Shown: positions 1 through 64,000 of the stretch, one piece after another
How the letters are laid out: every line of letters starts with the position of its first letter
How positions within the stretch are numbered: the stretch's first letter is position 1
Source of the DNA: Pelomonas sp. V22
GTDB lineage: Bacteria > Pseudomonadota > Gammaproteobacteria > Burkholderiales > Burkholderiaceae_C
Assembly (NCBI RefSeq): GCF_030014915.1
Contig: NZ_JAGIXS010000007.1
Span: forward strand, 124,001-188,000
Length of the DNA stretch: 64,000 bases
Reading direction: 5' to 3'
Position numbers and translations under genes: made by a program
Notes under the pieces: generated by a model
Told to the model about the DNA's origin: nothing
Databases searched by the model: none
The model's input: only the letters and a program-made list of their open reading frames with translations

Positions 1-744
1 CAATTGCTTGCCGGTGACCAGCGAGCCGGGGGCCGGATACAGGTCGCGGTACAGCGCGGCGCTCTGGTGCGAGTTCTCGCCGTAGCGCAGGTCCTGCACT
101 TTGATGAAGCTGCTGTTCATCTGGCCGGGGTAGGCGGACTGGGTGCCGTCTTCCTGGTAGGCCGAGAGGTAGTTGCTGATCGCGGCGTCGTACTGGGCAA
201 TGCGGTTGAAAGCGGCGACGGAAGCGGCGAAGCGGGTCTTGTCGCTGGTCTTGCCATCGGCCTTCAGCTCGGCGAGCACTTGCGCGTACTGCGAGGCGTC
301 GGTCAGCACGGTCACGTCCTGCCAGTTCTTGGCGGCGCTGCGCACCATGGCCGGGCCGCCGATGTCGATGTTCTCGATGGCGTCAGCGAGGGTGCAGCCG
401 GCCTTGGCGACCGTCGATTCAAACGGGTAGAGGTTGACGGCCAGGATGTCGATCATGGTGATGCCGTGCTTCTCGGCGGCCGCCATGTGCTCGGGGAAAT
501 CGCGGCGGGCCAGCAGGCCGCCATGCACCATCGGGTGCAGGGTCTTGACGCGGCCGTCCAGCATCTCGGGGAAGCCGGTGTGGTCGGCCACCTCGGTCAC
601 CGGCAGGCCGGCGTCGGCCAGCAGCTTGGCCGTGCCGCCGGTGGACAGCAGGCGCACGTTGAGCGCGTGCAGTTGCTTGGCGAAGTCGACGATGCCGGTC
701 TTGTCAGAGACCGAGATCAGGGCGGTGAGTTGTCGTGCGGACAT
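1..744 (-). CDS. purH: Bifunctional AICAR formyltransferase / IMP cyclohydrolase PurH, 5' part only
   Basis: PurH carries out the last two steps of de novo purine synthesis, formylation of AICAR and ring closure to IMP, in the cytoplasm. The first 248 codons lie in the window and the gene runs off the left edge. The protein opens [17 protein letters not shown] and contains the methylglyoxal-synthase-like cyclohydrolase domain, with STGGTAKLL near residue 34, DGRVKTLHP near 65, and the INLYPF-like element AVNLYPF near 102. The start ATG is at 742-744, 30 bases downstream of fis on the same strand, so dusB, fis and purH look co-transcribed. The transformylase half is almost wholly outside the window, so its integrity cannot be judged. 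Confidence 0.96.
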
Positions 745-774
745 GGCGTGGGCCTTCAAGTTTCAAAGAATTCT

Positions 775-1011
775 TCAGAGCAGCTGATGGTCAGCCAGCT
801 TGCGTCGCAGGGTGTTGCGGTTGATGCCCAGCCATTCGGCGGCCTTGCTCTGGTTGCCCTGGGCTTGCGCCATCACGACCTCCAGCAGCGGGCGTTCCAC
901 CACCTTGATCAGCATCTCGTGCATGGAGTGCGGCTCCTCGCCTTCGAGATCGCGGAAATAGGCTTCCAGGTTCTCGCGCACGCAGGCTTCTATGTGTTTT
1001 TGTTGGCTCAT
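775..1011 (-). CDS. fis: Fis-family DNA-binding protein
   Basis: This 78-residue protein belongs to the Fis family of nucleoid-associated regulators. The C-terminal helix-turn-helix is plain (GNQSKAAEWLGINRNTLRRK, about residues 52-71), as is the N-terminal dimerisation region. The length is typical of the short betaproteobacterial Fis; the enterobacterial protein is about 98 residues. Its start overlaps the dusB stop by four bases (ATGA), which indicates translational coupling. The dusB-fis order is conserved in gamma- and betaproteobacteria. Family known; regulatory targets in this organism unknown. Confidence 0.95.
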   Translation of the reverse strand: MSQQKHIEACVRENLEAYFRDLEGEEPHSMHEMLIKVVERPLLEVVMAQAQGNQSKAAEWLGINRNTLRRKLADHQLL

Positions 1012-2054
1012 GCCTGTTGCTCTAGTTGTTCGTCATTGGCCGCCATGACAGGGGCGGTCGTGGGGAGTCGTTCGTACTCGCGGCCGAGCTCGGCAAACCA
1101 GCCCGAAAGCGCGCGCACCTGCTCAGCGCTGCTCTCCAGCAGGTTCATGCGCTGGCGGAAGTCTTCGCCACCAGGCAGGCCGCGCACGGCCCAGCCTATA
1201 TGCTTGCGCGCGCTGCGCATGCCGGTCAGTTCGCCGTACAGGCCGTAGTGGTCGTGCAGATGCTCGATCAGCCAGTTGCTGGCTTCGCCGACGGTGGGCG
1301 GAGCCAGCAGTTCACCGGTGGCCAGGTAGTGCGCGATCTCGCGGAAGATCCAGGGCCGGCCCTGGGCCGCGCGGCCGATCATGATCGCGTCGGCGCCGGT
1401 GTGCTTCAGCACCTCGGCCGCCTTCTGCGGCGAATCGATGTCGCCGTTGGCCACGACCGGGATGGAAAGCGCGGCCTTGACCGCAGCAATGGTGTCGTAC
1501 TCCGCGCTGCCACCATAGCCCTGCTCGCGCGTGCGGCCGTGGATGGTCAGCATGGCGATGCCGGCGTCCTGCGCGGCGAGCGCAATGGAGAGCGCGTTCT
1601 TCTCGGCCTGGCACCAGCCAGTGCGCATCTTCAGTGTGACGGGCACGCCGCTCGGCGCACAGGCCTTCACCACGGCCGAGATGATTTCCAGCGCCAGCGG
1701 CTCGTCCTGCATCAGGGCCGAGCCGGCCCACTTGGTGCAGACCTTCTTCGCCGGGCAGCCCATGTTGATGTCGATGATCTGGGCGCCGCGCGCGATGTTG
1801 TAGGCGGCGGCCTCAGCCATCATGGCCGCGTCGGTGCCGGCGATCTGCACGGCAATCGGCGCGGCCTCGCCCTCATGGTTGGCACGGCGCGAGGTCTTGA
1901 GGCTGTTCCAGAGGTCTTTGCGCGAGGTCACCATCTCGCTGACCGCATAGCCGGCGCCGAGGCGCTTGCACAGCATGCGGAAAGGCCGGTCCGTCACCCC
2001 GGCCATCGGCGCGACGAACAGCGGGTTCGGCAGCGAATAAGGGCCGATTTGCAT
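1008..2054 (-). CDS. dusB: tRNA-dihydrouridine synthase DusB
   Basis: FMN-dependent enzyme that reduces uridine to dihydrouridine in the tRNA D-loop. The 348-residue sequence has the Dus TIM-barrel start (FVAPMAGVTDRPFR, residues 13-26), the active-site motif NMGCPAKKVC with the catalytic cysteine at about residue 100, and the phosphate-binding NGDI and GADAIMIGRA segments. The C-terminus runs about 15-20 residues past the usual end. It is the first gene of dusB-fis-purH. No clear ribosome-binding site precedes the ATG at 2052-2054; the leader there is C-rich. Confidence 0.95.
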   Translation of the reverse strand: MQIGPYSLPNPLFVAPMAGVTDRPFRMLCKRLGAGYAVSEMVTSRKDLWNSLKTSRRANHEGEAAPIAVQIAGTDAAMMAEAAAYNIARGAQIIDINMGCPAKKVCTKWAGSALMQDEPLALEIISAVVKACAPSGVPVTLKMRTGWCQAEKNALSIALAAQDAGIAMLTIHGRTREQGYGGSAEYDTIAAVKAALSIPVVANGDIDSPQKAAEVLKHTGADAIMIGRAAQGRPWIFREIAHYLATGELLAPPTVGEASNWLIEHLHDHYGLYGELTGMRSARKHIGWAVRGLPGGEDFRQRMNLLESSAEQVRALSGWFAELGREYERLPTTAPVMAANDEQLEQQA

Positions 2055-2094
2055 GGTGGGACGGGAGGGGGGGCTTGCCTAAAAAAGAGGCAGG

Positions 2095-2100
2095 AGTATA
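2095..2100 (-). promoter_or_regulatory. Candidate -10 box for dusB-fis-purH
   Basis: On the minus strand the hexamer TATACT lies about 40 bases upstream of the dusB start, followed by a T-run and then a C-rich leader. I see no good -35 match 17 bases upstream, so this is a placement from the -10 alone. Confidence 0.3.
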
Positions 2101-2143
2101 CCCCCGCCCCCCTGCCGCCAGGTACCCACGCCCCGGTAGAACT

Positions 2144-2992
2144 TCACTGCTGGTTCTGCTTGCGCCAGAGCTGGATGTTCTTGTCGATCAGGCCCTGCAT
2201 CACATTGGCACGGGCCAGCTTGTAGACCGCACGCGTGATGCGCCCGCGCAGCTCGGGCGTGTTGCAGGCCGATTTGTGCGACAGCGTCAGGTGCAGGTTC
2301 TCGTTGGCCACGGCCGGGCTCAGCGATTTGAGGTCGTTGATGTTCATCTTCGCGAGGAAGGCGGCGCCGGGACTGTCTTCATAGACGAGGTACTCGGCGC
2401 GCCCTTTTTGCAGCATCTGGATCGCCTGTTCCAGGCTCGCCACGCTGGAGATCTTCAGGTTGTCGCGCGCATAGCGATCAAAGTCCTCGCCGAAGCTGTT
2501 GTTGATCACGGTCACGCCCTGCAACGAGGCCAGGTCGGCCCAGCGGCGGTAGTTCAGGCGCAGGTTCTCACGGGTCCAGACGACCGAGCGTGTCTCGCGG
2601 AAGGCCGGGTGGAAGTAGTCCATGTACTCGGTGCGCGGCAGCGTGAAGAAGGCGCCGGCGATCAGGTCGTTGCGGCCGGCGCGGGTCTCTTCCTGCACCC
2701 GGCCCCAGGGGCCGATGTAGCGCACCTCGATGGGAATGCCCAGCTCCTTGGCCAGCAACTGCATCAGGTCGGCGTTCGCACCGAGCAGGCGGTTTTCGTC
2801 CTCCGGGTCGCGCCAGAGGTAGGGCGGGTATTGCGGATTGCCCGAGGCCAGCAATTGCTTGCAGGCCTCGACCGGCTGGGCCTGGGCCATGGGCGCGAGG
2901 CCGGCAGCGCAGGCCAGGCCCAGTGCCGCGGCCAGAGCCTGGATCAGCCCGGGCCCTCTGCGGAGCGCTCGTGCAGGCTTTTGTTCAAACAT
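2144..2992 (-). CDS. Periplasmic substrate-binding protein (SBP_bac_3 type)
   Basis: A 282-residue exported protein of the family 3 extracellular solute-binding fold, the type used by amino-acid ABC importers and some sensor systems. Residues 1-38 form a long signal peptide ending in AQA, with a basic stretch ARALRRG. The mature part carries typical family segments: PPYLW, ANADLMQLLAKELG, DLIAGAFFTLPRTEYMDYFHPAF and VNENL-like VANENLHL. I chose the ATG at 2990-2992 because a GGATT element precedes it; an upstream in-frame ATG at 3061 adds 23 residues that do not look like a signal peptide. No permease or ATPase is adjacent, so ligand and partner are unknown. Confidence 0.85.
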   Translation of the reverse strand: MFEQKPARALRRGPGLIQALAAALGLACAAGLAPMAQAQPVEACKQLLASGNPQYPPYLWRDPEDENRLLGANADLMQLLAKELGIPIEVRYIGPWGRVQEETRAGRNDLIAGAFFTLPRTEYMDYFHPAFRETRSVVWTRENLRLNYRRWADLASLQGVTVINNSFGEDFDRYARDNLKISSVASLEQAIQMLQKGRAEYLVYEDSPGAAFLAKMNINDLKSLSPAVANENLHLTLSHKSACNTPELRGRITRAVYKLARANVMQGLIDKNIQLWRKQNQQ

Positions 2993-3122
2993 GGCAATCC
3001 TTGCATCGGTCCCGCTGATTTTTTTGCCGAGTCTTCGGTGCGGGTTTGTGGATGCTCCCAACGTGCATCTAGGGGGTCGAGTGTGCCGCCTGTGCCGTGG
3101 TGGAACAAGCCGGGTTCGTCCC

Positions 3123-3128
3123 GATAAT
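3123..3128 (+). promoter_or_regulatory. Candidate -10 box (GATAAT) of the YqaA-type gene
   Basis: GATAAT ends seven bases before the ATG at 3136, so a transcript from it would have almost no leader. No ribosome-binding site is visible in front of this start, which fits a leaderless or near-leaderless mRNA. The -35 match is poor. Confidence 0.3.
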
Positions 3129-3135
3129 GCGCGGC

Positions 3136-3624
3136 ATGGAAGCCTGGTTGCAAGCGCAGCTCAATGCCCTGCTGCTGATGCTGGCCTTGCCCACCGTGGG
3201 GCTGCCGGCCGTGTTCATCATCGCCTTTGTTTCGGCCACGCTGCTGCCGCTCGGTTCCGAGCCGGCCGTCTTTGCCTTGGTCAAGCTGTCGCCCGAGCTG
3301 TTCTGGCCGGCCATCCTCGTGGCCACGCTGGGCAACACGCTGGGTGGCGCGGTGACCTGGTGGATGGGCTATGGCGCCGAGCGCATGGTCGAGCGCGCCA
3401 CCCACAAGCCGATGACCGAGGGCCGTGCGCTGCGCTGGTTGCACCGCTTCGGCGCGCGTGCCTGCCTGCTCTCGTGGCTGCCCATCGTCGGCGACCCGCT
3501 GTGTGCCGTGGCGGGCTGGCTGCGCCTGCCTTTCTGGCCCTGTGTGCTGTACATGGCTCTCGGCAAGTTCGCCCGCTATGTCTGCATGACGGTGGCCTTG
3601 CTTTATCTCTGGCCCTCAGGATGA
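3136..3624 (+). CDS. YqaA/SNARE-associated (VTT) family inner-membrane protein
   Basis: A 162-residue integral membrane protein resembling YqaA, a small relative of the DedA/VTT family. Hydrophobic segments occur near residues 10-35, 45-70 and 120-160. The central GNTLGGAVTWWMGY and the R-x-G-ARA-LLSWLPIVGDPLC segment are characteristic of the family. Its biochemical function is unclear; DedA relatives are linked to lipid scrambling and envelope homeostasis. Starts at 3127 and 3097 are possible, but 3136 best matches the family's N-terminus. The gene ends seven bases before the carboxypeptidase gene, so the two probably share a transcript. Confidence 0.85.
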   Translation: MEAWLQAQLNALLLMLALPTVGLPAVFIIAFVSATLLPLGSEPAVFALVKLSPELFWPAILVATLGNTLGGAVTWWMGYGAERMVERATHKPMTEGRALRWLHRFGARACLLSWLPIVGDPLCAVAGWLRLPFWPCVLYMALGKFARYVCMTVALLYLWPSG

Positions 3625-3631
3625 TTCCCGC

Positions 3632-5122
3632 ATGAGCACCTCCACTGCCTACCAGAACCTGTGCGCGCGCCACCAGCGCCTGCACCGCCTCAACCACCTG
3701 CAGGCCATCGCCGGCTGGGACCAGAGCGCCAACATGCCGCCCAAGGGCAACGAGGCGCGCTCGCTGGCCCTGGCCGAAATGGGCGGCCTCTTGCACGAGC
3801 TGGCCACCGATCCGCAGCTGGCGGGCCTGCTCGATGCAGCCGAGGCCGAGCCGCTCGGCGAGGAAGAGCGCGCCAATCTGCGCGAGATGCGCCGGGCCTG
3901 GCGCGAGGCCAATGCCTTGCCGCAAGCCCTGGTCGAGGCCAAGTCGCTGGCCAATTCGCGCTGCGAGCATGCCTGGCGCAGCCAGCGCCCGGCCAACGAC
4001 TGGCCTGGCCATCTGCAGAACCTGCGCGAGGTGGTGCGGCTGGCGCGCGAGGAGGCGGCGCTCTTGTCGGAGAGCTCGGGCCTGTCGCGCTACGACGCGC
4101 TGCTGGACCGCTACGAGCCCGGCATGCGCAGCAGCGAGGTCGACCGCGTGTTTGGCGACCTGCGCCAATGGCTGCCCGGCCTGATACGCGCAGTGCAGGA
4201 CAAGCAGTCACGCGAGACCGTCATCGAGCCCGTCGGCCCCTTCCCGCAGGCCGCCCAGCGCGCGCTGGGCCTGGCGGCCATGAAGCTGCTCGGCTTCGAC
4301 TTCGAGGCCGGCCGCCTGGACGAGAGCGCCCACCCGTTCTGCGGCGGCGTGCCCGAGGACGTGCGCTTGACCACGCGCTACCGCGAGGACAGCTTCCTGC
4401 CCAGCCTGATGGGCACCATCCACGAGACCGGCCATGGCCGCTACGAGCAGGGCCTGCGTCGCGACTGGCTGGGCCAGCCCATTGCCAATGCCCGCTCCAT
4501 GGGCCTGCATGAAAGCCAGAGCCTCTCGTTCGAGATGCAGCTCGGCAGCCACCCGGCCTTCGCGCGCCTCTTGAGCCCGCTGGTGGTCCAGCATCTGGGC
4601 GATCAACCCGCCTTCGAGCCGGTCAACCTGCAGCGCCTGGTGACGCGCGTGGCGCCGGGCTTCATCCGCGTGGACGCCGACGAAGTGACCTACCCGGCCC
4701 ATGTGATCCTGCGCTACGAGATCGAGCGGCCGCTGATCGAGGGCGAGATCGAATGCGAGGACATTCCTGCGCTGTGGGACGCCAAGATGCAGGAGTTGCT
4801 GGGCCTGGACACGCGGGGCAACTACCAGGACGGCTGCATGCAGGACGTGCACTGGAGTGCCGGCCTGTTCGGCTACTTCCCCTGCTACACGCTGGGCGCC
4901 ATGTACGCCGCCCAGTTCTTCGCCGCGATGCGCCGCGAAATGCCAGACCTCGATGCCCGCATCGCCGCCGGCGAGTTGCATCTCGTGTTCGACTGGCTGC
5001 GCGAGCGCATCTGGACCCAGGGCAGCCGCTGGACCACGCCGGAGCTGGTGCAGCGCGCCAGTGGTGAGGCGCTGAACCCGGCGCATTTCAAGGCGCACCT
5101 GCAGGCGCGTTACCTGGGCTGA
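3632..5122 (+). CDS. Carboxypeptidase M32 (thermostable carboxypeptidase 1 family)
   Basis: Cytoplasmic zinc metallocarboxypeptidase that removes C-terminal residues from peptides. The 496-residue length fits family M32. The zinc-binding HEXXH is present as HETGH at residues 264-268. The family motifs HPFCGG (near 229) and the DVRLTTRY element follow in the expected order, with a later WDAKMQELLG segment. It directly follows the YqaA-type gene. Nothing appears truncated. Confidence 0.95.
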   Translation: MSTSTAYQNLCARHQRLHRLNHLQAIAGWDQSANMPPKGNEARSLALAEMGGLLHELATDPQLAGLLDAAEAEPLGEEERANLREMRRAWREANALPQALVEAKSLANSRCEHAWRSQRPANDWPGHLQNLREVVRLAREEAALLSESSGLSRYDALLDRYEPGMRSSEVDRVFGDLRQWLPGLIRAVQDKQSRETVIEPVGPFPQAAQRALGLAAMKLLGFDFEAGRLDESAHPFCGGVPEDVRLTTRYREDSFLPSLMGTIHETGHGRYEQGLRRDWLGQPIANARSMGLHESQSLSFEMQLGSHPAFARLLSPLVVQHLGDQPAFEPVNLQRLVTRVAPGFIRVDADEVTYPAHVILRYEIERPLIEGEIECEDIPALWDAKMQELLGLDTRGNYQDGCMQDVHWSAGLFGYFPCYTLGAMYAAQFFAAMRREMPDLDARIAAGELHLVFDWLRERIWTQGSRWTTPELVQRASGEALNPAHFKAHLQARYLG

Positions 5123-5143
5123 AGCGAAGCGAACAAAAGAAAA

Positions 5144-5163
5144 GGCACCCGGTGAGGGGTGCC
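5144..5163. terminator. Hairpin, possible bidirectional terminator
   Basis: GGCACCC pairs with GGGTGCC around a 6-base loop. On the minus strand the stem is followed by a T-rich tract (TTTTCTTTT), and on the plus strand it begins 22 bases past the carboxypeptidase stop. It may serve both converging transcripts, though the T tract favours the minus strand. Confidence 0.45.
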
Positions 5164-5393
5164 CAAATGAGGTTCATCTTCGTCTTCAATCAGTCAGTCG
5201 TACATCAAACAATCATTGCGCTCAACTGTCGCGCCGCGCTCTTTGTCTCTACCCGCCGAGTGCTGCGCTTCCAACGACGCCCAGCCATGTTCTCGCTGTC
5301 GTCATGGTTCCATTGTTGGCGATACACCTTGATTTGCCATCCCCGCGCTTGCTGGGTGCCGGGTCGCCATTCGTGATCCAGTTCACGAATGAA

Positions 5394-5417
5394 CAAGGCC
5401 TCCCGCAGGAGGCCTTG
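5394..5417 (-). terminator. Hairpin terminator of the PEP-CTERM gene
   Basis: A perfect 10-bp stem (CAAGGCCTCC with its complement) and a 4-base loop starts 20 bases past the stop of the minus-strand PEP-CTERM gene. The T tract is weak (TTCATT). Confidence 0.6.
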
Positions 5418-5436
5418 CGCACGGGCTGGTCGGTGT

Positions 5437-6069
5437 TCAGCGGGCGCGGCGGCGGCTGGCGAAGAGCAGGCCGCCGAGGCCAGCCAGCAGCAGGGCCAGG
5501 CTTTGCGGCTCGGGCACGGTGCCGGTCAGGGAGCTGCCGCTTGCCGTGGCCAGGGCCACGTTGTCGAGCGAGCTGCCCAGGCTGTCGCTGGTGCCGGTGG
5601 CCCACAGGCTGAGCGTGCTGCTGCTGCCGGTCGCCTTGACGAGGATGCTGAAGTGGTTCCACTGGTTGTCGGCCGTGGCGTTGTAGCCCACGACCGGTGC
5701 CAGGCCGCTCACGCCGCCGAAGCTCCAGCCGAGGCCATTGCTGTTGACGGCCACGCCGGCGCGGTTGGAGAAATCGAAACTCAGCTCGTACCACTGGCCC
5801 AGCACGGTGGCGAGGGTCTGGCTGATCAGGCTGTTGTTGTCGACATCCAGCTCGACGTAGTTGCTGCCCTGACTGGCGGTGCCGGCCACGTTGTTGCGCA
5901 GCTCCACCTGGTTGGCGCCCACTGTCCAGCCCGGCATGCTGCTCAGGCGGCTCCAGCTGCCGTTCGCTTGTGGGGTGGCCTCGAAGCTGCCATTGCTCAG
6001 CAGATTGATGGGGCTTGCCAGGGCCAGCAGCGGAGCGCTCAGGAGGGCGGTGGCGAGGAGCTTTTTCAT
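5437..6069 (-). CDS. PEP-CTERM sorting-domain protein
   Basis: A 210-residue secreted protein. Residues 1-19 are a signal peptide (MKKLLATALLSAPLLALAS). The middle, beginning NLLSNGSFE and passing through GWTVGANQVEL to SLDNVAL, resembles the DUF642/carbohydrate-binding beta-sandwich seen in many PEP-CTERM proteins. The C-terminus has the sorting signal VPEPQSLALLLAGLGG followed by ASRRRAR: PEP motif, membrane helix and basic tail. By family knowledge such proteins are processed by an exosortase, usually encoded with exopolysaccharide genes elsewhere; none is in this window. The ATG at 6067-6069 is chosen because the signal peptide begins there. Confidence 0.9.
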   Translation of the reverse strand: MKKLLATALLSAPLLALASPINLLSNGSFEATPQANGSWSRLSSMPGWTVGANQVELRNNVAGTASQGSNYVELDVDNNSLISQTLATVLGQWYELSFDFSNRAGVAVNSNGLGWSFGGVSGLAPVVGYNATADNQWNHFSILVKATGSSSTLSLWATGTSDSLGSSLDNVALATASGSSLTGTVPEPQSLALLLAGLGGLLFASRRRAR

Positions 6070-6181
6070 CGGTTTTTGGGGAGCAGCAAGCGCCGGAGCG
6101 CGATGACGCCATTGTCCGGACCCCCCTTGCCGGAGCCTCCCCCTCAAGCCAATGGAACGTGATGAACGGCCGTGAACGGCT

Positions 6182-7378
6182 TCACGCCAGCCGCGATTCC
6201 AGCAGCGAGAGCGTGGCGTCCAGCCGCTTCAGCGCGTCCGCGCTGCGCTCGGCCGGCGTGGGCTGGGCCGGCTTGTCGGCCAGCAGGCGGCGGTCCATGT
6301 CGAACAGCACGGCCTCGTCGAGCGCGAGGCCATGGCCAGCGAGGCGCGGCTTCAGCGTGGCGAGCTGGCGGCGCAGGATGGCGCGGGTCTGCTGGTAGGC
6401 ATGCTCGGCCAGGCGGCGGCGCTGCGAGTAGCTGAAGGTGTTGGCCATGTAGAGCTCGGCATCGCGCGGGTCGGGCTCGAACAAGAGGATGTCGGTCTCG
6501 GGATGGCTGCGCGCATAGCCCTTCATCCCCAGCTCCAGCCGCGAATGGATCAGCGAGCGGAAGGTCTGTGAGAGCACCACCGGCAGGCCGGCGTCGACCA
6601 GCGGCGGGATCTCGTCGCCGGTGTCGGCCCGGTAGGGCACCAGCGGGTTCAGGCAGATCAAGAGGTCGGGCTTGTGGGCCAGCAGCACCGAGGCATGCAG
6701 GGTCTTCTTCAGCGCGCCGTCCACGTAGAAGCGGCCGTTGATGCGGACCGGCGGGAACAGGCCCGGCAGCGCGGCACTGGCCTGCACCGCCCGCGAGATC
6801 GGCACCTGGTCGTGGCCTGGCATGCCGAAGGGCATGGCCTGGCCGCTGTCCAGGTCGGTGGCGACCAGCACCAGGCGCGACTTCAGTTGGCGGAAGTCGT
6901 CGGTACGACCCGGCAGGCTGAACTGGGCGCGCAGCTGCTCGGCGATCGGTTCGCCCGACAACAGGCCGGTCGGCAGGGCCGGGCCCAGGCGCTCCAGCGC
7001 GCCCAGCGTCGAGCGACCTTCCACGGCGATCTGCCAGACGGCGCGCGCGAGCAGGCCGGGCAACTTGGCCAGGCGGCGCCGGTACTCGCCCCAGGCGGGG
7101 CGCAAGAGCAGGGCGGGGTCGAAGCGATCAGGCGCCTCGGCCGTGTTCTCGATGAAGGCGGCGCAGAGCTGGCGCGGCGAGAGGCCGTTGGCCAGGCCGG
7201 CCGCGATGAAGCCGCCGGCACTGACGCCGATGTATCCCTGGCAGTCCGTGAAGCTGAAATCGCTCAGCGCTTCTTCGAGGGCGCAGAGGGCACCGATCTC
7301 GTAGATCGCGCCCAGCGGGCCGCCGCCGGCCAGGGCCAAAGATACGCGGGCCCGGCGCGGCGAGGTCTTTGCCATCAA
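6182..7378 (-). CDS. Patatin-like phospholipase
   Basis: Serine lipid acyl hydrolase of the patatin fold. The oxyanion loop GGGPLG is at residues 18-23, the nucleophile elbow GVSAG at 51-55 (Ser53), and the second catalytic residue, Asp220, sits in YVDGAL. That completes the Ser-Asp dyad, so the enzyme should be active. No signal peptide is seen, which suggests a cytoplasmic or granule-associated role. It lies seven bases downstream of a phasin gene on the same strand, so a role at polyhydroxyalkanoate or lipid granules is a reasonable inference, though not shown. Length 398 residues. Confidence 0.92.
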   Translation of the reverse strand: MMAKTSPRRARVSLALAGGGPLGAIYEIGALCALEEALSDFSFTDCQGYIGVSAGGFIAAGLANGLSPRQLCAAFIENTAEAPDRFDPALLLRPAWGEYRRRLAKLPGLLARAVWQIAVEGRSTLGALERLGPALPTGLLSGEPIAEQLRAQFSLPGRTDDFRQLKSRLVLVATDLDSGQAMPFGMPGHDQVPISRAVQASAALPGLFPPVRINGRFYVDGALKKTLHASVLLAHKPDLLICLNPLVPYRADTGDEIPPLVDAGLPVVLSQTFRSLIHSRLELGMKGYARSHPETDILLFEPDPRDAELYMANTFSYSQRRRLAEHAYQQTRAILRRQLATLKPRLAGHGLALDEAVLFDMDRRLLADKPAQPTPAERSADALKRLDATLSLLESRLA

Positions 7379-7385
7379 CTAGCGA

Positions 7386-8018
7386 TCAGGCCGCCGGCTT
7401 GGCAGCGGCCTTCTTGGCTGCGGGCTTTGCGGCGGGTTTGGCCGCGGCCTTCTTGGCCGGAGTTTTGGCCGGCGCCTTGGCAGCCACCTTCTTGGCGGCC
7501 GGCTTGGCTGCGGCCTTCTTGGCGGGCGCCTTTGCAGCAGCCTTGGCGGCGGGCTTGGCCGTGGGCACGCCCACCGCCTTGCTCAGCGCATCGATGCGTT
7601 CGATCAGCGTCTCCACCTCCTTGGCCGTGGGCACACCGAGGCGCTTCAGCGCATTGGCCACGCGGTCTTCGAAGATGGATTCCAGCTTGTCCCAATGCTG
7701 GCCGGCCTTGGCGCCCACGTCGCCGGCCATGCCGCTGACCTTGCTGGTCATGCTGGAGAGCTTTTGCTCGGCGGCTGATTGGGTTTTCTTCTGCAGCTTC
7801 ATGCCTTCGCTCACCAGGGCTTCGAACACCTTGCCACCTTCACCCTGGGCCTTGGCGAAGGCACCGAGGCCTGCCGCCCAGATCTGCTGCGCCGAGTCCT
7901 TCACCGCCTGGCCGACCTGGCCGTCCAGGAGGCCTCCGGGCAGGCCACCCAGACCGCCTAATGGACTGGAGGATGCGGCTTTTTGCTTGGCAGCCATTTT
8001 CTGCAGCTTCTTGACCAT
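7386..8018 (-). CDS. Phasin / polyhydroxyalkanoate granule-associated protein with Lys-Ala-Pro tail
   Basis: A 210-residue protein with two parts. Residues about 30-150 match the phasin family of granule-coating proteins (VKDSAQQIWAAGLGAFAKAQGE..., amphipathic helices, a coiled-coil stretch near 130-150). Residues about 152-210 are a low-complexity tail of AAKPAAKK-type repeats like histone H1, AlgP or the PhaF tail, which in PhaF binds DNA. It may link storage granules to the nucleoid. The start at 8016-8018 (MVKKLQKMAAKQK) follows a GGACC element; an upstream extension to 8111 lacks family similarity. It is cotranscribed with the patatin gene and divergent from the acyl reductase gene. Confidence 0.88.
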   Translation of the reverse strand: MVKKLQKMAAKQKAASSSPLGGLGGLPGGLLDGQVGQAVKDSAQQIWAAGLGAFAKAQGEGGKVFEALVSEGMKLQKKTQSAAEQKLSSMTSKVSGMAGDVGAKAGQHWDKLESIFEDRVANALKRLGVPTAKEVETLIERIDALSKAVGVPTAKPAAKAAAKAPAKKAAAKPAAKKVAAKAPAKTPAKKAAAKPAAKPAAKKAAAKPAA

Positions 8019-8216
8019 GATCAGAGGGTCCTTTGTGGAGGGGGAAGGGGCTGCGCAGAGGCAGCGGACGCCGTGACTATAGGCCGGCCACCCGCCCGGA
8101 GGCATAGGCACAAGCTAGTGAGGGGCCTCTATCCGGGAAGCCCCGGGTAAGCGCGCAGCGCCGTGCGCGGAGACTTGGACAAGAATCGTCCTCAAACATC
8201 TGCCATGGAGACAACG

Positions 8217-10211
8217 ATGCAGTATTTCGTCACCGGAGCCACGGGCTTCATCGGCAAGCGCCTGGTCAAGAAGCTCTTGGCGCGGCGCGGCAGCACGGTC
8301 TACTTCCTGCTGCGCGAGGAAAGCCGTGACAAGCTGCCCGAGCTGCTCGAGTACTGGGGCGCCAGCAAGACCCGCGCGATCCCGGTCTTTGGCGACCTCA
8401 CCGGCAAGAAGCTCGGTGTGGCGGCCGACCAGATCAAGGCGCTGAAAGGCAGCATCGATCACGTCTACCACCTGGCCGCCGTCTACGACCTGAAGGCCGA
8501 CGAGGAGTCGCAGGTCCGCACCAACATCGAGGGCACGCGCAGCATGGTCGAGTTCGCGCAGGCGATCGACGCGGGCCATGTGCATCACGTGTCGTCCATC
8601 GCCGCCGCCGGCCTCTACGAGGGCGTGTTCCGCGAGGACATGTTCGACGAAGCCGAGGGCCTGGACCACCCGTACTTCATGACCAAGCACGAGAGCGAGA
8701 AGATCGTGCGCAAGGAGTGCAAGAAGCCCTGGAGCGTCTACCGCCCGGCCATGGTGGTCGGCGACTCGCGCACCGGCGAGATGGACAAGGTCGACGGCCC
8801 CTACTACTTCTTCAAGCCCATCCAGCGCCTGCGCCAGATCCTGCCGCCCTGGATGCCCTCCATCGGCCTGGAAGGCGGCCGCGTCAACATCGTCCCCGTC
8901 GACTTCATCGTCGATGCCCTGGACCACATCAGCCATCAGCAGCGCAAGAGCGGCGGCTGCTTCCATCTGGTGGACCCGGTGGGCTACCGCGTCGGCGACG
9001 TGCTGGACATCTTCAGCAAGGCGGCCCACGCGCCCAAGATGAGCCTCTTCGTCAACGCGGCGCTGCTCGGCTTCATCCCCAAGAGCGTCAAGAAGGGCCT
9101 GATGGCGCTGGCGCCGGTGCGCCGCATCCGAAATGCCGTGATGAAGGACCTGGGCTTGCCCGAGGACCTGTTCCATTTCATCAACTACCCGACCCGCTTC
9201 GACTGCCGCGAGACCACGGCCGCACTCAAGGGCTCAGGCATCGAGTGCCCGAACCTGCACGACTACGCCTGGCGGCTCTGGGACTACTGGGAGCGTCACC
9301 TCGATCCGGCCCTGCTGATCGACCGCAGCCTGAAGGGCACCTGCGGCGGCAAGGTCGTGCTGGTGACCGGCGGCTCCTCGGGCATCGGCCTCGCCGCAGC
9401 CATCAAGTTCGCAGAAGCTGGTGCGATCACCCTGATCTGCGCTCGCGATGAAGTGAAGCTCGCCGAAGCGGTGAAGGAGATCAAGGCCGCCGCCGGTGCC
9501 GATGCGCAGATCCACAGCTACTCGGCCGACATCGCCAACGAGCAGAGCTGCGCCGAGATGATGGCCTGGATCAGCGAGAACTTCGGCGGCGTCGACTTCC
9601 TGATCAACAACGCCGGCCGCTCGATCCGTCGCGCCATCGAAGGCAGCTACGACCGCTTCCACGACTACGAGCGCACCATGCAGCTGAACTACTTCGGCTG
9701 CCTGCGCGTGACCATGGGGCTGCTGCCCGGCATGGTGGCCAAGAAGAAGGGCCACATTGTCAACATCAGCTCGATCGGCGTGCTGACCAATGCGCCGCGC
9801 TTCTCGGCCTACGTGGCCTCCAAGGCCGCGCTCGACGCCTGGACCCGATGCGCGTCGAGCGAGTACGCCGACCTCGGCATCACCTTCACCACGATCAACA
9901 TGCCGCTGGTGCGCACGCCGATGATTGCGCCGACCAAGATCTACAACAACGTGCCGACGCTGGCGCCCGAGGAAGCGGCCGACATGATCGCCCAGGCCTG
10001 CATCAGCAAGCCGGTGCGCATCGCCACGCGCCTCGGCATCACCGGCGAGTTGATGCACGCCCTGGTGCCGCGCGTGGCCCAGATCGTGATGAACACCAGC
10101 TTCCGCATGTTCCCCGACAGCGACGCCGCCAAGGGCGAGAAGGGCGGCAAACCGCAACTCTCGGCCGAGGCGATTGCGCTGCAGCAGATGATGAAGGGCA
10201 TCCACTTCTGA
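8217..10211 (+). CDS. Two-domain SDR protein, probable alcohol-forming fatty acyl-CoA reductase
   Basis: A 664-residue fusion of two Rossmann domains. The N-terminal extended-SDR domain has GATGFIG at 7-13 and the Y153-x3-K157 pair. The C-terminal classical SDR has TGGSSGIG at 384-391, NNAG near 464, a catalytic serine in NISS, and Y532-x3-K536. The domain order and long identical-looking segments (MDKVDGPYYFFK, NYPTRFD, MQLNYFG, a C-terminal MKGIH) match, from memory, the Marinobacter-type reductase that converts fatty acyl-CoA to fatty alcohol for wax esters. A plain SDR oxidoreductase is the alternative. The ATG at 8217 is supported by GGAG at 8207-8210, six bases upstream. A strong terminator follows. 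No wax synthase is in the window. Confidence 0.85.
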   Translation: MQYFVTGATGFIGKRLVKKLLARRGSTVYFLLREESRDKLPELLEYWGASKTRAIPVFGDLTGKKLGVAADQIKALKGSIDHVYHLAAVYDLKADEESQVRTNIEGTRSMVEFAQAIDAGHVHHVSSIAAAGLYEGVFREDMFDEAEGLDHPYFMTKHESEKIVRKECKKPWSVYRPAMVVGDSRTGEMDKVDGPYYFFKPIQRLRQILPPWMPSIGLEGGRVNIVPVDFIVDALDHISHQQRKSGGCFHLVDPVGYRVGDVLDIFSKAAHAPKMSLFVNAALLGFIPKSVKKGLMALAPVRRIRNAVMKDLGLPEDLFHFINYPTRFDCRETTAALKGSGIECPNLHDYAWRLWDYWERHLDPALLIDRSLKGTCGGKVVLVTGGSSGIGLAAAIKFAEAGAITLICARDEVKLAEAVKEIKAAAGADAQIHSYSADIANEQSCAEMMAWISENFGGVDFLINNAGRSIRRAIEGSYDRFHDYERTMQLNYFGCLRVTMGLLPGMVAKKKGHIVNISSIGVLTNAPRFSAYVASKAALDAWTRCASSEYADLGITFTTINMPLVRTPMIAPTKIYNNVPTLAPEEAADMIAQACISKPVRIATRLGITGELMHALVPRVAQIVMNTSFRMFPDSDAAKGEKGGKPQLSAEAIALQQMMKGIHF

Positions 10212-10235
10212 GGTCCGCCTGATCTTCGCCCTTGG

Positions 10236-10270
10236 GCCCGCCCCGAGCCTTTGCTCGGGGCGGGCTTTTT
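10236..10270 (+). terminator. Rho-independent terminator after the acyl reductase gene
   Basis: A 13-bp perfect GC-rich stem (10236-10248 with 10253-10265), a 4-base loop and TTTTT followed by GCTTTTG. It begins 24 bases past the stop. Confidence 0.92.
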
Positions 10271-10441
10271 GCTTTTGCTGGGAAGCTGTCCCTGCCGACT
10301 GCAGCGATGGCATCGTTGCAGTTGCGTCGACTCGGAGGCTATGCATAATTTCGCTGTTAGCGTCCAAATACAGGACCTACGTGCACGACAACAACACCGG
10401 TGGCGCGACGCGGGTCGCGAGAGCCGATTGAGGGAGGTTCC

Positions 10442-13400
10442 ATGTTTCCATCTGGCTATGGACGAGTGCCTGCGTGGGCGCTGCGACTTGTGCTGCTCAT
10501 GCTCGTCGCACTGTTGGGTGCCTGCGGTGGAGGCGGTGCTGGCAGTGGCAGTGGCAGTGGCATCGGAACTTCACCGGGCCCCGACATCACCCCGACGCCC
10601 GTGGTGGCGCCCGGCGCATCCATTGTGGCCGTCGTCACAAGCCCCGCACTTGTCGGGGATACGGTCAAGTTCACGGGGGTGCCCACCGGCAGCCGTTCAC
10701 CGCTGAGCCTGGACTGGGACTTCGGCGACGGCGGTGTCGCCACGGCAGGGACCGCCGTCGAGCACAGCTATGCGGCGGCTGGCACCTACCGCGTCACTTT
10801 TCGCGTCACGGACGCTGCCGGCGTCCGCGCCACGGCGACGACCTCGGTGGTCATCGAGCCGCGCACCGGCTTGAGCATTGCGACCGACCGCAACGATTAC
10901 ACCGTGGGCCAGACCGTGCGCCTGTCGCCGTCCGGCGACTACCGGAACGCCAAGACCTACGACTGGGACTTTGGCGACGGTCGGCGGGCTAGTGGCCCGG
11001 AGGCCGAAGTGGCCTACGCGGCGTTGGGCCAGCACACGGTCACCTTGGTGGCGACCTATGAGCAGGGTTTCCAGCGCAAGGCGCAGGCAACCGTCGGTGT
11101 GTCCACCAACACTCCCACCTTCGCGCTTAGCGCGCCGGCTGTCATCTACCCCTTGCGTGCCGCCAGCCTGACGGCGACGCCGGGTTCCGAGGTTGGTGGC
11201 CGCACGGACTGGAACTTCGGCGACGGCAGCAGCCTCGCGCAAGGCGCAGCGGACGTCCCGCACACCTATGCTCGGTCCGGTACCTACCAGGTGACGGCCA
11301 CCCGCACCAACAAGACGGGCTTCCAGTACACGGCCACCATGTCGATCACGGTGCTGCCGCCGCCTCCACCTTCAGGCCTGACGCTGGAATCGGCCCAACT
11401 GCAGGTGCTGCCGGGGCAGAGCAGTGCAGAGGTCAGCTTCGTCGGTCGTGTTGCCAACGACGCCGGTGATCTGGGGACCCTTTACACCTGGGATTTCGGC
11501 GATGGCTCGCGGTCTTCCCAAAGTGCGGTGCCGTCCGCAAGCCACACCTATGCCAGCGCGGGCAGCTACGTCGTCACCCTGACGGCCACCAACTCCTACG
11601 GGCTGTCGGCCACCGGCACCGCCACCGTCAGCATCGGGCCGCGCCAGGTTCTCAAGCTGCTGGCCGGCCAGGGCGTCACGGGCACGCTGATCGACGGCCC
11701 CGCGCTGTCGGCCCGCTTCTTGCGGCCCGAGGTCATGAGTTTCGATGCGGACGGCAATCTCTTCATCAGCGATCACGGCAACGGTGTCGTGCGCAAGCTG
11801 TCGGCTCAGGGTGAGGTGTCCACCGTGCAAATACCTGACGGCTCCGGCTTGGAGAAGTCTGGCTCTGCGCGCTACTTCCAGGTGGCTGCGTTTGGCAGCG
11901 GTGAGCTCATTGCATCAGGCTACGACGGGAACAGCACCAGCTTCGTTCGGGTCAATCCGGACGGCAGCAGCGTGCCCGACAACCGTTTCTCCCCAGTGCC
12001 TTACGTGACTGCGTTCGCCCGAGCGCCCTCGGGTGCGATAGCGATCGCCGCCGGGGTGCAGATCTGGCTGCTGGAACCCAATGGCAAGCTTGCCGTGCTG
12101 GCCGGAGATCGCCTTTCCAGCGGCAATATCGACGGTCCGGGCTGGGCAGCAAGATTCGCTTACATCAGGCAAATGGGCTTCGACGCTGCGGGCACGCTGT
12201 ATGTCGCCGACCGGACCCGCATTCGCAAGGTGGCACAGGATGGCACCGTGACGTCCTTGGCCGGCCATTTCTTGATCGACTCCCCCAGGGATGGCATCGG
12301 GAGCGATGCCAGGCTCGGGGTGATTGATGATTTCGCCGTAGCGCCGGATGGCACGGTCTACATGCTCTCGGCTGAAAGCATTCGCCAGATCAACCCGTCC
12401 GGTGAGGTGCGTACGCTGCCGATATCGTTGCAATTCCCAAATCGCGATGCATCTGTAACGCGGGGCATTGCCTTGTCGCCGGACGGGACGCTATTCGTTT
12501 CAGACTGGAACAAGGGCGTCATTCGCCGTATCAATGGCGACGGCAGCCTGACCACAGTCGCTGGTCGCGAGTGGATCAGCAGGCGGGTCGATGGGCAGGG
12601 CGCCGTGGCCGTGTTTTTCCAGCCTACGGGCATCGCACAAGGGCCCAGCGGGGCGCTGTATGTCGCGGATGCCGGCAACAGAGCGCTCCGCAAGGTCACG
12701 CTCGGTGGCGAGGTGAGCACGCTGGCCATGTTCCCTGGCAGCGATACGGTGCAGTTCAGAAAACCCCTGGACCCCCGCAGCGCGTTGCTGGGGGGCGTGG
12801 CCGTCGACGATCAGGAGAATGTCTACGTCGCCGATACCTTGATGCATGTGATCCGCAAGGTCTCGCCCAACGGGACTTCGACCGTGCTCGCTGGCCTGGC
12901 CAACACGACAGGCGCCTCTGACGGTGTTGGGACCGAGGCCCGTTTCGATGGGCCGATGGGGGTGGCCGTCGATGCGGCGCGCAACGTCTATGTGAGCGAC
13001 GCCCGCAACTATTTGATTCGCAAGATCACGCCGGCCGGCAAGGTCACGACCCTCGCAGGCTTGGTCGGAAAATGGGGCAGCAGTGATGGTGTCGGCGGAG
13101 ATGCCTCCTTCTGGTTCCCGACATCACTGGCGGCAGCACCCGACGGCACTCTTTGGGTCGCAGACCGTGACAACCAACTGTTGCGCAAGATCACGCCAGA
13201 TGGTGCGGTGACGACGGTGGCCGGTATAAGGCCCGATTGCTACGTTGACGGGCCTGTGGGCAAGACCTGCATACAGTACCCACTCAGCCTGTCGTACGAC
13301 GCCAGCACCGGCGATGTGTATGTGATCTCGTCCGATGGCGTTGAGCGCCTGCGCGCCAATGGCCGGTACGAAACGCTGATGCCGGTCGGGAAGCATGGCC

Positions 13401-13522
13401 GGCCGGTTTTGGGACAGCTGCCCGCTTTTGTCGGGGAAGCCTACGGTGTCGCCGTGCTGTCCAACGGCCAGATCGCCGTGACCTCGGGCAACGCGGTGCT
13501 GATCACATCCTTCGGGCCTTGA
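10442..13522 (+). CDS. Lipoprotein with four PKD domains and an NHL-repeat C-terminal half
   Basis: A 1026-residue surface or periplasmic lipoprotein. The signal peptide ends in the lipobox LLGAC with Cys28, followed by a Gly/Ser linker. Four PKD-type beta domains follow at roughly 60-140, 145-220, 230-312 and 320-405, each with the signature W-[DN]-FGDG. From about 415 to the end are NHL-type repeats (GPMGVAVDAARNVYVSDARNYLIRKITPAG and similar) that should form one or two beta-propellers. PKD and NHL parts usually mediate binding rather than catalysis, and I see no enzyme motif. The ATG at 10442 has GGGAGG four bases upstream. A possible promoter is TTGCGT (10322) and CATAAT (10344), 16 bases apart. 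It is flanked by unrelated genes and appears monocistronic. Confidence 0.88.
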   Translation: MFPSGYGRVPAWALRLVLLMLVALLGACGGGGAGSGSGSGIGTSPGPDITPTPVVAPGASIVAVVTSPALVGDTVKFTGVPTGSRSPLSLDWDFGDGGVATAGTAVEHSYAAAGTYRVTFRVTDAAGVRATATTSVVIEPRTGLSIATDRNDYTVGQTVRLSPSGDYRNAKTYDWDFGDGRRASGPEAEVAYAALGQHTVTLVATYEQGFQRKAQATVGVSTNTPTFALSAPAVIYPLRAASLTATPGSEVGGRTDWNFGDGSSLAQGAADVPHTYARSGTYQVTATRTNKTGFQYTATMSITVLPPPPPSGLTLESAQLQVLPGQSSAEVSFVGRVANDAGDLGTLYTWDFGDGSRSSQSAVPSASHTYASAGSYVVTLTATNSYGLSATGTATVSIGPRQVLKLLAGQGVTGTLIDGPALSARFLRPEVMSFDADGNLFISDHGNGVVRKLSAQGEVSTVQIPDGSGLEKSGSARYFQVAAFGSGELIASGYDGNSTSFVRVNPDGSSVPDNRFSPVPYVTAFARAPSGAIAIAAGVQIWLLEPNGKLAVLAGDRLSSGNIDGPGWAARFAYIRQMGFDAAGTLYVADRTRIRKVAQDGTVTSLAGHFLIDSPRDGIGSDARLGVIDDFAVAPDGTVYMLSAESIRQINPSGEVRTLPISLQFPNRDASVTRGIALSPDGTLFVSDWNKGVIRRINGDGSLTTVAGREWISRRVDGQGAVAVFFQPTGIAQGPSGALYVADAGNRALRKVTLGGEVSTLAMFPGSDTVQFRKPLDPRSALLGGVAVDDQENVYVADTLMHVIRKVSPNGTSTVLAGLANTTGASDGVGTEARFDGPMGVAVDAARNVYVSDARNYLIRKITPAGKVTTLAGLVGKWGSSDGVGGDASFWFPTSLAAAPDGTLWVADRDNQLLRKITPDGAVTTVAGIRPDCYVDGPVGKTCIQYPLSLSYDASTGDVYVISSDGVERLRANGRYETLMPVGKHGRPVLGQLPAFVGEAYGVAVLSNGQIAVTSGNAVLITSFGP

Positions 13523-13569
13523 GGCAGCCGTGCTGTTTGGCGCCCCTCCTGAGCGGACAGGCCGGCCGC

Positions 13570-16365
13570 TCAGGGCCCCTTGAGCTCGCGCAATTTGCCG
13601 CTTGCAATCGCCGCCTCGGGGTCATGCAGCCAGGCCTTGAGCTCGGCCTGGGCTGGTGGCGGCAGGGCCTCGGAAGCGGCCAGGCCGACCCAGCGGTTGC
13701 GGCCCGCCCGCTTGGCGCGGTAGAGGCACTGGTCGGCCAGCTCGACCACCTCGGCCCAGCCCAGCAGCTGGGGTGCTGCGCCAACGAAGGGGTAGGCCGC
13801 AAAGCCGACCGAGCAGGTCTTGTGCAGGGTGAGACCCTGCTCCAGCACAAAGGGCTGGTCGTCCACGGCCGCGCGGATGCGCTCGGCGATCAGGCCGGCC
13901 TCGGCCCGGTCGCTCAGTCGGGCCACCATCAGGAACTCCTCGCCGCCCCAGCGCACCAGGTAGTCCGATTCGCGCGAGACCTCGCGCAGCCGCTCGCACA
14001 CCTGCACCAGCACCTGGTCGCCGGCGGCATGGCCATGCTCGTCGTTGACGGCCTTGAAGTGGTCGATGTCGACCATGAAGAACAGCAGGTCGGCCTCCTT
14101 CGGCGTGGCGGGCGGCTGCTGGCGCGACGCGTCCTCGTAGCGGCGCAGGCTGATGCTGGTGTCGGCGTCCAGTTGCTGCAACAGGAAGCGGCGGTTGCGC
14201 AGGCCGGTCAGCGGGTCGCTGAGGCTGGCTTCCTCCAGCCTGGCCTGCGTGGCGCGCAGGGCCTTCAGCGTGGCCTCCAGCTTGCGGTAGGTGTTGGCGT
14301 TGTCCATGGCGATGGCGCCATAGGCACAGAGCGTGCGGAAGATCTGCCGTTCGCGCTCGCCATAGGCCTGCTGACGCGGCGACTGGATGGTCATCACGCC
14401 CAGCACGCGCTCGTTCACCATCAAGGGGGCGTAGAGCAGGGAGAGCGAGGGCAGGGTGCCCGGCACATGAGCCGGGCTGCGCTCCTCCGGCGAGCGCTCC
14501 AGCATGATCTCCTGCCGCTCGCGTGCACAGCGCGCGGCATGGGCGACCGGATCGTCGAGGCGCTGCGGACGCAGCGACAGACGCCGGCCTGCCTCGCTGG
14601 CGTAGATGCAGCGAAGCTCTTCGCCGGCCTCGTCCATCACGAAGATGGCCATGGCGGTCACATCCAGCAACTCGTGCACCGGGGTGTGCAGCGCCAGGCA
14701 GACGGATTCGGCGTCCAGCTTTGCCGTGATGGCCTGGCCGATCACGCCCAGGCGCTCCAGCGTCAGGCCTTGCTCATGCAGCAGGGCGGCGCGGCGCGCC
14801 TCGGCGCTGGCCAGCTGCTTGTGGTGCTCGGCCTCGGCGCGCGCGCTGTCGGCCGCATAGCGCAGCTGCATGGCGATCAGGCGTTCGGCTGCCTCGCGGC
14901 TGTGCTGCTTCTCGCGCGCGGCGGCGGCCTGCACAGCCATGCCATAGGCCTGCGGAAAGCGGGCCACGCGCGCGTACTCGCCGGCCAGGGCCGACAAGAG
15001 CTCGGGCGGAGGCAGCAGGCCCTCGATGCGGCGTGAGATCTCGAGCGCCCGCTCCAGGCAGGCCAGCGGCAGGTCCGCGGGGCCATGGCGCTCGGGGTCC
15101 ATGCCGGCCCGGCTGCGGATCTGGGCCAGCACCATCAGGGCCTCGATCTGGCGGTCCGGCATGCCGACCGTCTGCGCCGTCTGCAAGGAAGCTTCGGCCA
15201 TGGCCTCGGCCTCCTGCCATTGGCCCAGTTCCGCCAGTGCCTTGGCCTTGCCGCGATTCGCTTCCAGCAGGCCGATGTGGCCGGTGTCGCGGGCCGTCTC
15301 GGGCATTTCCTCGAACAGGCGCAGGGCGAGCTGGTTGTCGCCCCGGTCCAGCGCCAGCTCGGCGCGGCAGCTCAGCAGCATCGCGTAATTGCGCGAGCGG
15401 CCCAGCGGCGCGAGGATTTGCTGAGCCTCGTCCAGCGCGCCCTGCGCTTGCTCCAGCCGGCCGAGTCGGCGCAGGGCCTCGCCCATCTGGGCCAGGCAGG
15501 CGCCGAGGCCTTGGGGCCAGCCGCAGCTGCGCGCCAGCTCCAGGCCGCGCTGCACCCAGTCCAGCGAAGCCTCGTGATCGTTCAGCTTGCCGAAGGCATT
15601 GCTGGCGTTGGCGGCGGCCGTGATGGCGTTGTAGAGCTGGCCGGTCTGGAGGGCCAGCTCGTGCACCCGCATGAACAGCCGGATGGCGCGCGCGAAATCG
15701 CCACCCAGGTAGGCCCTTGTGGCCTGGTAGAGATACAGGGCGGCCTGCCCGCAGAGCGGCTCGGCCGCCACGTCGTCTGCGAAATGCCGGCCCCAGCGCT
15801 GCTCGCTGGTCAGCAGGCTGCGAAAGGCATCCAGCCGCGCCAGCGTGGCCTCGAAGCACAGCAGGCGACCGCTCTCGCGCGCGGCACGGGCGCAGGCGAT
15901 GGCGTCCTGCAGATTGCGATCGCGCAGCTCGGCCTGGCCGGCCGAGCCGTTCAGCGCGCTGAGCAACCAGTGCGCGTCTGCCTGGCCCAGCAGGTCGCCC
16001 TCCTGTTCGAAGCGCGACAGCGCACGGCGGGTGCTGTCAAGCCCGGTGGCGTAGTCGGCCGCCGCGAACTGCAGCTCGGCGCGCACCAGGTCCATGCGCG
16101 CGAGCAGCAGCGGCTCTGTCGCGGCCGTGCTGCCGGCCGCAATTTCCGCTTGCAGCGTGTCGGCCAATTGCAGCGCACGCCGGCCGTCGCGCTCGCGCAG
16201 CTGCCAGGCCAGTTGGGCCAGGCCTTGCAAGCGTTCGGGGCCCTGCAGCTCGGGCAGGGCGGCTTCCAGGCGGGCGAGCGTGTCGTCGGTGCCGAACAGC
16301 TGCAGCGGCGACTCCAGCACGCCCTGGCCGGGCGCCTTGGGGCGATCGGTGTCGGTTGCTTTCAT
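13570..16365 (-). CDS. TPR-GAF-GGDEF diguanylate cyclase
   Basis: A 931-residue soluble protein. Residues about 20-530 are helical repeats of the tetratricopeptide kind (ALDEAQQILAPLG, ASLDWVQRGLELARS and others). Next come a helical linker (about 530-570) and a GAF-like sensory domain (about 570-720, with LLDVTAMAIFVMDEAGEELRC). The C-terminal GGDEF domain has GGEEF at residues 807-811 in the active form. It should synthesise cyclic di-GMP from two GTP. There is no membrane segment or signal peptide, so the input is cytoplasmic. It is divergent from the saccharopine-dehydrogenase-like gene with 90 bases between the starts. The start at 16363-16365 was preferred to an upstream one lacking repeat-like sequence. 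Confidence 0.92.
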   Translation of the reverse strand: MKATDTDRPKAPGQGVLESPLQLFGTDDTLARLEAALPELQGPERLQGLAQLAWQLRERDGRRALQLADTLQAEIAAGSTAATEPLLLARMDLVRAELQFAAADYATGLDSTRRALSRFEQEGDLLGQADAHWLLSALNGSAGQAELRDRNLQDAIACARAARESGRLLCFEATLARLDAFRSLLTSEQRWGRHFADDVAAEPLCGQAALYLYQATRAYLGGDFARAIRLFMRVHELALQTGQLYNAITAAANASNAFGKLNDHEASLDWVQRGLELARSCGWPQGLGACLAQMGEALRRLGRLEQAQGALDEAQQILAPLGRSRNYAMLLSCRAELALDRGDNQLALRLFEEMPETARDTGHIGLLEANRGKAKALAELGQWQEAEAMAEASLQTAQTVGMPDRQIEALMVLAQIRSRAGMDPERHGPADLPLACLERALEISRRIEGLLPPPELLSALAGEYARVARFPQAYGMAVQAAAAREKQHSREAAERLIAMQLRYAADSARAEAEHHKQLASAEARRAALLHEQGLTLERLGVIGQAITAKLDAESVCLALHTPVHELLDVTAMAIFVMDEAGEELRCIYASEAGRRLSLRPQRLDDPVAHAARCARERQEIMLERSPEERSPAHVPGTLPSLSLLYAPLMVNERVLGVMTIQSPRQQAYGERERQIFRTLCAYGAIAMDNANTYRKLEATLKALRATQARLEEASLSDPLTGLRNRRFLLQQLDADTSISLRRYEDASRQQPPATPKEADLLFFMVDIDHFKAVNDEHGHAAGDQVLVQVCERLREVSRESDYLVRWGGEEFLMVARLSDRAEAGLIAERIRAAVDDQPFVLEQGLTLHKTCSVGFAAYPFVGAAPQLLGWAEVVELADQCLYRAKRAGRNRWVGLAASEALPPPAQAELKAWLHDPEAAIASGKLRELKGP

Positions 16366-16455
16366 CGGCGTTAGGCCTCGCCAGAAAAGGGCGAGTGCGG
16401 TGGGATGCCCGAGTGTAGGTGCTGGCTGACAATGGGCTTGCAGCAAGGAGCACGC

Positions 16456-17679
16456 ATGTCCCAACGCCCGTTTGATCTGGTCCTGTTCGGCGCCAGCGGC
16501 TTCACCGGCCGCCTGGTCGCCGAGTACCTGTTGCAGCGCGAGGGCGCTGCCGGTCCCTTGCGCTGGGCCCTGGCCGGCCGCAGCCCGGGCAAGCTGGCTG
16601 AGCTACGGCGCGAGTTGGGCGCCCCCGAGTCGCTGCCGCTCTTGCAGGCCGATGCCGGCGACGCGGCCGCGCTGGCCGCCCTGGTGGCGCAGGCCCGCGT
16701 GGTCATCACCACGGTCGGACCCTACCAGCTGCATGGCGAGGCCCTGGCCCGCGCCTGCGCCGAGGCGGGCACCGACTATGTGGACCTCTGCGGCGAGCCG
16801 CTGTGGATGGCGCGGATGATCCCGCTCCTGCAGCCGCTGGCCGCTGCGAGCGGCGCCCGCATCGTGTTCTCCTGCGGCTTCGATTCCATCCCCTTCGACC
16901 TTGGCGTGCTCTACCTGCAGGAACAGGCCCGTGAGCGTTTGGGTGCCATCTGCCCCGAGGTGCATGGCCTGGTGCGCGTCATCAAGGGCACGGCCTCGGG
17001 CGGCACGCTGGCCAGTGGCATGGAGACCTTCAAGGCCATGGCCCGCGACCCGCAACTGGCGCGCCTGCAGGCCGATCCGTTTGCATTGACGCCGGGCTTC
17101 CGTGGCCCGGCCCAGCCGGAGGGCGAGCGCGCCGCCTTCGATGACTGGGCGCAGGCCTGGACCGGCCCTTTCGTGATGGCCACGATCAACACCAAGAACG
17201 TGCATCGCAGCAATGCCCTGCGCGGCCATCCCTGGGGCCGGGACTTCATCTACAGCGAGCGCCTGTGGACCGGTGCGGGCCCGGCGGGCGAAAAGCGCGC
17301 CCGCCGACTGGCCCGCCAATCGCGCCTGCAGAGCGCCCTGCTCGGCTTCGCGCCGACGCGAGCCCTGCTGCGCCGCTTCGTGCTGGCCAAGCCCGGCGAA
17401 GGCCCGGATGCCGCCGCTCGCGAGCGCGGCCGCTACGAGCTGGTCTTCATCGGCAAGACGGCCCGGGGTCAGGTCTTGCGGGCCGTGGTCAAGGGCGACC
17501 GCGACCCTGGCTACGGCTCGACCAGCAAGATGATCAGCGAGGCCGCGCTGTGTCTGCTGGACATAGGTCGCCAGCAGACGCCCGGTGGTGTCTGGACCGC
17601 CGGCGCCGCCCTCGGCCTGGCTCTGCAGCGGCGGCTGGAACAGCGGGCCGGTCTGAGCTTCGAGATCGAGGCCGGCTGA
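16456..17679 (+). CDS. Saccharopine dehydrogenase-like / trans-acting enoyl reductase family oxidoreductase
   Basis: A 407-residue NAD(P)-binding protein with the Rossmann motif GASGFTGR at residues 12-19. The later segments DLCGEPLWM, SCGFDSIPFDLG and the C-terminal GGVWTAGAALG region are typical of the saccharopine-dehydrogenase-like group. That group includes mycobacterial trans-acting enoyl reductases and eukaryotic SCCPDH. The substrate cannot be read from sequence. The ATG at 16456 has AAGGAG at 16445-16450, five bases upstream, a near-ideal ribosome-binding site. It is divergent from the GGDEF gene. Confidence 0.88.
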   Translation: MSQRPFDLVLFGASGFTGRLVAEYLLQREGAAGPLRWALAGRSPGKLAELRRELGAPESLPLLQADAGDAAALAALVAQARVVITTVGPYQLHGEALARACAEAGTDYVDLCGEPLWMARMIPLLQPLAAASGARIVFSCGFDSIPFDLGVLYLQEQARERLGAICPEVHGLVRVIKGTASGGTLASGMETFKAMARDPQLARLQADPFALTPGFRGPAQPEGERAAFDDWAQAWTGPFVMATINTKNVHRSNALRGHPWGRDFIYSERLWTGAGPAGEKRARRLARQSRLQSALLGFAPTRALLRRFVLAKPGEGPDAAARERGRYELVFIGKTARGQVLRAVVKGDRDPGYGSTSKMISEAALCLLDIGRQQTPGGVWTAGAALGLALQRRLEQRAGLSFEIEAG

Positions 17680-17727
17680 CTGCCCCTAAGCCGGGGATGC
17701 CGGCGGCCTTCAGCGCTGCGGCGCGTG

Positions 17728-18705
17728 TCAGCTCTCCTGCAAGGCCAGGCCGTAGCACTCGTGCAGCGCGGCCAGGCGCTGGCGCAGCGCGTCGAGCAAG
17801 GCCGGCGGGCCGAGTGCCTCGACGTCGGGGCCCAGGCGCAGCAGCTCGCCGGCGGCGATCTCGATGGATTCGATGGGAATCTGCAGTCGCCGCCAGCCGG
17901 CCTTGTCCGGCGCGCCGGCGGCAGCCACGGCCTCGGCCATGCGCTGACCAAGGCGAGCCATCCTGCGCAGCGCCGCCGGCCGGGCCCGCACCGTGGCGTG
18001 GCTCGATTGCATGCGCGCCTCGTGGTCTTTGCAGAAGTCCTGCCAGTACTGCTGCAGGTCGAAGTCCGGCAGCGGCGTGGCGGCTTCGTCCTCGATGGTC
18101 AGCGCTTCAATGGCAGCCACGCGGTAGCTGCGCGCCTGCTCGCCGTGGGCCGCCACGAGGTACCAGAGCCCACCTTTGAGCACCAGGCCGAGCGGCGCGA
18201 CGCGGCGCTCGACCCGGCCTTTCCAGCTTTCGTAGCCCAGCTGCAGCATGCGCTGTTGCCAGACGGCCGCCGCCAGCTGCGGCAGCAGGCCTTGCCGGTC
18301 CGGCCCCTGGAACCAGGCGACCGGATCGAGATGAAAGCGCGCCGCCACGCGCTCGGCCTCTTCGCGGGCCGTGTCGGGCAGGGCGGCCAGCAGCTTGAAG
18401 CGGGTGTTCGCCAGCGCCTGGCCCAGGCCCAGTTGCTCGGCCGCGAACGGCGCGCCAGCGAGGAACAGGCTTTGCGCCTCCGGCCGGTCCGGGCCGGTCA
18501 GGCGGGTGCGGTAGCTGGCCAGCAGCGCGAAGCCGCCCTGGCGGCCCTTCTCGGCATAGACCGGCACGCCGGCGGCGCTGAGGGCATCGATGTCGCGGTA
18601 GATGGTGCGCACCGAGACCTCCAGCATCTCGGCCAGCGCCTGGGCGGTGACCTGGCCCTGCGCCTGCAGACGCAACATGATGGAGAGGAGGCGGCTGGCT
18701 TGCAT
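17728..18705 (-). CDS. YafY-type transcriptional regulator (HTH-WYL)
   Basis: A 325-residue DNA-binding protein with an N-terminal HTH_11/DeoR-like winged helix (residues about 5-60, with VSVRTIYRDIDALSAAGVPVYAE) and a WYL domain (about 140-215, containing GGLWYLVAAHG). WYL proteins sense ligands, often nucleic-acid-related. It lies 37 bases downstream of the arsenic operon's aquaporin gene on the same strand. It could be read through from that operon, but nothing else ties it to arsenic. Confidence 0.9.
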   Translation of the reverse strand: MQASRLLSIMLRLQAQGQVTAQALAEMLEVSVRTIYRDIDALSAAGVPVYAEKGRQGGFALLASYRTRLTGPDRPEAQSLFLAGAPFAAEQLGLGQALANTRFKLLAALPDTAREEAERVAARFHLDPVAWFQGPDRQGLLPQLAAAVWQQRMLQLGYESWKGRVERRVAPLGLVLKGGLWYLVAAHGEQARSYRVAAIEALTIEDEAATPLPDFDLQQYWQDFCKDHEARMQSSHATVRARPAALRRMARLGQRMAEAVAAAGAPDKAGWRRLQIPIESIEIAAGELLRLGPDVEALGPPALLDALRQRLAALHECYGLALQES

Positions 18706-18742
18706 GCCTTGCAGCTTGCCAGCCCCCTGCTGACAGCGTGTG

Positions 18743-19402
18743 TCAGTGGCCTGGCGTGGCTTCCGGTGTCAGGCAGTGGCTCAGGCCCCAGCCCAGGCCG
18801 GCTCCCAGCAACTGAGCGGCGATGAAGCCGGGCGCGCTGGCTGGCGCGATACCTGCAAAGCTGTCGCTGAACATCCGGCCGAAGGCGGCGGCCGGGTTGG
18901 CGAAGGAGGTGGAGGCGGTGAACCAGTACGCCGCGCCGATATAGGCCGCCACCAGGGCCGAGGCACGGCCGGCCGGCGCACGCAGGATCACCAGCAGCAG
19001 GCCGGCCGTGGCCACCATCTCGGCGATCCACTGCCCCATGCCGCCGCGCAGCTTGCTGCTCAATTGCAGCAGGGGCAGCTCGAACATCGCATGCGCCAGC
19101 CACGCGCCCAGCATCGCGCCGAGCAGCTGCACGAGGATGTAGGGCAGCACGGCCGAGCGGGCCAGTTCGCCGCGCCAGGCCATCACCAGGCTCACGGCCG
19201 GGTTGAAATGGGCACCGCTGATCGGGCCGAAGACCTCGATCAGCACATAGAGTCCGCCGACGGTGGCCAGCGTGTTGGCCAGCAGGGCGATGGCGACGTT
19301 GCCGCCCGCGAGTCGCTCGGCCATGATGCCGGAGCCGATCACCACGCAGAGCAGGCCCAGGGTGCCGAGGCCTTCGGCCAGCAGTTTGCGCAGCAGGCTC
19401 AT
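18743..19402 (-). CDS. MIP-family channel of the arsenic operon (AqpS-like)
   Basis: A 219-residue aquaglyceroporin-fold membrane protein with six predicted helices and two NPA boxes, N67-P68-A69 (GAHFNPAV) and N169-P170-A171. After the second box the arginine that normally forms the aromatic/arginine selectivity filter (NPAR) is replaced by alanine (NPAAAFGR), which suggests a wider, less water-selective pore. It is the last gene of arsR-arsI-arsC-aqp, starting three bases after arsC ends. By comparison with the Sinorhizobium AqpS operon, it may let As(III) leave the cell down its gradient after ArsC reduces arsenate. That role is inferred from context. The substrate is not proven. Confidence 0.88.
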   Translation of the reverse strand: MSLLRKLLAEGLGTLGLLCVVIGSGIMAERLAGGNVAIALLANTLATVGGLYVLIEVFGPISGAHFNPAVSLVMAWRGELARSAVLPYILVQLLGAMLGAWLAHAMFELPLLQLSSKLRGGMGQWIAEMVATAGLLLVILRAPAGRASALVAAYIGAAYWFTASTSFANPAAAFGRMFSDSFAGIAPASAPGFIAAQLLGAGLGWGLSHCLTPEATPGH

Positions 19403-19405
19403 CGC

Positions 19406-19909
19406 TCAGCTCCTGGCAATGTCGTCGAGCGCCTGCTTGAGCGCCGCGCGGTCCAGCGTCGCCAGCGGCAGGGCCAGCAACTGCAGCATGCGGTAGCCGA
19501 TGGCCTGACGGGTCAATTCGAAAGCGCGGCGCTTGCCTTCTTCTCCGCCTTCGGCATTCGACGGGTCGGGGTAGCCCCAGTGCACCTTGAGCGGCTGCCC
19601 CTGCCCGCCAAAGAACACCGGGCAGGCCTCGGACGCCGCCGAGTCGCAGACAGTGATCACGAGGGACAGCGGCGGCGCCTCCGGCTTGGTGAATTCGTCC
19701 CAGCTCTTGCTGCGGTAGCCGGCCGTGTCGATGCCGGCGGCTTGCAAGGCCTCAAGGGCGAAGGGGTTGAGCCGGCCGCTGGGCGCGCTACCGGCGCTGA
19801 AGGCGCGCACCTCCTTGCCGAGCCGGGCGGCGAGGTGGTTGAGCATGCCTTCGGACAGCACGCTGCGGGCCGAGTTGTGGGTGCACAGGATCAGGACGTT
19901 GAAGCTCAT
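19406..19909 (-). CDS. arsC: Arsenate reductase ArsC (thioredoxin-coupled, LMW-phosphatase type)
   Basis: Reduces arsenate to arsenite in the cytoplasm. The 167-residue protein has the phosphatase-like anion loop CTHNSARS with nucleophile Cys9, and the redox pair Cys88 and Cys96 (TVCDSAASEACP), followed by WGYPDPS. This three-cysteine arrangement marks the thioredoxin-dependent class, not the glutaredoxin class. It starts eight bases after arsI with a GAGAGG element and is followed within three bases by the channel gene. Confidence 0.94.
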   Translation of the reverse strand: MSFNVLILCTHNSARSVLSEGMLNHLAARLGKEVRAFSAGSAPSGRLNPFALEALQAAGIDTAGYRSKSWDEFTKPEAPPLSLVITVCDSAASEACPVFFGGQGQPLKVHWGYPDPSNAEGGEEGKRRAFELTRQAIGYRMLQLLALPLATLDRAALKQALDDIARS

Positions 19910-19917
19910 GGGACCTC

Positions 19918-20352
19918 TCAGCAGCAGGCGCCGGCACCTGTCTTGGGCGTGCAGCAGGCTGAGGCGGCCTTGGGCGCTTCGTTGAACATCGGCACATCAG
20001 CCAGCGTGTGGAAGTGTTCCCAGGCGATGCCCTGCGGGTCGGTGATCCAGTGCTTGTTGCTGCGGGCGTAGCAGCAGGTGGTCTCGCCGGTGTCAGCCAT
20101 GGCCAGGTCGGCCTGGGCGGCCCGCTCGCGCAATGCGCCCAATTCGGCCTCGCTGTCGACCTGGAAACCCAGGTGGTCCACGCCGGGCTTGCCGCCGCGG
20201 GTGGAGATGGCGAAGTTGATGCGCGGGTCCTCGAGCATCCACTTGGCGTAGTCGCCTTCCTGCCGGGTCGGCGTGGCCGCGAACAGCTTGGAATAGAAGG
20301 CGATGCTCTGGTCCAGATCCTGGACATGCACATGGACGTGAAAACGCTTCAT
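19918..20352 (-). CDS. arsI: ArsI/CadI-family glyoxalase-fold metalloenzyme
   Basis: A 144-residue vicinal-oxygen-chelate protein. The family includes ArsI, a dioxygenase that breaks the C-As bond of trivalent organoarsenicals, and CadI. Likely metal ligands are a histidine in the HVHVHV strand (residues 5-9), His60 (VDHLGF) and Glu112 (AWEHFH). A vicinal pair Cys93-Cys94 (TTCCYA) sits where ArsI binds methylarsenite. The C-terminus has further CC pairs (ACCTPKTGAGACC). AAGGAG lies seven bases before the ATG. It is the second gene of the ars operon. C-As lyase activity is inferred from the family. Confidence 0.9.
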   Translation of the reverse strand: MKRFHVHVHVQDLDQSIAFYSKLFAATPTRQEGDYAKWMLEDPRINFAISTRGGKPGVDHLGFQVDSEAELGALRERAAQADLAMADTGETTCCYARSNKHWITDPQGIAWEHFHTLADVPMFNEAPKAASACCTPKTGAGACC

Positions 20353-20368
20353 GACGGTCTCCTTGGGT

Positions 20369-20695
20369 TCAGCATCTGCTGCAGGCTGTGGTGGTTGACG
20401 GCAGGCAGGCCTCGCCCTGGCAGCAGTTCTCGCTCAGGTAGGCGAGCAGGGCGTTCATGTGGCCGAAGTCGGCGCGGTAGATCAGGTTGCGGCCCAGGCG
20501 CTCCTGGGTGATCAGGCCGGCGCCCGACATCTCCTTCAGATGGAAGGACAGCGTGGCCGCCGGCAGCTCCAGGGCCTCCATCAAGGCGCCCGGCGTCAGC
20601 CCTTCATTGCCGGCCACGACCAGCAGGCGGTAGGCGCGCAGGCGGTAGGCATGGGCCAGGGCGGCCAGCGAGCGGATGGTTTGCTGTTCTTCCAT
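20369..20695 (-). CDS. arsR: ArsR-family arsenic-responsive repressor
   Basis: A 108-residue winged-helix repressor with the HTH at about residues 33-65 (ALELPAATLSFHLKEMSGAGLI) and a cysteine-rich C-terminus: Cys91, Cys92, Cys97, Cys105 and Cys108. The CCxxxxC arrangement resembles the As(III) site of the Acidithiobacillus-type ArsR, not the CVC box of the E. coli protein. It is the first gene of the operon and probably represses itself from the inverted repeat just upstream. No ribosome-binding site precedes the ATG, because the -10 box lies only about 17 bases upstream. Confidence 0.93.
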   Translation of the reverse strand: MEEQQTIRSLAALAHAYRLRAYRLLVVAGNEGLTPGALMEALELPAATLSFHLKEMSGAGLITQERLGRNLIYRADFGHMNALLAYLSENCCQGEACLPSTTTACSRC

Positions 20696-20696
20696 G

Positions 20697-20718
20697 ATTC
20701 GATAATAGTCGAATTATA
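20697..20718 (-). promoter_or_regulatory. ars promoter and overlapping ArsR operator
   Basis: A perfect 6-bp inverted repeat, ATTCGA-N6-TCGAAT, spans 20697-20714. A consensus TATAAT on the minus strand (20713-20718) overlaps its edge. The start codon of arsR is two bases beyond the repeat. A repressor bound here would block both polymerase and the start of the message. Confidence 0.65.
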
Positions 20719-20803
20719 GAAATGTCTGCAAACACTCCAGCGGATTGAGAAAGATCAACGCCAACCTGTCTGACCGTGCGAGCTGGGTCGGCGGGCGGCT
20801 AGC

Positions 20804-23029
20804 ATGCGACCTCGTTCTTCACGCGCGCGCATGAGCCCTGCCTCCCCCGGCGATCCGCCAGCCTCGCTGGCCCGACAGCTCTCACTGCAGATCAGCCTGC
20901 TGGTGGTGCTGATGGTGGGCGCCTTGGCGGCGATTGCCTTCTGGTCGGTGCAGCGCGAGATCGCCGAGGTGGTGCCCGACACCCTGCTCAGCACCGTGCA
21001 GTTGCAGGCGGCGCGGCAGGGCCAGTCTTTCCAGCTGGCCGATGGCAGCGTGCGGCGCCTGGAGCGCGAATGGCAGGAGCGGGCCGGGGCGCTGGGCGAT
21101 GGGCAGGCGCAGCAGCGCTTTGCCGAGCTGTTCGAGCGCTCGGCCGATGGCGTCTGGCGGCTGCGGCCGTCGCGGGTGGACGTCGACCATGCGCCGACCT
21201 TCTATCTGCAGGGCGGGCCGCAGCTGGACCTGCAGCTGCGCCGCCGCGCGGTGCTGAGCTACGAGCTGCTGCGCGAGCAAGGGCCGGCCCTGGTGCCGCC
21301 ATTCTTCTCGGCCTACACCGACTTCGTCGAGAAGGGCCTGATGGTCTACTCGCGCGGCATCGACTGGGGCAAGGGCGCGACGCCGGCCACCGACAACTTC
21401 AACTACCCGACGATGACCGGCGCCGACCCGCGCCGCAATCCCCGGCGGGAGGTGTTCTGGACCCCGGTCTATTTCGATGGCGAGGCCAAGGCCTGGATGG
21501 TCTCGGTCATCAAGCCGCTGGACTGGCGCGGGCGCTGGGTCGGCACCGTGGGTCATGACATCACCATCGACACCCTGCTGCAGCAGATCGGCGAGGCCGA
21601 CGCGGAGCTGGGCGCGCTCAGCATGATCCTGAGCCGCGACGGCCAGCTGATTGCCCACCCGGAATTGCGCGAGCGCATTGCCAAGGCCGAGGGCTAGTTG
21701 GCGGTGCAGAGCCTCGGCGACCCGCTGCTGAGCGCCGTGCATGCGCTGGTTGCCAAGAGTGGCAGCTCCTCGCAGGCGGCGCGCACGCCGGACGGCCGTC
21801 ACATGGTGGCCTGGTCACGCATTGCCGGCCCCGACTGGTGGGCCGTGCGCGTGGTGCCGCAGTCGCGCATCGACGAACTGCTGCACCGGGGCGTGTTCTG
21901 GATGCTGGCCGTGGGCGCCCTGATGCTGCTCGTGACGCTGTGGATGCTGCAGCGCGTGATACGCCAGCGGGTCAAGCAGCCGCTGAGCGACATCACCGGC
22001 TCGGTCGAGGCGCTGGCCGAGCGGGTCAGCCAGGGCGAGGAGCCCGAGTCCCTGCCAGCCCAGGGTTCGGCCGATCTGCAGCGGCTCTCGCAGGCCTTTG
22101 ACGCCATGGCGCAAGACCTGGCCGCCCAGCGCCGCCAGGAGCAGGCCGCCCAGGCGGCTTTGGAGCGCGAGGTACAGGAGCGTCGGCAGGCCGAAGAAGC
22201 GGTGCGCCTGCTCAACCTCTCGCTGGAGGCGCGGGTGCGCGAGCGCGGTGAGGCCTTGCAGCAGGCCCAGCAGGAGCTGGTGCAGCGCGAGACGCTGGCC
22301 AGCCTGGGTTCGCTGGTGGCCGGCGTCTCGCATGAGCTGAACACGCCCATCGGCAACGCCCTCATCTCGGCCGACACGGCGGCGGCGGCGCTGTCCCAGT
22401 TGCAGGCCCTGCTGGCCAGCGGCGCCGTGCGGCGCAGTGAGCTGGAGCGGGGCCTGCACCTGGCGCGTGAGAGCGCGGGCCTGGCCCTGGCCAATCTGCA
22501 GCGCTCGGCCAGCCTGGTGCAGGACTTCAAGCAGGTGGCCGTGGACCGCGCCAGCCTGCAGCGCCGCCGCTTCGACCTGCGGCGCGTCAGCGAGGAGGTG
22601 GTGCACCTGTTGCAGATCTCCTTGAAGACGCCGCAATTCAACCTGGTGCTGGACCTGCCCGCCGAGTTGCTGCTGGACAGCTTCCCCGGCGCCTTTGGCC
22701 AGGTGCTGACCAACCTGGTGCAGAACGCCGTGGTCCATGCCTTCGAGGGCCGCAGCCAGGGCTGCATCACCATCACTCTGTTGCGCAGCGATGAGCGGCA
22801 GGTGGTGCTCTGCGTCAGCGACGACGGCTGCGGCATTCCCGCCGAGCACCTGGGCCAGGTGTTCAAGCCCTTCTTCACCACGCGCCTGGGCCAGGGCGGC
22901 AGCGGCCTCGGCCTGCACCTGGTCTACAGCATCGTGCGCAATGTGCTGGGCGGCGAGATCGAGCTGCACAGCGAGCCGGGGCGCGGCACCCGGTTCGTCC
23001 TGACGCTGCCGCGCCACGCGCCCGACTGA
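20804..23029 (+). pseudogene. Sensor histidine kinase interrupted by an in-frame TAG
   Basis: One frame of 742 codons encodes a membrane sensor kinase but contains TAG at 21695-21697, codon 298. Before the stop are TM1 (about residues 27-47) and most of a double-Cache-like periplasmic sensor domain. After it, in the same frame, come the rest of that domain (ending DWWAVRVVPQSRI), TM2 (FWMLAVGALMLLVTLWML), HAMP, a coiled coil, the HisKA box (SHELNTP, His at codon 509 or so) and an HATPase with N, G1 (DDGCGIP), F and G2 boxes. Catalytic motifs look intact. Either the gene is a fresh nonsense mutant, or there is readthrough, restart at TTG 21698, or a base-call error. The start may be 20804 or 20831. 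Confidence 0.85.
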
Positions 23030-23109
23030 ACCGACCCCTGCACCAGCGCTGCGCCGCGTGATAGCCTCTCCCAGGTCTGGTGAGCCGGCCGGGGAGGGCC
23101 GTACGACCC

Positions 23110-23838
23110 GTGAAAACCTTGCTGCTCAGTCTCCTGCTGCTGTTTGGACCCGCCGGTGCGGCGGAGGTCCACATGGCCTTTGGCGAGCGCATACCGCCGT
23201 TCTGCTTCCCGCAGACAAACTCCGGTATCGAGATTGAGGTGATAGGCGAGGCCCTGGCCTGGCGCGGCCACAAGCTCAAGCCGCAGTACTTCCCGTTCGC
23301 ACGTGTCCCGAAGGCCTTCATCGACGGCATGGTGGACGCCAGCATGACCGACCTGGGCCAGGACCTGGGTGCAGCAGGCGGCCATTACGGCGAGCCGGCC
23401 GTGCTTTACGACAACGTCTTCATCTCGCTGAAGGAGCGGCACCTGGTGATCAGGAAGCCCGAGGACCTCAAGGGTTTGACGGTGATCTCGTTTGCTGGCG
23501 CCGTGCGGCGCTATCCGCAATGGCTGGAGGCGGTCAAGGCGGCGGGCCATTACACCGAGCAGAACGACCAGGCCGTGCAGGTGCGCACGTTGATGAAGGG
23601 CCGCTACGACCTGGTGCTCAGCGACCGCAGCATCTTCAGGTACTTCGCACTGCAGTTCCGCCGCGAGGGTGGCGACCTGCTGCCGGTGGAGGAGCATGCG
23701 TTCACCACGGTCAATCCGCAGGACTACCGGCCGGTGTTTCGCAGCAGGCAGGTGCGCGACGACTTCAATGCCGGCCTCGAGCACCTCAAGAAAACCGGCC
23801 GCTACCAGGCCATCTACGACCGCTACCTCAAAGAGTAG
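23110..23838 (+). CDS. Periplasmic substrate-binding protein (SBP_bac_3 type)
   Basis: A 242-residue exported protein with a short signal peptide (KTLLLSLLLLFGPAGAA) and the family 3 solute-binding fold (MAFGERIPPFCF, IEIEVIGEALAWRGH, LVIRKPEDLKGLTV, FNAGLEHLKKTGRYQAIYDRYL). GTG at 23110 is the start that gives a normal signal peptide; GGGGAGGG lies about 13 bases upstream. It follows the interrupted kinase by 80 bases on the same strand. It might supply or modulate a signal for that kinase, but no transporter genes accompany it and the ligand is unknown. Confidence 0.82.
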   Translation: MKTLLLSLLLLFGPAGAAEVHMAFGERIPPFCFPQTNSGIEIEVIGEALAWRGHKLKPQYFPFARVPKAFIDGMVDASMTDLGQDLGAAGGHYGEPAVLYDNVFISLKERHLVIRKPEDLKGLTVISFAGAVRRYPQWLEAVKAAGHYTEQNDQAVQVRTLMKGRYDLVLSDRSIFRYFALQFRREGGDLLPVEEHAFTTVNPQDYRPVFRSRQVRDDFNAGLEHLKKTGRYQAIYDRYLKE

Positions 23839-23841
23839 GTG

Positions 23842-23902
23842 CCCCTCGTCCAAGGAGTACCTTGGCCGGTCCCCCGAGGGGACGGCGATGCTTGCGGCAT
23901 CG
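23842..23902. repeat. Cluster of GC-rich hairpins between convergent genes (REP-like)
   Basis: Three perfect hairpins in 60 bases: CCAAGG/CCTTGG (23850-23865), GTCCCC/GGGGAC (23869-23883) and CGATGC/GCATCG (23886-23902). An alternative outer pairing of CCCCTCG (23842-23848) with CGAGGGG (23875-23881) is possible. It separates the ends of the binding-protein gene and the M16 gene and may act as a bidirectional terminator. A structurally similar cluster lies at 46601-46653. Confidence 0.5.
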
Positions 23903-23957
23903 GGCCGCAAGCACATCGCCATCTGGGCAGGCTTGGGGCGGCCCTGCGCTCGGCCCG

Positions 23958-25385
23958 CTATTTCGCCTGCACCGTGAACTCGCCGTAGGCCTTCAGCTGC
24001 TCGCTGACGGCGGCCTTGTCGCCGACCACGACGATGCTCTGCGTGGCCGGGTCGAAGTACTTCTTGCCGATCTCGCGCACCTGCTCGGCCGTGACCTTCT
24101 GGATCTGCGGCACATAGCTGCCGAGGAACTCGGCGGGCAGGCCGATCAGCCAGTTGTTGGCCAGCTGGCGTGCCACGGAGCCCTGCAGCTGGGTGCTGAT
24201 CAGGTAGCCGCCGGCCACGTAGCGCTTGTTCATCGCCATCTCTTCGTCGCTGACCAGCTCGCTGCCGAGGCGGGTGTACTCGGCGAAGAACTCCTTCAGC
24301 GAGGCGCCGGCCACTTCATTGCGCACGTCGGCACCGCCCACGACGATGCCGCCGTCGCGGAAGCTGCGGGCACCGGCCGAAGCGCCATAGGTGTAGCCCT
24401 TTTCCTCGCGCAGGTTCAGGTTCACGCGGCTGCTGAAGCCGCCGCCGATGATGGTGGAGGCGAGGCGCAGCGGCACCTGGTCGGCGGCGCTGGCCTTGTT
24501 GCCGGGGCGACCCAGGCGCACGGTGGCCTGTACGCTGCCCGGGCGCTCCAGCAGGATGCGCTGGACGGCGGCCGTACCGGGCGATGCGGCCACGGCGGCC
24601 GGGGCTTCGCCCGTGGCCTTCCAGTCACCGAACGCAGCCTCGACCTGTTTGAAGATCTCGGCAGCACTGACGCGGCCGGTGACGACCAGCAGGCTGCGCT
24701 CCGGGCGGAAGCGGCGGGCATGCTCGGCGCGCAGCAGCTCGGGCGTGGTGGCGTTGATGCTCTCGGCCGTGGCGCGCGTATGGGCGTAAGGGTGGTCGCC
24801 ATAGACGGCGAAGCCCAGGGCCCGTTCGGCGCGGTAGCCGGGGTTGGCCTCGCTGGCCTTCAGGCCTTGCAAGGCATTGGCCTTGGCCAGGGCCACTTCC
24901 TTGTCCGGGTACGCCGGCGTGCGGGCCACTTCGGCCAGCAGCTTCAGCATGGCCGGCGCCTGCGAACTCACGGCGTTGGCATAGACGGTGATGCCGTCAT
25001 TGCTGTTGCCGGCACCAACCGAGCCGCCCATGCCTTGCGCGGCCTCGGCGATCTGGCGTGAGCTTCGCTGGGCTGTGCCCTCGTTGAGGCCGCCGGCCAG
25101 CATGCTGGCGAGGCCCGCCTGGGCGGGCGAATCGGCGCTGGCGCCAGCACCGCGCACGGCCAGCACGTAGTCGACGCGCGGCTGGCCCTGGCGGGGCACA
25201 ACCCACACCTCGAGGCCGTTGGCCAGCGTCTTCTTGGCGATCTGCGGCACCGGGATGGGTTTGTCCTGGCCGAAGGCCGGCAGCTCGGCCGGCAGCTTGA
25301 CGGTGGCGGCTTGGGCCTGGCCGCCGATCAGCGCGCAGGCGGCGAGCAGGGCCAGGGTGGTCTTGGACATCTTGATGTTCAACAT
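23958..25385 (-). CDS. M16-family peptidase homologue lacking the zinc site
   Basis: A 475-residue exported protein with a signal peptide (ending QAQA) and two M16 domains. Where active members have HXXEH, the sequence reads SPAQAGLASMLAGG, so no zinc site is present. In paired M16B peptidases one subunit is typically inactive and helps form the chamber. It lies 25 bases downstream of the active subunit gene, with a GAGGA element nine bases before its ATG. The pair probably forms a heterodimeric periplasmic peptidase. Confidence 0.92.
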   Translation of the reverse strand: MLNIKMSKTTLALLAACALIGGQAQAATVKLPAELPAFGQDKPIPVPQIAKKTLANGLEVWVVPRQGQPRVDYVLAVRGAGASADSPAQAGLASMLAGGLNEGTAQRSSRQIAEAAQGMGGSVGAGNSNDGITVYANAVSSQAPAMLKLLAEVARTPAYPDKEVALAKANALQGLKASEANPGYRAERALGFAVYGDHPYAHTRATAESINATTPELLRAEHARRFRPERSLLVVTGRVSAAEIFKQVEAAFGDWKATGEAPAAVAASPGTAAVQRILLERPGSVQATVRLGRPGNKASAADQVPLRLASTIIGGGFSSRVNLNLREEKGYTYGASAGARSFRDGGIVVGGADVRNEVAGASLKEFFAEYTRLGSELVSDEEMAMNKRYVAGGYLISTQLQGSVARQLANNWLIGLPAEFLGSYVPQIQKVTAEQVREIGKKYFDPATQSIVVVGDKAAVSEQLKAYGEFTVQAK

Positions 25386-25410
25386 GGTCTTGATCCTCGT
25401 CTGGCGCGGT

Positions 25411-26817
25411 TTATTGCTTCTTCTCGGCGGGAGCCTGAGCCGGTGCTGCCGGCGCTGCGGCCGGGGCGGGCTTGGGCGCCGGCTTGCGGTCGATCACCGA
25501 GCGGTTCTCGCGGGTCAGGTAGGTCTTGGCCACGCGCTGCACGTCGGCCGAGGTGACGCCCGAGATCCAGTCGGGGATCTTGTTGATCACGTTGGCGTCG
25601 CCCCACAGCGTCTGCAGCTTGGCGAGCGTGTCGGCGCGGGACAGGAAGCTCTCCAGGCCGTCGTACCAGCTGGCCAGCATGCTGGTCTTGAGGCGCTTCA
25701 TGGTGGCGTCGTCGACGCCTTCCTTCACGACCTTGGCGATCTCCTCGTCCATGGCGGCCAGCACTGCGTCGGCGCTGCTCGTGGGCTTGTAGAGCGTGAA
25801 GGCGGTGAACAGCGTTGGGCCGTCGTATTCCCAGGGGCTGGTCAGGCCGTACAGCGAATTCATGTTGAGCGAGAGCTCGCGGCCCTTGACGAGGCCGAGG
25901 TAGAAGCGCGAAGCATCGCCACCGGCCAGCAGCTCGCCGAGCACGGCCATCGGGGCCTGGTCCTTGCTACCGCGGTCGGGCATCTTCCAGGCCACGGCCA
26001 CGGCCGGCACTTGCGCCAGCGCGTCGCTCTGCTCGATGCGCTTCTCGGCGGTGTTCAGGCCTTCCTTGAAATCGGTGCCGGCCGGCACTGGGCGCTTGGC
26101 GATCTTGCCGAAGTACTTCTCGGCCAGCGCAAAGCCCTGGGCCGGCGTCACGTCGCCGGCGATGGACAGCACGGCGTTGTTCGGGCCGTAGTAGTCGCGG
26201 TGGAAGGCCCGCACGTCGTCGAGGCTGGCGTTCTCCAGGTCCTGGAAGCTGCCGTAGCCGTCGTGGTTGTTCTCCCACTTGTTGAAGGCGAGCTGGCCGA
26301 TGTCGATCCACATGAAGCCTCCATAGGGGCTGTTCTTCACGTTGACGCGAATCTCCTCCTTCACCACGTCCTGCTGGTTCTTCAGCGTGGCGGGGTTGAA
26401 GTCCAGCGTCTTCATGCGGTCGGCTTCCATCCACAGGATGGATTCCAGCGCCGAGACCGGGGCGGTCTCGATGTAGTTGGTGAAGTCCGGGCGGGTCGAG
26501 CCGTTGTTGCGGCCGCCGCCGCTGGTGATGACCTGGTCGAACACGCCCTTGGGTGCGGTGGGCGTGCCCTGGAACATCAGGTGCTCGAACAAATGGGCGA
26601 AGCCGGTGCGGTTCTTGGGCTCGAGGCGCATGCCCACGTGATAGACCACGCTGACGCCGATGGTGGGCGAGCTGGCGTCGGGCGACACCAGCACGGTCAG
26701 GCCGTTGGCGAGCTTCTTGGTATGGACCGGCACGGTCCAGCGGTCGACGTCGGCGGCGAGAGCCGAGACTGACAGCGCCATGCCGGCCAGCAGCAGGGAG
26801 AGTTTGGGGATGCGCAT
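25411..26817 (-). CDS. M16-family zinc peptidase, catalytic subunit
   Basis: A 468-residue exported metallopeptidase. A signal peptide covers residues 1-22 (ALAA). The inverted zinc motif HLFEH is at 75-79, with a downstream glutamate region VKEEIRVNVKNSPYGG. The C-terminus has an Ala/Pro-rich tail (PKPAPAAAPAAPAQ). The ATG at 26815-26817 has GAGGA upstream; the frame extends to 27051 but without signal-peptide character. It is operonic with the inactive partner downstream. Likely a periplasmic oligopeptide processor; substrates unknown. Confidence 0.93.
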   Translation of the reverse strand: MRIPKLSLLLAGMALSVSALAADVDRWTVPVHTKKLANGLTVLVSPDASSPTIGVSVVYHVGMRLEPKNRTGFAHLFEHLMFQGTPTAPKGVFDQVITSGGGRNNGSTRPDFTNYIETAPVSALESILWMEADRMKTLDFNPATLKNQQDVVKEEIRVNVKNSPYGGFMWIDIGQLAFNKWENNHDGYGSFQDLENASLDDVRAFHRDYYGPNNAVLSIAGDVTPAQGFALAEKYFGKIAKRPVPAGTDFKEGLNTAEKRIEQSDALAQVPAVAVAWKMPDRGSKDQAPMAVLGELLAGGDASRFYLGLVKGRELSLNMNSLYGLTSPWEYDGPTLFTAFTLYKPTSSADAVLAAMDEEIAKVVKEGVDDATMKRLKTSMLASWYDGLESFLSRADTLAKLQTLWGDANVINKIPDWISGVTSADVQRVAKTYLTRENRSVIDRKPAPKPAPAAAPAAPAQAPAEKKQ

Positions 26818-26935
26818 GAACTGAATCCTCGTCGATGAAGGAATGCCGGCGCCTGACTGCTGCTGCTCGGCTCTGAGAGTCGCGATGTTAGGGCGAAATC
26901 GGGGGTGACTTTTGCCACCCGGGCCCCTGGCCGAC

Positions 26936-27421
26936 TCAGGCTCCGGCGGGCTTCTCGAAGCCACCCGCCACCCAGGCCTCGGCGCTTTGCTGGTTGAAGC
27001 GGAAGTCGGGCCGCACGCGCGTTTGCGCCAGCCGCTCGCCGGCGCGGTCATGGGCCGTCAGCAAGGCATGGGGCGCCTCCTCGTCGGGCACGATGTCGAA
27101 GCTGATCGTCAGCCGGTCTTCTTCGGTGTCCACACGCAGCTCCTTGTGCAACTGCGCATGCAGCTGTTGCTCGTGGCGGCGTATCACCTCGGATGCCGTC
27201 TTCACCAGCGTATTGAAGGCATTCACGTCCAGCGGCTTGGGGTTCTTCTTGTCGCGGCCCATGGTCCAGGGGCCGACGAGGGCGGGCTCGGATTCGCCGT
27301 CGAGGTACATGGCCACGGCCCAGCCGTCGTCCTCCTCGTTCTTGATCACTTCGGCGGTCCAGCCCTTGTCGCGCCAGAGGCGGGCTTCGTTGATGGGGTT
27401 TTGGGCTTGGGTCTCGGACAT
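26936..27421 (-). CDS. Conserved-looking hypothetical protein
   Basis: A 161-residue soluble protein with no signal peptide or membrane segment and no motif I recognise. It is rich in charged residues and Trp (ARLWRDKGWTAEVIKNEEDDGWAVAMYLDG), with a predicted alpha/beta character and a helix NTLVKTASEVIRRHEQQLH. The codon bias matches neighbouring genes, so it is probably real. It sits between dnaE2 and the M16 pair, all on the minus strand. Function unknown. Confidence 0.75.
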   Translation of the reverse strand: MSETQAQNPINEARLWRDKGWTAEVIKNEEDDGWAVAMYLDGESEPALVGPWTMGRDKKNPKPLDVNAFNTLVKTASEVIRRHEQQLHAQLHKELRVDTEEDRLTISFDIVPDEEAPHALLTAHDRAGERLAQTRVRPDFRFNQQSAEAWVAGGFEKPAGA

Positions 27422-27462
27422 GCTGCTTCGGTCTTGGGAAAGAGGGGGGGATTGTCGTGAGT

Positions 27463-30400
27463 TCAGCGGAAATCCCGGCTGCCGAGCACCAGGCGGCCCA
27501 GCAGCGGCGAGAGGTCTTCGAAATCGCGGGCCAGCAGGTGCTGGACGCCGCCGTCACCGCGCTGCCATTGGCCGCGCACGGCCAACAGCCGCGAGGCGAG
27601 GATGGTGGAGCGGTGCGCGGCATAGACATCGGGCCAGACGATCACCTGCACCGCACCGGTCTCGTCTTCCAGCGTGATGAACAAGGTGCCCTTGGCCGTC
27701 TGCGGGCGCTGGCGGCCGGTGACCATGCCGCAGGCGCGGGCCGTGCGGCCGCTGGGCCATTGCCGCAATTGCTCGGCGTTCTTGAGGCCGCGCTTGGCGA
27801 GTCGTTCGCGCAGGATGGCCAGCGGATGGCTGCGCAGCGTGAGACCGAGCGAGCGGTAGTCCCACAGCACCTCCTCGCCTTCGGCCGCCTCGGGCAGGAC
27901 GAGCTCGGCCTCGTCGACCGGCGCCTCGCGCAGGAGCGGCGGCGCGCGGCGCAGGGCCGAGGCCTGCCAGACCTGCTGGCGGCGGTGGCCGGCCAGCGAC
28001 ATCAGGGCGTCGGCCGCGGCCAGCAACTGCATGTCGCGCTGGTCGAGCTGGGCGCGCAGGGCCAGGTCTTGCGCGTCGGCAAAAGCGCCTTCGGCACGTG
28101 CCGCGACGATGCGCTCGGCCGCCGCATCCGACAGGCCCGACACCAGGCGCAAGCCCAGGCGCACGGCCGGCTGGTCCTGGCCTTCGCGCAGCTCGAGGCT
28201 GCTGTCCTTGTCGCTGCAGCTCACATCGGCCGGCCTCACCTCGACGCCATGGCGCTGTGCGTCCTGCACCAGCTGGCTCGGCGTGTAGAAGCCCAGCGGC
28301 TGGGAGTTCAAGAGCGCGCACAAGAAGGCCGCCGGCTCATGGCATTTGAGCCAGCTCGACACATAGGTGAGCAGCGCAAAACTGGCCGCATGCGACTCCG
28401 GGAAGCCGTAGGACGAGAAGCCCTTGATCTGCTTGAAGATGCGCTCGGCGAAGTCGTCCTCGTAGCCGTTCTTGCGCATGTTGGTGATGATCTTTTCGTA
28501 GAAGCGCTCCAGGTCGCCGGGGCGCTTCCAGGCCGCCATGGCGCGGCGCAGCTGGTCGGCCTCGCCGGCCGTGAAGTCGGCGGCGATCATGGCCACCTGC
28601 ATCACCTGCTCCTGGAAGATGGGCACGCCGCAGGTGCGCCCGAGGGCGGCCTTCAGCACCTCCTTGGGGTAGTAGATGTCTTCCGGCTTCTTGAAGCGGT
28701 TCTGCAGGTACGGGTGGACCATGCCGCCCTCGATGGGCCCGGGCCGCACGATGGCGACCTCGATCACCAGGTCGTAGAACTTGCGGGGCTTGAGGCGCGG
28801 CAGCATGGACATCTGGGCGCGGCTCTCGATCTGGAACACGCCGACCGTGTCGGCCTTGCAGATCATGTCGTAGGTCGCCACGTCGTCCTGCGGCACGAGG
28901 GCGAGGTCGATCTCGCGGCCACGCAGCTGGCGGTAGAACGCGAAGCAGCGGCGTATGCAGCTGAGCATGCCGAGGGCCAGCACATCGACCTTCATCAGGC
29001 CAGCGGTGTCGAGGTCGTCCTTGTCCCATTCGATGACGGTGCGATTGGGCATAGCCGCGTTCTCTATCGGCACCAGGCGCGATAGCGGCCCCTGTGTGAG
29101 GACGAAGCCGCCCACATGCTGGCTCAGGTGGCGCGGCATGCCCACCAACTGGCGGCTCAAGACCACCAATTGATTCAAGCGCCGGTCTTGCGGATCGAGG
29201 CCGAGTTCGGCCTGCAAGGCCTGCAGCCGCGCGGGCGGCAAGGCCTGGTCGGACCAGCCGCTGTGGTCGCGCACCAGCGCCTCGACCAGTGCCTCCTCCA
29301 GCCCCAGGGCCTTGCCCACGTCGCGGATCGCGCTGCGCGGCTGGTAGCGGATCACGGTGGCGGCGATGGCGGCGCGGTCGCGGCCGTACTTGGTATAGAG
29401 GTACTGGATCACCTCCTCGCGCCGCTCATGCTCGAAGTCCACATCGATGTCGGGCGGCTCGTTGCGCTCCTTGCTGATGAAGCGCTCGAACAAGAGCGTG
29501 CTCTCGGCCGGGTTCACCGAGGTGATGAAGAGGCAGAAGCAGACCACGCTGTTGGCGGCCGAGCCGCGGCCCTGGCAGAGGATCTCTATCGAGCGGGCGT
29601 ACCGAACGATGTCGGCCACGGTCAGGAAGTAGTGCTCGTACCTCATCTCCGCAATCAGGGCCAGCTCGTGCTCGACCCGCTCTCGCCACCTTTCGCCGCC
29701 GTCTTGCGGCCAGCGCTTCTTCATGCCGATTTCCGTCAGCGCGCGCAGATGGCTGGCCGGTGTGGCGCCCTCAGGGATCACTTCGCTGGGATAGTGATAG
29801 GCCAGCTCGTCAATGGAGAACTTGCAGGCCTCGGCCACCTTCAGCGTCTGCGCCAGCAGCTCGGGCGCGTAGAGCTGGGCCAGGCGCAGCTTGCTGCGCA
29901 GGTGGCGCTCGGCATTGGGCTGCATGTCGAGGCCGCATTCGGTGATGGGCCGGCCCACGCGCACGGCCGTCAGTACATCCTGCAAGGCCTTGCGTGAGCG
30001 GCGGTGCATGTGCACGTCGCCGCTGGCCACCAGGGGCAAGGCCGTGGCCTCGGAGACGCTGCGCAGGCGCTGCAACCACCGTTCATCGCCCAGCTCCTGC
30101 AAGAGCTCCACGGCAATCCAGGCGCGGCCGGTGAAATGCCGCAGCAGCCAGCCGGCCTGATCGAGCAGCTCGGCATCGCTGGCCTCGCGGCGTGGCACCA
30201 GCAGGGCCAGGCAATCGTCCAGCACCTGGGGGCGCAAGTCGGACCAGCTCAGCCGGTACTCGCCCTTGGTGGCGCTCGCACGGCGCAGGCCGGTAATGAA
30301 CTGGCAGAGATTGCCGTAGCCATTCATGTTGCGGGCCAGGATCAGCAGCTTGAAGGCCGGCTCGCCGCTGGCATCGCGCACCAGGAACTCGCTGCCGATG

Positions 30401-30687
30401 AGGAGCTTGGGGCGCGGCAGCCCGGCCAGATGCTCGGGCGGATCGTTCTTCAGCCGGCGCAGATGCGCATGGGCCCGCACCACGCCGGCCAGCGAGCATT
30501 CATCGGTGATGGCCAAAGCCTCGTAGCCCAGCTCGGTGGCGCGTTCGACCAGCTCATCGGGGTCTGACGCGCCGCGCAGGAAGCTGAAGCTCGAAAGACA
30601 GTGGACCTCGGCATAGCCCGGCAGGCCGAACTGATCCGGCGCATCGTCGGGCTGCTCTGGAGCCAGCTCTGCAGGATCGTGCTTCAT
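27463..30687 (-). CDS. dnaE2: Error-prone DNA polymerase DnaE2 (ImuC)
   Basis: Alpha-subunit-type DNA polymerase that extends past lesions during SOS mutagenesis. The 1074-residue sequence has an N-terminal PHP domain (YAEVHCLSSFSFLRGAS, ALAITDE), the catalytic aspartates in PDIDVDF (residues about 412-418), and a C-terminal helix-hairpin-helix and OB-fold region (TARACGMVTGRQRPQTAKGT). The start overlaps the imuB stop by four bases (ATGA); the open frame extends far upstream but overlaps imuB and is not coding. Third gene of imuA-imuB-dnaE2. Confidence 0.96.
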   Translation of the reverse strand: MKHDPAELAPEQPDDAPDQFGLPGYAEVHCLSSFSFLRGASDPDELVERATELGYEALAITDECSLAGVVRAHAHLRRLKNDPPEHLAGLPRPKLLIGSEFLVRDASGEPAFKLLILARNMNGYGNLCQFITGLRRASATKGEYRLSWSDLRPQVLDDCLALLVPRREASDAELLDQAGWLLRHFTGRAWIAVELLQELGDERWLQRLRSVSEATALPLVASGDVHMHRRSRKALQDVLTAVRVGRPITECGLDMQPNAERHLRSKLRLAQLYAPELLAQTLKVAEACKFSIDELAYHYPSEVIPEGATPASHLRALTEIGMKKRWPQDGGERWRERVEHELALIAEMRYEHYFLTVADIVRYARSIEILCQGRGSAANSVVCFCLFITSVNPAESTLLFERFISKERNEPPDIDVDFEHERREEVIQYLYTKYGRDRAAIAATVIRYQPRSAIRDVGKALGLEEALVEALVRDHSGWSDQALPPARLQALQAELGLDPQDRRLNQLVVLSRQLVGMPRHLSQHVGGFVLTQGPLSRLVPIENAAMPNRTVIEWDKDDLDTAGLMKVDVLALGMLSCIRRCFAFYRQLRGREIDLALVPQDDVATYDMICKADTVGVFQIESRAQMSMLPRLKPRKFYDLVIEVAIVRPGPIEGGMVHPYLQNRFKKPEDIYYPKEVLKAALGRTCGVPIFQEQVMQVAMIAADFTAGEADQLRRAMAAWKRPGDLERFYEKIITNMRKNGYEDDFAERIFKQIKGFSSYGFPESHAASFALLTYVSSWLKCHEPAAFLCALLNSQPLGFYTPSQLVQDAQRHGVEVRPADVSCSDKDSSLELREGQDQPAVRLGLRLVSGLSDAAAERIVAARAEGAFADAQDLALRAQLDQRDMQLLAAADALMSLAGHRRQQVWQASALRRAPPLLREAPVDEAELVLPEAAEGEEVLWDYRSLGLTLRSHPLAILRERLAKRGLKNAEQLRQWPSGRTARACGMVTGRQRPQTAKGTLFITLEDETGAVQVIVWPDVYAAHRSTILASRLLAVRGQWQRGDGGVQHLLARDFEDLSPLLGRLVLGSRDFR

Positions 30688-32000
30688 GCAAACACCCCGT
30701 GCAGATACCAATGCGAGCGCTCGCCGCCCAGGCGCTCGTGAAAGATCCAGAGCAGCGCCTGCTCGGGGTTGCGGGCCAGGAAATAGTCGCGCTGCTGATG
30801 CTCGGCCTGCTGCAGGCCCGGCTGCCCCCACCAGCCACCCTCGATGCGCTGCGGCCCGGCCAGCATCTGCAGCTCGCCCCGGTAGAGCGGCTTGTCGTGA
30901 TGGGCGAGCAGGCGCTGCGGCGGCTCGATCAGCCAGCTGGGCTGGGGTTGCAGGGGCGGCCTGGCCTTGGCTGCAGGCAAGACCTGGCCCCAGGGAATCC
31001 AGTCCTGCATGCATTCGAGCCGGTGGTCCTCGCGGGCCACGGCGCGGCGCACGTTGTGGGCACCGAGGCGCACGGCCAGGCGCTCGAGCAATTGGTTGGC
31101 GGGCTCGCGGGCCTGCTCGGGGCCGTCGGCCAGCAGCGAGTCGCTTTCGATCTGCAGCAGCTCGATGGTGTCGGCGCTGAGCCGCAACTCGCCGGCTGGC
31201 GCGGCCAGTTGCGTCTGCGCCAGGTGCTCGCCGAGCAGGCGGCGCAGGTGCATGAAATCGCGCGTGCCGTCGGCGGTGCCGAGGCGCAGCTCGCCGCCGG
31301 CGCCGGCCTCCTTGGGGCGCATCGCATCGTGCTGCCAGGCCAGGGTCAGCTGCTTGATGCCGGCCTGGCGCGCGGCCAGCCAGGCGCAGAGCTGGCGCAA
31401 GAGCGGCTCGCTGTAGTGCAGCAGGGCCGGCGCATGCTCGATGCGGAAGGGCAGCTCCAGCCGCGCACTGAAACGCTCGGGCGCCTGCACCCATTCGTGT
31501 GCCTCGGGGGCGAGGCCGTAGGCCTGGTCCAGCGCGGCGAACAGGGCGGCGCCAAAGCGCCTGGCCGTGGCGCCGCGCGGCAGGGCGCGCAGCTCGGCCA
31601 GGCGGCGGCAGCCCAGGCGCTCCAGCATGGCCGCTTCGGCAGCGGCGGCCGTGAGGCAGGCCAGCGGCAGGGCGTCGAGCAGCTCGGGCAGCGGCCGTGC
31701 GAAGCCATTGAGCACGCCGCCACGCGCCAGGGCCAGCGCACCGAGGCTGGTGGGCGCCCAGGCCAGGCCGCTCAAGGCGAGGCCCAGCGCCTGCGCTTCA
31801 TCGACGAGGCGGCGGTGCAGCGCGCGCCGGCCACCGAACAGGCGCAGGCTGGCGCCCACCTCCAGCAGCACGGCTTCTTCGAGCAGGGCCACGCGCGGCG
31901 TGAACTGCAGGGCCCACCAGGCCAGGGTCTGCTGCAGCTCGGCCGGGGCGCCCGGCTCATTGCAGGGCCGCAGCGCGAGCCAATGCGGGCGCGGGCTCAT
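30684..32000 (-). CDS. imuB: ImuB, Y-family polymerase-like translesion protein
   Basis: A 438-residue protein related to Y-family polymerases (DinB/UmuC). By family knowledge ImuB is catalytically inactive and acts as an adaptor that brings ImuA and DnaE2 to the sliding clamp. Visible features are the little-finger and thumb-like segments and LACLTAAAAEAAMLERLGCRRLAELRALPRG in the HhH region. The N-terminal palm lacks the acidic pair of active members. Starts and stops overlap both neighbours by ATGA, so the three genes are translationally coupled. Confidence 0.92.
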   Translation of the reverse strand: MSPRPHWLALRPCNEPGAPAELQQTLAWWALQFTPRVALLEEAVLLEVGASLRLFGGRRALHRRLVDEAQALGLALSGLAWAPTSLGALALARGGVLNGFARPLPELLDALPLACLTAAAAEAAMLERLGCRRLAELRALPRGATARRFGAALFAALDQAYGLAPEAHEWVQAPERFSARLELPFRIEHAPALLHYSEPLLRQLCAWLAARQAGIKQLTLAWQHDAMRPKEAGAGGELRLGTADGTRDFMHLRRLLGEHLAQTQLAAPAGELRLSADTIELLQIESDSLLADGPEQAREPANQLLERLAVRLGAHNVRRAVAREDHRLECMQDWIPWGQVLPAAKARPPLQPQPSWLIEPPQRLLAHHDKPLYRGELQMLAGPQRIEGGWWGQPGLQQAEHQQRDYFLARNPEQALLWIFHERLGGERSHWYLHGVFA

Positions 32001-32905
32001 TGTGAAACCTCCGTGCTGCGCACTGCGGTGCGAGCCCACTTCGTAGCGGCCGGGCGGGGCTCCTGCGAGGTCTCCAGGATCTTGTGCGGTGCGCTGGCGG
32101 GCTGCAGCAGGCGTGTGGCCAGCACATCAGCGAGGGCCGAGGGCAGGGCCGGCAGCTGCAGCGGTGCATCGAGTGCCGGGCCCCGCCGCTTGAGGATTTG
32201 CACCTCCAGGCGCCAGTGGCTGCCCGGCGCCAGCCGCAAGCGCAAAGGCGCCGCCGAGGACTGCGCCTGCACCGCCAAGGGCCGGAACAAAAAGACCGGC
32301 GCGCTGCAGGCCAGGGCGGCGGCCTGCAGGCGGCGGATCTGCTCGGGCCGGGCCGCCGGCAGCCAGGCCAGCAGGGCTGCGGCGGCATTGGCCTTGATCG
32401 CCTGCTCGGTGGCCCACAGGGCCTGCTCGGCCTGGGGCGGGGCGATCCAGACCAGCTGCTGCTCGCTGAGACCATGGGCGAGCAGGCCCGGCAGATGCGG
32501 CGCATAGGGCGGATTGATCAGCAGCACCGGGCGCAGCGCTGGCGCGGGGCTCCGGGGCTTCTTGCGGCCGGCCGGCTGCGGCAGCGGGCGGGGTGCTTGC
32601 AGCAGGCCGCGCAGCGCCGGCCCCAGCAGCCGCCATTCGGCCATGCCGCCCTGGGCTTGCAGGATCTCGCAGACCGAGCGCGTGGGCCAGCCGCCGCCGG
32701 GCAACTGGGCGTCGAGCTCGGCAAAGCCGCTGGCGACGCAAGGGCTGCTGCAGCCGCCCAGGCTGGCGGCGCGCCACAGCCGTGGGTCGGCCAGCAGGGC
32801 CTCGGTGGGCGAGCCGGCGGGCGGGGCGCCGAGCGGCACCGTGGAAGGGAAGAAGACGGCCGGCGGCTGGAGCGCTGCGGCCGTCCTGAAGAGGGGGGAG
32901 GGCAT
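31997..32905 (-). CDS. imuA: ImuA, RecA/SulA-like translesion synthesis protein
   Basis: A 302-residue member of the ImuA family, which is distantly RecA-like and needed for induced mutagenesis with ImuB and DnaE2. The family opening is recognisable (LPGGGWPTRSVCEIL, near residue 70), as is the segment LSEQQLVWIAPPQAEQALWATEQAI. The ATG at 32903-32905 lies eight bases downstream of a perfect LexA box. No ribosome-binding site is evident in the short leader. Confidence 0.9.
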   Translation of the reverse strand: MPSPLFRTAAALQPPAVFFPSTVPLGAPPAGSPTEALLADPRLWRAASLGGCSSPCVASGFAELDAQLPGGGWPTRSVCEILQAQGGMAEWRLLGPALRGLLQAPRPLPQPAGRKKPRSPAPALRPVLLINPPYAPHLPGLLAHGLSEQQLVWIAPPQAEQALWATEQAIKANAAAALLAWLPAARPEQIRRLQAAALACSAPVFLFRPLAVQAQSSAAPLRLRLAPGSHWRLEVQILKRRGPALDAPLQLPALPSALADVLATRLLQPASAPHKILETSQEPRPAATKWARTAVRSTEVSQ

Positions 32906-32912
32906 GTTTGAA

Positions 32913-32932
32913 TACTGTATGAACGTACAGTA
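32913..32932 (-). promoter_or_regulatory. LexA (SOS) box of imuA-imuB-dnaE2
   Basis: The 20-bp palindrome TACTGTATGAACGTACAGTA contains CTGT-N8-ACAG, the LexA consensus of beta- and gammaproteobacteria. It overlaps the likely -10 box and ends eight bases before the imuA start, so repression should be tight until DNA damage. Confidence 0.92.
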
Positions 32933-32934
32933 TA
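32929..32934 (-). promoter_or_regulatory. Candidate -10 box of imuA
   Basis: TATACT on the minus strand overlaps the upstream arm of the LexA box. It predicts a leader of about 16 bases. The -35 is not clear. Confidence 0.45.
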
Positions 32935-33066
32935 TGAATCAACAAGCGCGGTGCAAGCCCCCGGACTGCCCATTGCTTCACGGACGGCTCAGCGGCGGTG
33001 CCAGAGCAAAAACGAGGGTTTACACGGCATCGTCATAATCCGGGAAAACCCTTGACCTCTGGACGC

Positions 33067-33660
33067 ATGAGCTTGAACGCCTCCGATGCCTGGCCCGCGC
33101 TGCTGACCGAGCGCCTGCTGCTGCGCGCGCCGCAGCCGGCCGACCTGGCGGCGCTCTACGAGATCCAGTCCGACCCGGTCAGCCAGCGCTTCAGCCCGAG
33201 CGCCATGCCCGGCTCGCGCGAGGAGGTGCTGCTGCAGCTCGATGACTGGCTGGCCCATTGGCAGGCCCATGAGTTCGGCTACTGGGCGATTGCGCGGCGT
33301 GAGCAGCCCGAGGAGCTGCTGGGTTTTGGCGGCCTGATGCACCGCACGGTGGCGGGCAGCCCGGGCCTGGCCCTGTACTTCCGCTTCCGGCCCCAGGCCT
33401 GGGGCCAGGGCTATGCGGCAGAGATGACGCAGGCGGCGCTGACCCTGGCCTTCGAGCAACTACAGGCGCTCGCCGTGGGCGCCGTGGTGCAGCCGGCCAA
33501 CACGCCGTCACGCAAGACGCTGGAGCGCGCCGGCCTGCGGCTCAAGGGCTCGCTGGCCAATGTGCCGGGCCAGCCGGCCGACCTGCTCTACGAGATCAGC
33601 GCCGCCCATTACGCCGAGATGCCCCGGCTGCCGCCTCAGGCCACGCCTTTCGGGGCCTGA
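33067..33660 (+). CDS. GNAT-family N-acetyltransferase (RimJ/RimL type)
   Basis: A 197-residue acetyltransferase with the RimJ/RimL-like start LLTERLLLRAPQPADLAAL and the acetyl-CoA-binding segment FRPQAWGQGYAAEM (near residue 105). The late NTPSRKTLERAGLRLKG is typical of the group. Substrate unknown. The ATG at 33067 matches the family's N-terminus; an upstream GTG at 32998 adds residues unlike the family. Divergent from imuA. Confidence 0.88.
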   Translation: MSLNASDAWPALLTERLLLRAPQPADLAALYEIQSDPVSQRFSPSAMPGSREEVLLQLDDWLAHWQAHEFGYWAIARREQPEELLGFGGLMHRTVAGSPGLALYFRFRPQAWGQGYAAEMTQAALTLAFEQLQALAVGAVVQPANTPSRKTLERAGLRLKGSLANVPGQPADLLYEISAAHYAEMPRLPPQATPFGA

Positions 33661-33693
33661 CGGGGGCTGATCCCGCTGCCAGGCGCGGCCCGT

Positions 33694-36534
33694 TCAGGGC
33701 GCGCCCGTGATCACCCAGACCCAGTTCGCCGGCTTGAGCAAGGCCTGCAGCGCCTGCTGCACCTGGGCCGGTGTGACGGCCGCGAGGGCCTCGTCGTCGC
33801 GCAACTGGGTGGAGAGGAAGCTGCTGCCACGATCCAGCTGGCCCAGCAGCATGCCGCTCAGCGGAGCTTCGTTGCTGCGGCCCTGGCGGCGTTCGCCCAT
33901 CAGCTGGCGGCGGGCCTGGTCCAGCTCGGCGGCCGTGACGCCCTCGGCCAGCAGTTTCTCCAGCTCCTCATGCATCGTGGCCTCGATGCGTGCCGCCGCT
34001 GCCGGCGCACCGGTGGCCTGGATGTTCAGCCGGGCGCGGTCGCCGGTTTCCGGCACGGCCATCTGCAAGCCCACGTTGTAGCTGATCGCATCCTGCTGGC
34101 GCAGCTTGTTTCCGAGGCGGCTGCCGCCGCCATTGGCCAGGATGCGCGCGCCCAGTACGAAGGCCGGATAGGCCGGATCGGCCCGGTTCAGTGGCAGCTC
34201 CTGCTGCAGGCTGACCAGGGCCGAGCCCTTGCCGCCGCCGCTTGCCACGAAGCGCGCGCCGGCCAGCGGCCGGTGCGGCAAGACCTGGCGTTCGAAGGCC
34301 GGCGCGTCGGCCAGCTTCCAGCCGCCGAAATAGCGCTCCAGCAGCTCGAACAGCTGCTCCGGCCAACTGCCGACCACGGCCACCTGCACCTGGTTGGCCG
34401 ACCAGAAGCGGCGCTGGAAATCGCGCAGATCGGCCAGCTTTATCGTGCGGTAGAGGGCTGCGAGTTCTTCGTTCGAGGGCTGGTACTGCGGGTCACCCGG
34501 CTGCAGCGACCATTCGCGGTTCTGGTGCTGGCGCAGCTGCTCATGGGCGGCCGCAGCCGGCTCGCGCGCAGCGGCAGCCAGCCGGGCCAGGCGGTTGTCG
34601 CGCAGGCGCAGGAAGGCGGCTTCGGGCAGCAGCGGCTGGCGCAGCTGGTCGCTGAGCAGGCTCAGCACGGCCGCCAGCCGGCGCTTGTTGGTCTTGACCT
34701 GCACGGTGAGGCCCTGGGGGCCGCCGATGACCTGCACGCTGGCCTGCAGTTCCAGCTTGAGCTGGCGGATCTCGGCCGCGCTCATCAGCATCGAGCCTTC
34801 GTCCAGCAGCTCGTCCAGCAGGCGCCAGCCCTGGAACTTGGCCATGTCGGCGGCGCTGCCCCAGCGCAGCGTCAGCTGCAGGAACAGCGCGTCGTCGGGC
34901 GCAGGCTTGGGCAGCGTGGCCAGCAGCAGGCCGCTCGGCAACTGATAGCGGCGCACCTGGCGCTCCAGCGCGCGCGGATCGGGATCGAATGCGGGCAGGG
35001 GCGTGGCCGACGCGGCGGCGGCCATCGGTGCCGGCGGCGGCGGCGGCGGCGATTCGACCTTGAGCTGATCCAGCCCCTGGGTCGGATCGGGCTGGGCCGA
35101 AGGCAGTTGCACCGGCTTGGAGAACAGGCCGGCCAGGCCGCTGACGCTCGTCTCGACGACCTGCGGCTCACTGCCCAGCGCCGCGTCGCTGAAGCCATGC
35201 ACCTGGGTGCGGTTCTCGGCACGCAGATAGCTGCGGCCCAGCTCGCGCACCTGCTCGGCCGTGACCTGGGGCAGGGTCTCGATCAGCTTGAACGGCAGGC
35301 GCCAATCGCCGGCACCGACGGCATCGCTGAGCAGGGCCGAGGCCGACGCCGGCTCCTGCAACCGCTGGCGCAGCTGCTGCACCAACTGCGACTTGATCAG
35401 CTGCAGCAGCTCGGCCGGCGGCTTGTCGCGGCCGCCGTCTTCGAGCCGGCTGATCCAGCGCGACTCGAGCTTCTCCAGCGCCTCGCGGCCGGCGGCGTCG
35501 CTGCTGCTGCTGTCGGGCAGCTGCAGCGACAGGCCGATCACGAAGGGCTCGCGCGTCAGCTGCAGGCCGGTCAGCGGCACGGTCTGGTGCGGGCGTTCGA
35601 GGCTGCGCCCATGGCTGGCCGAGAGGCCCGACAGCCAGGCCTGCAGCACCCACAGGGCCGGCGTCTGCGCGGCGCTGGGCACGCGGTAGGCGAGGGCCAG
35701 CGCGCTGGACGGCGTCTGCAGCGTGACGATGCGCGGGCCCTGTTGGGCTGGCTCGCTGGCGACCGGTGTGGCCAGCGCTTCCGCCGGCGCGCGTACAGGG
35801 CCGAACTGCTCGGCCACGGCGGCCAGGGCGGCCTGCTCGTCGAAGGCGCCGGCAATCATCAGCACCGCGTTGTCGGGCCGGTAGTGGCGCGCATAGAAGC
35901 TGCGCAGCGTGGGCAGCGAGAGCTGCTCCAGGTCCTGGCGGAAGCCGATCACCGGCCGGCCATAGGGATGCTGGCGGAAGGCGCCGGCCATCAGGCCGTG
36001 GTACAGCAGGCTGTTCACCGCCGTACCGCGCAGGCCCATCTCGTTCAGCACGATGGGCTTTTCCTTTTCGAAGTCCACCGCCTCCAGCCGCGACTGCTGC
36101 ATGCGCGTGGCCTCCAGCCGCAGGATCTGGGCGAGCGTGGCGGGGTTGGGCGCGAAGCTGCTGAAGTAGTTCGTGCGGTCCAGGCTGGTGGTGCCGTTGT
36201 AGCGGGCCGAGAGGCGGCGGAACTCATCACCCAGGTCCGCGACGCTCGACGTGCCCCGGAAGGTCACATGCTCCAGCAAGTGCGCCATGCCGGCTTCGCC
36301 CTTGCCTTCGTGGCGGCTGCCCACCTTGTAGATCACCGTCACCTGGGTCTGGCTCTGCGCGGGCTGCGGCATCAGCAGCACCTGCAGGCCATTGGCCAAC
36401 CGGTACTCGCGGATGCCGCCGAGCTGGCGCTGCTCGGTGAGGCCCTCGGGCAGTGCGGCAGCGTGGGTGGCTGCATGGGCTGCGGCCAGCAGCAGGCAGG
36501 CGGCGGCGAGGAGCCGGTGCAGGGGCTGGGTCAT
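33694..36534 (-). CDS. Fused M16-family peptidase (pitrilysin-like, two halves in one chain)
   Basis: A 946-residue exported peptidase. A signal peptide ends near residue 27 (AATHAAA). The N-terminal half carries the zinc motif HLLEH at residues 85-89 and is catalytic. A Pro-rich linker (PPPPPAP, near residue 495) leads to a second M16 half that has no HXXEH. It is therefore the single-chain counterpart of the split pair at 23958-26817. A GAGGGAG element precedes the ATG. Likely periplasmic; substrates unknown. Confidence 0.93.
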   Translation of the reverse strand: MTQPLHRLLAAACLLLAAAHAATHAAALPEGLTEQRQLGGIREYRLANGLQVLLMPQPAQSQTQVTVIYKVGSRHEGKGEAGMAHLLEHVTFRGTSSVADLGDEFRRLSARYNGTTSLDRTNYFSSFAPNPATLAQILRLEATRMQQSRLEAVDFEKEKPIVLNEMGLRGTAVNSLLYHGLMAGAFRQHPYGRPVIGFRQDLEQLSLPTLRSFYARHYRPDNAVLMIAGAFDEQAALAAVAEQFGPVRAPAEALATPVASEPAQQGPRIVTLQTPSSALALAYRVPSAAQTPALWVLQAWLSGLSASHGRSLERPHQTVPLTGLQLTREPFVIGLSLQLPDSSSSDAAGREALEKLESRWISRLEDGGRDKPPAELLQLIKSQLVQQLRQRLQEPASASALLSDAVGAGDWRLPFKLIETLPQVTAEQVRELGRSYLRAENRTQVHGFSDAALGSEPQVVETSVSGLAGLFSKPVQLPSAQPDPTQGLDQLKVESPPPPPPAPMAAAASATPLPAFDPDPRALERQVRRYQLPSGLLLATLPKPAPDDALFLQLTLRWGSAADMAKFQGWRLLDELLDEGSMLMSAAEIRQLKLELQASVQVIGGPQGLTVQVKTNKRRLAAVLSLLSDQLRQPLLPEAAFLRLRDNRLARLAAAAREPAAAAHEQLRQHQNREWSLQPGDPQYQPSNEELAALYRTIKLADLRDFQRRFWSANQVQVAVVGSWPEQLFELLERYFGGWKLADAPAFERQVLPHRPLAGARFVASGGGKGSALVSLQQELPLNRADPAYPAFVLGARILANGGGSRLGNKLRQQDAISYNVGLQMAVPETGDRARLNIQATGAPAAAARIEATMHEELEKLLAEGVTAAELDQARRQLMGERRQGRSNEAPLSGMLLGQLDRGSSFLSTQLRDDEALAAVTPAQVQQALQALLKPANWVWVITGAP

Positions 36535-36716
36535 CGTGGAACTCCCTCGGGGCGGTGCTGTTCTAGGTATGAGGGCGGGATGGTAGCGGTGTCGTTGGGG
36601 CGACTGGAGGGAGTGGCAGCTGCAGGCTGTGAGCAGTCATCCGCGGCCGCTTGCTCGAATGGCCGCGGTGGCTGGAAGCGGTCACTCGACGGGCGGCGCT
36701 GCGAGAGGTCGCGGCC

Positions 36717-36929
36717 CTAGGTGCGCTTAGTCGGGTCCATTCGAATCTCCGCCCAGTGCATTCGGTATGCAGTCTCCATGTCTCTTGGCATGTGAACGTA
36801 CTTAAGCAACTCATCGGGCATATCAAGGAAGAGGTACGTCGGAGCGTTGCTCGCAGGAATGATGACTCGCGTGCGCACACATTTGCTTGATGAAATCACG
36901 GCTACTGCTCCGGGCTTGTCCAGCTTCAT
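36717..36929 (-). CDS. Possible small protein of unknown function
   Basis: A 70-codon frame opening MKLDKPGAVAVISSS, with a plausible mixed composition (TYLFLDMPDELLKYVHMPRD). Third-position GC is clearly lower than in neighbouring genes, and it uses codons rare here (AGA, GTA, TCA). That fits either an acquired gene or non-coding DNA. No ribosome-binding site is visible, and a GTG at 36965 is an alternative start. I do not recognise it. Confidence 0.3.
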   Translation of the reverse strand: MKLDKPGAVAVISSSKCVRTRVIIPASNAPTYLFLDMPDELLKYVHMPRDMETAYRMHWAEIRMDPTKRT

Positions 36930-37205
36930 TTGTCGATCATCGCGGCGCCCCTGCGGCCTCGCCACCAGACCATCCGGCGAGACGGGAGTTGATCAGCCTA
37001 GCCCTATCAATCGCAGTTTGATGCCCAGGGCCTGTGCGCCGCAAGGCGTTGACGTGAGGCGCCAAATTGTTGGCGCCTGCCTCGGTTGAATCGGTTGAGG
37101 TTCTTTCTGGCGGTCTTACATTGACTGCGCAGCGAGCCGGCCACTCAAGACCTGGCCCCGGCACTCAGCAATTTTTCTTGCAGTTTCTCCTGGAGATCCC
37201 AAGCC
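36930..37205. other. Non-coding interval with an orphan hairpin
   Basis: Lower-GC sequence upstream of the secreted hypothetical protein. It contains one perfect 9-bp hairpin (37057-37065 with 37070-37078, loop ATTG) with no T tract on either side. I see no promoter I would defend. Confidence 0.4.
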
Positions 37206-38135
37206 ATGCGTCCTCGCGACCTCGTAAGCAAAGGCCTTCTTATTGCCGTCCTGCCCCTACTGCAAATGCCCGCGGCTCAGGCCGCCGAGCCAGTAGACGA
37301 AATGCTGTTTTTCTCGGTGCGCACAGAGCGCAATCTGCTTGATGTCGTAGGTAAGGGGCCGTGGAGAAAGCTGAACAACGCCGATGCCTCCGGCGCTGTG
37401 CCTGGCGCAGACTGGAAAGCCTTCCTCTACTACTCGGCCGCGTTTAGCGACAAGTTCTGGCCCGTCAAGTCCGGTTCCGAAATCGCTGCCGGCAGCGCGA
37501 TGCGTGACGGCAAGGAATCTCCGTTCTGGTTGCAAACGGCCCCATCGTCATACCGGGCCATGTTTGGCATGTTCAACAGCTTGGTGATCTGCCCGGACCC
37601 CGGTGAGGGGGCATCTCCCGACGCCAAAGCTTGTTTGAAGGCCGGCACGCTGGATGGCGTCTTTCCGACGAAGACTCGCTACAAATTGGAAGTCGCGCTC
37701 GCACGCCTAAAAGAAGGTGCCGACTTGCAAATCGCTGTAATCCCTGCTGACCAGCGGTCGGCTGTGCTTTCCTCGCTGGAGGCTGCTGCACTCCAAGCGA
37801 AGAAGGCCTATGAAGATCAGATAGCCTCAAGGCAGAAGCGCGAACAAGAGCAAGGGCAGCGCTTGAAGGCCAAGCAGGAGGGTCTTCAGCGCGAATTTGA
37901 GTCAATTCCCAGTGGCAAAGCGTTGGCCTGCGACTCCGGCCGCGCACCGATCGAACTGGGCGGGTCCTTTAGCCAGACGTTGGTCGACTGTGTACTGCCC
38001 AGTCGCTACGAAATTCGGATGACAGTTGCTGAGATATTGGCAGCGGGCTGGGCAGTCGAGAGCCAGAGCTCTGCACCGAGCGCCGCTTGGGGCCAGCGAG
38101 CACTGACCTATTCCATCGTCTTCCGCAAACGTTGA
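37206..38135 (+). CDS. Secreted protein of unknown function with a coiled-coil segment
   Basis: A 309-residue protein with a signal peptide of about 26 residues (ending AQAA). The N-terminal half is globular (WKAFLYYSAAFSDKFWPVKSG, SSYRAMFGMFNSLVICPD). A charged helical stretch at about 200-240 (KKAYEDQIASRQKREQEQGQ) looks coiled-coil. A short C-terminal domain is closed by two cysteines (ALACDSG, LVDCVLPS). TGGAG lies about 10 bases before the ATG. Codon use is less GC-biased than in its neighbours, which suggests transfer. I recognise no family and no partner gene. Confidence 0.75.
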   Translation: MRPRDLVSKGLLIAVLPLLQMPAAQAAEPVDEMLFFSVRTERNLLDVVGKGPWRKLNNADASGAVPGADWKAFLYYSAAFSDKFWPVKSGSEIAAGSAMRDGKESPFWLQTAPSSYRAMFGMFNSLVICPDPGEGASPDAKACLKAGTLDGVFPTKTRYKLEVALARLKEGADLQIAVIPADQRSAVLSSLEAAALQAKKAYEDQIASRQKREQEQGQRLKAKQEGLQREFESIPSGKALACDSGRAPIELGGSFSQTLVDCVLPSRYEIRMTVAEILAAGWAVESQSSAPSAAWGQRALTYSIVFRKR

Positions 38136-38600
38136 AGGGCGCTCGGGAGCCTGGTCGGTTGCGGTGGGCCTGCAAACCCCAACGGTTGGCGGTCCGAGGT
38201 GACTGAATTCATTGCGAGCTTCATTCCGGAGAACGCTTGCAAGTAGCTGTGGGCCGTTGAGCGGCAGGAGCTAGATGCTTGGCGGCGAGGCCTGTCGAAG
38301 TGTCGGACGCCAATCCCGATTTGCCTGGGGCCAGATCCAGTCAAGCTCGACAAAGCGCTGGACTCGAAGCGGATCGTGAAGCTGGCACCCCGAGTAATGA
38401 AATCGGGCAATCAAGGTCGAGGCGATGGACTTCTAATGCAAGTGCGAAGGCAGGAAATAGACGGCCGGAAAGAGATCGAGTGCGGTCGTTCGCGCTGAAC
38501 TCTTGATCGGCCGCAACCGCTGCAGAGCCGCCTCCAACCGAGGCCCACCCACCTGTCCAAACTCGGCATCCACCGGGTCGAAATTCGGATGCCCTGACGC
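38136..38600. other. Non-coding interval, lower GC
   Basis: No frame with local coding bias, no hairpin terminator and no repeat stood out. Frames of up to 100 codons exist on the minus strand but have erratic codon use. It could hold decayed genes from the same islet as the upstream hypothetical protein. Confidence 0.4.
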
Positions 38601-39365
38601 TCACCCAAACCGCCTGAGCGCCACCAAATCCAACACCCTCAACCCCCCATACTCGATCCGTATCAACCCATCCGCCTGCAGCCGCTTCAAAGCCTGATTG
38701 ACCCGCTGCCGGGAGAGCCCCACCAGATAGCCCAGCTCCAGCTGCGTGATGCGCAGCAAGGTGCCCACGCCGGGATACAGCTGGGGATGGAAGAGGGCGG
38801 CGAGGTTGCGGGCCACGCGCAGGTCGGGGTCGCTGCTGCGGTCGATCTCACGGGCGGCGATGAACTGGCCGAGCCGCTCGTTCAGCTGGTTGATGACGAA
38901 GCGATTGAAGGCGATGCTGGTTTCGAGCAATTCATGAAAGCTCTCCAGTGGCAGGCCGGCCACCACGCTGCGGCGCAGCGCCTGGATGTTGTAGCGGTAG
39001 ACCTCGCGCTTCAAGAGCGTGCCCTCGCCGAACCAGCCACCCGGCGGTACGCCGGTGAAGGTGATGGCCTGGCCGCTGCTGTCGTCGTTGCTCATCTTCA
39101 GCAGCCCGTCCACCACGCCAAACCAGAAGTTGGCCGACTTTCCGATGCGGCAGACCCGCTCGCCCACCTCGGCTTCGGCCACTTGCAGCTGCCGGGCGAT
39201 CCGCTCGCGCTGCTCGGGCTCGAGCACGGCCAGCCAGGGAATGGCGGCCAGCTCGGCCGGTGTGGCGGCGCGGGCGCGTTGGCGCAGCGGCGTCCCATGA
39301 GAAGAAGCAGAAGACGACGAGAAGGAAGAGGAACGCGAGCTCGACAGGCTGGATTCGTGACTCAT
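38601..39365 (-). CDS. Crp/Fnr-family transcriptional regulator
   Basis: A 254-residue regulator. Residues 1-35 are a Ser-rich leader (SLSSSRSSSFSSSSASS). The cyclic-nucleotide-type beta-roll follows at about 45-165, with PPGGWFGEGTLLKRE in the effector-loop position. The winged HTH is at about 185-250, with recognition helix SRQRVNQALKRL. There is no cysteine cluster of the FNR iron-sulphur type. It is divergent from the acyl-CoA ligase/ABC operon, and a palindrome of Crp-site geometry lies between them, so it probably controls that operon. The ATG at 39363-39365 lacks a clear ribosome-binding site. Confidence 0.9.
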   Translation of the reverse strand: MSHESSLSSSRSSSFSSSSASSHGTPLRQRARAATPAELAAIPWLAVLEPEQRERIARQLQVAEAEVGERVCRIGKSANFWFGVVDGLLKMSNDDSSGQAITFTGVPPGGWFGEGTLLKREVYRYNIQALRRSVVAGLPLESFHELLETSIAFNRFVINQLNERLGQFIAAREIDRSSDPDLRVARNLAALFHPQLYPGVGTLLRITQLELGYLVGLSRQRVNQALKRLQADGLIRIEYGGLRVLDLVALRRFG

Positions 39366-39429
39366 GCTCGTTGACGAGAGACTGACAGCGGGCCCTGGTG
39401 AAAACCTGGGGTCGGGATAGCCCTTGGAA

Positions 39430-39445
39430 TGTCGTTGCAACGACA
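39430..39445. promoter_or_regulatory. Perfect palindrome, candidate Crp-family operator
   Basis: TGTCGTTGCAACGACA is a perfect 16-bp palindrome with 5-6-5 architecture (TGTCG-N6-CGACA), the geometry of Crp/Fnr sites. A TAGTAT -10-like box at 39467-39472 would start transcription near 39479, placing the palindrome centre at about -41.5, the class II activator position. Confidence 0.6.
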
Positions 39446-39535
39446 GGCAGGCGTCAAAGTGAGGCCTAGTATTGCCGAACACGAGGACCCGGCGCCGAAG
39501 TTTCTGCGCACAGGACGTCCCGCAGGAGACAGGCA

Positions 39536-41482
39536 GTGACGACGACCTTTCCGCGTCTGATGCTCGAGCATGCAAGGCAGCGCCCTGACGCCGCTGCGCT
39601 GCGAGAAAAGGAATACGGCATCTGGCAGGCCACCAGCTGGGCCGAGCTTTCCAGCCTCGTGCAGGCGCTGGCCCATGGCCTGCACCAGGCCGGCCTGCGG
39701 CCCGGCCAGCACCTGGTGGTGGTGGGTGAGAACCGGCCGCGCCTCTCGGCCGTGGTGCTGGCGGCGCAGTCGCTGGGCGCCATCCCCGTGCCGCTGTACC
39801 AGGACGCGGTGGCGGCCGAGTTCGTGTTCCCGCTCTCCAATGCCGAGGTCGGCTTTGCCGTGGTCGAGGACCAGGAGCAGGTCGACAAGCTCCTGGAGAT
39901 CCGCGAGCAGCTGCCGCTCCTGCAGCACATCTGGTTCGACGATCCGCGCGGTCTGCGCAACTACGACGAGCCGGGCCTGAGCCCCCTCGATGCGCTGGTG
40001 GCCGCCGGCCGGGTCGAGGCCGCCGCCCATCCGCAGCTGTACATGCAATGGGTCGAGGCGGTGAAGGACAGCGACACCGCCGCCATGTTCTTCACCTCGG
40101 GCACGACCGGCAATCCGAAGGGCGTGATTCACACCCATGCGACGCTGATCGACCGCGCCCAGGCCGGCGCCCGCTTCGACAAGCTCACCAGCAGCGAAGA
40201 GGTGCTGGCCTACCTGCCGCCGGCCTGGATCGGCCAGAACGTGTTCAGCTATGCGCAGTGGCTGGCCTGCGGCTACGTGGTGAACTGCCCCGAGTCGGCC
40301 AGCACGGTCAGCATTGACCTGAAGGAGATCGGCCCGACCTACTACTTCGCGCCGCCGCGGGTGTTTGAAGGCCTGCTGACGACCGTGATGATCCGCATGG
40401 AGGACGCGTCCGCTGCCAAGCGCTGGCTGTTCAAGCGCTGCATGGCGCTGGCCAACCGCGTGGGCCCGGCGCTGATGGATGGCAAGCCGGTCGGCCTGCT
40501 CGACAAGCTCAAGTACGCACTCGGCAATGTGCTGATCTACGGCCCGCTGCGCAACACGCTGGGCTTCTCGCGGGTGCGCGTGGCCTACACGGCGGGCGAG
40601 GCCATCGGCCCCGACCTGTTCAGCTTCTACCGCTCCATAGGCATCAACCTGAAGCAGCTCTACGGCTCGACCGAGACGGCCGTTTTCGTCTGCCTGCAGC
40701 CCGACAACGAGGCGAGGTCCGACACCGTGGGCGTGCCCATCGAGGGTGTGGAGATCAAGCTGGCCGAGAGCGGCGAGATCCTGGTGCGCTCGCCGGGTCT
40801 CTTGAAAGGCTATTACAAGAATGACGCGGCCACGGCCGAGGTGCTGACGGCGGAGGGCTGGTATCACACGGGCGATGCCGGCTTCATCGATGCCTCGGGC
40901 CACCTGAAGATCATCGACCGCGCCAAGGACGTGGGCCGCATCCAGGGCGGCGCCAACGATGGCGCGATGTTCGCGCCCAAGTATGTGGAGAACAAGCTGA
41001 AGTTCTTCTCCCACATCAAGGAGGCCGTGGCCTTTGGCGACCGGCGCGAGAAGGTCTGCGCCTTCATCAACATCGATTTCGAGGCCGTGGGCAACTGGGC
41101 CGAGCGCCGCAACCTGCCCTATGCCGGCTACACCGACCTGGCGGGCAAGCCCGAGGTCTACGAGCTGATCCGCGACTGCGTGGAGAAGGTCAATGCCGAC
41201 CTGGCGCAGGACGCGCTCTTGGCCGGCAGCCAGATCACGCGCTTCCTGGTCTTGCACAAGGAACTTGACGCCGACGATGGTGAGCTCACGCGCACCCGCA
41301 AGGTCCGGCGCGGCGCCATTGCCGAGAAGTACGAGGTGCTGATCGATGCGCTGTACGGCGGCCGAACCTCGCAGTTCATCGAGACGGCGGTGAAATTCGA
41401 GGATGGTCGCAGCGGGGCGGTCTCGGCCGATCTGAAGATCGTGGACGCCAAGACCTTCCCCGCTGTGCAGAGGGCCGCCTGA
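39536..41482 (+). CDS. AMP-forming long-chain-type acyl-CoA synthetase
   Basis: ATP-dependent CoA ligase of the ANL superfamily, 648 residues. The AMP-binding P-loop TSGTTGNPKG is at about residues 187-196, followed by YGSTETA, the GWYHTGDAG motif and the IDRAKDVGRIQGG hinge. The long form and the C-terminal region (DADDGELTRTRKVRR) resemble long-chain fatty-acid ligases. GTG at 39536 has AGGAG seven bases upstream. First gene of an operon with a Liv-type importer; the TGATG overlap with the ATPase gene shows coupling. It probably activates the imported acid. Confidence 0.92.
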   Translation: MTTTFPRLMLEHARQRPDAAALREKEYGIWQATSWAELSSLVQALAHGLHQAGLRPGQHLVVVGENRPRLSAVVLAAQSLGAIPVPLYQDAVAAEFVFPLSNAEVGFAVVEDQEQVDKLLEIREQLPLLQHIWFDDPRGLRNYDEPGLSPLDALVAAGRVEAAAHPQLYMQWVEAVKDSDTAAMFFTSGTTGNPKGVIHTHATLIDRAQAGARFDKLTSSEEVLAYLPPAWIGQNVFSYAQWLACGYVVNCPESASTVSIDLKEIGPTYYFAPPRVFEGLLTTVMIRMEDASAAKRWLFKRCMALANRVGPALMDGKPVGLLDKLKYALGNVLIYGPLRNTLGFSRVRVAYTAGEAIGPDLFSFYRSIGINLKQLYGSTETAVFVCLQPDNEARSDTVGVPIEGVEIKLAESGEILVRSPGLLKGYYKNDAATAEVLTAEGWYHTGDAGFIDASGHLKIIDRAKDVGRIQGGANDGAMFAPKYVENKLKFFSHIKEAVAFGDRREKVCAFINIDFEAVGNWAERRNLPYAGYTDLAGKPEVYELIRDCVEKVNADLAQDALLAGSQITRFLVLHKELDADDGELTRTRKVRRGAIAEKYEVLIDALYGGRTSQFIETAVKFEDGRSGAVSADLKIVDAKTFPAVQRAA

Positions 41483-42267
41483 TGTCAAACAAGAAAATCG
41501 GCGAGGTCATCCTCGAGGTCAAGAACATCTCGCTGGCCTTTGGCGGCGTGAAGGCGCTGACCGACATCAGCTTCGATGTGCGCGAGCATGAGATCCGCTC
41601 CATCATCGGACCGAACGGCGCCGGCAAGAGCTCGATGCTGAACTGCATCAACGGGGTCTACCACCCGACGCAGGGCCAGATCAGCTTCAAGGGCCAGACC
41701 TTCAAGCACATGAACTCGCGCCAGGTGGCCGAGATGGGCGTGGCCCGCACCTTTCAGAACCTCGCGCTCTTCAAGGGCATGAGCGTGCTGGACAACATCA
41801 TGACCGGCCGCAACCTGCACATGAAGAGCAACTTGCTCCTGCAGGCCTTGCGCTGGGGGCCGGCCGAGCGCGAGGAGATCGCTCAGCGCGAGAAGGTCGA
41901 ACGCATCATCGACTTCCTCGAGATCCAGGCCTACCGCAAGACACCGGTCGGCCGTCTGCCCTATGGCCTGCAAAAGCGCGTGGACCTTGGGCGTGCGCTG
42001 GCCATGGAGCCGAAGGTGCTGCTGCTCGACGAGCCCATGGCCGGCATGAACGTGGAAGAGAAGCAGGACATGTGCCGCTTCATCCTCGACGTGAACGACG
42101 AGTTCGGCACCACCATCGTCCTGATCGAGCACGACATGGGCGTGGTGATGGACATCTCGGACCGTGTGGTCGTGCTGGACTACGGCAAGAAGATCGGCGA
42201 CGGTGCGCCCGACGAGGTGCGCCGCAATGAAGACGTGATCCGTGCCTACCTCGGCACCTCGCATTGA
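41482..42267 (+). CDS. Liv-type ABC transporter ATP-binding protein (LivG-like)
   Basis: Importer ATPase of 261 residues with Walker A GPNGAGKSS at 43-51 and Walker B VLLLDEP. The signature motif is degenerate (LPYGLQKR instead of LSGGQ), as is common in LivG-type subunits. The C-terminal VRRNEDVIRAYLG is typical of LivG. It overlaps the ligase gene by one base. Works with the two permeases and the LivF-like ATPase downstream. Confidence 0.94.
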   Translation: MSNKKIGEVILEVKNISLAFGGVKALTDISFDVREHEIRSIIGPNGAGKSSMLNCINGVYHPTQGQISFKGQTFKHMNSRQVAEMGVARTFQNLALFKGMSVLDNIMTGRNLHMKSNLLLQALRWGPAEREEIAQREKVERIIDFLEIQAYRKTPVGRLPYGLQKRVDLGRALAMEPKVLLLDEPMAGMNVEEKQDMCRFILDVNDEFGTTIVLIEHDMGVVMDISDRVVVLDYGKKIGDGAPDEVRRNEDVIRAYLGTSH

Positions 42268-42282
42268 CGCAGGACGGACGAC

Positions 42283-43212
42283 ATGGGATTCCTCATCGAA
42301 ACGGTGTTCGGCGGCCTGATGACCGGCATGCTCTATTCGCTGATCGCGCTGGGCTTCGTGCTGATCTTCAAGGCCTCGGGCGTCTTCAACTTCGCTCAAG
42401 GCGCGATGGTGCTGTTCGCGGCGCTGGCGATGGCGCGCTTCTCGGAGTGGATTCCGAAGTGGCTGGGCTTCGACAACGCCGTGCTGGCCAACATCCTTGC
42501 CTTCGCGGGGGCCTGCGCCGTGATGATCGTGGTGGCCTGGTGCGTTGAGCGCCTGGTGCTCTCCAAGCTGGTGAACCAGGAGGGCATCACGCTCTTGATG
42601 GCGACGCTCGGGATCACCTACTTCCTCGAAGGCCTGGGCCAGAGCCTGTTCGGCTCCGATATCTACAAGATCGACGTGGGCATGCCCAAGGACCCGATCT
42701 TCCTGTTCGAGAAGACCTTTGAAGGCGGCGTGCTGGTCAACAAGGAAGACCTGTATGCGGCATTGATCGCCGCCGTGCTGGTGGCACTGCTGGCCCTGTT
42801 CTTCCAGAAGACGGCCACCGGCCGCGCACTGCGTGCCGTGGCGGACGACCACCAGGCGGCCCAGTCCATCGGTATCCCCTTGTCGCGCATCTGGGTCATC
42901 GTCTGGAGCGTGGCGGGTTTCGTGGCCCTGGTGGCCGGCATCATCTGGGGCAGCAAGCTCGGCGTGCAGTTCTCGCTCTCGCTGGTGGCCCTGAAGGCCT
43001 TGCCGGTGGTGATCCTCGGCGGGCTCACCTCCGTGCCGGGCGCCATCATCGGCGGCCTCGTGATCGGTGTGGGCGAGAAGGTCTCGGAGGTGTATCTCGG
43101 CCCCATGCTGGGTGGCGGCATCGAGATCTGGTTTGCCTATGTGTTGGCCCTCGGCTTTCTGCTGATTCGGCCCCAGGGGTTGTTTGGCGAAAAGATCATT
43201 GATCGGGTCTGA
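42283..43212 (+). CDS. Liv-type ABC transporter permease (LivH-like)
   Basis: A 309-residue inner-membrane protein with about eight hydrophobic segments and the LivH hallmarks GLMTGMLYSLIALGFVLIFKASG near the N-terminus and TATGRALRAVADD before the last helices. Starts 15 bases after the ATPase gene and ends four bases before the second permease. Confidence 0.95.
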   Translation: MGFLIETVFGGLMTGMLYSLIALGFVLIFKASGVFNFAQGAMVLFAALAMARFSEWIPKWLGFDNAVLANILAFAGACAVMIVVAWCVERLVLSKLVNQEGITLLMATLGITYFLEGLGQSLFGSDIYKIDVGMPKDPIFLFEKTFEGGVLVNKEDLYAALIAAVLVALLALFFQKTATGRALRAVADDHQAAQSIGIPLSRIWVIVWSVAGFVALVAGIIWGSKLGVQFSLSLVALKALPVVILGGLTSVPGAIIGGLVIGVGEKVSEVYLGPMLGGGIEIWFAYVLALGFLLIRPQGLFGEKIIDRV

Positions 43213-43215
43213 ACC

Positions 43216-44280
43216 ATGCTCTACAGAGAAAACGGCCAGTTCAAGACTTCCTACCGCGCCGACAACGCGGTCTTCCCGATACGCCAGGACCAGATCGCCA
43301 TCGGCCTGATCCTGCTTGTCGCCTTCGTCGTGGTGCCGGCCTTCGCCTCGGAATACCTGTTCCGTGCGATCCTGATTCCCTTCCTGATCCTTTCGCTCGC
43401 GGCCCTGGGCCTGAACGTGCTGGTGGGCTATTGCGGCCAGATCTCGCTGGGCACCGGCGCCTTCATGGCGGTGGGCGCCTATGCGGCCTACAACTTCCAG
43501 GTTCGCATCGAGGGCATGCCCCTGATTGCTTCGCTGCTGCTGGGCGGGCTGGCCTCCACCGTTGTCGGCGTGTTCTTCGGCGTGCCGTCCTTGCGCATCA
43601 AGGGCCTCTATCTCGCCGTGGCGACGCTGGCCGCGCAGTTCTTCTGCGACTGGGCCTTCCTGCGCATCAGCTGGTTCACCAACAACTCGGCCTCGGGCAA
43701 TGTTTCGGTGTCCAACCTGCAGGTGCTGGGCTTCCCCATCGAGTCACCGGTGCAGAAGTACTTGTTCTGTCTCGCCTTCGTCGTGGTGTTTGCCACGCTC
43801 ACCAAGAACCTGGTGCGCTCGGCCATCGGCCGCGAGTGGATGGCCATGCGCGACATGGACGTGGCGGCCAGCGTGATCGGCATCCGCCCGGTCTACGCCA
43901 AGCTCAGTGCCTTCGCGGTCAGCAGCTTCATCGTCGGTGTGGCCGGCGCGCTCTGGGGCTTTGTGCATCTGGGCTCCTGGGAGCCGGCCGCCTTCTCGAT
44001 CGACCGCTCGTTCCAGCTGCTCTTCATGGTCATCATCGGCGGCCTCGGTTCGGTGATGGGCGCCTTCTTCGGTGCGGCATTCATCATCATCCTGCCCATC
44101 CTCTTGAGCCAGGCACCGCATTGGCTGGGCATCCCGATTGCCACCGAGACCTCCTCCCACCTGGAGTTCATGGTCTTCGGGGCGCTGATCGTGTTCTTCC
44201 TGATCAAGGAGCCGCATGGCCTGGCGCGGCTCTGGGCCACGGCCAAGGAGAAGCTGCGGCTCTGGCCCTTCCCTCACTGA
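43216..44280 (+). CDS. Liv-type ABC transporter permease (LivM-like)
   Basis: A 354-residue inner-membrane protein of the LivM type: LNVLVGYCGQISLGTGAFMAVGAYAAY (near residue 75) is the conserved family segment, and REWMAMRDMDVAASVIGI is the cytoplasmic EAA-like loop. An N-terminal extension of about 20 residues precedes the first helix. Pairs with the LivH-like subunit to form the channel. Confidence 0.95.
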   Translation: MLYRENGQFKTSYRADNAVFPIRQDQIAIGLILLVAFVVVPAFASEYLFRAILIPFLILSLAALGLNVLVGYCGQISLGTGAFMAVGAYAAYNFQVRIEGMPLIASLLLGGLASTVVGVFFGVPSLRIKGLYLAVATLAAQFFCDWAFLRISWFTNNSASGNVSVSNLQVLGFPIESPVQKYLFCLAFVVVFATLTKNLVRSAIGREWMAMRDMDVAASVIGIRPVYAKLSAFAVSSFIVGVAGALWGFVHLGSWEPAAFSIDRSFQLLFMVIIGGLGSVMGAFFGAAFIIILPILLSQAPHWLGIPIATETSSHLEFMVFGALIVFFLIKEPHGLARLWATAKEKLRLWPFPH

Positions 44281-44373
44281 CGCCTCATTGGTGCCTCACT
44301 GATTCATCGATTGACGAGTTCCTTCTTGAAACCACAAAGCGCGCCACGAGCGCGCACAACCGGAGACAGCAAG

Positions 44374-45705
44374 ATGACGACACGACTCAAGTCCCTGGCC
44401 CTGATAGCTGCGGTGGCCGCCGCCGGCCTGACTACCCTCGCTACCGATGCCTTGGCCCAGGCCAAGGAGCAGTTCTTCCCGGTGCTGGTCTACCGCACCG
44501 GTGCCTATGCGCCCAATGGCACGCCCTGGGCCAATGGCTATGTGGATTACCTGAAGCTCGTGAATGCCAAGGGCGGCATGAACGGCGTCAAGATCAGCTA
44601 CGAGGAATGCGAAACCGGCTACGCGACGGACCGCTCGGTGGAATGCTACGAGCGCCTGAAGGGCAAGGGCGCCACGCTGTTCCAGCCGCTCTCCACCGGC
44701 GCCACGTTTGCGCTGACCGAGAAGGCGCCCGGCGACAAGATCCCCCTGATCACCGCCGGCTACGGCCGCAGCGAAAGCCAGGACGGCGGCGTCTTCAAAT
44801 GGAACTTCCCGCTGCTCGGCACCTACTGGGTGGCAGCCGACGTGCTGCTGCAGCACGTGGCCAAGAAGGAGGGCGGCTGGGACAAGATGAAGGGCAAGAA
44901 GGTCGCCCTGGTCTATCACGACAGCCCCTACGGCAAGGAGCCGATCCCTCTGCTGCAGGAGCGCGCCAAGCTGCATGGCTATGAGCTGCAACTCCTGCCC
45001 GTCACGGCCCCCGGCGTCGAGCAGAAGGCCACCTGGCTGCAGGTGCGCCAGAGCCGACCGGACTATGTGTTCCTCTGGGGCTGGGGCGTGATGAACTCCA
45101 CCGCGCTGAAGGAAGCGCAAGCCACGGGCTTCCCGCGCGAGAAGATGTACGGCGTCTGGTGGGCCGGTGCCGAGCCTGATGTGAAGGACGTGGGCGATGG
45201 CGCCAAGGGCTACAGCGCCGTGACCATCCAGCATGGCGCCGAACCGCAGGCCAAGGTGGTGCAGGACATCCTCAAGGAGCTGCATGCCAAGAACCAGGGC
45301 ACGGGCCCCAAGGAAGAAGTCGGCCAGGTGCTCTACATGCGCGGTCTGCTCTCGGCCATGCTGGGCGTCGAAGGCGTCAAGCGCGCGCAGGAACGTTTCG
45401 GCAAGGGCAAGGTCATGAACGGCGAGCAGGTGCGCTGGGGCCTGGAGAACCTGGCACTCGACCAGAAGAAGCTCGATGCCCTTGGCCTCGCCGGCGTGAT
45501 GCGCCCGGTCTCGACGTCTTGCGTCGATCACATGGGCTCCAGCTGGGCGCGCGTCCACACCTGGGACGGCAAGAAGTGGAACTTCGTCGGCGACTGGTAT
45601 CAGGCCGATGAGCAGATCCTGAAGCCGATGGTGAAGGCGACCGCTGAGAAGTACGCGGCGGAGAAGAAGCTGACCCGTCGTACACCGGAAGACTGCCAGT
45701 CCTGA
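44374..45705 (+). CDS. Liv-type ABC transporter substrate-binding protein
   Basis: A 443-residue periplasmic binding protein of the LivJ/LivK-like fold, with a signal peptide ending ALAQA (about residue 29). The mature start reads EQFFPVLVYRTGAYAPNG, followed by YVDYLKLVNAKGGMNGVKI, the typical fold-type I opening. At over 400 residues the mature protein is longer than LivK (about 350), like binding proteins for aromatic or fatty acids in this order. GGAGA lies about eight bases before the ATG at 44374. The ligand is probably the acid activated by the flanking CoA ligases. Confidence 0.93.
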   Translation: MTTRLKSLALIAAVAAAGLTTLATDALAQAKEQFFPVLVYRTGAYAPNGTPWANGYVDYLKLVNAKGGMNGVKISYEECETGYATDRSVECYERLKGKGATLFQPLSTGATFALTEKAPGDKIPLITAGYGRSESQDGGVFKWNFPLLGTYWVAADVLLQHVAKKEGGWDKMKGKKVALVYHDSPYGKEPIPLLQERAKLHGYELQLLPVTAPGVEQKATWLQVRQSRPDYVFLWGWGVMNSTALKEAQATGFPREKMYGVWWAGAEPDVKDVGDGAKGYSAVTIQHGAEPQAKVVQDILKELHAKNQGTGPKEEVGQVLYMRGLLSAMLGVEGVKRAQERFGKGKVMNGEQVRWGLENLALDQKKLDALGLAGVMRPVSTSCVDHMGSSWARVHTWDGKKWNFVGDWYQADEQILKPMVKATAEKYAAEKKLTRRTPEDCQS

Positions 45706-45717
45706 TCCATCCCGCAC

Positions 45718-45767
45718 GAGGACTCCAGCGGAGTCCTCTTTGAAGCGCCGCGCGCGGTGCTTCAAAG
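45718..45767 (+). terminator. Two tandem hairpins between binding-protein and LivF-like genes
   Basis: GAGGACTCC/GGAGTCCTC (45718-45738, 3-base loop) is followed by TTT and then by CTTTGAAGC/GCTTCAAAG (45738-45767, 12-base loop). The first could attenuate transcription or protect the upstream message, so that the binding protein is made in excess over the ATPase. The two share the C/T bases at the junction, so they compete slightly. Confidence 0.55.
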
Positions 45768-45782
45768 AGTCAAAGGCGGCGT

Positions 45783-46589
45783 ATGAGCAATATTCTTTTG
45801 AACGTCAACGGCATCGAAGTCATCTACAACCATGTGATCCTGGTGCTCAAGGGCGTGTCGCTGCAAGTGCCCGAGGGCGGCATCGTCGCGCTGCTGGGCG
45901 GCAATGGCGCGGGCAAGACGACGACCTTGCGGGCCGTGTCCAACCTGCTGGCCGGCGAGCGCGGCGAGGTGACCAAGGGCAGCATCGAGCTGCGTGGCGA
46001 GCGCATCGAGAAGCTTTCCACCGCCGAGATGGTCAATCGCGGCGTGATCCAGGTGATGGAAGGCCGGCATTGCTTCGCCCACCTCAGCATCGAAGAGAAC
46101 CTGATGACCGGCGCCTACACCCGCACCGACGGCAAGGCGGCGGTCAACGCGACCCTGGAGAAGGTCTACAACTACTTCCCTCGGCTCAAGACCCGCCGCA
46201 CCAGCCAGGCGGCCTACACCTCGGGCGGCGAGCAGCAGATGTGCGCCATCGGCCGCGCGCTGATGGCCAACCCAAAGATGGTGCTGCTCGACGAGCCCTC
46301 GATGGGCCTGGCGCCGCAGATCGTCGAAGAGGTGTTCGAGATCGTGAAGGACCTGAACAGCAAGGAGGGCACGACCTTTCTGCTGGCCGAGCAGAACACC
46401 AACATGGCGCTGCGCTATGCCGACTATGGCTACATCCTCGAAAGCGGCCGCGTGGTGATGGACGGCGAGGCCAAGGCCTTGCGAGAGAACGAGGACGTCA
46501 AGGAGTTCTACCTCGGCGTCGGCGGCGGCGACCGCAAGAGCTTCAAGGACGTCAAAAGCTACAAGCGCCGCAAGCGCTGGCTTGCTTAG
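45783..46589 (+). CDS. Liv-type ABC transporter ATP-binding protein (LivF-like)
   Basis: Second importer ATPase, 268 residues. Walker A is GGNGAGKTT (39-47), the signature is TSGGEQQM, and Walker B is MVLLDEP followed by SMGLAP, a LivF hallmark. The C-terminus is longer and more basic than usual (DVKSYKRRKRW). It is preceded by tandem hairpins and followed by a hairpin cluster. Confidence 0.94.
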   Translation: MSNILLNVNGIEVIYNHVILVLKGVSLQVPEGGIVALLGGNGAGKTTTLRAVSNLLAGERGEVTKGSIELRGERIEKLSTAEMVNRGVIQVMEGRHCFAHLSIEENLMTGAYTRTDGKAAVNATLEKVYNYFPRLKTRRTSQAAYTSGGEQQMCAIGRALMANPKMVLLDEPSMGLAPQIVEEVFEIVKDLNSKEGTTFLLAEQNTNMALRYADYGYILESGRVVMDGEAKALRENEDVKEFYLGVGGGDRKSFKDVKSYKRRKRWLA

Positions 46590-46600
46590 CCCACCCCCTA

Positions 46601-46653
46601 CCGGCTTCGCCGGCCCCCTCAAGGGGGCGCAGCCGACGGCCCGGCAAAGCCGG
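46601..46653. repeat. Cluster of three GC-rich hairpins (REP-like)
   Basis: CCGGC-TTC-GCCGG (46601-46613), CCCCC-TCAA-GGGGG (46614-46627) and CCGGC-AAA-GCCGG (46641-46653). Such palindromic clusters are common between genes in Burkholderiales. It lies inside the operon, after the LivF-like gene, and may stabilise or trim the message. Compare 23842-23902. Confidence 0.5.
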
Positions 46654-46689
46654 ATCCGCGGCAGCCGCTTGATCAGGACACGACATGCC

Positions 46690-46992
46690 ATGAGTAACGA
46701 TGAAGACTGGATCCCTGCTCTTCCGCACTTCAAACCGGACGAGGCATTGCAGCGGCTGAAGCGCGATCTGCGCGAGCTCGGGCTGGCCGAGCGGGAAGGG
46801 CGCTTCGAGCGCAAAGGCATGGTGATGGCCCGGGCGGCCATCGATGGCGCACAGCTGCGCGTCGCCCTGGTCAAGCGGCCTTCGCGCACACCGGAGTGGA
46901 ATGAAAAGCTGCTGAAGGACAGCGCCCAGTTGCGCGACTTCGTGGCCTCGGTGAAGAAAAGCCTGGCGGGGTGGGGCGATGAGCACGACTGA
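46690..46992 (+). CDS. Small protein of unknown function in the CoA-ligase/ABC operon
   Basis: A 100-residue soluble protein (MSNDEDWIPALPHFKPDEALQ), mostly helical and charged, with no motif I recognise. Its stop lies 14 bases inside the PaaK-like gene, so it is translationally coupled to it. A role with the CoA ligase is inferred from position only. Confidence 0.7.
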   Translation: MSNDEDWIPALPHFKPDEALQRLKRDLRELGLAEREGRFERKGMVMARAAIDGAQLRVALVKRPSRTPEWNEKLLKDSAQLRDFVASVKKSLAGWGDEHD

Positions 46993-48220
46993 GTTCTACG
47001 ACGCCTTGGAAGCCCGCGACCCGGCCTTGCGCGAGCAGGCGCTGATGCAGGCGCTGGAGCGCCAGGTGCGCCATGCCCGCAGCCGCACGCGTGCCTATGC
47101 CGAGCTGCTCGCCGACGCGCCCGAGCGTGTCGACAGCCGTGCGCTGTTGGCCCGCCTGCCGGTCACGCGCAAGCACGAACTGCTGGCGCGCCAGCAGGCC
47201 GGGCGCACGGAGGACGCCTTCGGTGGCTTCGCCGCCATCGCCTGGGGCGCGGCACGCCGCGTGTTCCAGTCGCCCGGCACGCTCTACGAGCCGGAAGGTG
47301 CGCGCCCCGACTACTGGCGCGTGGCCCGTGCCCTGCATGCCGCCGGCTTCCGGGCCGGCGAGCTGCTGCACAACAGCTTCTCCTACCACCTGACGCCGGC
47401 TGGCTCGCTGATGGAAACCGGCGCCCACGCGATCGGCTGCACCGTTTTCCCCGGCGGCATTGGCAACACCGAGCTGCAGCTGCAGGCGATCAGCGAGCTG
47501 CGGCCGACGGGCTATGTGGGCACGCCCAGCTTCTTGAAGATCCTGCTGGACAAGAGCGAGGGTCAGGTCTTGCCCATCAAGAGGGCCCTGCTCAGCGGCG
47601 AGGCCTTCCCGCCCAGCCTGCGCGACTGGATGCTCGAACGCGGCGTGACCGGCTACCAGTGCTATGCCACGGCCGATATCGGCCTGATCGCCTACGAGAC
47701 GGAGGCCCGTGAAGGCCTGGTGATCGACGAGGGCGTGATCGTCGAGATCGTGCGGCCGGGCACCGGCGACCCCGTGCCCGAGGGCGAGGTGGGCGAGCTG
47801 GTCGTCACTACTTTGAATCCCGACTACCCCTTGATCCGTTTTGGCACCGGCGACCTCTCGGCCGTGCTCCCCGGCGCCTGCCCCACGGGCCGCACCAACC
47901 AGCGCATCAAGGGCTGGATGGGCCGGGCCGACCAGAGCGCCAAGGTGCGCGGCATGTTCGTCCATGCGAGCCAGGTCGGCGAGATCGCCAAGCGCCTGCC
48001 CGAGCTGGGCCGCTTGCGCCTGGTGGTGGAGGGCGAGATGGCCAGCGACCGGCTCACGCTGAAAGCCGAGCTGGCCGGTGCAGCGCCCGAGGGTTTGCAG
48101 TCGCGCGTGGCGGAGGCGGTGCGCGACATTACCAAGCTGCGGGCCGAGGTTGACTTCATTCAGCCCGGCAGCCTGCCCAACGACGGGCGGGTGATCGAGG
48201 ATCTGCGCAAGTTCGACTGA
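46979..48220 (+). CDS. PaaK-like (phenylacetate-CoA ligase family) AMP-binding protein
   Basis: A 413-residue ANL-superfamily protein of the PaaK type. It has the family's short N-terminus, the segment NSFSYHLTPAGSLMETGAHAIGCTVFPGG, CYATADIGLIAYE in the motif-5 position, and a C-terminal ACT-like lid (MGRADQSAKVRGMFVHASQ). It ends the operon begun by the long-chain-type acyl-CoA ligase. Two distinct CoA ligases with one importer suggest uptake and activation of an aromatic or fatty acid; which one is not evident. Confidence 0.88.
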   Translation: MSTTEFYDALEARDPALREQALMQALERQVRHARSRTRAYAELLADAPERVDSRALLARLPVTRKHELLARQQAGRTEDAFGGFAAIAWGAARRVFQSPGTLYEPEGARPDYWRVARALHAAGFRAGELLHNSFSYHLTPAGSLMETGAHAIGCTVFPGGIGNTELQLQAISELRPTGYVGTPSFLKILLDKSEGQVLPIKRALLSGEAFPPSLRDWMLERGVTGYQCYATADIGLIAYETEAREGLVIDEGVIVEIVRPGTGDPVPEGEVGELVVTTLNPDYPLIRFGTGDLSAVLPGACPTGRTNQRIKGWMGRADQSAKVRGMFVHASQVGEIAKRLPELGRLRLVVEGEMASDRLTLKAELAGAAPEGLQSRVAEAVRDITKLRAEVDFIQPGSLPNDGRVIEDLRKFD

Positions 48221-48248
48221 GCGAGCGCCGCGCTGCGGCGCTCGCCGT

Positions 48249-48974
48249 TCACTTCGACTCGAGGTCGATGGTCTTGGCCGGCTGGCCCTTGTCGTCGAAC
48301 ATCTGGATGCTGGGCTTGCCCTCGGGGGTGACCATCAACAGCATGCGCGGCTGGCCCTTGGCGTCGCTGAGCATCAGGGCCGAGGACTTGCCGGCGGTGG
48401 TGCCAAGGCGCACGCGGTTAGCGGCGAGCAGGCCCTTGTCGCGCATTTCCTGGATGGCGGCCTTGCGGGCCTCCGGTTCCATCTTGCGGATCTCGGCCAT
48501 GCGCTCGCTGCGCTGCTTGACGTCCATCTGCAGGCCGTCGGCCTCATCGTTGATGACCAGCGTGCTGGTGGCCGTGCCACCCTGCTCGGCATGCAGCAGC
48601 TGGATCACCTGGTCCTGGCGGAAACGGTCGAAGGTCAGGCTCAATCCCGCGTTGACCTTGCCATCAGGGCCGACGACGCCCTTCTGGATGAAGCCGCCGT
48701 TCTCGGTGCCTTCGTCGTTGATGAACAGCATGCCGGCCTTGTCGGCCCGATCCGGGCGCGCGCCTTCCTTGCCCTGCTGGAAGTCGCCGGGATACTGAGC
48801 CTTGTTCGAGATCACCATGCGCAGCGTGCCATCCGGCTCGCGCACATTGATGCGGCCCACGTCGATCTCCTCAAACTTGGCCGGTGGCGCCTTGGCGCCA
48901 GTCAGCAGGGTGATGGCGATGATGGCTGTGGCGCTGGCGGCGGCGCCGCTCAGGAAGGTGGTGGTCTTGCTCAT
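48249..48974 (-). CDS. Membrane-anchored protein of unknown function
   Basis: A 241-residue protein with an N-terminal hydrophobic stretch (FLSGAAASATAIIAITLLTG, residues 8-27) that could anchor or export it. The rest holds beta-hairpin-like repeats: INVREPDGTLRMVISN, VRLGTTAGKSSALMLSDAKGQPRMLLMVTPEGKPSIQMFDDKG. The pattern suggests a small repeated beta fold. No catalytic motif is visible and I do not recognise the family. Confidence 0.75.
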   Translation of the reverse strand: MSKTTTFLSGAAASATAIIAITLLTGAKAPPAKFEEIDVGRINVREPDGTLRMVISNKAQYPGDFQQGKEGARPDRADKAGMLFINDEGTENGGFIQKGVVGPDGKVNAGLSLTFDRFRQDQVIQLLHAEQGGTATSTLVINDEADGLQMDVKQRSERMAEIRKMEPEARKAAIQEMRDKGLLAANRVRLGTTAGKSSALMLSDAKGQPRMLLMVTPEGKPSIQMFDDKGQPAKTIDLESK

Positions 48975-49218
48975 GGGTTTATCTCCTCCGGGTTCGGTTT
49001 GTTGATGAAGAAGGTTGCTTCAACGCGGCGCATTGTGCCGAGTGCCAACGCGTGAGTGGAGCGGTCGTTGACGGGCTGCAAATCGGCCCGACAGAACGCA
49101 GGAGTCAGGTCATGCGCCGGCGTTTGCCGGTGCAGCATGGCAAGTCGGATCTTTGGCTTGGCTGAAGCTTGGCCTCGAAGAATCGCGGTCCTGTGTTCAA
49201 CCGACCAAGCCCCGCACC

Positions 49219-50106
49219 ATGGCCACGATCCTTGCCCTGGCCCGCCGCCTGCTGATGCTCGCCGGCCTGCTGTCCCTCGCCGCCTGCCAGACGGTGAACC
49301 TGCCCGACCGAGAATTCATCAAGCCGGACCGGGTGACCGGCTTCCAGGCCAAGGCGCCGCTCGATGAGCAGCAACTGGCCAGCCTGCTGCCGCAGGCCCG
49401 CGTCACGCCGCTGCAATTGAAGACCGAAGGCACCGAGCTGAACGGCGTCCTGCTGGAGCGCCCCGATGCCGTGGCCACGGTGCTGTTCTACGGTGGCAAC
49501 CTCTTCCACCTCGACGACGCCGGCGCCCCGGTCGTGAAGGCGCTGGCGGCCTGCCCGGTCAACATCGCCATGTTCGACTACCGCGGCTATGGCCGCAGCC
49601 CGGGCCAGCCGACGCCGGAGCTGATGGCGGCCGATGCGCTGCGCATCTACGACCATGTGCGGCAGTTGCAGCAGCCGGGCGGCAAGCTGGTGGTCCATGG
49701 CTACTCACTCGGCAGCTTCATGGCCGGGCAGGTGGCCAGCCAGCGCCCGCTCGACGGCCTGGTACTGGCCGCCGCCGCGCCCAGCCCGCGGGCCATGGCC
49801 GAGTACGCCGTGGGGCAGCGAGCCGGCCTGCTGGCGCCGCTGATCCGGCTGCAGCTCAGCGAGGGCATGGCCCGCATCGACAACCGCCAGGCGCTCGGTC
49901 GCTACCAGGGCCCGCTGCTGATGCTGGCCGGCAGCCGGGACCAGACCTCACCGGCAGAGCTGGGCCGCCAGCTGTTCGAGGCCGTGCCCAGCGCGCGCAA
50001 GGACTTCCTGCTGCTGCCCGAGGCCACGCACGACACCATGCTGCCGCGCAAGGAGGCCATGGAGCGCTATTGCGAGTTCGTTCGCAGCGTGGCGAGCAGC
50101 CGCTGA
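49219..50106 (+). CDS. Alpha/beta-hydrolase lipoprotein
   Basis: A 295-residue hydrolase with a lipoprotein signal (lipobox LSLAAC, Cys23). The nucleophile elbow is HGYSLGS with Ser163, the acid residue is probably in LAGSRDQTS (near 238), and the histidine is in PEATHDTML (near 273). The triad therefore appears complete. The fold resembles the BAAT/YfhR-like esterase group. Substrate unknown. The ATG at 49219 begins the signal sequence; the frame extends to 49153 but that part lacks signal character. Confidence 0.88.
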   Translation: MATILALARRLLMLAGLLSLAACQTVNLPDREFIKPDRVTGFQAKAPLDEQQLASLLPQARVTPLQLKTEGTELNGVLLERPDAVATVLFYGGNLFHLDDAGAPVVKALAACPVNIAMFDYRGYGRSPGQPTPELMAADALRIYDHVRQLQQPGGKLVVHGYSLGSFMAGQVASQRPLDGLVLAAAAPSPRAMAEYAVGQRAGLLAPLIRLQLSEGMARIDNRQALGRYQGPLLMLAGSRDQTSPAELGRQLFEAVPSARKDFLLLPEATHDTMLPRKEAMERYCEFVRSVASSR

Positions 50107-50112
50107 GCTTGT

Positions 50113-51492
50113 TCAGCCCGGCAGGAGAACCCTGAACGCGCAGCCGCGCTGCCCCGACAGATCGGCACGCGGGCTCTCCAGGCTCAGCCGCGCACCGAGG
50201 CGCAGGCAGGCCTGCTGGACGATGGACAGGCCCAGGCCGGAGCCGCTGACCGGTCCGCCTTGCTGGCGGCCGCGATGGAAGCGCGTGAAGAGCAGGGACT
50301 GGTCCTCGGGTGCGATGCCGGGGCCGTCGTCCTGCACGACCAGCTCCACGCCACCCTCGACCGCCTGCAACTGCAGCTCCAGCTTCGCGCCGCGGCCCGC
50401 ATAGCGCAGCGCGTTCTCGACCAGGTTGCCGACGATGGAGGCGAGGGCCTGCGGCTCGCTCTGCCACCACAGTTGATCGGGCGCCTCGAGGCTCAGCTCG
50501 ATGCCGGCTTCGTCCGCCCCGGCCATGTGCAGCAGCAACTGTTCGCGCAGCCACTCGGCCAGATCGAGCCGCTGTAGGGCCGGCGCGGTCGCGGCTTCCA
50601 TGCGGGCTAGGGCGAGCAGCTGCTGGACCAGGTGGGAGGCGCGGTCCACCGCCGCATCGAGCTGGCGGCCGGCTTGCTCGCGTTCGGCCTCCGAGCTTGC
50701 ACGCTTCAGCACATGGGCCTGCGTACCAATCAGGGCCATCGGCGTGCGCAGCTCGTGGGCGGCGTCTTCGACGAAAGCGCGCTCGCGCTCCAGGTGGCCG
50801 CGCAGCCGGGCGAACAGGCCTTGCAGCGAGCTCAGCAAGGGCTGCAGTTCGCGGTAGCGCAGGTCGAGCTTCAGCGGGCTCAGGTCATCGGGGCTGCGCT
50901 GACCCAGCACGCGGCTCAGCCGGTTCAAGGGCGAGAGGCCGCGCGAGACGGCGAGCCACAGCGGCAAGAGGATCAGCGGAAAGCTGAGCAGCAAGAGCGG
51001 TAGCAGCGCCTGGTGGATGCCGGCGAAGACCTCGCCGTCGCCCATGGGCAGGCTGATGCGGCGCAGCTCCCAGCGGGCATTGCTGCGGGCCTGGTTGATG
51101 CAGGGCTGGCCGCGCAGTTCGCAAGTACCGTCCGGGCTCCAGCGCAGTTCCAGGCCTTGCAACTGGTCGGCGATGTAGACCGGCTCGTCGCCGGGGCGCT
51201 GCAGATCGCGCAGGATGAAGCCGGCGCGCGTGGACTGGCCCGCGTCGCGCAGCTCCTGGCGCGAGAGCTCGTCGACCGTGCGCGCGCGCAATGCAGCTTC
51301 GGCGCCCGTCTGCTCGGGCTTCAGGAGGGCCAGCACCTGGGTCACCGTGCGCTGCACCTGCGCCTCGCGCCCTTGGGTCAGGCGCTGCCAGTAGAGCAGT
51401 AGCAGGGCGATCCAGACCAGCACGAAGGCCAGCAGCAGCGAGGCGATCAGGCGCCGGGCCAGGCTGGGCCCGAACAGGCGTTGCCACAACAT
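50113..51492 (-). CDS. Sensor histidine kinase of an OmpR-type two-component system (QseC/TctE-like)
   Basis: A 459-residue inner-membrane kinase. TM1 is at about 15-34, a periplasmic domain at 35-160 has two cysteines (TCELRGQPC), and TM2 is at 163-182. HAMP follows, then the H-box DAAHELRTP with His246, N-box NLVENALRY, G1 DDGPGI and G2 GSGLGLSIV. It overlaps its response-regulator gene by one base. The inducing signal is unknown. Confidence 0.93.
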   Translation of the reverse strand: MLWQRLFGPSLARRLIASLLLAFVLVWIALLLLYWQRLTQGREAQVQRTVTQVLALLKPEQTGAEAALRARTVDELSRQELRDAGQSTRAGFILRDLQRPGDEPVYIADQLQGLELRWSPDGTCELRGQPCINQARSNARWELRRISLPMGDGEVFAGIHQALLPLLLLSFPLILLPLWLAVSRGLSPLNRLSRVLGQRSPDDLSPLKLDLRYRELQPLLSSLQGLFARLRGHLERERAFVEDAAHELRTPMALIGTQAHVLKRASSEAEREQAGRQLDAAVDRASHLVQQLLALARMEAATAPALQRLDLAEWLREQLLLHMAGADEAGIELSLEAPDQLWWQSEPQALASIVGNLVENALRYAGRGAKLELQLQAVEGGVELVVQDDGPGIAPEDQSLLFTRFHRGRQQGGPVSGSGLGLSIVQQACLRLGARLSLESPRADLSGQRGCAFRVLLPG

Positions 51493-52151
51493 CAGGGCTT
51501 CTCCAGCCGATAGCCCACGCCGCGCAGCGTGCGGATGCGCTCGGCGCCAATCTTCTTGCGCAGGTTGGAGACATGGACCTCCAGCACGCTGAAGTCCAGT
51601 GCTTCGCCGAGTGGCTCCAGGCGCTGGGCGAGGGCGCCTTTGGCCACGGCGCGGCCGGGTTCGCGGGCCAGCTCCACGAGGATGCTGAACTCGCGCGGCG
51701 ACAGCTCAATCGGCTGACCGGCCAACTGCACCGTGCGCGCGGCGGGATGGATCTCCAGCTCACCGATGCGCCAGCTGCTGCTCGCCTGCTGCGCATAGCG
51801 GCGCTGCACGGCCCGCATGCGCGACAGCAGCTCGGGCATGGCGATGGGCTTGACCAGGTAGTCGTCCGCGCCGCCATCGAGGCCGCGCACCCGCTCGTCC
51901 AGGCCGGAGCGCGAGGTGATCAGAAGCACAGGCGTCTGCGCGCCGCCCTGGCGCCAGCGATGCAAGAGCTCGAAGCCGCTGCCATCGGGCAAGCCGAGGT
52001 CCAGCAGCACACAGGCATAGTCGGCCAGTTCGCCGGCTTGCGGCGCATCGCTGGCAAGGCGCCGCCACTCGCTCGTGAAGCCCTCGCTGCGCAGCGCCTG
52101 CTGCAGCGCGCGGCCGAGGTCCAGGTCGTCTTCGATGATCAGCACATGCAT
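51492..52151 (-). CDS. OmpR/PhoB-family response regulator
   Basis: A 219-residue regulator with a receiver domain (acidic pocket EDD at 7-9, phospho-acceptor Asp51, Lys101 in VKP) and a C-terminal winged HTH (about 125-219, LEVHVSNLRKKIG, GVGYRLE). Cognate partner of the kinase it overlaps. The ATG at 52149-52151 starts exactly at the first receiver strand. The target genes are not evident from the window. Confidence 0.95.
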   Translation of the reverse strand: MHVLIIEDDLDLGRALQQALRSEGFTSEWRRLASDAPQAGELADYACVLLDLGLPDGSGFELLHRWRQGGAQTPVLLITSRSGLDERVRGLDGGADDYLVKPIAMPELLSRMRAVQRRYAQQASSSWRIGELEIHPAARTVQLAGQPIELSPREFSILVELAREPGRAVAKGALAQRLEPLGEALDFSVLEVHVSNLRKKIGAERIRTLRGVGYRLEKP

Positions 52152-52186
52152 GGCGGCGGATTGTGCCGCCAGCCAAGACGGGGCTG

Positions 52187-52627
52187 TCAGCGCAGTTGCA
52201 GCGGTATGGTCACCGGCCCATCGTTGACGAGGCTTACCTGCATGTCGGCACCGAACTCGCCGCATTGCACGTCCGGGTGCTGGCGGCCCGCGTAGGCCAG
52301 CGCGTGCTCGTACAGGTGTCGGCCCAGCTCGGGCCGCGCGGCGCCGGTGAAGCTCGGCCGATTGCCGCTGCTGGCATCAGCTGCCAGCGTGAACTGCGAA
52401 ACGATCAGCAAGCCGCCGGCGATGTCTTGCACGCTGCGGTTCATCTTGCCGGCTTCGTCGCTGAAGATGCGGAGCTTCAAGACCTTGTCGATCATCCTCT
52501 CAGCCAGGGCCTCGGTGTCGGTGGGCTCGGCGCAGAGCAGGAGCAAGAGGCCGGGGCCGATGCTGCCGATGGTGGCGCCGGCCACGTCGACACGGGCTTC
52601 GCGCACGCGTTGAATCAAGGCGATCAA
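52187..52627 (-). CDS. dtd: D-aminoacyl-tRNA deacylase Dtd
   Basis: Cytoplasmic editing enzyme that frees tRNA from D-amino acids and glycine mischarging. The 146-residue length and motifs are standard: [13 protein letters not shown] at the start, SQFTLAAD and the cross-subunit NDGPVTI (Gly-cisPro). Its start overlaps the stop of the CDF exporter gene by four bases. Confidence 0.96.
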
Positions 52628-53514
52628 ATCAAATCCTTGGGGTCATCAAAGTGGGCTTCCACGTCCATCGGCAGCAGCTGGATGGTGGCGCGCAGACCCG
52701 GCACGGCACTCATCAAGGCCTGCTCCACCGAGGCCCGCACGGCGGCGGCGCGGCCCAGCGACCAGTCGCTCGGCATGTGCATGTGCAGGTCCACGAAGCA
52801 GCGCTGGCCGGCGCTGCGGCTGACCAGGTGGTCGAAGCGCACCGTGTGGTGACGAAATCCCTCCAGCACCTCATCGACGCGGGCCAGCGATTCGGCATCC
52901 ATCGCCTCGTCCATCAGGCCCTGCGAGCTGCGCCAGACCAGGGCACCGCCCTCGTACAGGATGTTCAGTGCCACCAGCACGGCCAGCAGCGGGTCCAGCC
53001 ACAGCCAGCTGGTGAACATCACGCCGACCAGGCCCACGACCACGCCGGCCGAGGTCCAGACGTCGGTGATCAGGTGGCGGGCATCGGCCTCCAGCGCCAT
53101 CGAGCGGTGCTCGCGTGCCTTGCGCAGCATGGCCCAGGCCAGGGCGCCATTGAGCGCCGAGCTGACGATGGCGAGCAGCAGGCCGAGGCCGAGGCTCTCC
53201 ACCGGCTGCGGGTCAAAGAAGCGGTGGCCGGCCGCCCACAGGATGCCGAGGCCGGCCGCGATGATCAGCACGCCTTCGAAGCCGCTGGAGAAGAACTCGG
53301 CCTTGTGGTGGCCGAAGGGGTGGTCTTCGTCCGGCGGACGCGCGGCCACCGTGACCATGGCCAGGGCGAACATGGCACCGGCCAGGTTGACCAGGGACTC
53401 CAGGGCGTCGGCCGCCAGGCTGACCGAGCCGGTCCACCACCAGGCTGCCGTCTTGAGCACGATGGTGAGCAGGGCGACGGCGACGGAGAGCTTCAGATAG
53501 GCGCTGACTTGCAT
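52624..53514 (-). CDS. Cation diffusion facilitator metal exporter (FieF-like)
   Basis: A 296-residue inner-membrane proton-coupled exporter of divalent metals, with six predicted helices and a C-terminal cytoplasmic domain ([13 protein letters not shown]). The helix-5 ligands HxxxD are present (His147, Asp151). The helix-2 site reads E39-S-L-V-N43 rather than the D-x-x-x-D of FieF, so metal preference may differ. It has the usual [10 protein letters not shown] loop. Coupled to dtd by an ATGA overlap and divergent from argB with 64 bases between them. Confidence 0.92.
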
Positions 53515-53578
53515 GGCGGCGATTGTCACCGGGCGCCGCCTACAATCTTTGGCAATCTCCTGCTTGAGTGCTGTAGCC

Positions 53579-54493
53579 ATGAAGAACGTGCCCGATCCCC
53601 ACGCCACCGACGTCTCCCACATCGCACCGCGCGACAAGGCTGAGATCCTGTCCCAGGCCCTGCCCTACATCCGCAAGTTCCATGGCAAGACCATCGTCAT
53701 CAAGTACGGCGGCAATGCGATGACCGACCCGGCCCTGCAGCAGGACTTCGCCGAGGACGTGGTGCTTTTGAAGCTGGTGGGCCTGAACCCTGTGGTGGTG
53801 CATGGCGGCGGCCCGCAGATCGAGGGCCTGCTCAGCAAGCTGGGCAAGAAGGGCGAGTTCATCCAGGGCATGCGCGTCACCGACGCCGAGACCATGGACG
53901 TGGTCGAGTGGGTGCTGGCCGGCGAGGTGCAGCAGGACGTGGTGGGCCTCATCAATGCGGCCGGCGGCAAGGCCGTGGGGCTGACGGGGCGCGACGGCGG
54001 CATGATCCGCGCCAAGAAGCTGAAGATCATCGACAAGGACGACCCGACCAAGGAGCACGACGTGGGCCAGGTCGGCGACATCGTCTCCATTGACCCCAGC
54101 GTGGTGAAGGCCCTGCAGGACGACCAGTTCATCCCGGTCGTGAGCCCCATCGGTTTCGGCGAGAACAACGAGAGCTACAACATCAACGCCGACGTGGTGG
54201 CCGCCAAGCTGGCCACCGTGCTGCAGGCCGAGAAGCTCTTGATGCTGACCAATATCCGCGGCGTGCTGGACAAGGAAGGCCAGCTGCTGACCGAGCTGAC
54301 GCCGCGCCGCATCGACGAGCTGGTGGCGGACGGCACGATCAGCGGCGGCATGATCCCCAAGATCGCCGGTGCCATCGACGCGGCCAAGAGCGGCGTCAAT
54401 GCCGTCCACATCATCGACGGCCGCGTGCCGCATGCGATGCTGCTCGAGATCCTCTCGGACCAGGCGTACGGGACGATGATCAAGTCGCACTGA
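53579..54493 (+). CDS. argB: Acetylglutamate kinase ArgB
   Basis: Second enzyme of arginine synthesis, phosphorylating N-acetylglutamate. The 304-residue protein shows KYGGNAM (near 42), HGGGPQI (near 77), the NAG-binding [14 protein letters not shown] and a C-terminal GGMIPKI...[16 protein letters not shown]. An N-terminal extension of about 30 residues precedes the fold. TACAAT at 53541 may be its -10 box. The gene is complete. Confidence 0.96.
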
Positions 54494-54613
54494 GGTCGCC
54501 CCCGATTTACCCTCACTTCAAACTTGGGGGGAGCCCCCCTGGCTCCGGGTGGACTCGCATTGTTTCCATCGCCTCGCCCCCGAGAATCGCCGTTTCCCTG
54601 AAACGATTGCCTC

Positions 54614-55285
54614 ATGTCCCGTTTTTCGCTGTTGATTGTTGAAGACCAGGTCCGGTTCCGCGATGCATTCACCCATGCGCTGGCTGGCAGCGAAGACATC
54701 CAGTTGCTGGGCATCGCCCAGGACCTGCCGAGCGGCCGCCAGCTCTTTGACCTGCACCGGCCCGATGTGCTGCTGGTCGACCTGGACCTGCCCGGCGGCA
54801 GTGGTATCGAACTGATACGCCATGCGGCCGCCACCCACCCGGATTGCGACGTGATGGTGATCTCGGTCTTCGGCGACGAGCAGCATGTGCTGTCCAGCAT
54901 CGAGGCCGGCGCCACCGGCTATCTGCTGAAAGACGCCCTGGCCCTGGAGCTGCCCACCCAGCTGCGCTCGCTGCGCGCCGGCGGCAGCCCGATCAGCCCG
55001 GTGATCGCCCGTCGCCTCTTGATGCGCCTGGCGCCTTCGGCACCGCACCTGACCAGCGCAGCGTTGCCTCAGGGTGATGAAGCGGCGGTGGCGCTGTCGG
55101 AGCAGGAGTCGCGCGTGCTGCACCTGGCGGCCAAGGGTTTCACCTTCGACGAGATCGCCCAGTTCATGCAGGTCTCGCCACACACGGTGATGACCTATGT
55201 GAAACGCACCTACCGCAAGCTGCAGGTGCGCAGCAAGGTTGAGGCGATCTACGAGGCGCGGCGCCTCGGCTGGCTGCGCGATTGA
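54614..55285 (+). CDS. Orphan NarL/LuxR-type response regulator
   Basis: A 223-residue regulator. The receiver domain is intact (acidic pair Glu10-Asp11, phospho-acceptor Asp56 in LLVDLDLP, Lys106 in LLKDAL). The LuxR-type HTH is at about 155-215 (FTFDEIAQFMQVSPHTVMTYVKRTYRKL). No kinase gene is adjacent. It sits between argB and slmA, all on the plus strand. A GC-rich hairpin near 54530-54546 separates it from argB. Confidence 0.92.
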   Translation: MSRFSLLIVEDQVRFRDAFTHALAGSEDIQLLGIAQDLPSGRQLFDLHRPDVLLVDLDLPGGSGIELIRHAAATHPDCDVMVISVFGDEQHVLSSIEAGATGYLLKDALALELPTQLRSLRAGGSPISPVIARRLLMRLAPSAPHLTSAALPQGDEAAVALSEQESRVLHLAAKGFTFDEIAQFMQVSPHTVMTYVKRTYRKLQVRSKVEAIYEARRLGWLRD

Positions 55286-55326
55286 AGCCCGGGCGGAACC
55301 TGGCCTGAGGCGTCATCCGGCTGTGC

Positions 55327-55332
55327 AAGAAT
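55327..55332 (+). promoter_or_regulatory. Candidate -10 box of slmA
   Basis: AAGAAT ends eight bases before the slmA ATG, giving a leaderless or very short leader. The 12-mer CAAGAATCGTCC also occurs upstream of the acyl reductase gene at 8180. No ribosome-binding site is visible before slmA. Confidence 0.3.
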
Positions 55333-55340
55333 CGTCCGCA

Positions 55341-55985
55341 ATGTCCGACGCCAGCCCCCTCCAAAGCGATAGCAACGTGCCTGCGGCTGCCGAGGCCGCA
55401 CCGCGCCGCCGGCCCAAGCCGGGCGAGCGCCGGACGCAGATCTTGCAGACCCTGGCCAGCATGCTGGAACAGCCGGGGGCGGACCGTGTCACCACCGCGG
55501 CGCTGGCCGCCCGGCTCGAGGTGAGCGAGGCCGCGCTGTACCGCCACTTCGCCAGCAAGGCGCAGATGTTCGAAGGCCTGATCGAGTTCATCGAGAGCAG
55601 CATCTTCACCCTCGTCAACCAGATCACCGAGCGCGAGGGGTCAGGTCTTGCCCAGGCGCAGAAGATCGTCTCGGTGCTGCTGCAGTTCGGCGAGCGCAAC
55701 CCCGGCATGGCCCGCGTGATGGTGGGCGACGCCCTGGTGTACGAGAACGAGCGCCTGGTGGCGCGCATGAACCAGTTCTTCGACCGCATCGAGTCCTCGA
55801 TGCGCCAATGCCTGCGCCAGGCCGCCGAGGAGGCCGGCTCCAGCACGCCCACGGTGGCGGCCAATGCCCAGGCCTCGGTGTTCGTGAGCTTCGTGATCGG
55901 CCGCCTGCAGCGCTATGCCCGCTCGGGCTTCAAGCGCGAGCCCACCGAGCAGCTGGAAGCCGCGCTGCGCATGCTGGGCGGCTGA
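55341..55985 (+). CDS. slmA: Nucleoid occlusion factor SlmA (TetR family)
   Basis: A 214-residue TetR-fold protein. The HTH (TTAALAARLEVSEAALYRHFASKAQMFEGLI) and the all-helical C-terminal domain are typical of SlmA, which blocks FtsZ assembly over unsegregated DNA. The position close to argB is conserved in betaproteobacteria, which supports SlmA over a generic TetR repressor. An Ala/Pro-rich N-terminal stretch of about 30 residues precedes the HTH. The gene ends 12 bases from the convergent ureF. Confidence 0.88.
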   Translation: MSDASPLQSDSNVPAAAEAAPRRRPKPGERRTQILQTLASMLEQPGADRVTTAALAARLEVSEAALYRHFASKAQMFEGLIEFIESSIFTLVNQITEREGSGLAQAQKIVSVLLQFGERNPGMARVMVGDALVYENERLVARMNQFFDRIESSMRQCLRQAAEEAGSSTPTVAANAQASVFVSFVIGRLQRYARSGFKREPTEQLEAALRMLGG

Positions 55986-55997
55986 CGCGCCGCAGCC

Positions 55998-56681
55998 TCA
56001 GGAGCGGAACAGGCGCGAGTACTGCGCTTCGTGCTGCGCCGACAGGATGGCCAGCATGGGCGCGAAGGCCTGGCGTTCTTCATCCTTCAAGCGGATGGCC
56101 GCGTCGACCGCCGCCGGAATCGCCTCACCGAGTGCCTGCAGCATGCGCTGCCCGGCCACCTGGCCCAGCGGCACGGCCTTGATCGCGGCGGCCACCACGT
56201 TCTCGGCCCAGGCAAAGGCAGCCGCCAGCAAGGCCTCGCGCAGCGGCGCACCGGTTTGCTGGGCGGCCAAGGCAAAGGCCACCGGCCAGCTCGGCGCCGG
56301 CTGCAGGGCGGCCAGCTGCTGCAGGGCGCTGGCGGGCACGCCGGGCTTGTGGCGCAGCCATTCGAGCAGGGAGCGGCCCATCTGTTCCGCCTGCAGGCGC
56401 AGCTCGCGGCTTTCGCGGGTCTGCAGCACCCAGCCGTTCAAGGCCTCGATGCGCGTCATATCGCCGTTGGACCAGGCTTCGAAGGCCCGGGCGCAGACGC
56501 TCAGGTCGGCGCGGGCCTGGCTGAGCTGCAGCTGAGCGATCAACCAGGACTGGGCGCTGGATTCATCGCTCACCCGGCCGGTATCGACCGCAGCTTCCAG
56601 GCCTTCGGAGTAGCTGAAGCCGCCCACCGGCAAGGCCGGCGAAGCCAGCTGCAGCAGTTGCAGCCAGGCCGTGGCGTTCAT
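55998..56681 (-). CDS. ureF: Urease accessory protein UreF
   Basis: A 227-residue chaperone component that, with UreD and UreG, inserts nickel into apo-urease. Motifs: [21 protein letters not shown] at the start and the helical [26 protein letters not shown] region. The ATG at 56679-56681 overlaps the ureE stop by one base (TGATG); a TTG at 56693 is less likely. It is the last urease gene here: no ureG follows, since slmA converges from the other side. Confidence 0.94.
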
Positions 56682-57250
56682 CAATGCTTGCAACCCGGGC
56701 CGTGCACATGCGGTGCCGCGGCGATCTTGATGGGGATGGGCTTGGGCGCCGCCGCTCCATGGGGATGGGCATGACCGTGGTGATGGCCGTGGCCTTCGCC
56801 ACCATAGGCACCCGCCTCGGGCTCGAAGGCCGTGTTCACCTCGGTGACGATCAGGTGCATCTGGCGCAGCATGTCGGCCAGCACATGGTCGGGCTCCAGC
56901 AGCAGGCGCTCGGGCTCCAGGGCCAGCTGCACGTGGCGGTTGCCCAGGTGATAGGCGGCCCGCATCAGGTCGAACGGGCGGCCATGCTCGGCGCAGGCCC
57001 GCACCTCCAGCAGCGCCTGCTCCGCCGCGATCACGCGGACCAGGGAGCCGTCCTCGGCCACCAGCACATCGCCGCCACGCACGACGCTGCCGCGCGGCAG
57101 GAAAACAGCGAGCGCGCGGCCCTGGCTGTCTTGCGCGTCGAAGCGGCTTTTCTGGCGGGTGTCCCAGTCGAGCACGACTTCGGGCGCGCGTTTGAGCAGG
57201 GCCGGGGCCAGGGCCTGGCTGCGGGGGATCAGCTTGTTGATGGTCAGCAT
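56681..57250 (-). CDS. ureE: Urease accessory protein UreE, nickel metallochaperone
   Basis: A 189-residue nickel carrier for urease. The UreE N-terminal domain ([28 protein letters not shown]) and metal-binding domain ([12 protein letters not shown]) are clear. The C-terminal tail is rich in histidine ([22 protein letters not shown]), a strong nickel-binding feature. Coupled to ureF. Confidence 0.95.
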
Positions 57251-57258
57251 GGCGGGGG

Positions 57259-58746
57259 TCAGAAATCGACGGCGCGGGTCTTCAGCCCACGCGCAATCAT
57301 GGTGGCATTGATCAGCTGCGCCTGCTCGCGTGTGGCGAAGGGCCAGACCGTGGGCACGAAGCCGGCCGGCGTCTCTATCACCTGCAGCTGCAGCGCATCG
57401 GGTTCGCGGGTCATGCCCTTGAGCATGTCCTTCATGCGGACCAGGTAGGCCTCTGCATCGGCGCGCTTGGCGCTGGGCGGGCCGACCAGGGCGACCGACT
57501 TCACGCTCAGCGGTGGCACCACCGGCGCGACCTTGCGCTCAGTGGCCTTGGCGTCGGGCTTGGCTTCGGCCTTGTCCGATTTTTCTTGCTTGTCGCCCTT
57601 GTCGTGCTTGTCAGCCTTGTCGCCCTTGTCGGCTTTGGATTCAGCGACAGGCGCTGCCTTGCCTGGCGCGGCGGGCGCGCTGGCTTCTGATGAAGATCGC
57701 AGCGGCGGCGCGCTGGCGGCGCGGTTGACCTGGACCAGGCGCGGGCGGATGTCGGGCTGCGGGCCGCTCGGCTGGTCGGGCAGGGCCGAGGCCGGCACGG
57801 CGCTGGCGGGCGTGGTCTGCACGGCCGCCGCCGAGGCGGGCGATGAGGTTGCCGCCGCTTCGGCGGCGGCGGAGGCAGGCTGCGATGCTGCCTCGGCCGT
57901 GGTTGATGCCGCAGAGGCGGGTGCCGCCACAGGCTCGGAGTCAGCAGCGGAGGCTGGAACAGGCGCTGGCGCCGCAGGGACTTCGGCGGCCACGGGCGCT
58001 TCGCCGGCCGGGTGCAGCCAGCTCCAGCCGGCATAGGCCAGGCCACCCACCAGCAGCAGCGCGGCCACGGCGCTGCGCACCGGACTGATGCAGCGCCGGC
58101 CGGTAAGCATCAGGCTGCGACCCATGCCCTGGCCGATCAGCACGCGGGTGCGGGAGCTGCCGGCATCGATGCCGGCGCTGACCAGGAAGAGCTCGAACGG
58201 CCAGGCGCCGCCCCGGTGCTTGGCCGAGCCCTTGGCCACATAGGCCTCGTCCACAGCGGCGGTGCGGCGCGGCCAATGCGGGTCGCCGGGTGCTTCGTTG
58301 TAGCCGTAGTCCAGCGCGAAGCGGGCCACGCGGGCGGCGCTCAGGCTGGGGATCAGGTCTTCGCTGAAGACTGGCCATTGCCAGTGGTTGCCCCAGCGCT
58401 GGCGGTGCAGCTTGAACCACTGGTTCTGCAGGCCCTGCAGCCAGGCCGGGCCGCGCAGCTTGCGCGGCGCACTTTCGGTTTCGAAGCGGCTGAAAGCGCC
58501 GGGCTCGTTGCTGCCGTCCTCGTCCTCGCCTTCGCCGCCCTCGGCCAGCGCGTCGCGGGTCTCGGCATCGTGCAGCGGGTCGACTTCCTGGCTCAGCACC
58601 GGCTCCACCGGCAGCGGCGGGCGCCGGTTCTGGCGCATGAAGGGCAGGGCGATCACGCCGACCGTGTGCACGTCAAAGGCACTGATCCGCTTGGCCAGCG
58701 GATGCCGGTTGTGCCAGGCCACGATCTGTTCGGTCAATCGCTCCAT
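57259..58746 (-). CDS. Single-pass membrane protein with low-complexity linker and SPOR-like C-terminus
   Basis: A 495-residue protein inserted in the urease region. The N-terminal 225 residues are globular and Trp-rich ([26 protein letters not shown]). One membrane helix follows ([19 protein letters not shown], about 227-245). A periplasmic Ala/Pro/Ser linker of about 130 residues leads to a Lys/Asp repeat ([14 protein letters not shown]) and a C-terminal segment of about 70 residues with [25 protein letters not shown]. That segment recalls the SPOR peptidoglycan-binding fold. Function unknown; the SPOR idea is inference. It ends eight bases before ureE begins. Confidence 0.75.
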
Positions 58747-58846
58747 GCTGTGCGGGACTGTTTGCCTCGGTGGGGTGTCGCTGGACGGCATTATCCGGCC
58801 CGCAGCAGCCCGGATCCGGCGAGTACGGCGGTTCGCCGCCCCTGTT

Positions 58847-59302
58847 TCAGAGCTCCAGCGTCATGAAGGCGCTGTAGGGGTCCTCCGGGTAATCGGCAAA
58901 AGGACCGCAAAACTTGAAGCCGGCGCTGGCATAGAGACGCCGAGCCGGCTCGAAGCCCGGCTGCGAGCCCGTCTCCAGACTCAGTCGCTTGAGGCCGCGT
59001 GAGCGGGCTGTCTCGATGATGTGGTTCAGGATCGCGCGGGCCGCGCCTCGGCCACGCAGCGCCGCGGGCGTGCGCATGGACTTGAGCTCGCCCTCGCTGG
59101 CCGAGAGCTGCTTGAGCGCGCCGCAGCCCATCAGCTGCTCCCCGTCCCAGACCGTCCAGAACGTGATCTCGGGTTGGCGCAGCTTGTCCAGGTCCAGCGC
59201 ATGCACGCTCTCGGGCGGCGAGAGCTCGTGCATGTGGCGCAGGTGTTCTTCGAGCAGGGCCCGGATTTCGGGGCCGCGCAGGTCATCGATGCGGATGTTC
59301 AT
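58847..59302 (-). CDS. GNAT-family N-acetyltransferase
   Basis: A 151-residue acetyltransferase (YsnE/PhnO-like length). The acetyl-CoA site is RTPAALRGRGAARAIL (about 75-90), and the C-terminus has the family's ARRLYASAGFKFCGPFADYPEDPYSAFM. It lies between the urease structural and accessory genes but has no known urease role. The ATG at 59300-59302 matches the family start. Confidence 0.9.
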   Translation of the reverse strand: MNIRIDDLRGPEIRALLEEHLRHMHELSPPESVHALDLDKLRQPEITFWTVWDGEQLMGCGALKQLSASEGELKSMRTPAALRGRGAARAILNHIIETARSRGLKRLSLETGSQPGFEPARRLYASAGFKFCGPFADYPEDPYSAFMTLEL

Positions 59303-59374
59303 GGCAATGGGTCGGGGCGAAAAGGGGAGGGCTGTGCCGGTGCGGCACGCAAATCGCGTGCCCGACATGGCGCT

Positions 59375-59797
59375 TCAAGACGCCAGGAAATAGCCGCCAT
59401 CCTTGCGACCATACAGCAGCACCATCGTGGCCTTCTCGACCACGCCGCCGGGCAGCCGGGCGGCCTCGAACTCCAGCTCGATCCAGCCTTCCGCCTGCAC
59501 CGAGAGCTTCATGCCCCGCTGGATGGCCCGCTCGTAGCTGGCCTGGTACACGGAGAGCGGCAGCAGCTTGGCCGAGCGCAGGGGCTGCTGGACCGCATGG
59601 CGAAACTGCGCCTCGACGCCCGCCCGGTCGGTCTCGCGGTTCAGGATCACGAGGGCGAGGTAGGCAGGAATGTCCTTGCTGGCAATGGCCTGCTTGCAGC
59701 GTTCGAGCAGTTGCTCGGGCGAGCGCGCCGGCTCTGCCACCGCCAGTGCGCTGGCAAGGCTCAAGAGGAGGGCGAGGCCGAGTTTGAGCAGCGACAT
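59375..59797 (-). CDS. Small exported protein of unknown function
   Basis: A 140-residue protein with a signal peptide (LLKLGLALLLSLASALAVAEP). The mature part, about 120 residues, begins ARSPEQLLERCKQAIASKD and ends in a short beta-rich stretch (KATMVLLYGRKDGGYFLAS). It is probably periplasmic. No known domain or motif recognised. It lies immediately downstream of ureC on the same strand. Confidence 0.75.
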   Translation of the reverse strand: MSLLKLGLALLLSLASALAVAEPARSPEQLLERCKQAIASKDIPAYLALVILNRETDRAGVEAQFRHAVQQPLRSAKLLPLSVYQASYERAIQRGMKLSVQAEGWIELEFEAARLPGGVVEKATMVLLYGRKDGGYFLAS

Positions 59798-59947
59798 GGA
59801 GACTCCCTGGGAATGAAGGTGCCAAAACGCTAACGCAAAAAATGCACATCCACGCACCCGCGTCACGGCTTGGGGGAAGCGACTCACGGTCTGCGTGAGA
59901 ACCTGCACGCGGCTTCGCGCGACGATGGAAGGGGCAGGTGCGGCAGG

Positions 59948-61665
<1,718 letters not shown>

Positions 61666-61669
<4 letters not shown>

Positions 61670-61971
61670 AAGGGCCCCTGTACCAATCCCCGAAAACCAT
61701 AGACCCTCCGGTAGCCCGAATAGGACACCAGCTCCACCGTGCGCTGCTGCCCCGGCTCGAAGCGCACGGCGGTGCCCGAGGCGATGTTGAGGCGCATGCC
61801 ATGGGCGGCCGCGCGGTCGAAGCGCAGGGCGGCATTGGTCTCGGCGAAGTGGTAGTGCGAGCCGACCTGGATGGGCCGGTCGCCGCTGTTCTCCACCAGG
61901 AGCGTGAGCGTGCGGCGGCCCGGGTTCAGCAGGAGGTCGGGGCCGTCGGTGAACAGTTCGCCCGGGATCAT
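61666..61971 (-). CDS. ureB: Urease subunit beta UreB
   Basis: A 101-residue structural subunit ([19 protein letters not shown], then SHYHFAETN and [10 protein letters not shown]) that packs with UreA and UreC. Four-base overlaps with ureJ upstream and ureC downstream show tight coupling. Confidence 0.97.
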
Positions 61972-62519
61972 GCGACGAGCAGGCCGAGGCCCAGCAAGGC
62001 AATACCCAGACCACCGGCGCGCGGCAGCCACTGCGAGGCCCGCTGCAGGGCCAGGCCGAGCGCGATGCCGGCGCCATGCAGCAGGGCCGAGCCGGCCAGC
62101 ATGCCGAGCAGCGCGGCGGTGCCGCTCAGCTCCTGGCCATGGGCGGCGCCATGGAACAGGGCGAAGCCGGCCATGGGCAGCGCCGCCAGCAGCGGCCGAC
62201 GCGGTGCCATCAAGAGGGCGCCCATCACCAGCAGCGAGGCGGCGATCATGGGCTCGACAGCCGGCAGGCCCTGGCCCAGCAGCGCTCCCAGTGCCAGCAG
62301 GGCCATGAAGCCCAGCGGTGCCAGCCAGCGCCGGTTCGGGGTGCCAGCGCTCCAGACGCCCACGGCCAGCATGGCCGCCAGGTGGTCGAGGCCGGTGAAC
62401 GGGTGCAGCATGCCTTCGGCGAAGCCATGGTGGGCGGCGCCGTCGGTGCCGGCATGGGCGAGCGCGAGGCTGGTGCCCGCAGCGAGGGCCAGGACGAGGG
62501 GGAGGTGACGATGGTTCAT
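61968..62519 (-). CDS. ureJ: HupE/UreJ family nickel-uptake or accessory membrane protein
   Basis: A 183-residue inner-membrane protein with a signal-like N-terminus and about six hydrophobic segments. Family motifs [16 protein letters not shown] and FHGAAHGQE, with conserved histidines, suggest nickel binding or transport. Inserted between ureA and ureB and overlapping ureB by four bases. UreJ function is known mainly by association with urease and hydrogenase loci. Confidence 0.93.
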
Positions 62520-62543
62520 CTTGATGCGTGGCTCAGGCCGGAT

Positions 62544-62846
62544 TCATGCAATGGGTTGGTGCACGGTCACCAATTTGGTGCCATCGGGGAAGGTGGCTTC
62601 GACCTGGATCTCGGGGATCATCTCCGCCACCCCCTCCATCACATCGGCTTTCGTGAGCACTGTCTTGCCCTCGCTCATCAGCTGGGCCACGCTCTTGCCG
62701 TCGCGGGCGCCTTCCATGATGCTGGCGCTGATCAGGGCCACGGCTTCGGGGTAATTCAGCTTCAGGCCGCGAGCCTGGCGGCGCTCGGCCAGCAAGGCGG
62801 CGGTGAAGATCAGGAGCTTGTCGCGCTCTCTCGGTGTGAGGTCCAT
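62544..62846 (-). CDS. ureA: Urease subunit gamma UreA
   Basis: A 100-residue subunit with the standard start [23 protein letters not shown] and end VTVHQPI. First urease gene on this strand. ureD, which usually precedes it, is absent: a divergent gene begins 71 bases away. Confidence 0.97.
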
Positions 62847-62887
62847 GCCCGCTCCATCGCACAAAGGATGCCAGCGAGCTTGGCAGG

Positions 62888-62904
62888 GCGGCACGCGGCT
62901 TGCA
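62888..62904 (+). promoter_or_regulatory. Candidate sigma-54 (-24/-12) promoter
   Basis: CGGCACGCGGCTTGCA matches the sigma-54 consensus TGGCAC-N5-TTGCA at all but one position; the GG and GC dinucleotides are separated by exactly 10 bases. It points toward the receiver-like gene. Its expected transcription start, about 62915, leaves almost no leader before the ATG at 62918, which favours a start at 62936. Confidence 0.45.
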
Positions 62905-62917
62905 ATCGGGTGCTGCG

Positions 62918-63748
62918 ATGCCTGACCACCGTTCCATGCCGCTGCCCCACGACCCTCACGACCACGATGACCCCAGCCTCGCGCCGGGCCTGCCCAGCGC
63001 GCCGCTGGTGAGCGCCGATGGCGAGCGCATTCTCCTGCTGACCGCCTTGCCCCAAGCCTGGGCGGCGCATGCCGATGCGATGGAGGAGTCGGGCTACAGC
63101 GTGGCCGTGCTGCCGCCCCGCCTGCCCCTGCCGGCCGAACTGGAAGCGCCGGCGCTGATCCTGCTCGATGCGCCCGAGCCCAAGCACCTCGGCCTGCTCA
63201 CGCGCCTGCGCGAAGCGGGCTGTACCGTGCCCATCTTGCTGCTGTGCCTGGCGGGCGAGGCGGGCCTGCCGGCCTCGGCGATGAAGGCGGGCGCCAGCGA
63301 TTGCCTGGTGGCGCCGGTGCGGCCGCGCGAGCTGCTGCTGCGCCTGGCCGCGCATCTGCGCCGCACGCCACTCAAGCCGCGCAGCGCGCTCGACGCCTTC
63401 GGCCACGCCAGCATCGCCGTGCGCGAGACCGATGGCTGGTGCGTCTGGCAGACGGCGCTGGCGCGCACGCTGATGGCGGAGTTCTTCAGCGGCGGGCATT
63501 TCGAGCGCGGCCGGCTGCCGCCCGAACTGCTGCTGTGGATGCACCGGGAGGTGCTGCGCCGCCGTGTGGGCGCCGAGCCGGGCGAGCTGACCGTGCTGCC
63601 GCAGCTGTGCCCCGCCATGCGGCCGAGCGCCGCCGCCCTGGTGGCGCGCAGCGAGCGGCGCCTCAGCTTCTCATTGCATGCCGTGGACCCCGACGCGCTG
63701 GGCGAGGGCCAATGGCTGATCGTGTTGCACGAGAAGGCCGAAGGCTGA
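62918..63748 (+). CDS. Atypical receiver-domain protein, divergent from the urease operon
   Basis: A 276-residue protein. A His/Asp-rich N-terminal leader ([12 protein letters not shown]) precedes a receiver-like fold at about 40-150. The phospho-acceptor position keeps Asp (LILLDAPEP), but the acidic pair after strand 1 is lost (LLLTALP) and the conserved Lys is Ala (DCLVAPVRP). It is therefore probably a pseudo-receiver. The rest (about 155-276) has no DNA-binding motif I recognise. Starts at 62918 or 62936. A regulatory role near urease is inferred from position only. Confidence 0.7.
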
Positions 63749-63775
63749 GCGCGCCTCGGCCCGTCTGGTGATCGA

Positions 63776-64000
63776 TCAGCGCAGGTTCACGTTCATCACG
63801 ATGGGGCAGTGGTCGGAAGTGCCGAGCACCGGATCACTCTTGCCGGCCGGTGCGGCCAGGCTTTCGCCGGAGGCGCCGATACCGACCTTCTGAGCGCCTG
63901 AGACCTTGGCCTTGAGCTGCTCCGAGACCACGAAATGATCGAGGCCGATGGCGTTGCGGCAGCCGAGGCCCGAAGGCTCGCCCAGTGGTGCCATCTCTTC
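63776..64000 (-). CDS. Endonuclease/exonuclease/phosphatase-family protein, 3' end only
   Basis: The C-terminal 74 residues of a protein whose start lies beyond the right edge. It ends with GTSDHCPIVMNVNL; SDHCP is the C-terminal metal- and phosphate-binding motif of the EEP (DNase I-like) superfamily, and GLDHFVVSEQL fits the preceding strand. The substrate cannot be judged from the fragment. Confidence 0.85.
   Translation of the reverse strand, partial: EEMAPLGEPSGLGCRNAIGLDHFVVSEQLKAKVSGAQKVGIGASGESLAAPAGKSDPVLGTSDHCPIVMNVNLR

Follow-up and report, generated by a model that had tools for sequence, protein, structure and literature searches.

In the window, i.e. the whole 64,000-nucleotide stretch of Pelomonas sp. 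V22 DNA that was analysed, a sensor histidine kinase gene occupies a single reading frame on the + strand from ATG 20804 to TGA 23027-23029, with TAG 21695-21697 as the sole internal stop (GGC TAG TTG at 21692-21700). Open stretches of 297 and 443 amino acids flank this codon on its N- and C-terminal sides, respectively, and both the codon-usage score and the GC content by codon position are coding-like on either side; no frameshift, indel or second stop was found in the gene. Regarding the translation start, ATG 20831 is more likely than ATG 20804 because a start codon lies at the same aligned position in the orthologues L038, L039, L050, L142, L144 and L145, in which case the stop would probably be codon 289 of the true gene. 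Residue numbering is kept here from ATG 20804, the stop being codon 298 and the conserved leucine that follows residue 299. The N-terminal part (20831..21694, + strand) would encode a first transmembrane segment (TM1) and most of a periplasmic double-Cache (dCache) sensor, as indicated by the start position in orthologues, the fold obtained with AlphaFold2 and Foldseek and weak matches to the dCache_1 profile, and the C-terminal part (21698..23029, + strand, stop TGA) the end of the Cache module, a second transmembrane segment (TM2), HAMP, HisKA and HATPase_c.

Upstream and divergently oriented, the gene of an ArsR-family regulator (20369..20695, - strand) starts an arsI-arsC-aquaporin arsenic cluster. 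Of note, this cluster (18743-20695, - strand) is composed of the ArsR-family regulator, an ArsI/CadI-type VOC enzyme (138 bits, above the cut-off), an ArsC-like low-molecular-weight phosphatase family protein and a MIP/aquaporin channel, the latter occupying the place of the usual ArsB/Acr3 pump. Downstream, the gene of a family 3 extracellular solute-binding protein (23110..23838, + strand) follows the kinase gene after a gap of 80 bp, making co-transcription possible. A scan for promoter and terminator consensus sequences found nothing.

In the initial annotation, the TAG was described as splitting one frame whose two sides together encode a single Cache-HAMP-HisKA-HATPase kinase, and both the frame check and the homologues aligned across the stop confirm this. 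The two halves do not result from a chance join, since homologues encoded by single open reading frames (ORFs) align without a break over the TAG (residues 21-740, 53-67% identity). Two genuinely separate genes can likewise be ruled out, the close relatives all being single ORFs. As controls, three further pairs of neighbouring genes sharing a frame on this contig, each split by a TGA, were considered and correspond to separate ordinary genes according to Pfam. At 61968-62894 (- strand), the urease gamma subunit gene is followed in the same frame by a HupE/UreJ gene in an ordinary urease cluster.

Among the domains, HATPase_c (PF02518) is far above its Pfam cut-off (94.4 bits vs. 26.4), with the N, G1, F and G2 motifs present (NLVQNA, DDGCGI, FFTT and GGSGLGL), while HisKA, with an aligned and conserved SHELNTP motif bearing the phospho-acceptor histidine, falls 0.2 bits short (26.7 vs. 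26.9) and HAMP is slightly below its own cut-off. All the catalytic motifs described at first as intact 3' of the stop are indeed kept. The Cache assignment comes from the predicted fold and from weak profile matches throughout the family: the N-terminal part alone gives only a weak match to an MCP-like PDC (Cache) profile, and dCache_1 scores 25.2 bits against a gathering score of 45, with weak matches in 11 of 11 family members. Modelled by AlphaFold2 with 11 orthologues, the read-through sensor region reaches a mean pLDDT of 81 and is predicted to adopt a tandem PAS-like fold, i.e. a long N-terminal helix and tandem Cache domains, between the two transmembrane segments. Among solved structures, the best Foldseek matches to this model are the sensors of the amino-acid chemoreceptors Mlp24 (Cache ligand-binding domains, E about 1e-10) and PctA, together with sensor kinase domains such as 3lib. 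The predicted arrangement of a tandem Cache between two transmembrane helices, followed by HAMP-HisKA-HATPase, thus resembles that of dCache sensor histidine kinases (mmHK1S-Z3, PDB 3lib; sensors of PctA and Mlp24), from which this locus differs by a score under the dCache_1 cut-off, by a sensor broken at the four-fifths point and by the lack of a recognised adjoining response-regulator gene. In the model, the stop precedes the final helices and three strands of the Cache module nearest to the membrane; owing to TAG 21695-21697, sensor and kinase do not form one polypeptide here.

At codon 298, all the 14 distinct close orthologues (counted after removal of genomes found twice; 53-67% identity over the whole length) encode glutamine, by CAG in 12 cases and CAA in two, and all are single uninterrupted ORFs with sensor and kinase in one polypeptide. 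These full-length orthologues occur in related genomes including Paucibacter sp. Y2R2-4 (L038), a Roseateles metagenome-assembled genome (MAG; L039) and others of the same family; those of L038 and L039 are about 65% identical to the read-through protein along its entire length and differ from it by a glutamine codon (CAG) instead of TAG and by other gene neighbours. Homologues from Dechloromonas/Azonexus (37-39% identity), each one uninterrupted gene, also have CAG at this position, and at greater distance the residue is Asn, Lys, Arg or another. Comparison of the homologues at this codon, as proposed in the initial annotation, hence gave glutamine in the close orthologues, none of which ends there, and a stop in no aligned homologue. 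An in-frame TGA noticed in one homologue (G121) lies at the extreme 5' end of the matched region, where it precedes the earliest start codons of the ORF, and is not an internal stop. As all the close orthologues carry CAG or CAA there, a single C-to-T transition, CAG to TAG, would account for the amber codon. The gene contains 52 CAG codons and could reach a stop by 189 different single-base changes, so that a nonsense change somewhere in it is in itself unremarkable.

Downstream of the stop, the comparison with orthologues shows no faster evolution than in relatives. Across 212 alignment columns invariant in the other 11 aligned orthologues, this protein deviates at two, none of them before the stop, which is unremarkable for the orthologue set. 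Its terminal branch amounts to 0.298 substitutions per site in the N-terminal half and 0.205 in the C-terminal half, while L038, L039, L050, L053 and L055 show the reverse, with longer branches for the C-terminal half; the latter is not relaxed here, since its branch is shorter than that of the N-terminal half whereas most relatives show the opposite. The part after the stop has consequently been free of constraint for no measurable time. An old pseudogene is ruled out, there being neither further lesions nor a rate increase. Because the conserved sites and motifs after the stop are kept and the rate is not raised, the nonsense change would be either recent or absent from the organism. The suggestion that the gene has just been inactivated thereby gains good support, namely an ancestral CAG/CAA glutamine codon, one change and no further decay. 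Nevertheless, the preservation of the C-terminal half is compatible with a very recent mutation and with an artefact alike, does not by itself separate either from a continuing function, and is equally expected from a base-call error or from leaky expression.

The main rival to a genuine mutation, considered rather unlikely, would be an error of base calling or assembly or a clonal artefact, with an intact natural gene. A lone lesion with no other decay, for which a C-to-T change at one base suffices, in a genome available as a draft of 27 contigs, is what such an artefact would look like; against it, the assembly appears good (100% complete, 0.05% contamination) and well-covered assemblies seldom contain isolated substitution errors. 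We infer that the organism really carries this base and makes no functional amount of the kinase.

A restart of translation at TTG 21698, put forward in the initial annotation, would yield a 443-residue kinase and is possible in principle: the TTG lies immediately 3' of the stop, a Shine-Dalgarno-like GAGG tetramer (21689..21692, + strand) precedes it by 5 nt, which makes a weak restart possible, and TM2 as well as every kinase motif are intact and not relaxed. The TTG is, however, the ordinary codon of the conserved leucine 299, likewise TTG in intact orthologues such as L038, L052 and L058, and the GAGG, located within a Glu-Gly codon pair (GAG-GGC) also found in the intact L039 and L058, is probably coincidental on comparison of the orthologue codons. 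Since both elements occur in intact orthologues, they would be by-products of the coding sequence rather than features evolved for restart, and no relative is split at this point. Restart at TTG is usually weak. According to the model, what remained of the protein would be the last three Cache strands, TM2, HAMP and the kinase core, TM1 and the bulk of the sensor being gone; such a kinase would be signal-blind, with constitutive activity or a phosphatase role as possible outcomes. Altogether, this explanation is improbable.

Tolerance of the stop by readthrough, the other possibility raised at first, finds no support. ARAGORN, run on stretches covering all 55 tRNA matches of the genome, showed no CUA anticodon; besides, a selenocysteine tRNA (UCA anticodon) is present at G000:C1:853758-853848. 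The RF1 gene (prfA) is present, above its cut-off and intact. The 360-kb contig, which represents about 7% of the genome, has 30 predicted genes with a terminal TAG; of these, the kinase gene alone continues in frame with coding character, and no other TAG of the contig was seen inside a coding frame. A stimulatory RNA structure at the TAG was not found either, the fold being no better than that of shuffled sequences (z 0.18). A change of genetic code or a suppressor is ruled out by the lack of a CUA tRNA, the presence of RF1 and the normal behaviour of the other TAG stops of the contig. There remains near-cognate decoding at a useful level, which would restore the original residue: the ancestral residue here is glutamine, and in recoded E. 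coli devoid of RF1, near-cognate suppression places glutamine, along with other residues, at UAG (PMC6207430). With RF1 present, the background level should be low and, in view of the above, useful readthrough is very improbable. It is likewise very improbable that the amber codon is both tolerated and useful, low-level glutamine readthrough or restart at TTG 21698 uncoupling the kinase from its sensor so that a small amount of signal-independent kinase would have been selected in the strain.

The gene is accessory and patchily distributed. It was matched in 22 of 401 genomes of the family and in 9 of 18 in one related genus, and is absent from the one genus-mate genome examined. Its own genome holds no second intact copy, the other matches covering only the kinase part with at most 47% identity. 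Neither a conserved neighbourhood nor a partner response regulator was found next to it: LysR, PspC and EamA genes were recognised beside the L038 orthologue and alanine racemase and HD-domain genes beside that of L039, two sets that have nothing in common with one another or with the neighbours in the window, and the solute-binding protein gene was not recognised beside the orthologues examined. Because the neighbours differ, no adjoining response regulator is recognised and a minority of the family has the gene, it is an accessory orphan kinase, a kind of gene often lost.

Taken together, the likely explanation is a recent nonsense mutation through which an accessory dCache sensor kinase would have been lost entirely or almost so. 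A single CAG-to-TAG (Gln to amber) change would have broken, in this genome, the gene of an orphan sensor histidine kinase organised as TM1, periplasmic dCache sensor, TM2, HAMP, HisKA and HATPase. Translation would stop once about four-fifths of the periplasmic sensor had been made, leaving a membrane-anchored, incomplete Cache domain devoid of the final strands, of TM2 and of any kinase domain, and signalling by the kinase would most likely be lost or nearly so; the mutation would be recent, since nothing else in the gene has decayed. The case resembles bacterial pseudogenes arising by nonsense mutation in having one in-frame stop in an accessory, patchily distributed gene of which all close relatives have an intact version, but differs in that signs of age are lacking, be it a second lesion or relaxed evolution beyond the stop. 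The observation is real but ordinary biology, a nonsense mutation ranking ahead of an artefact, then of restart at the TTG and finally of useful readthrough. In terms of annotation, the two ORFs should be recorded as one disrupted gene and not as two genes. If real, this locus would offer a clean case in which one base has silenced an accessory sensor kinase with all else preserved, and from which reversion would be possible in principle, every other part being kept; it would bear on the strain-level loss of signalling genes and not on new coding or regulatory mechanisms.
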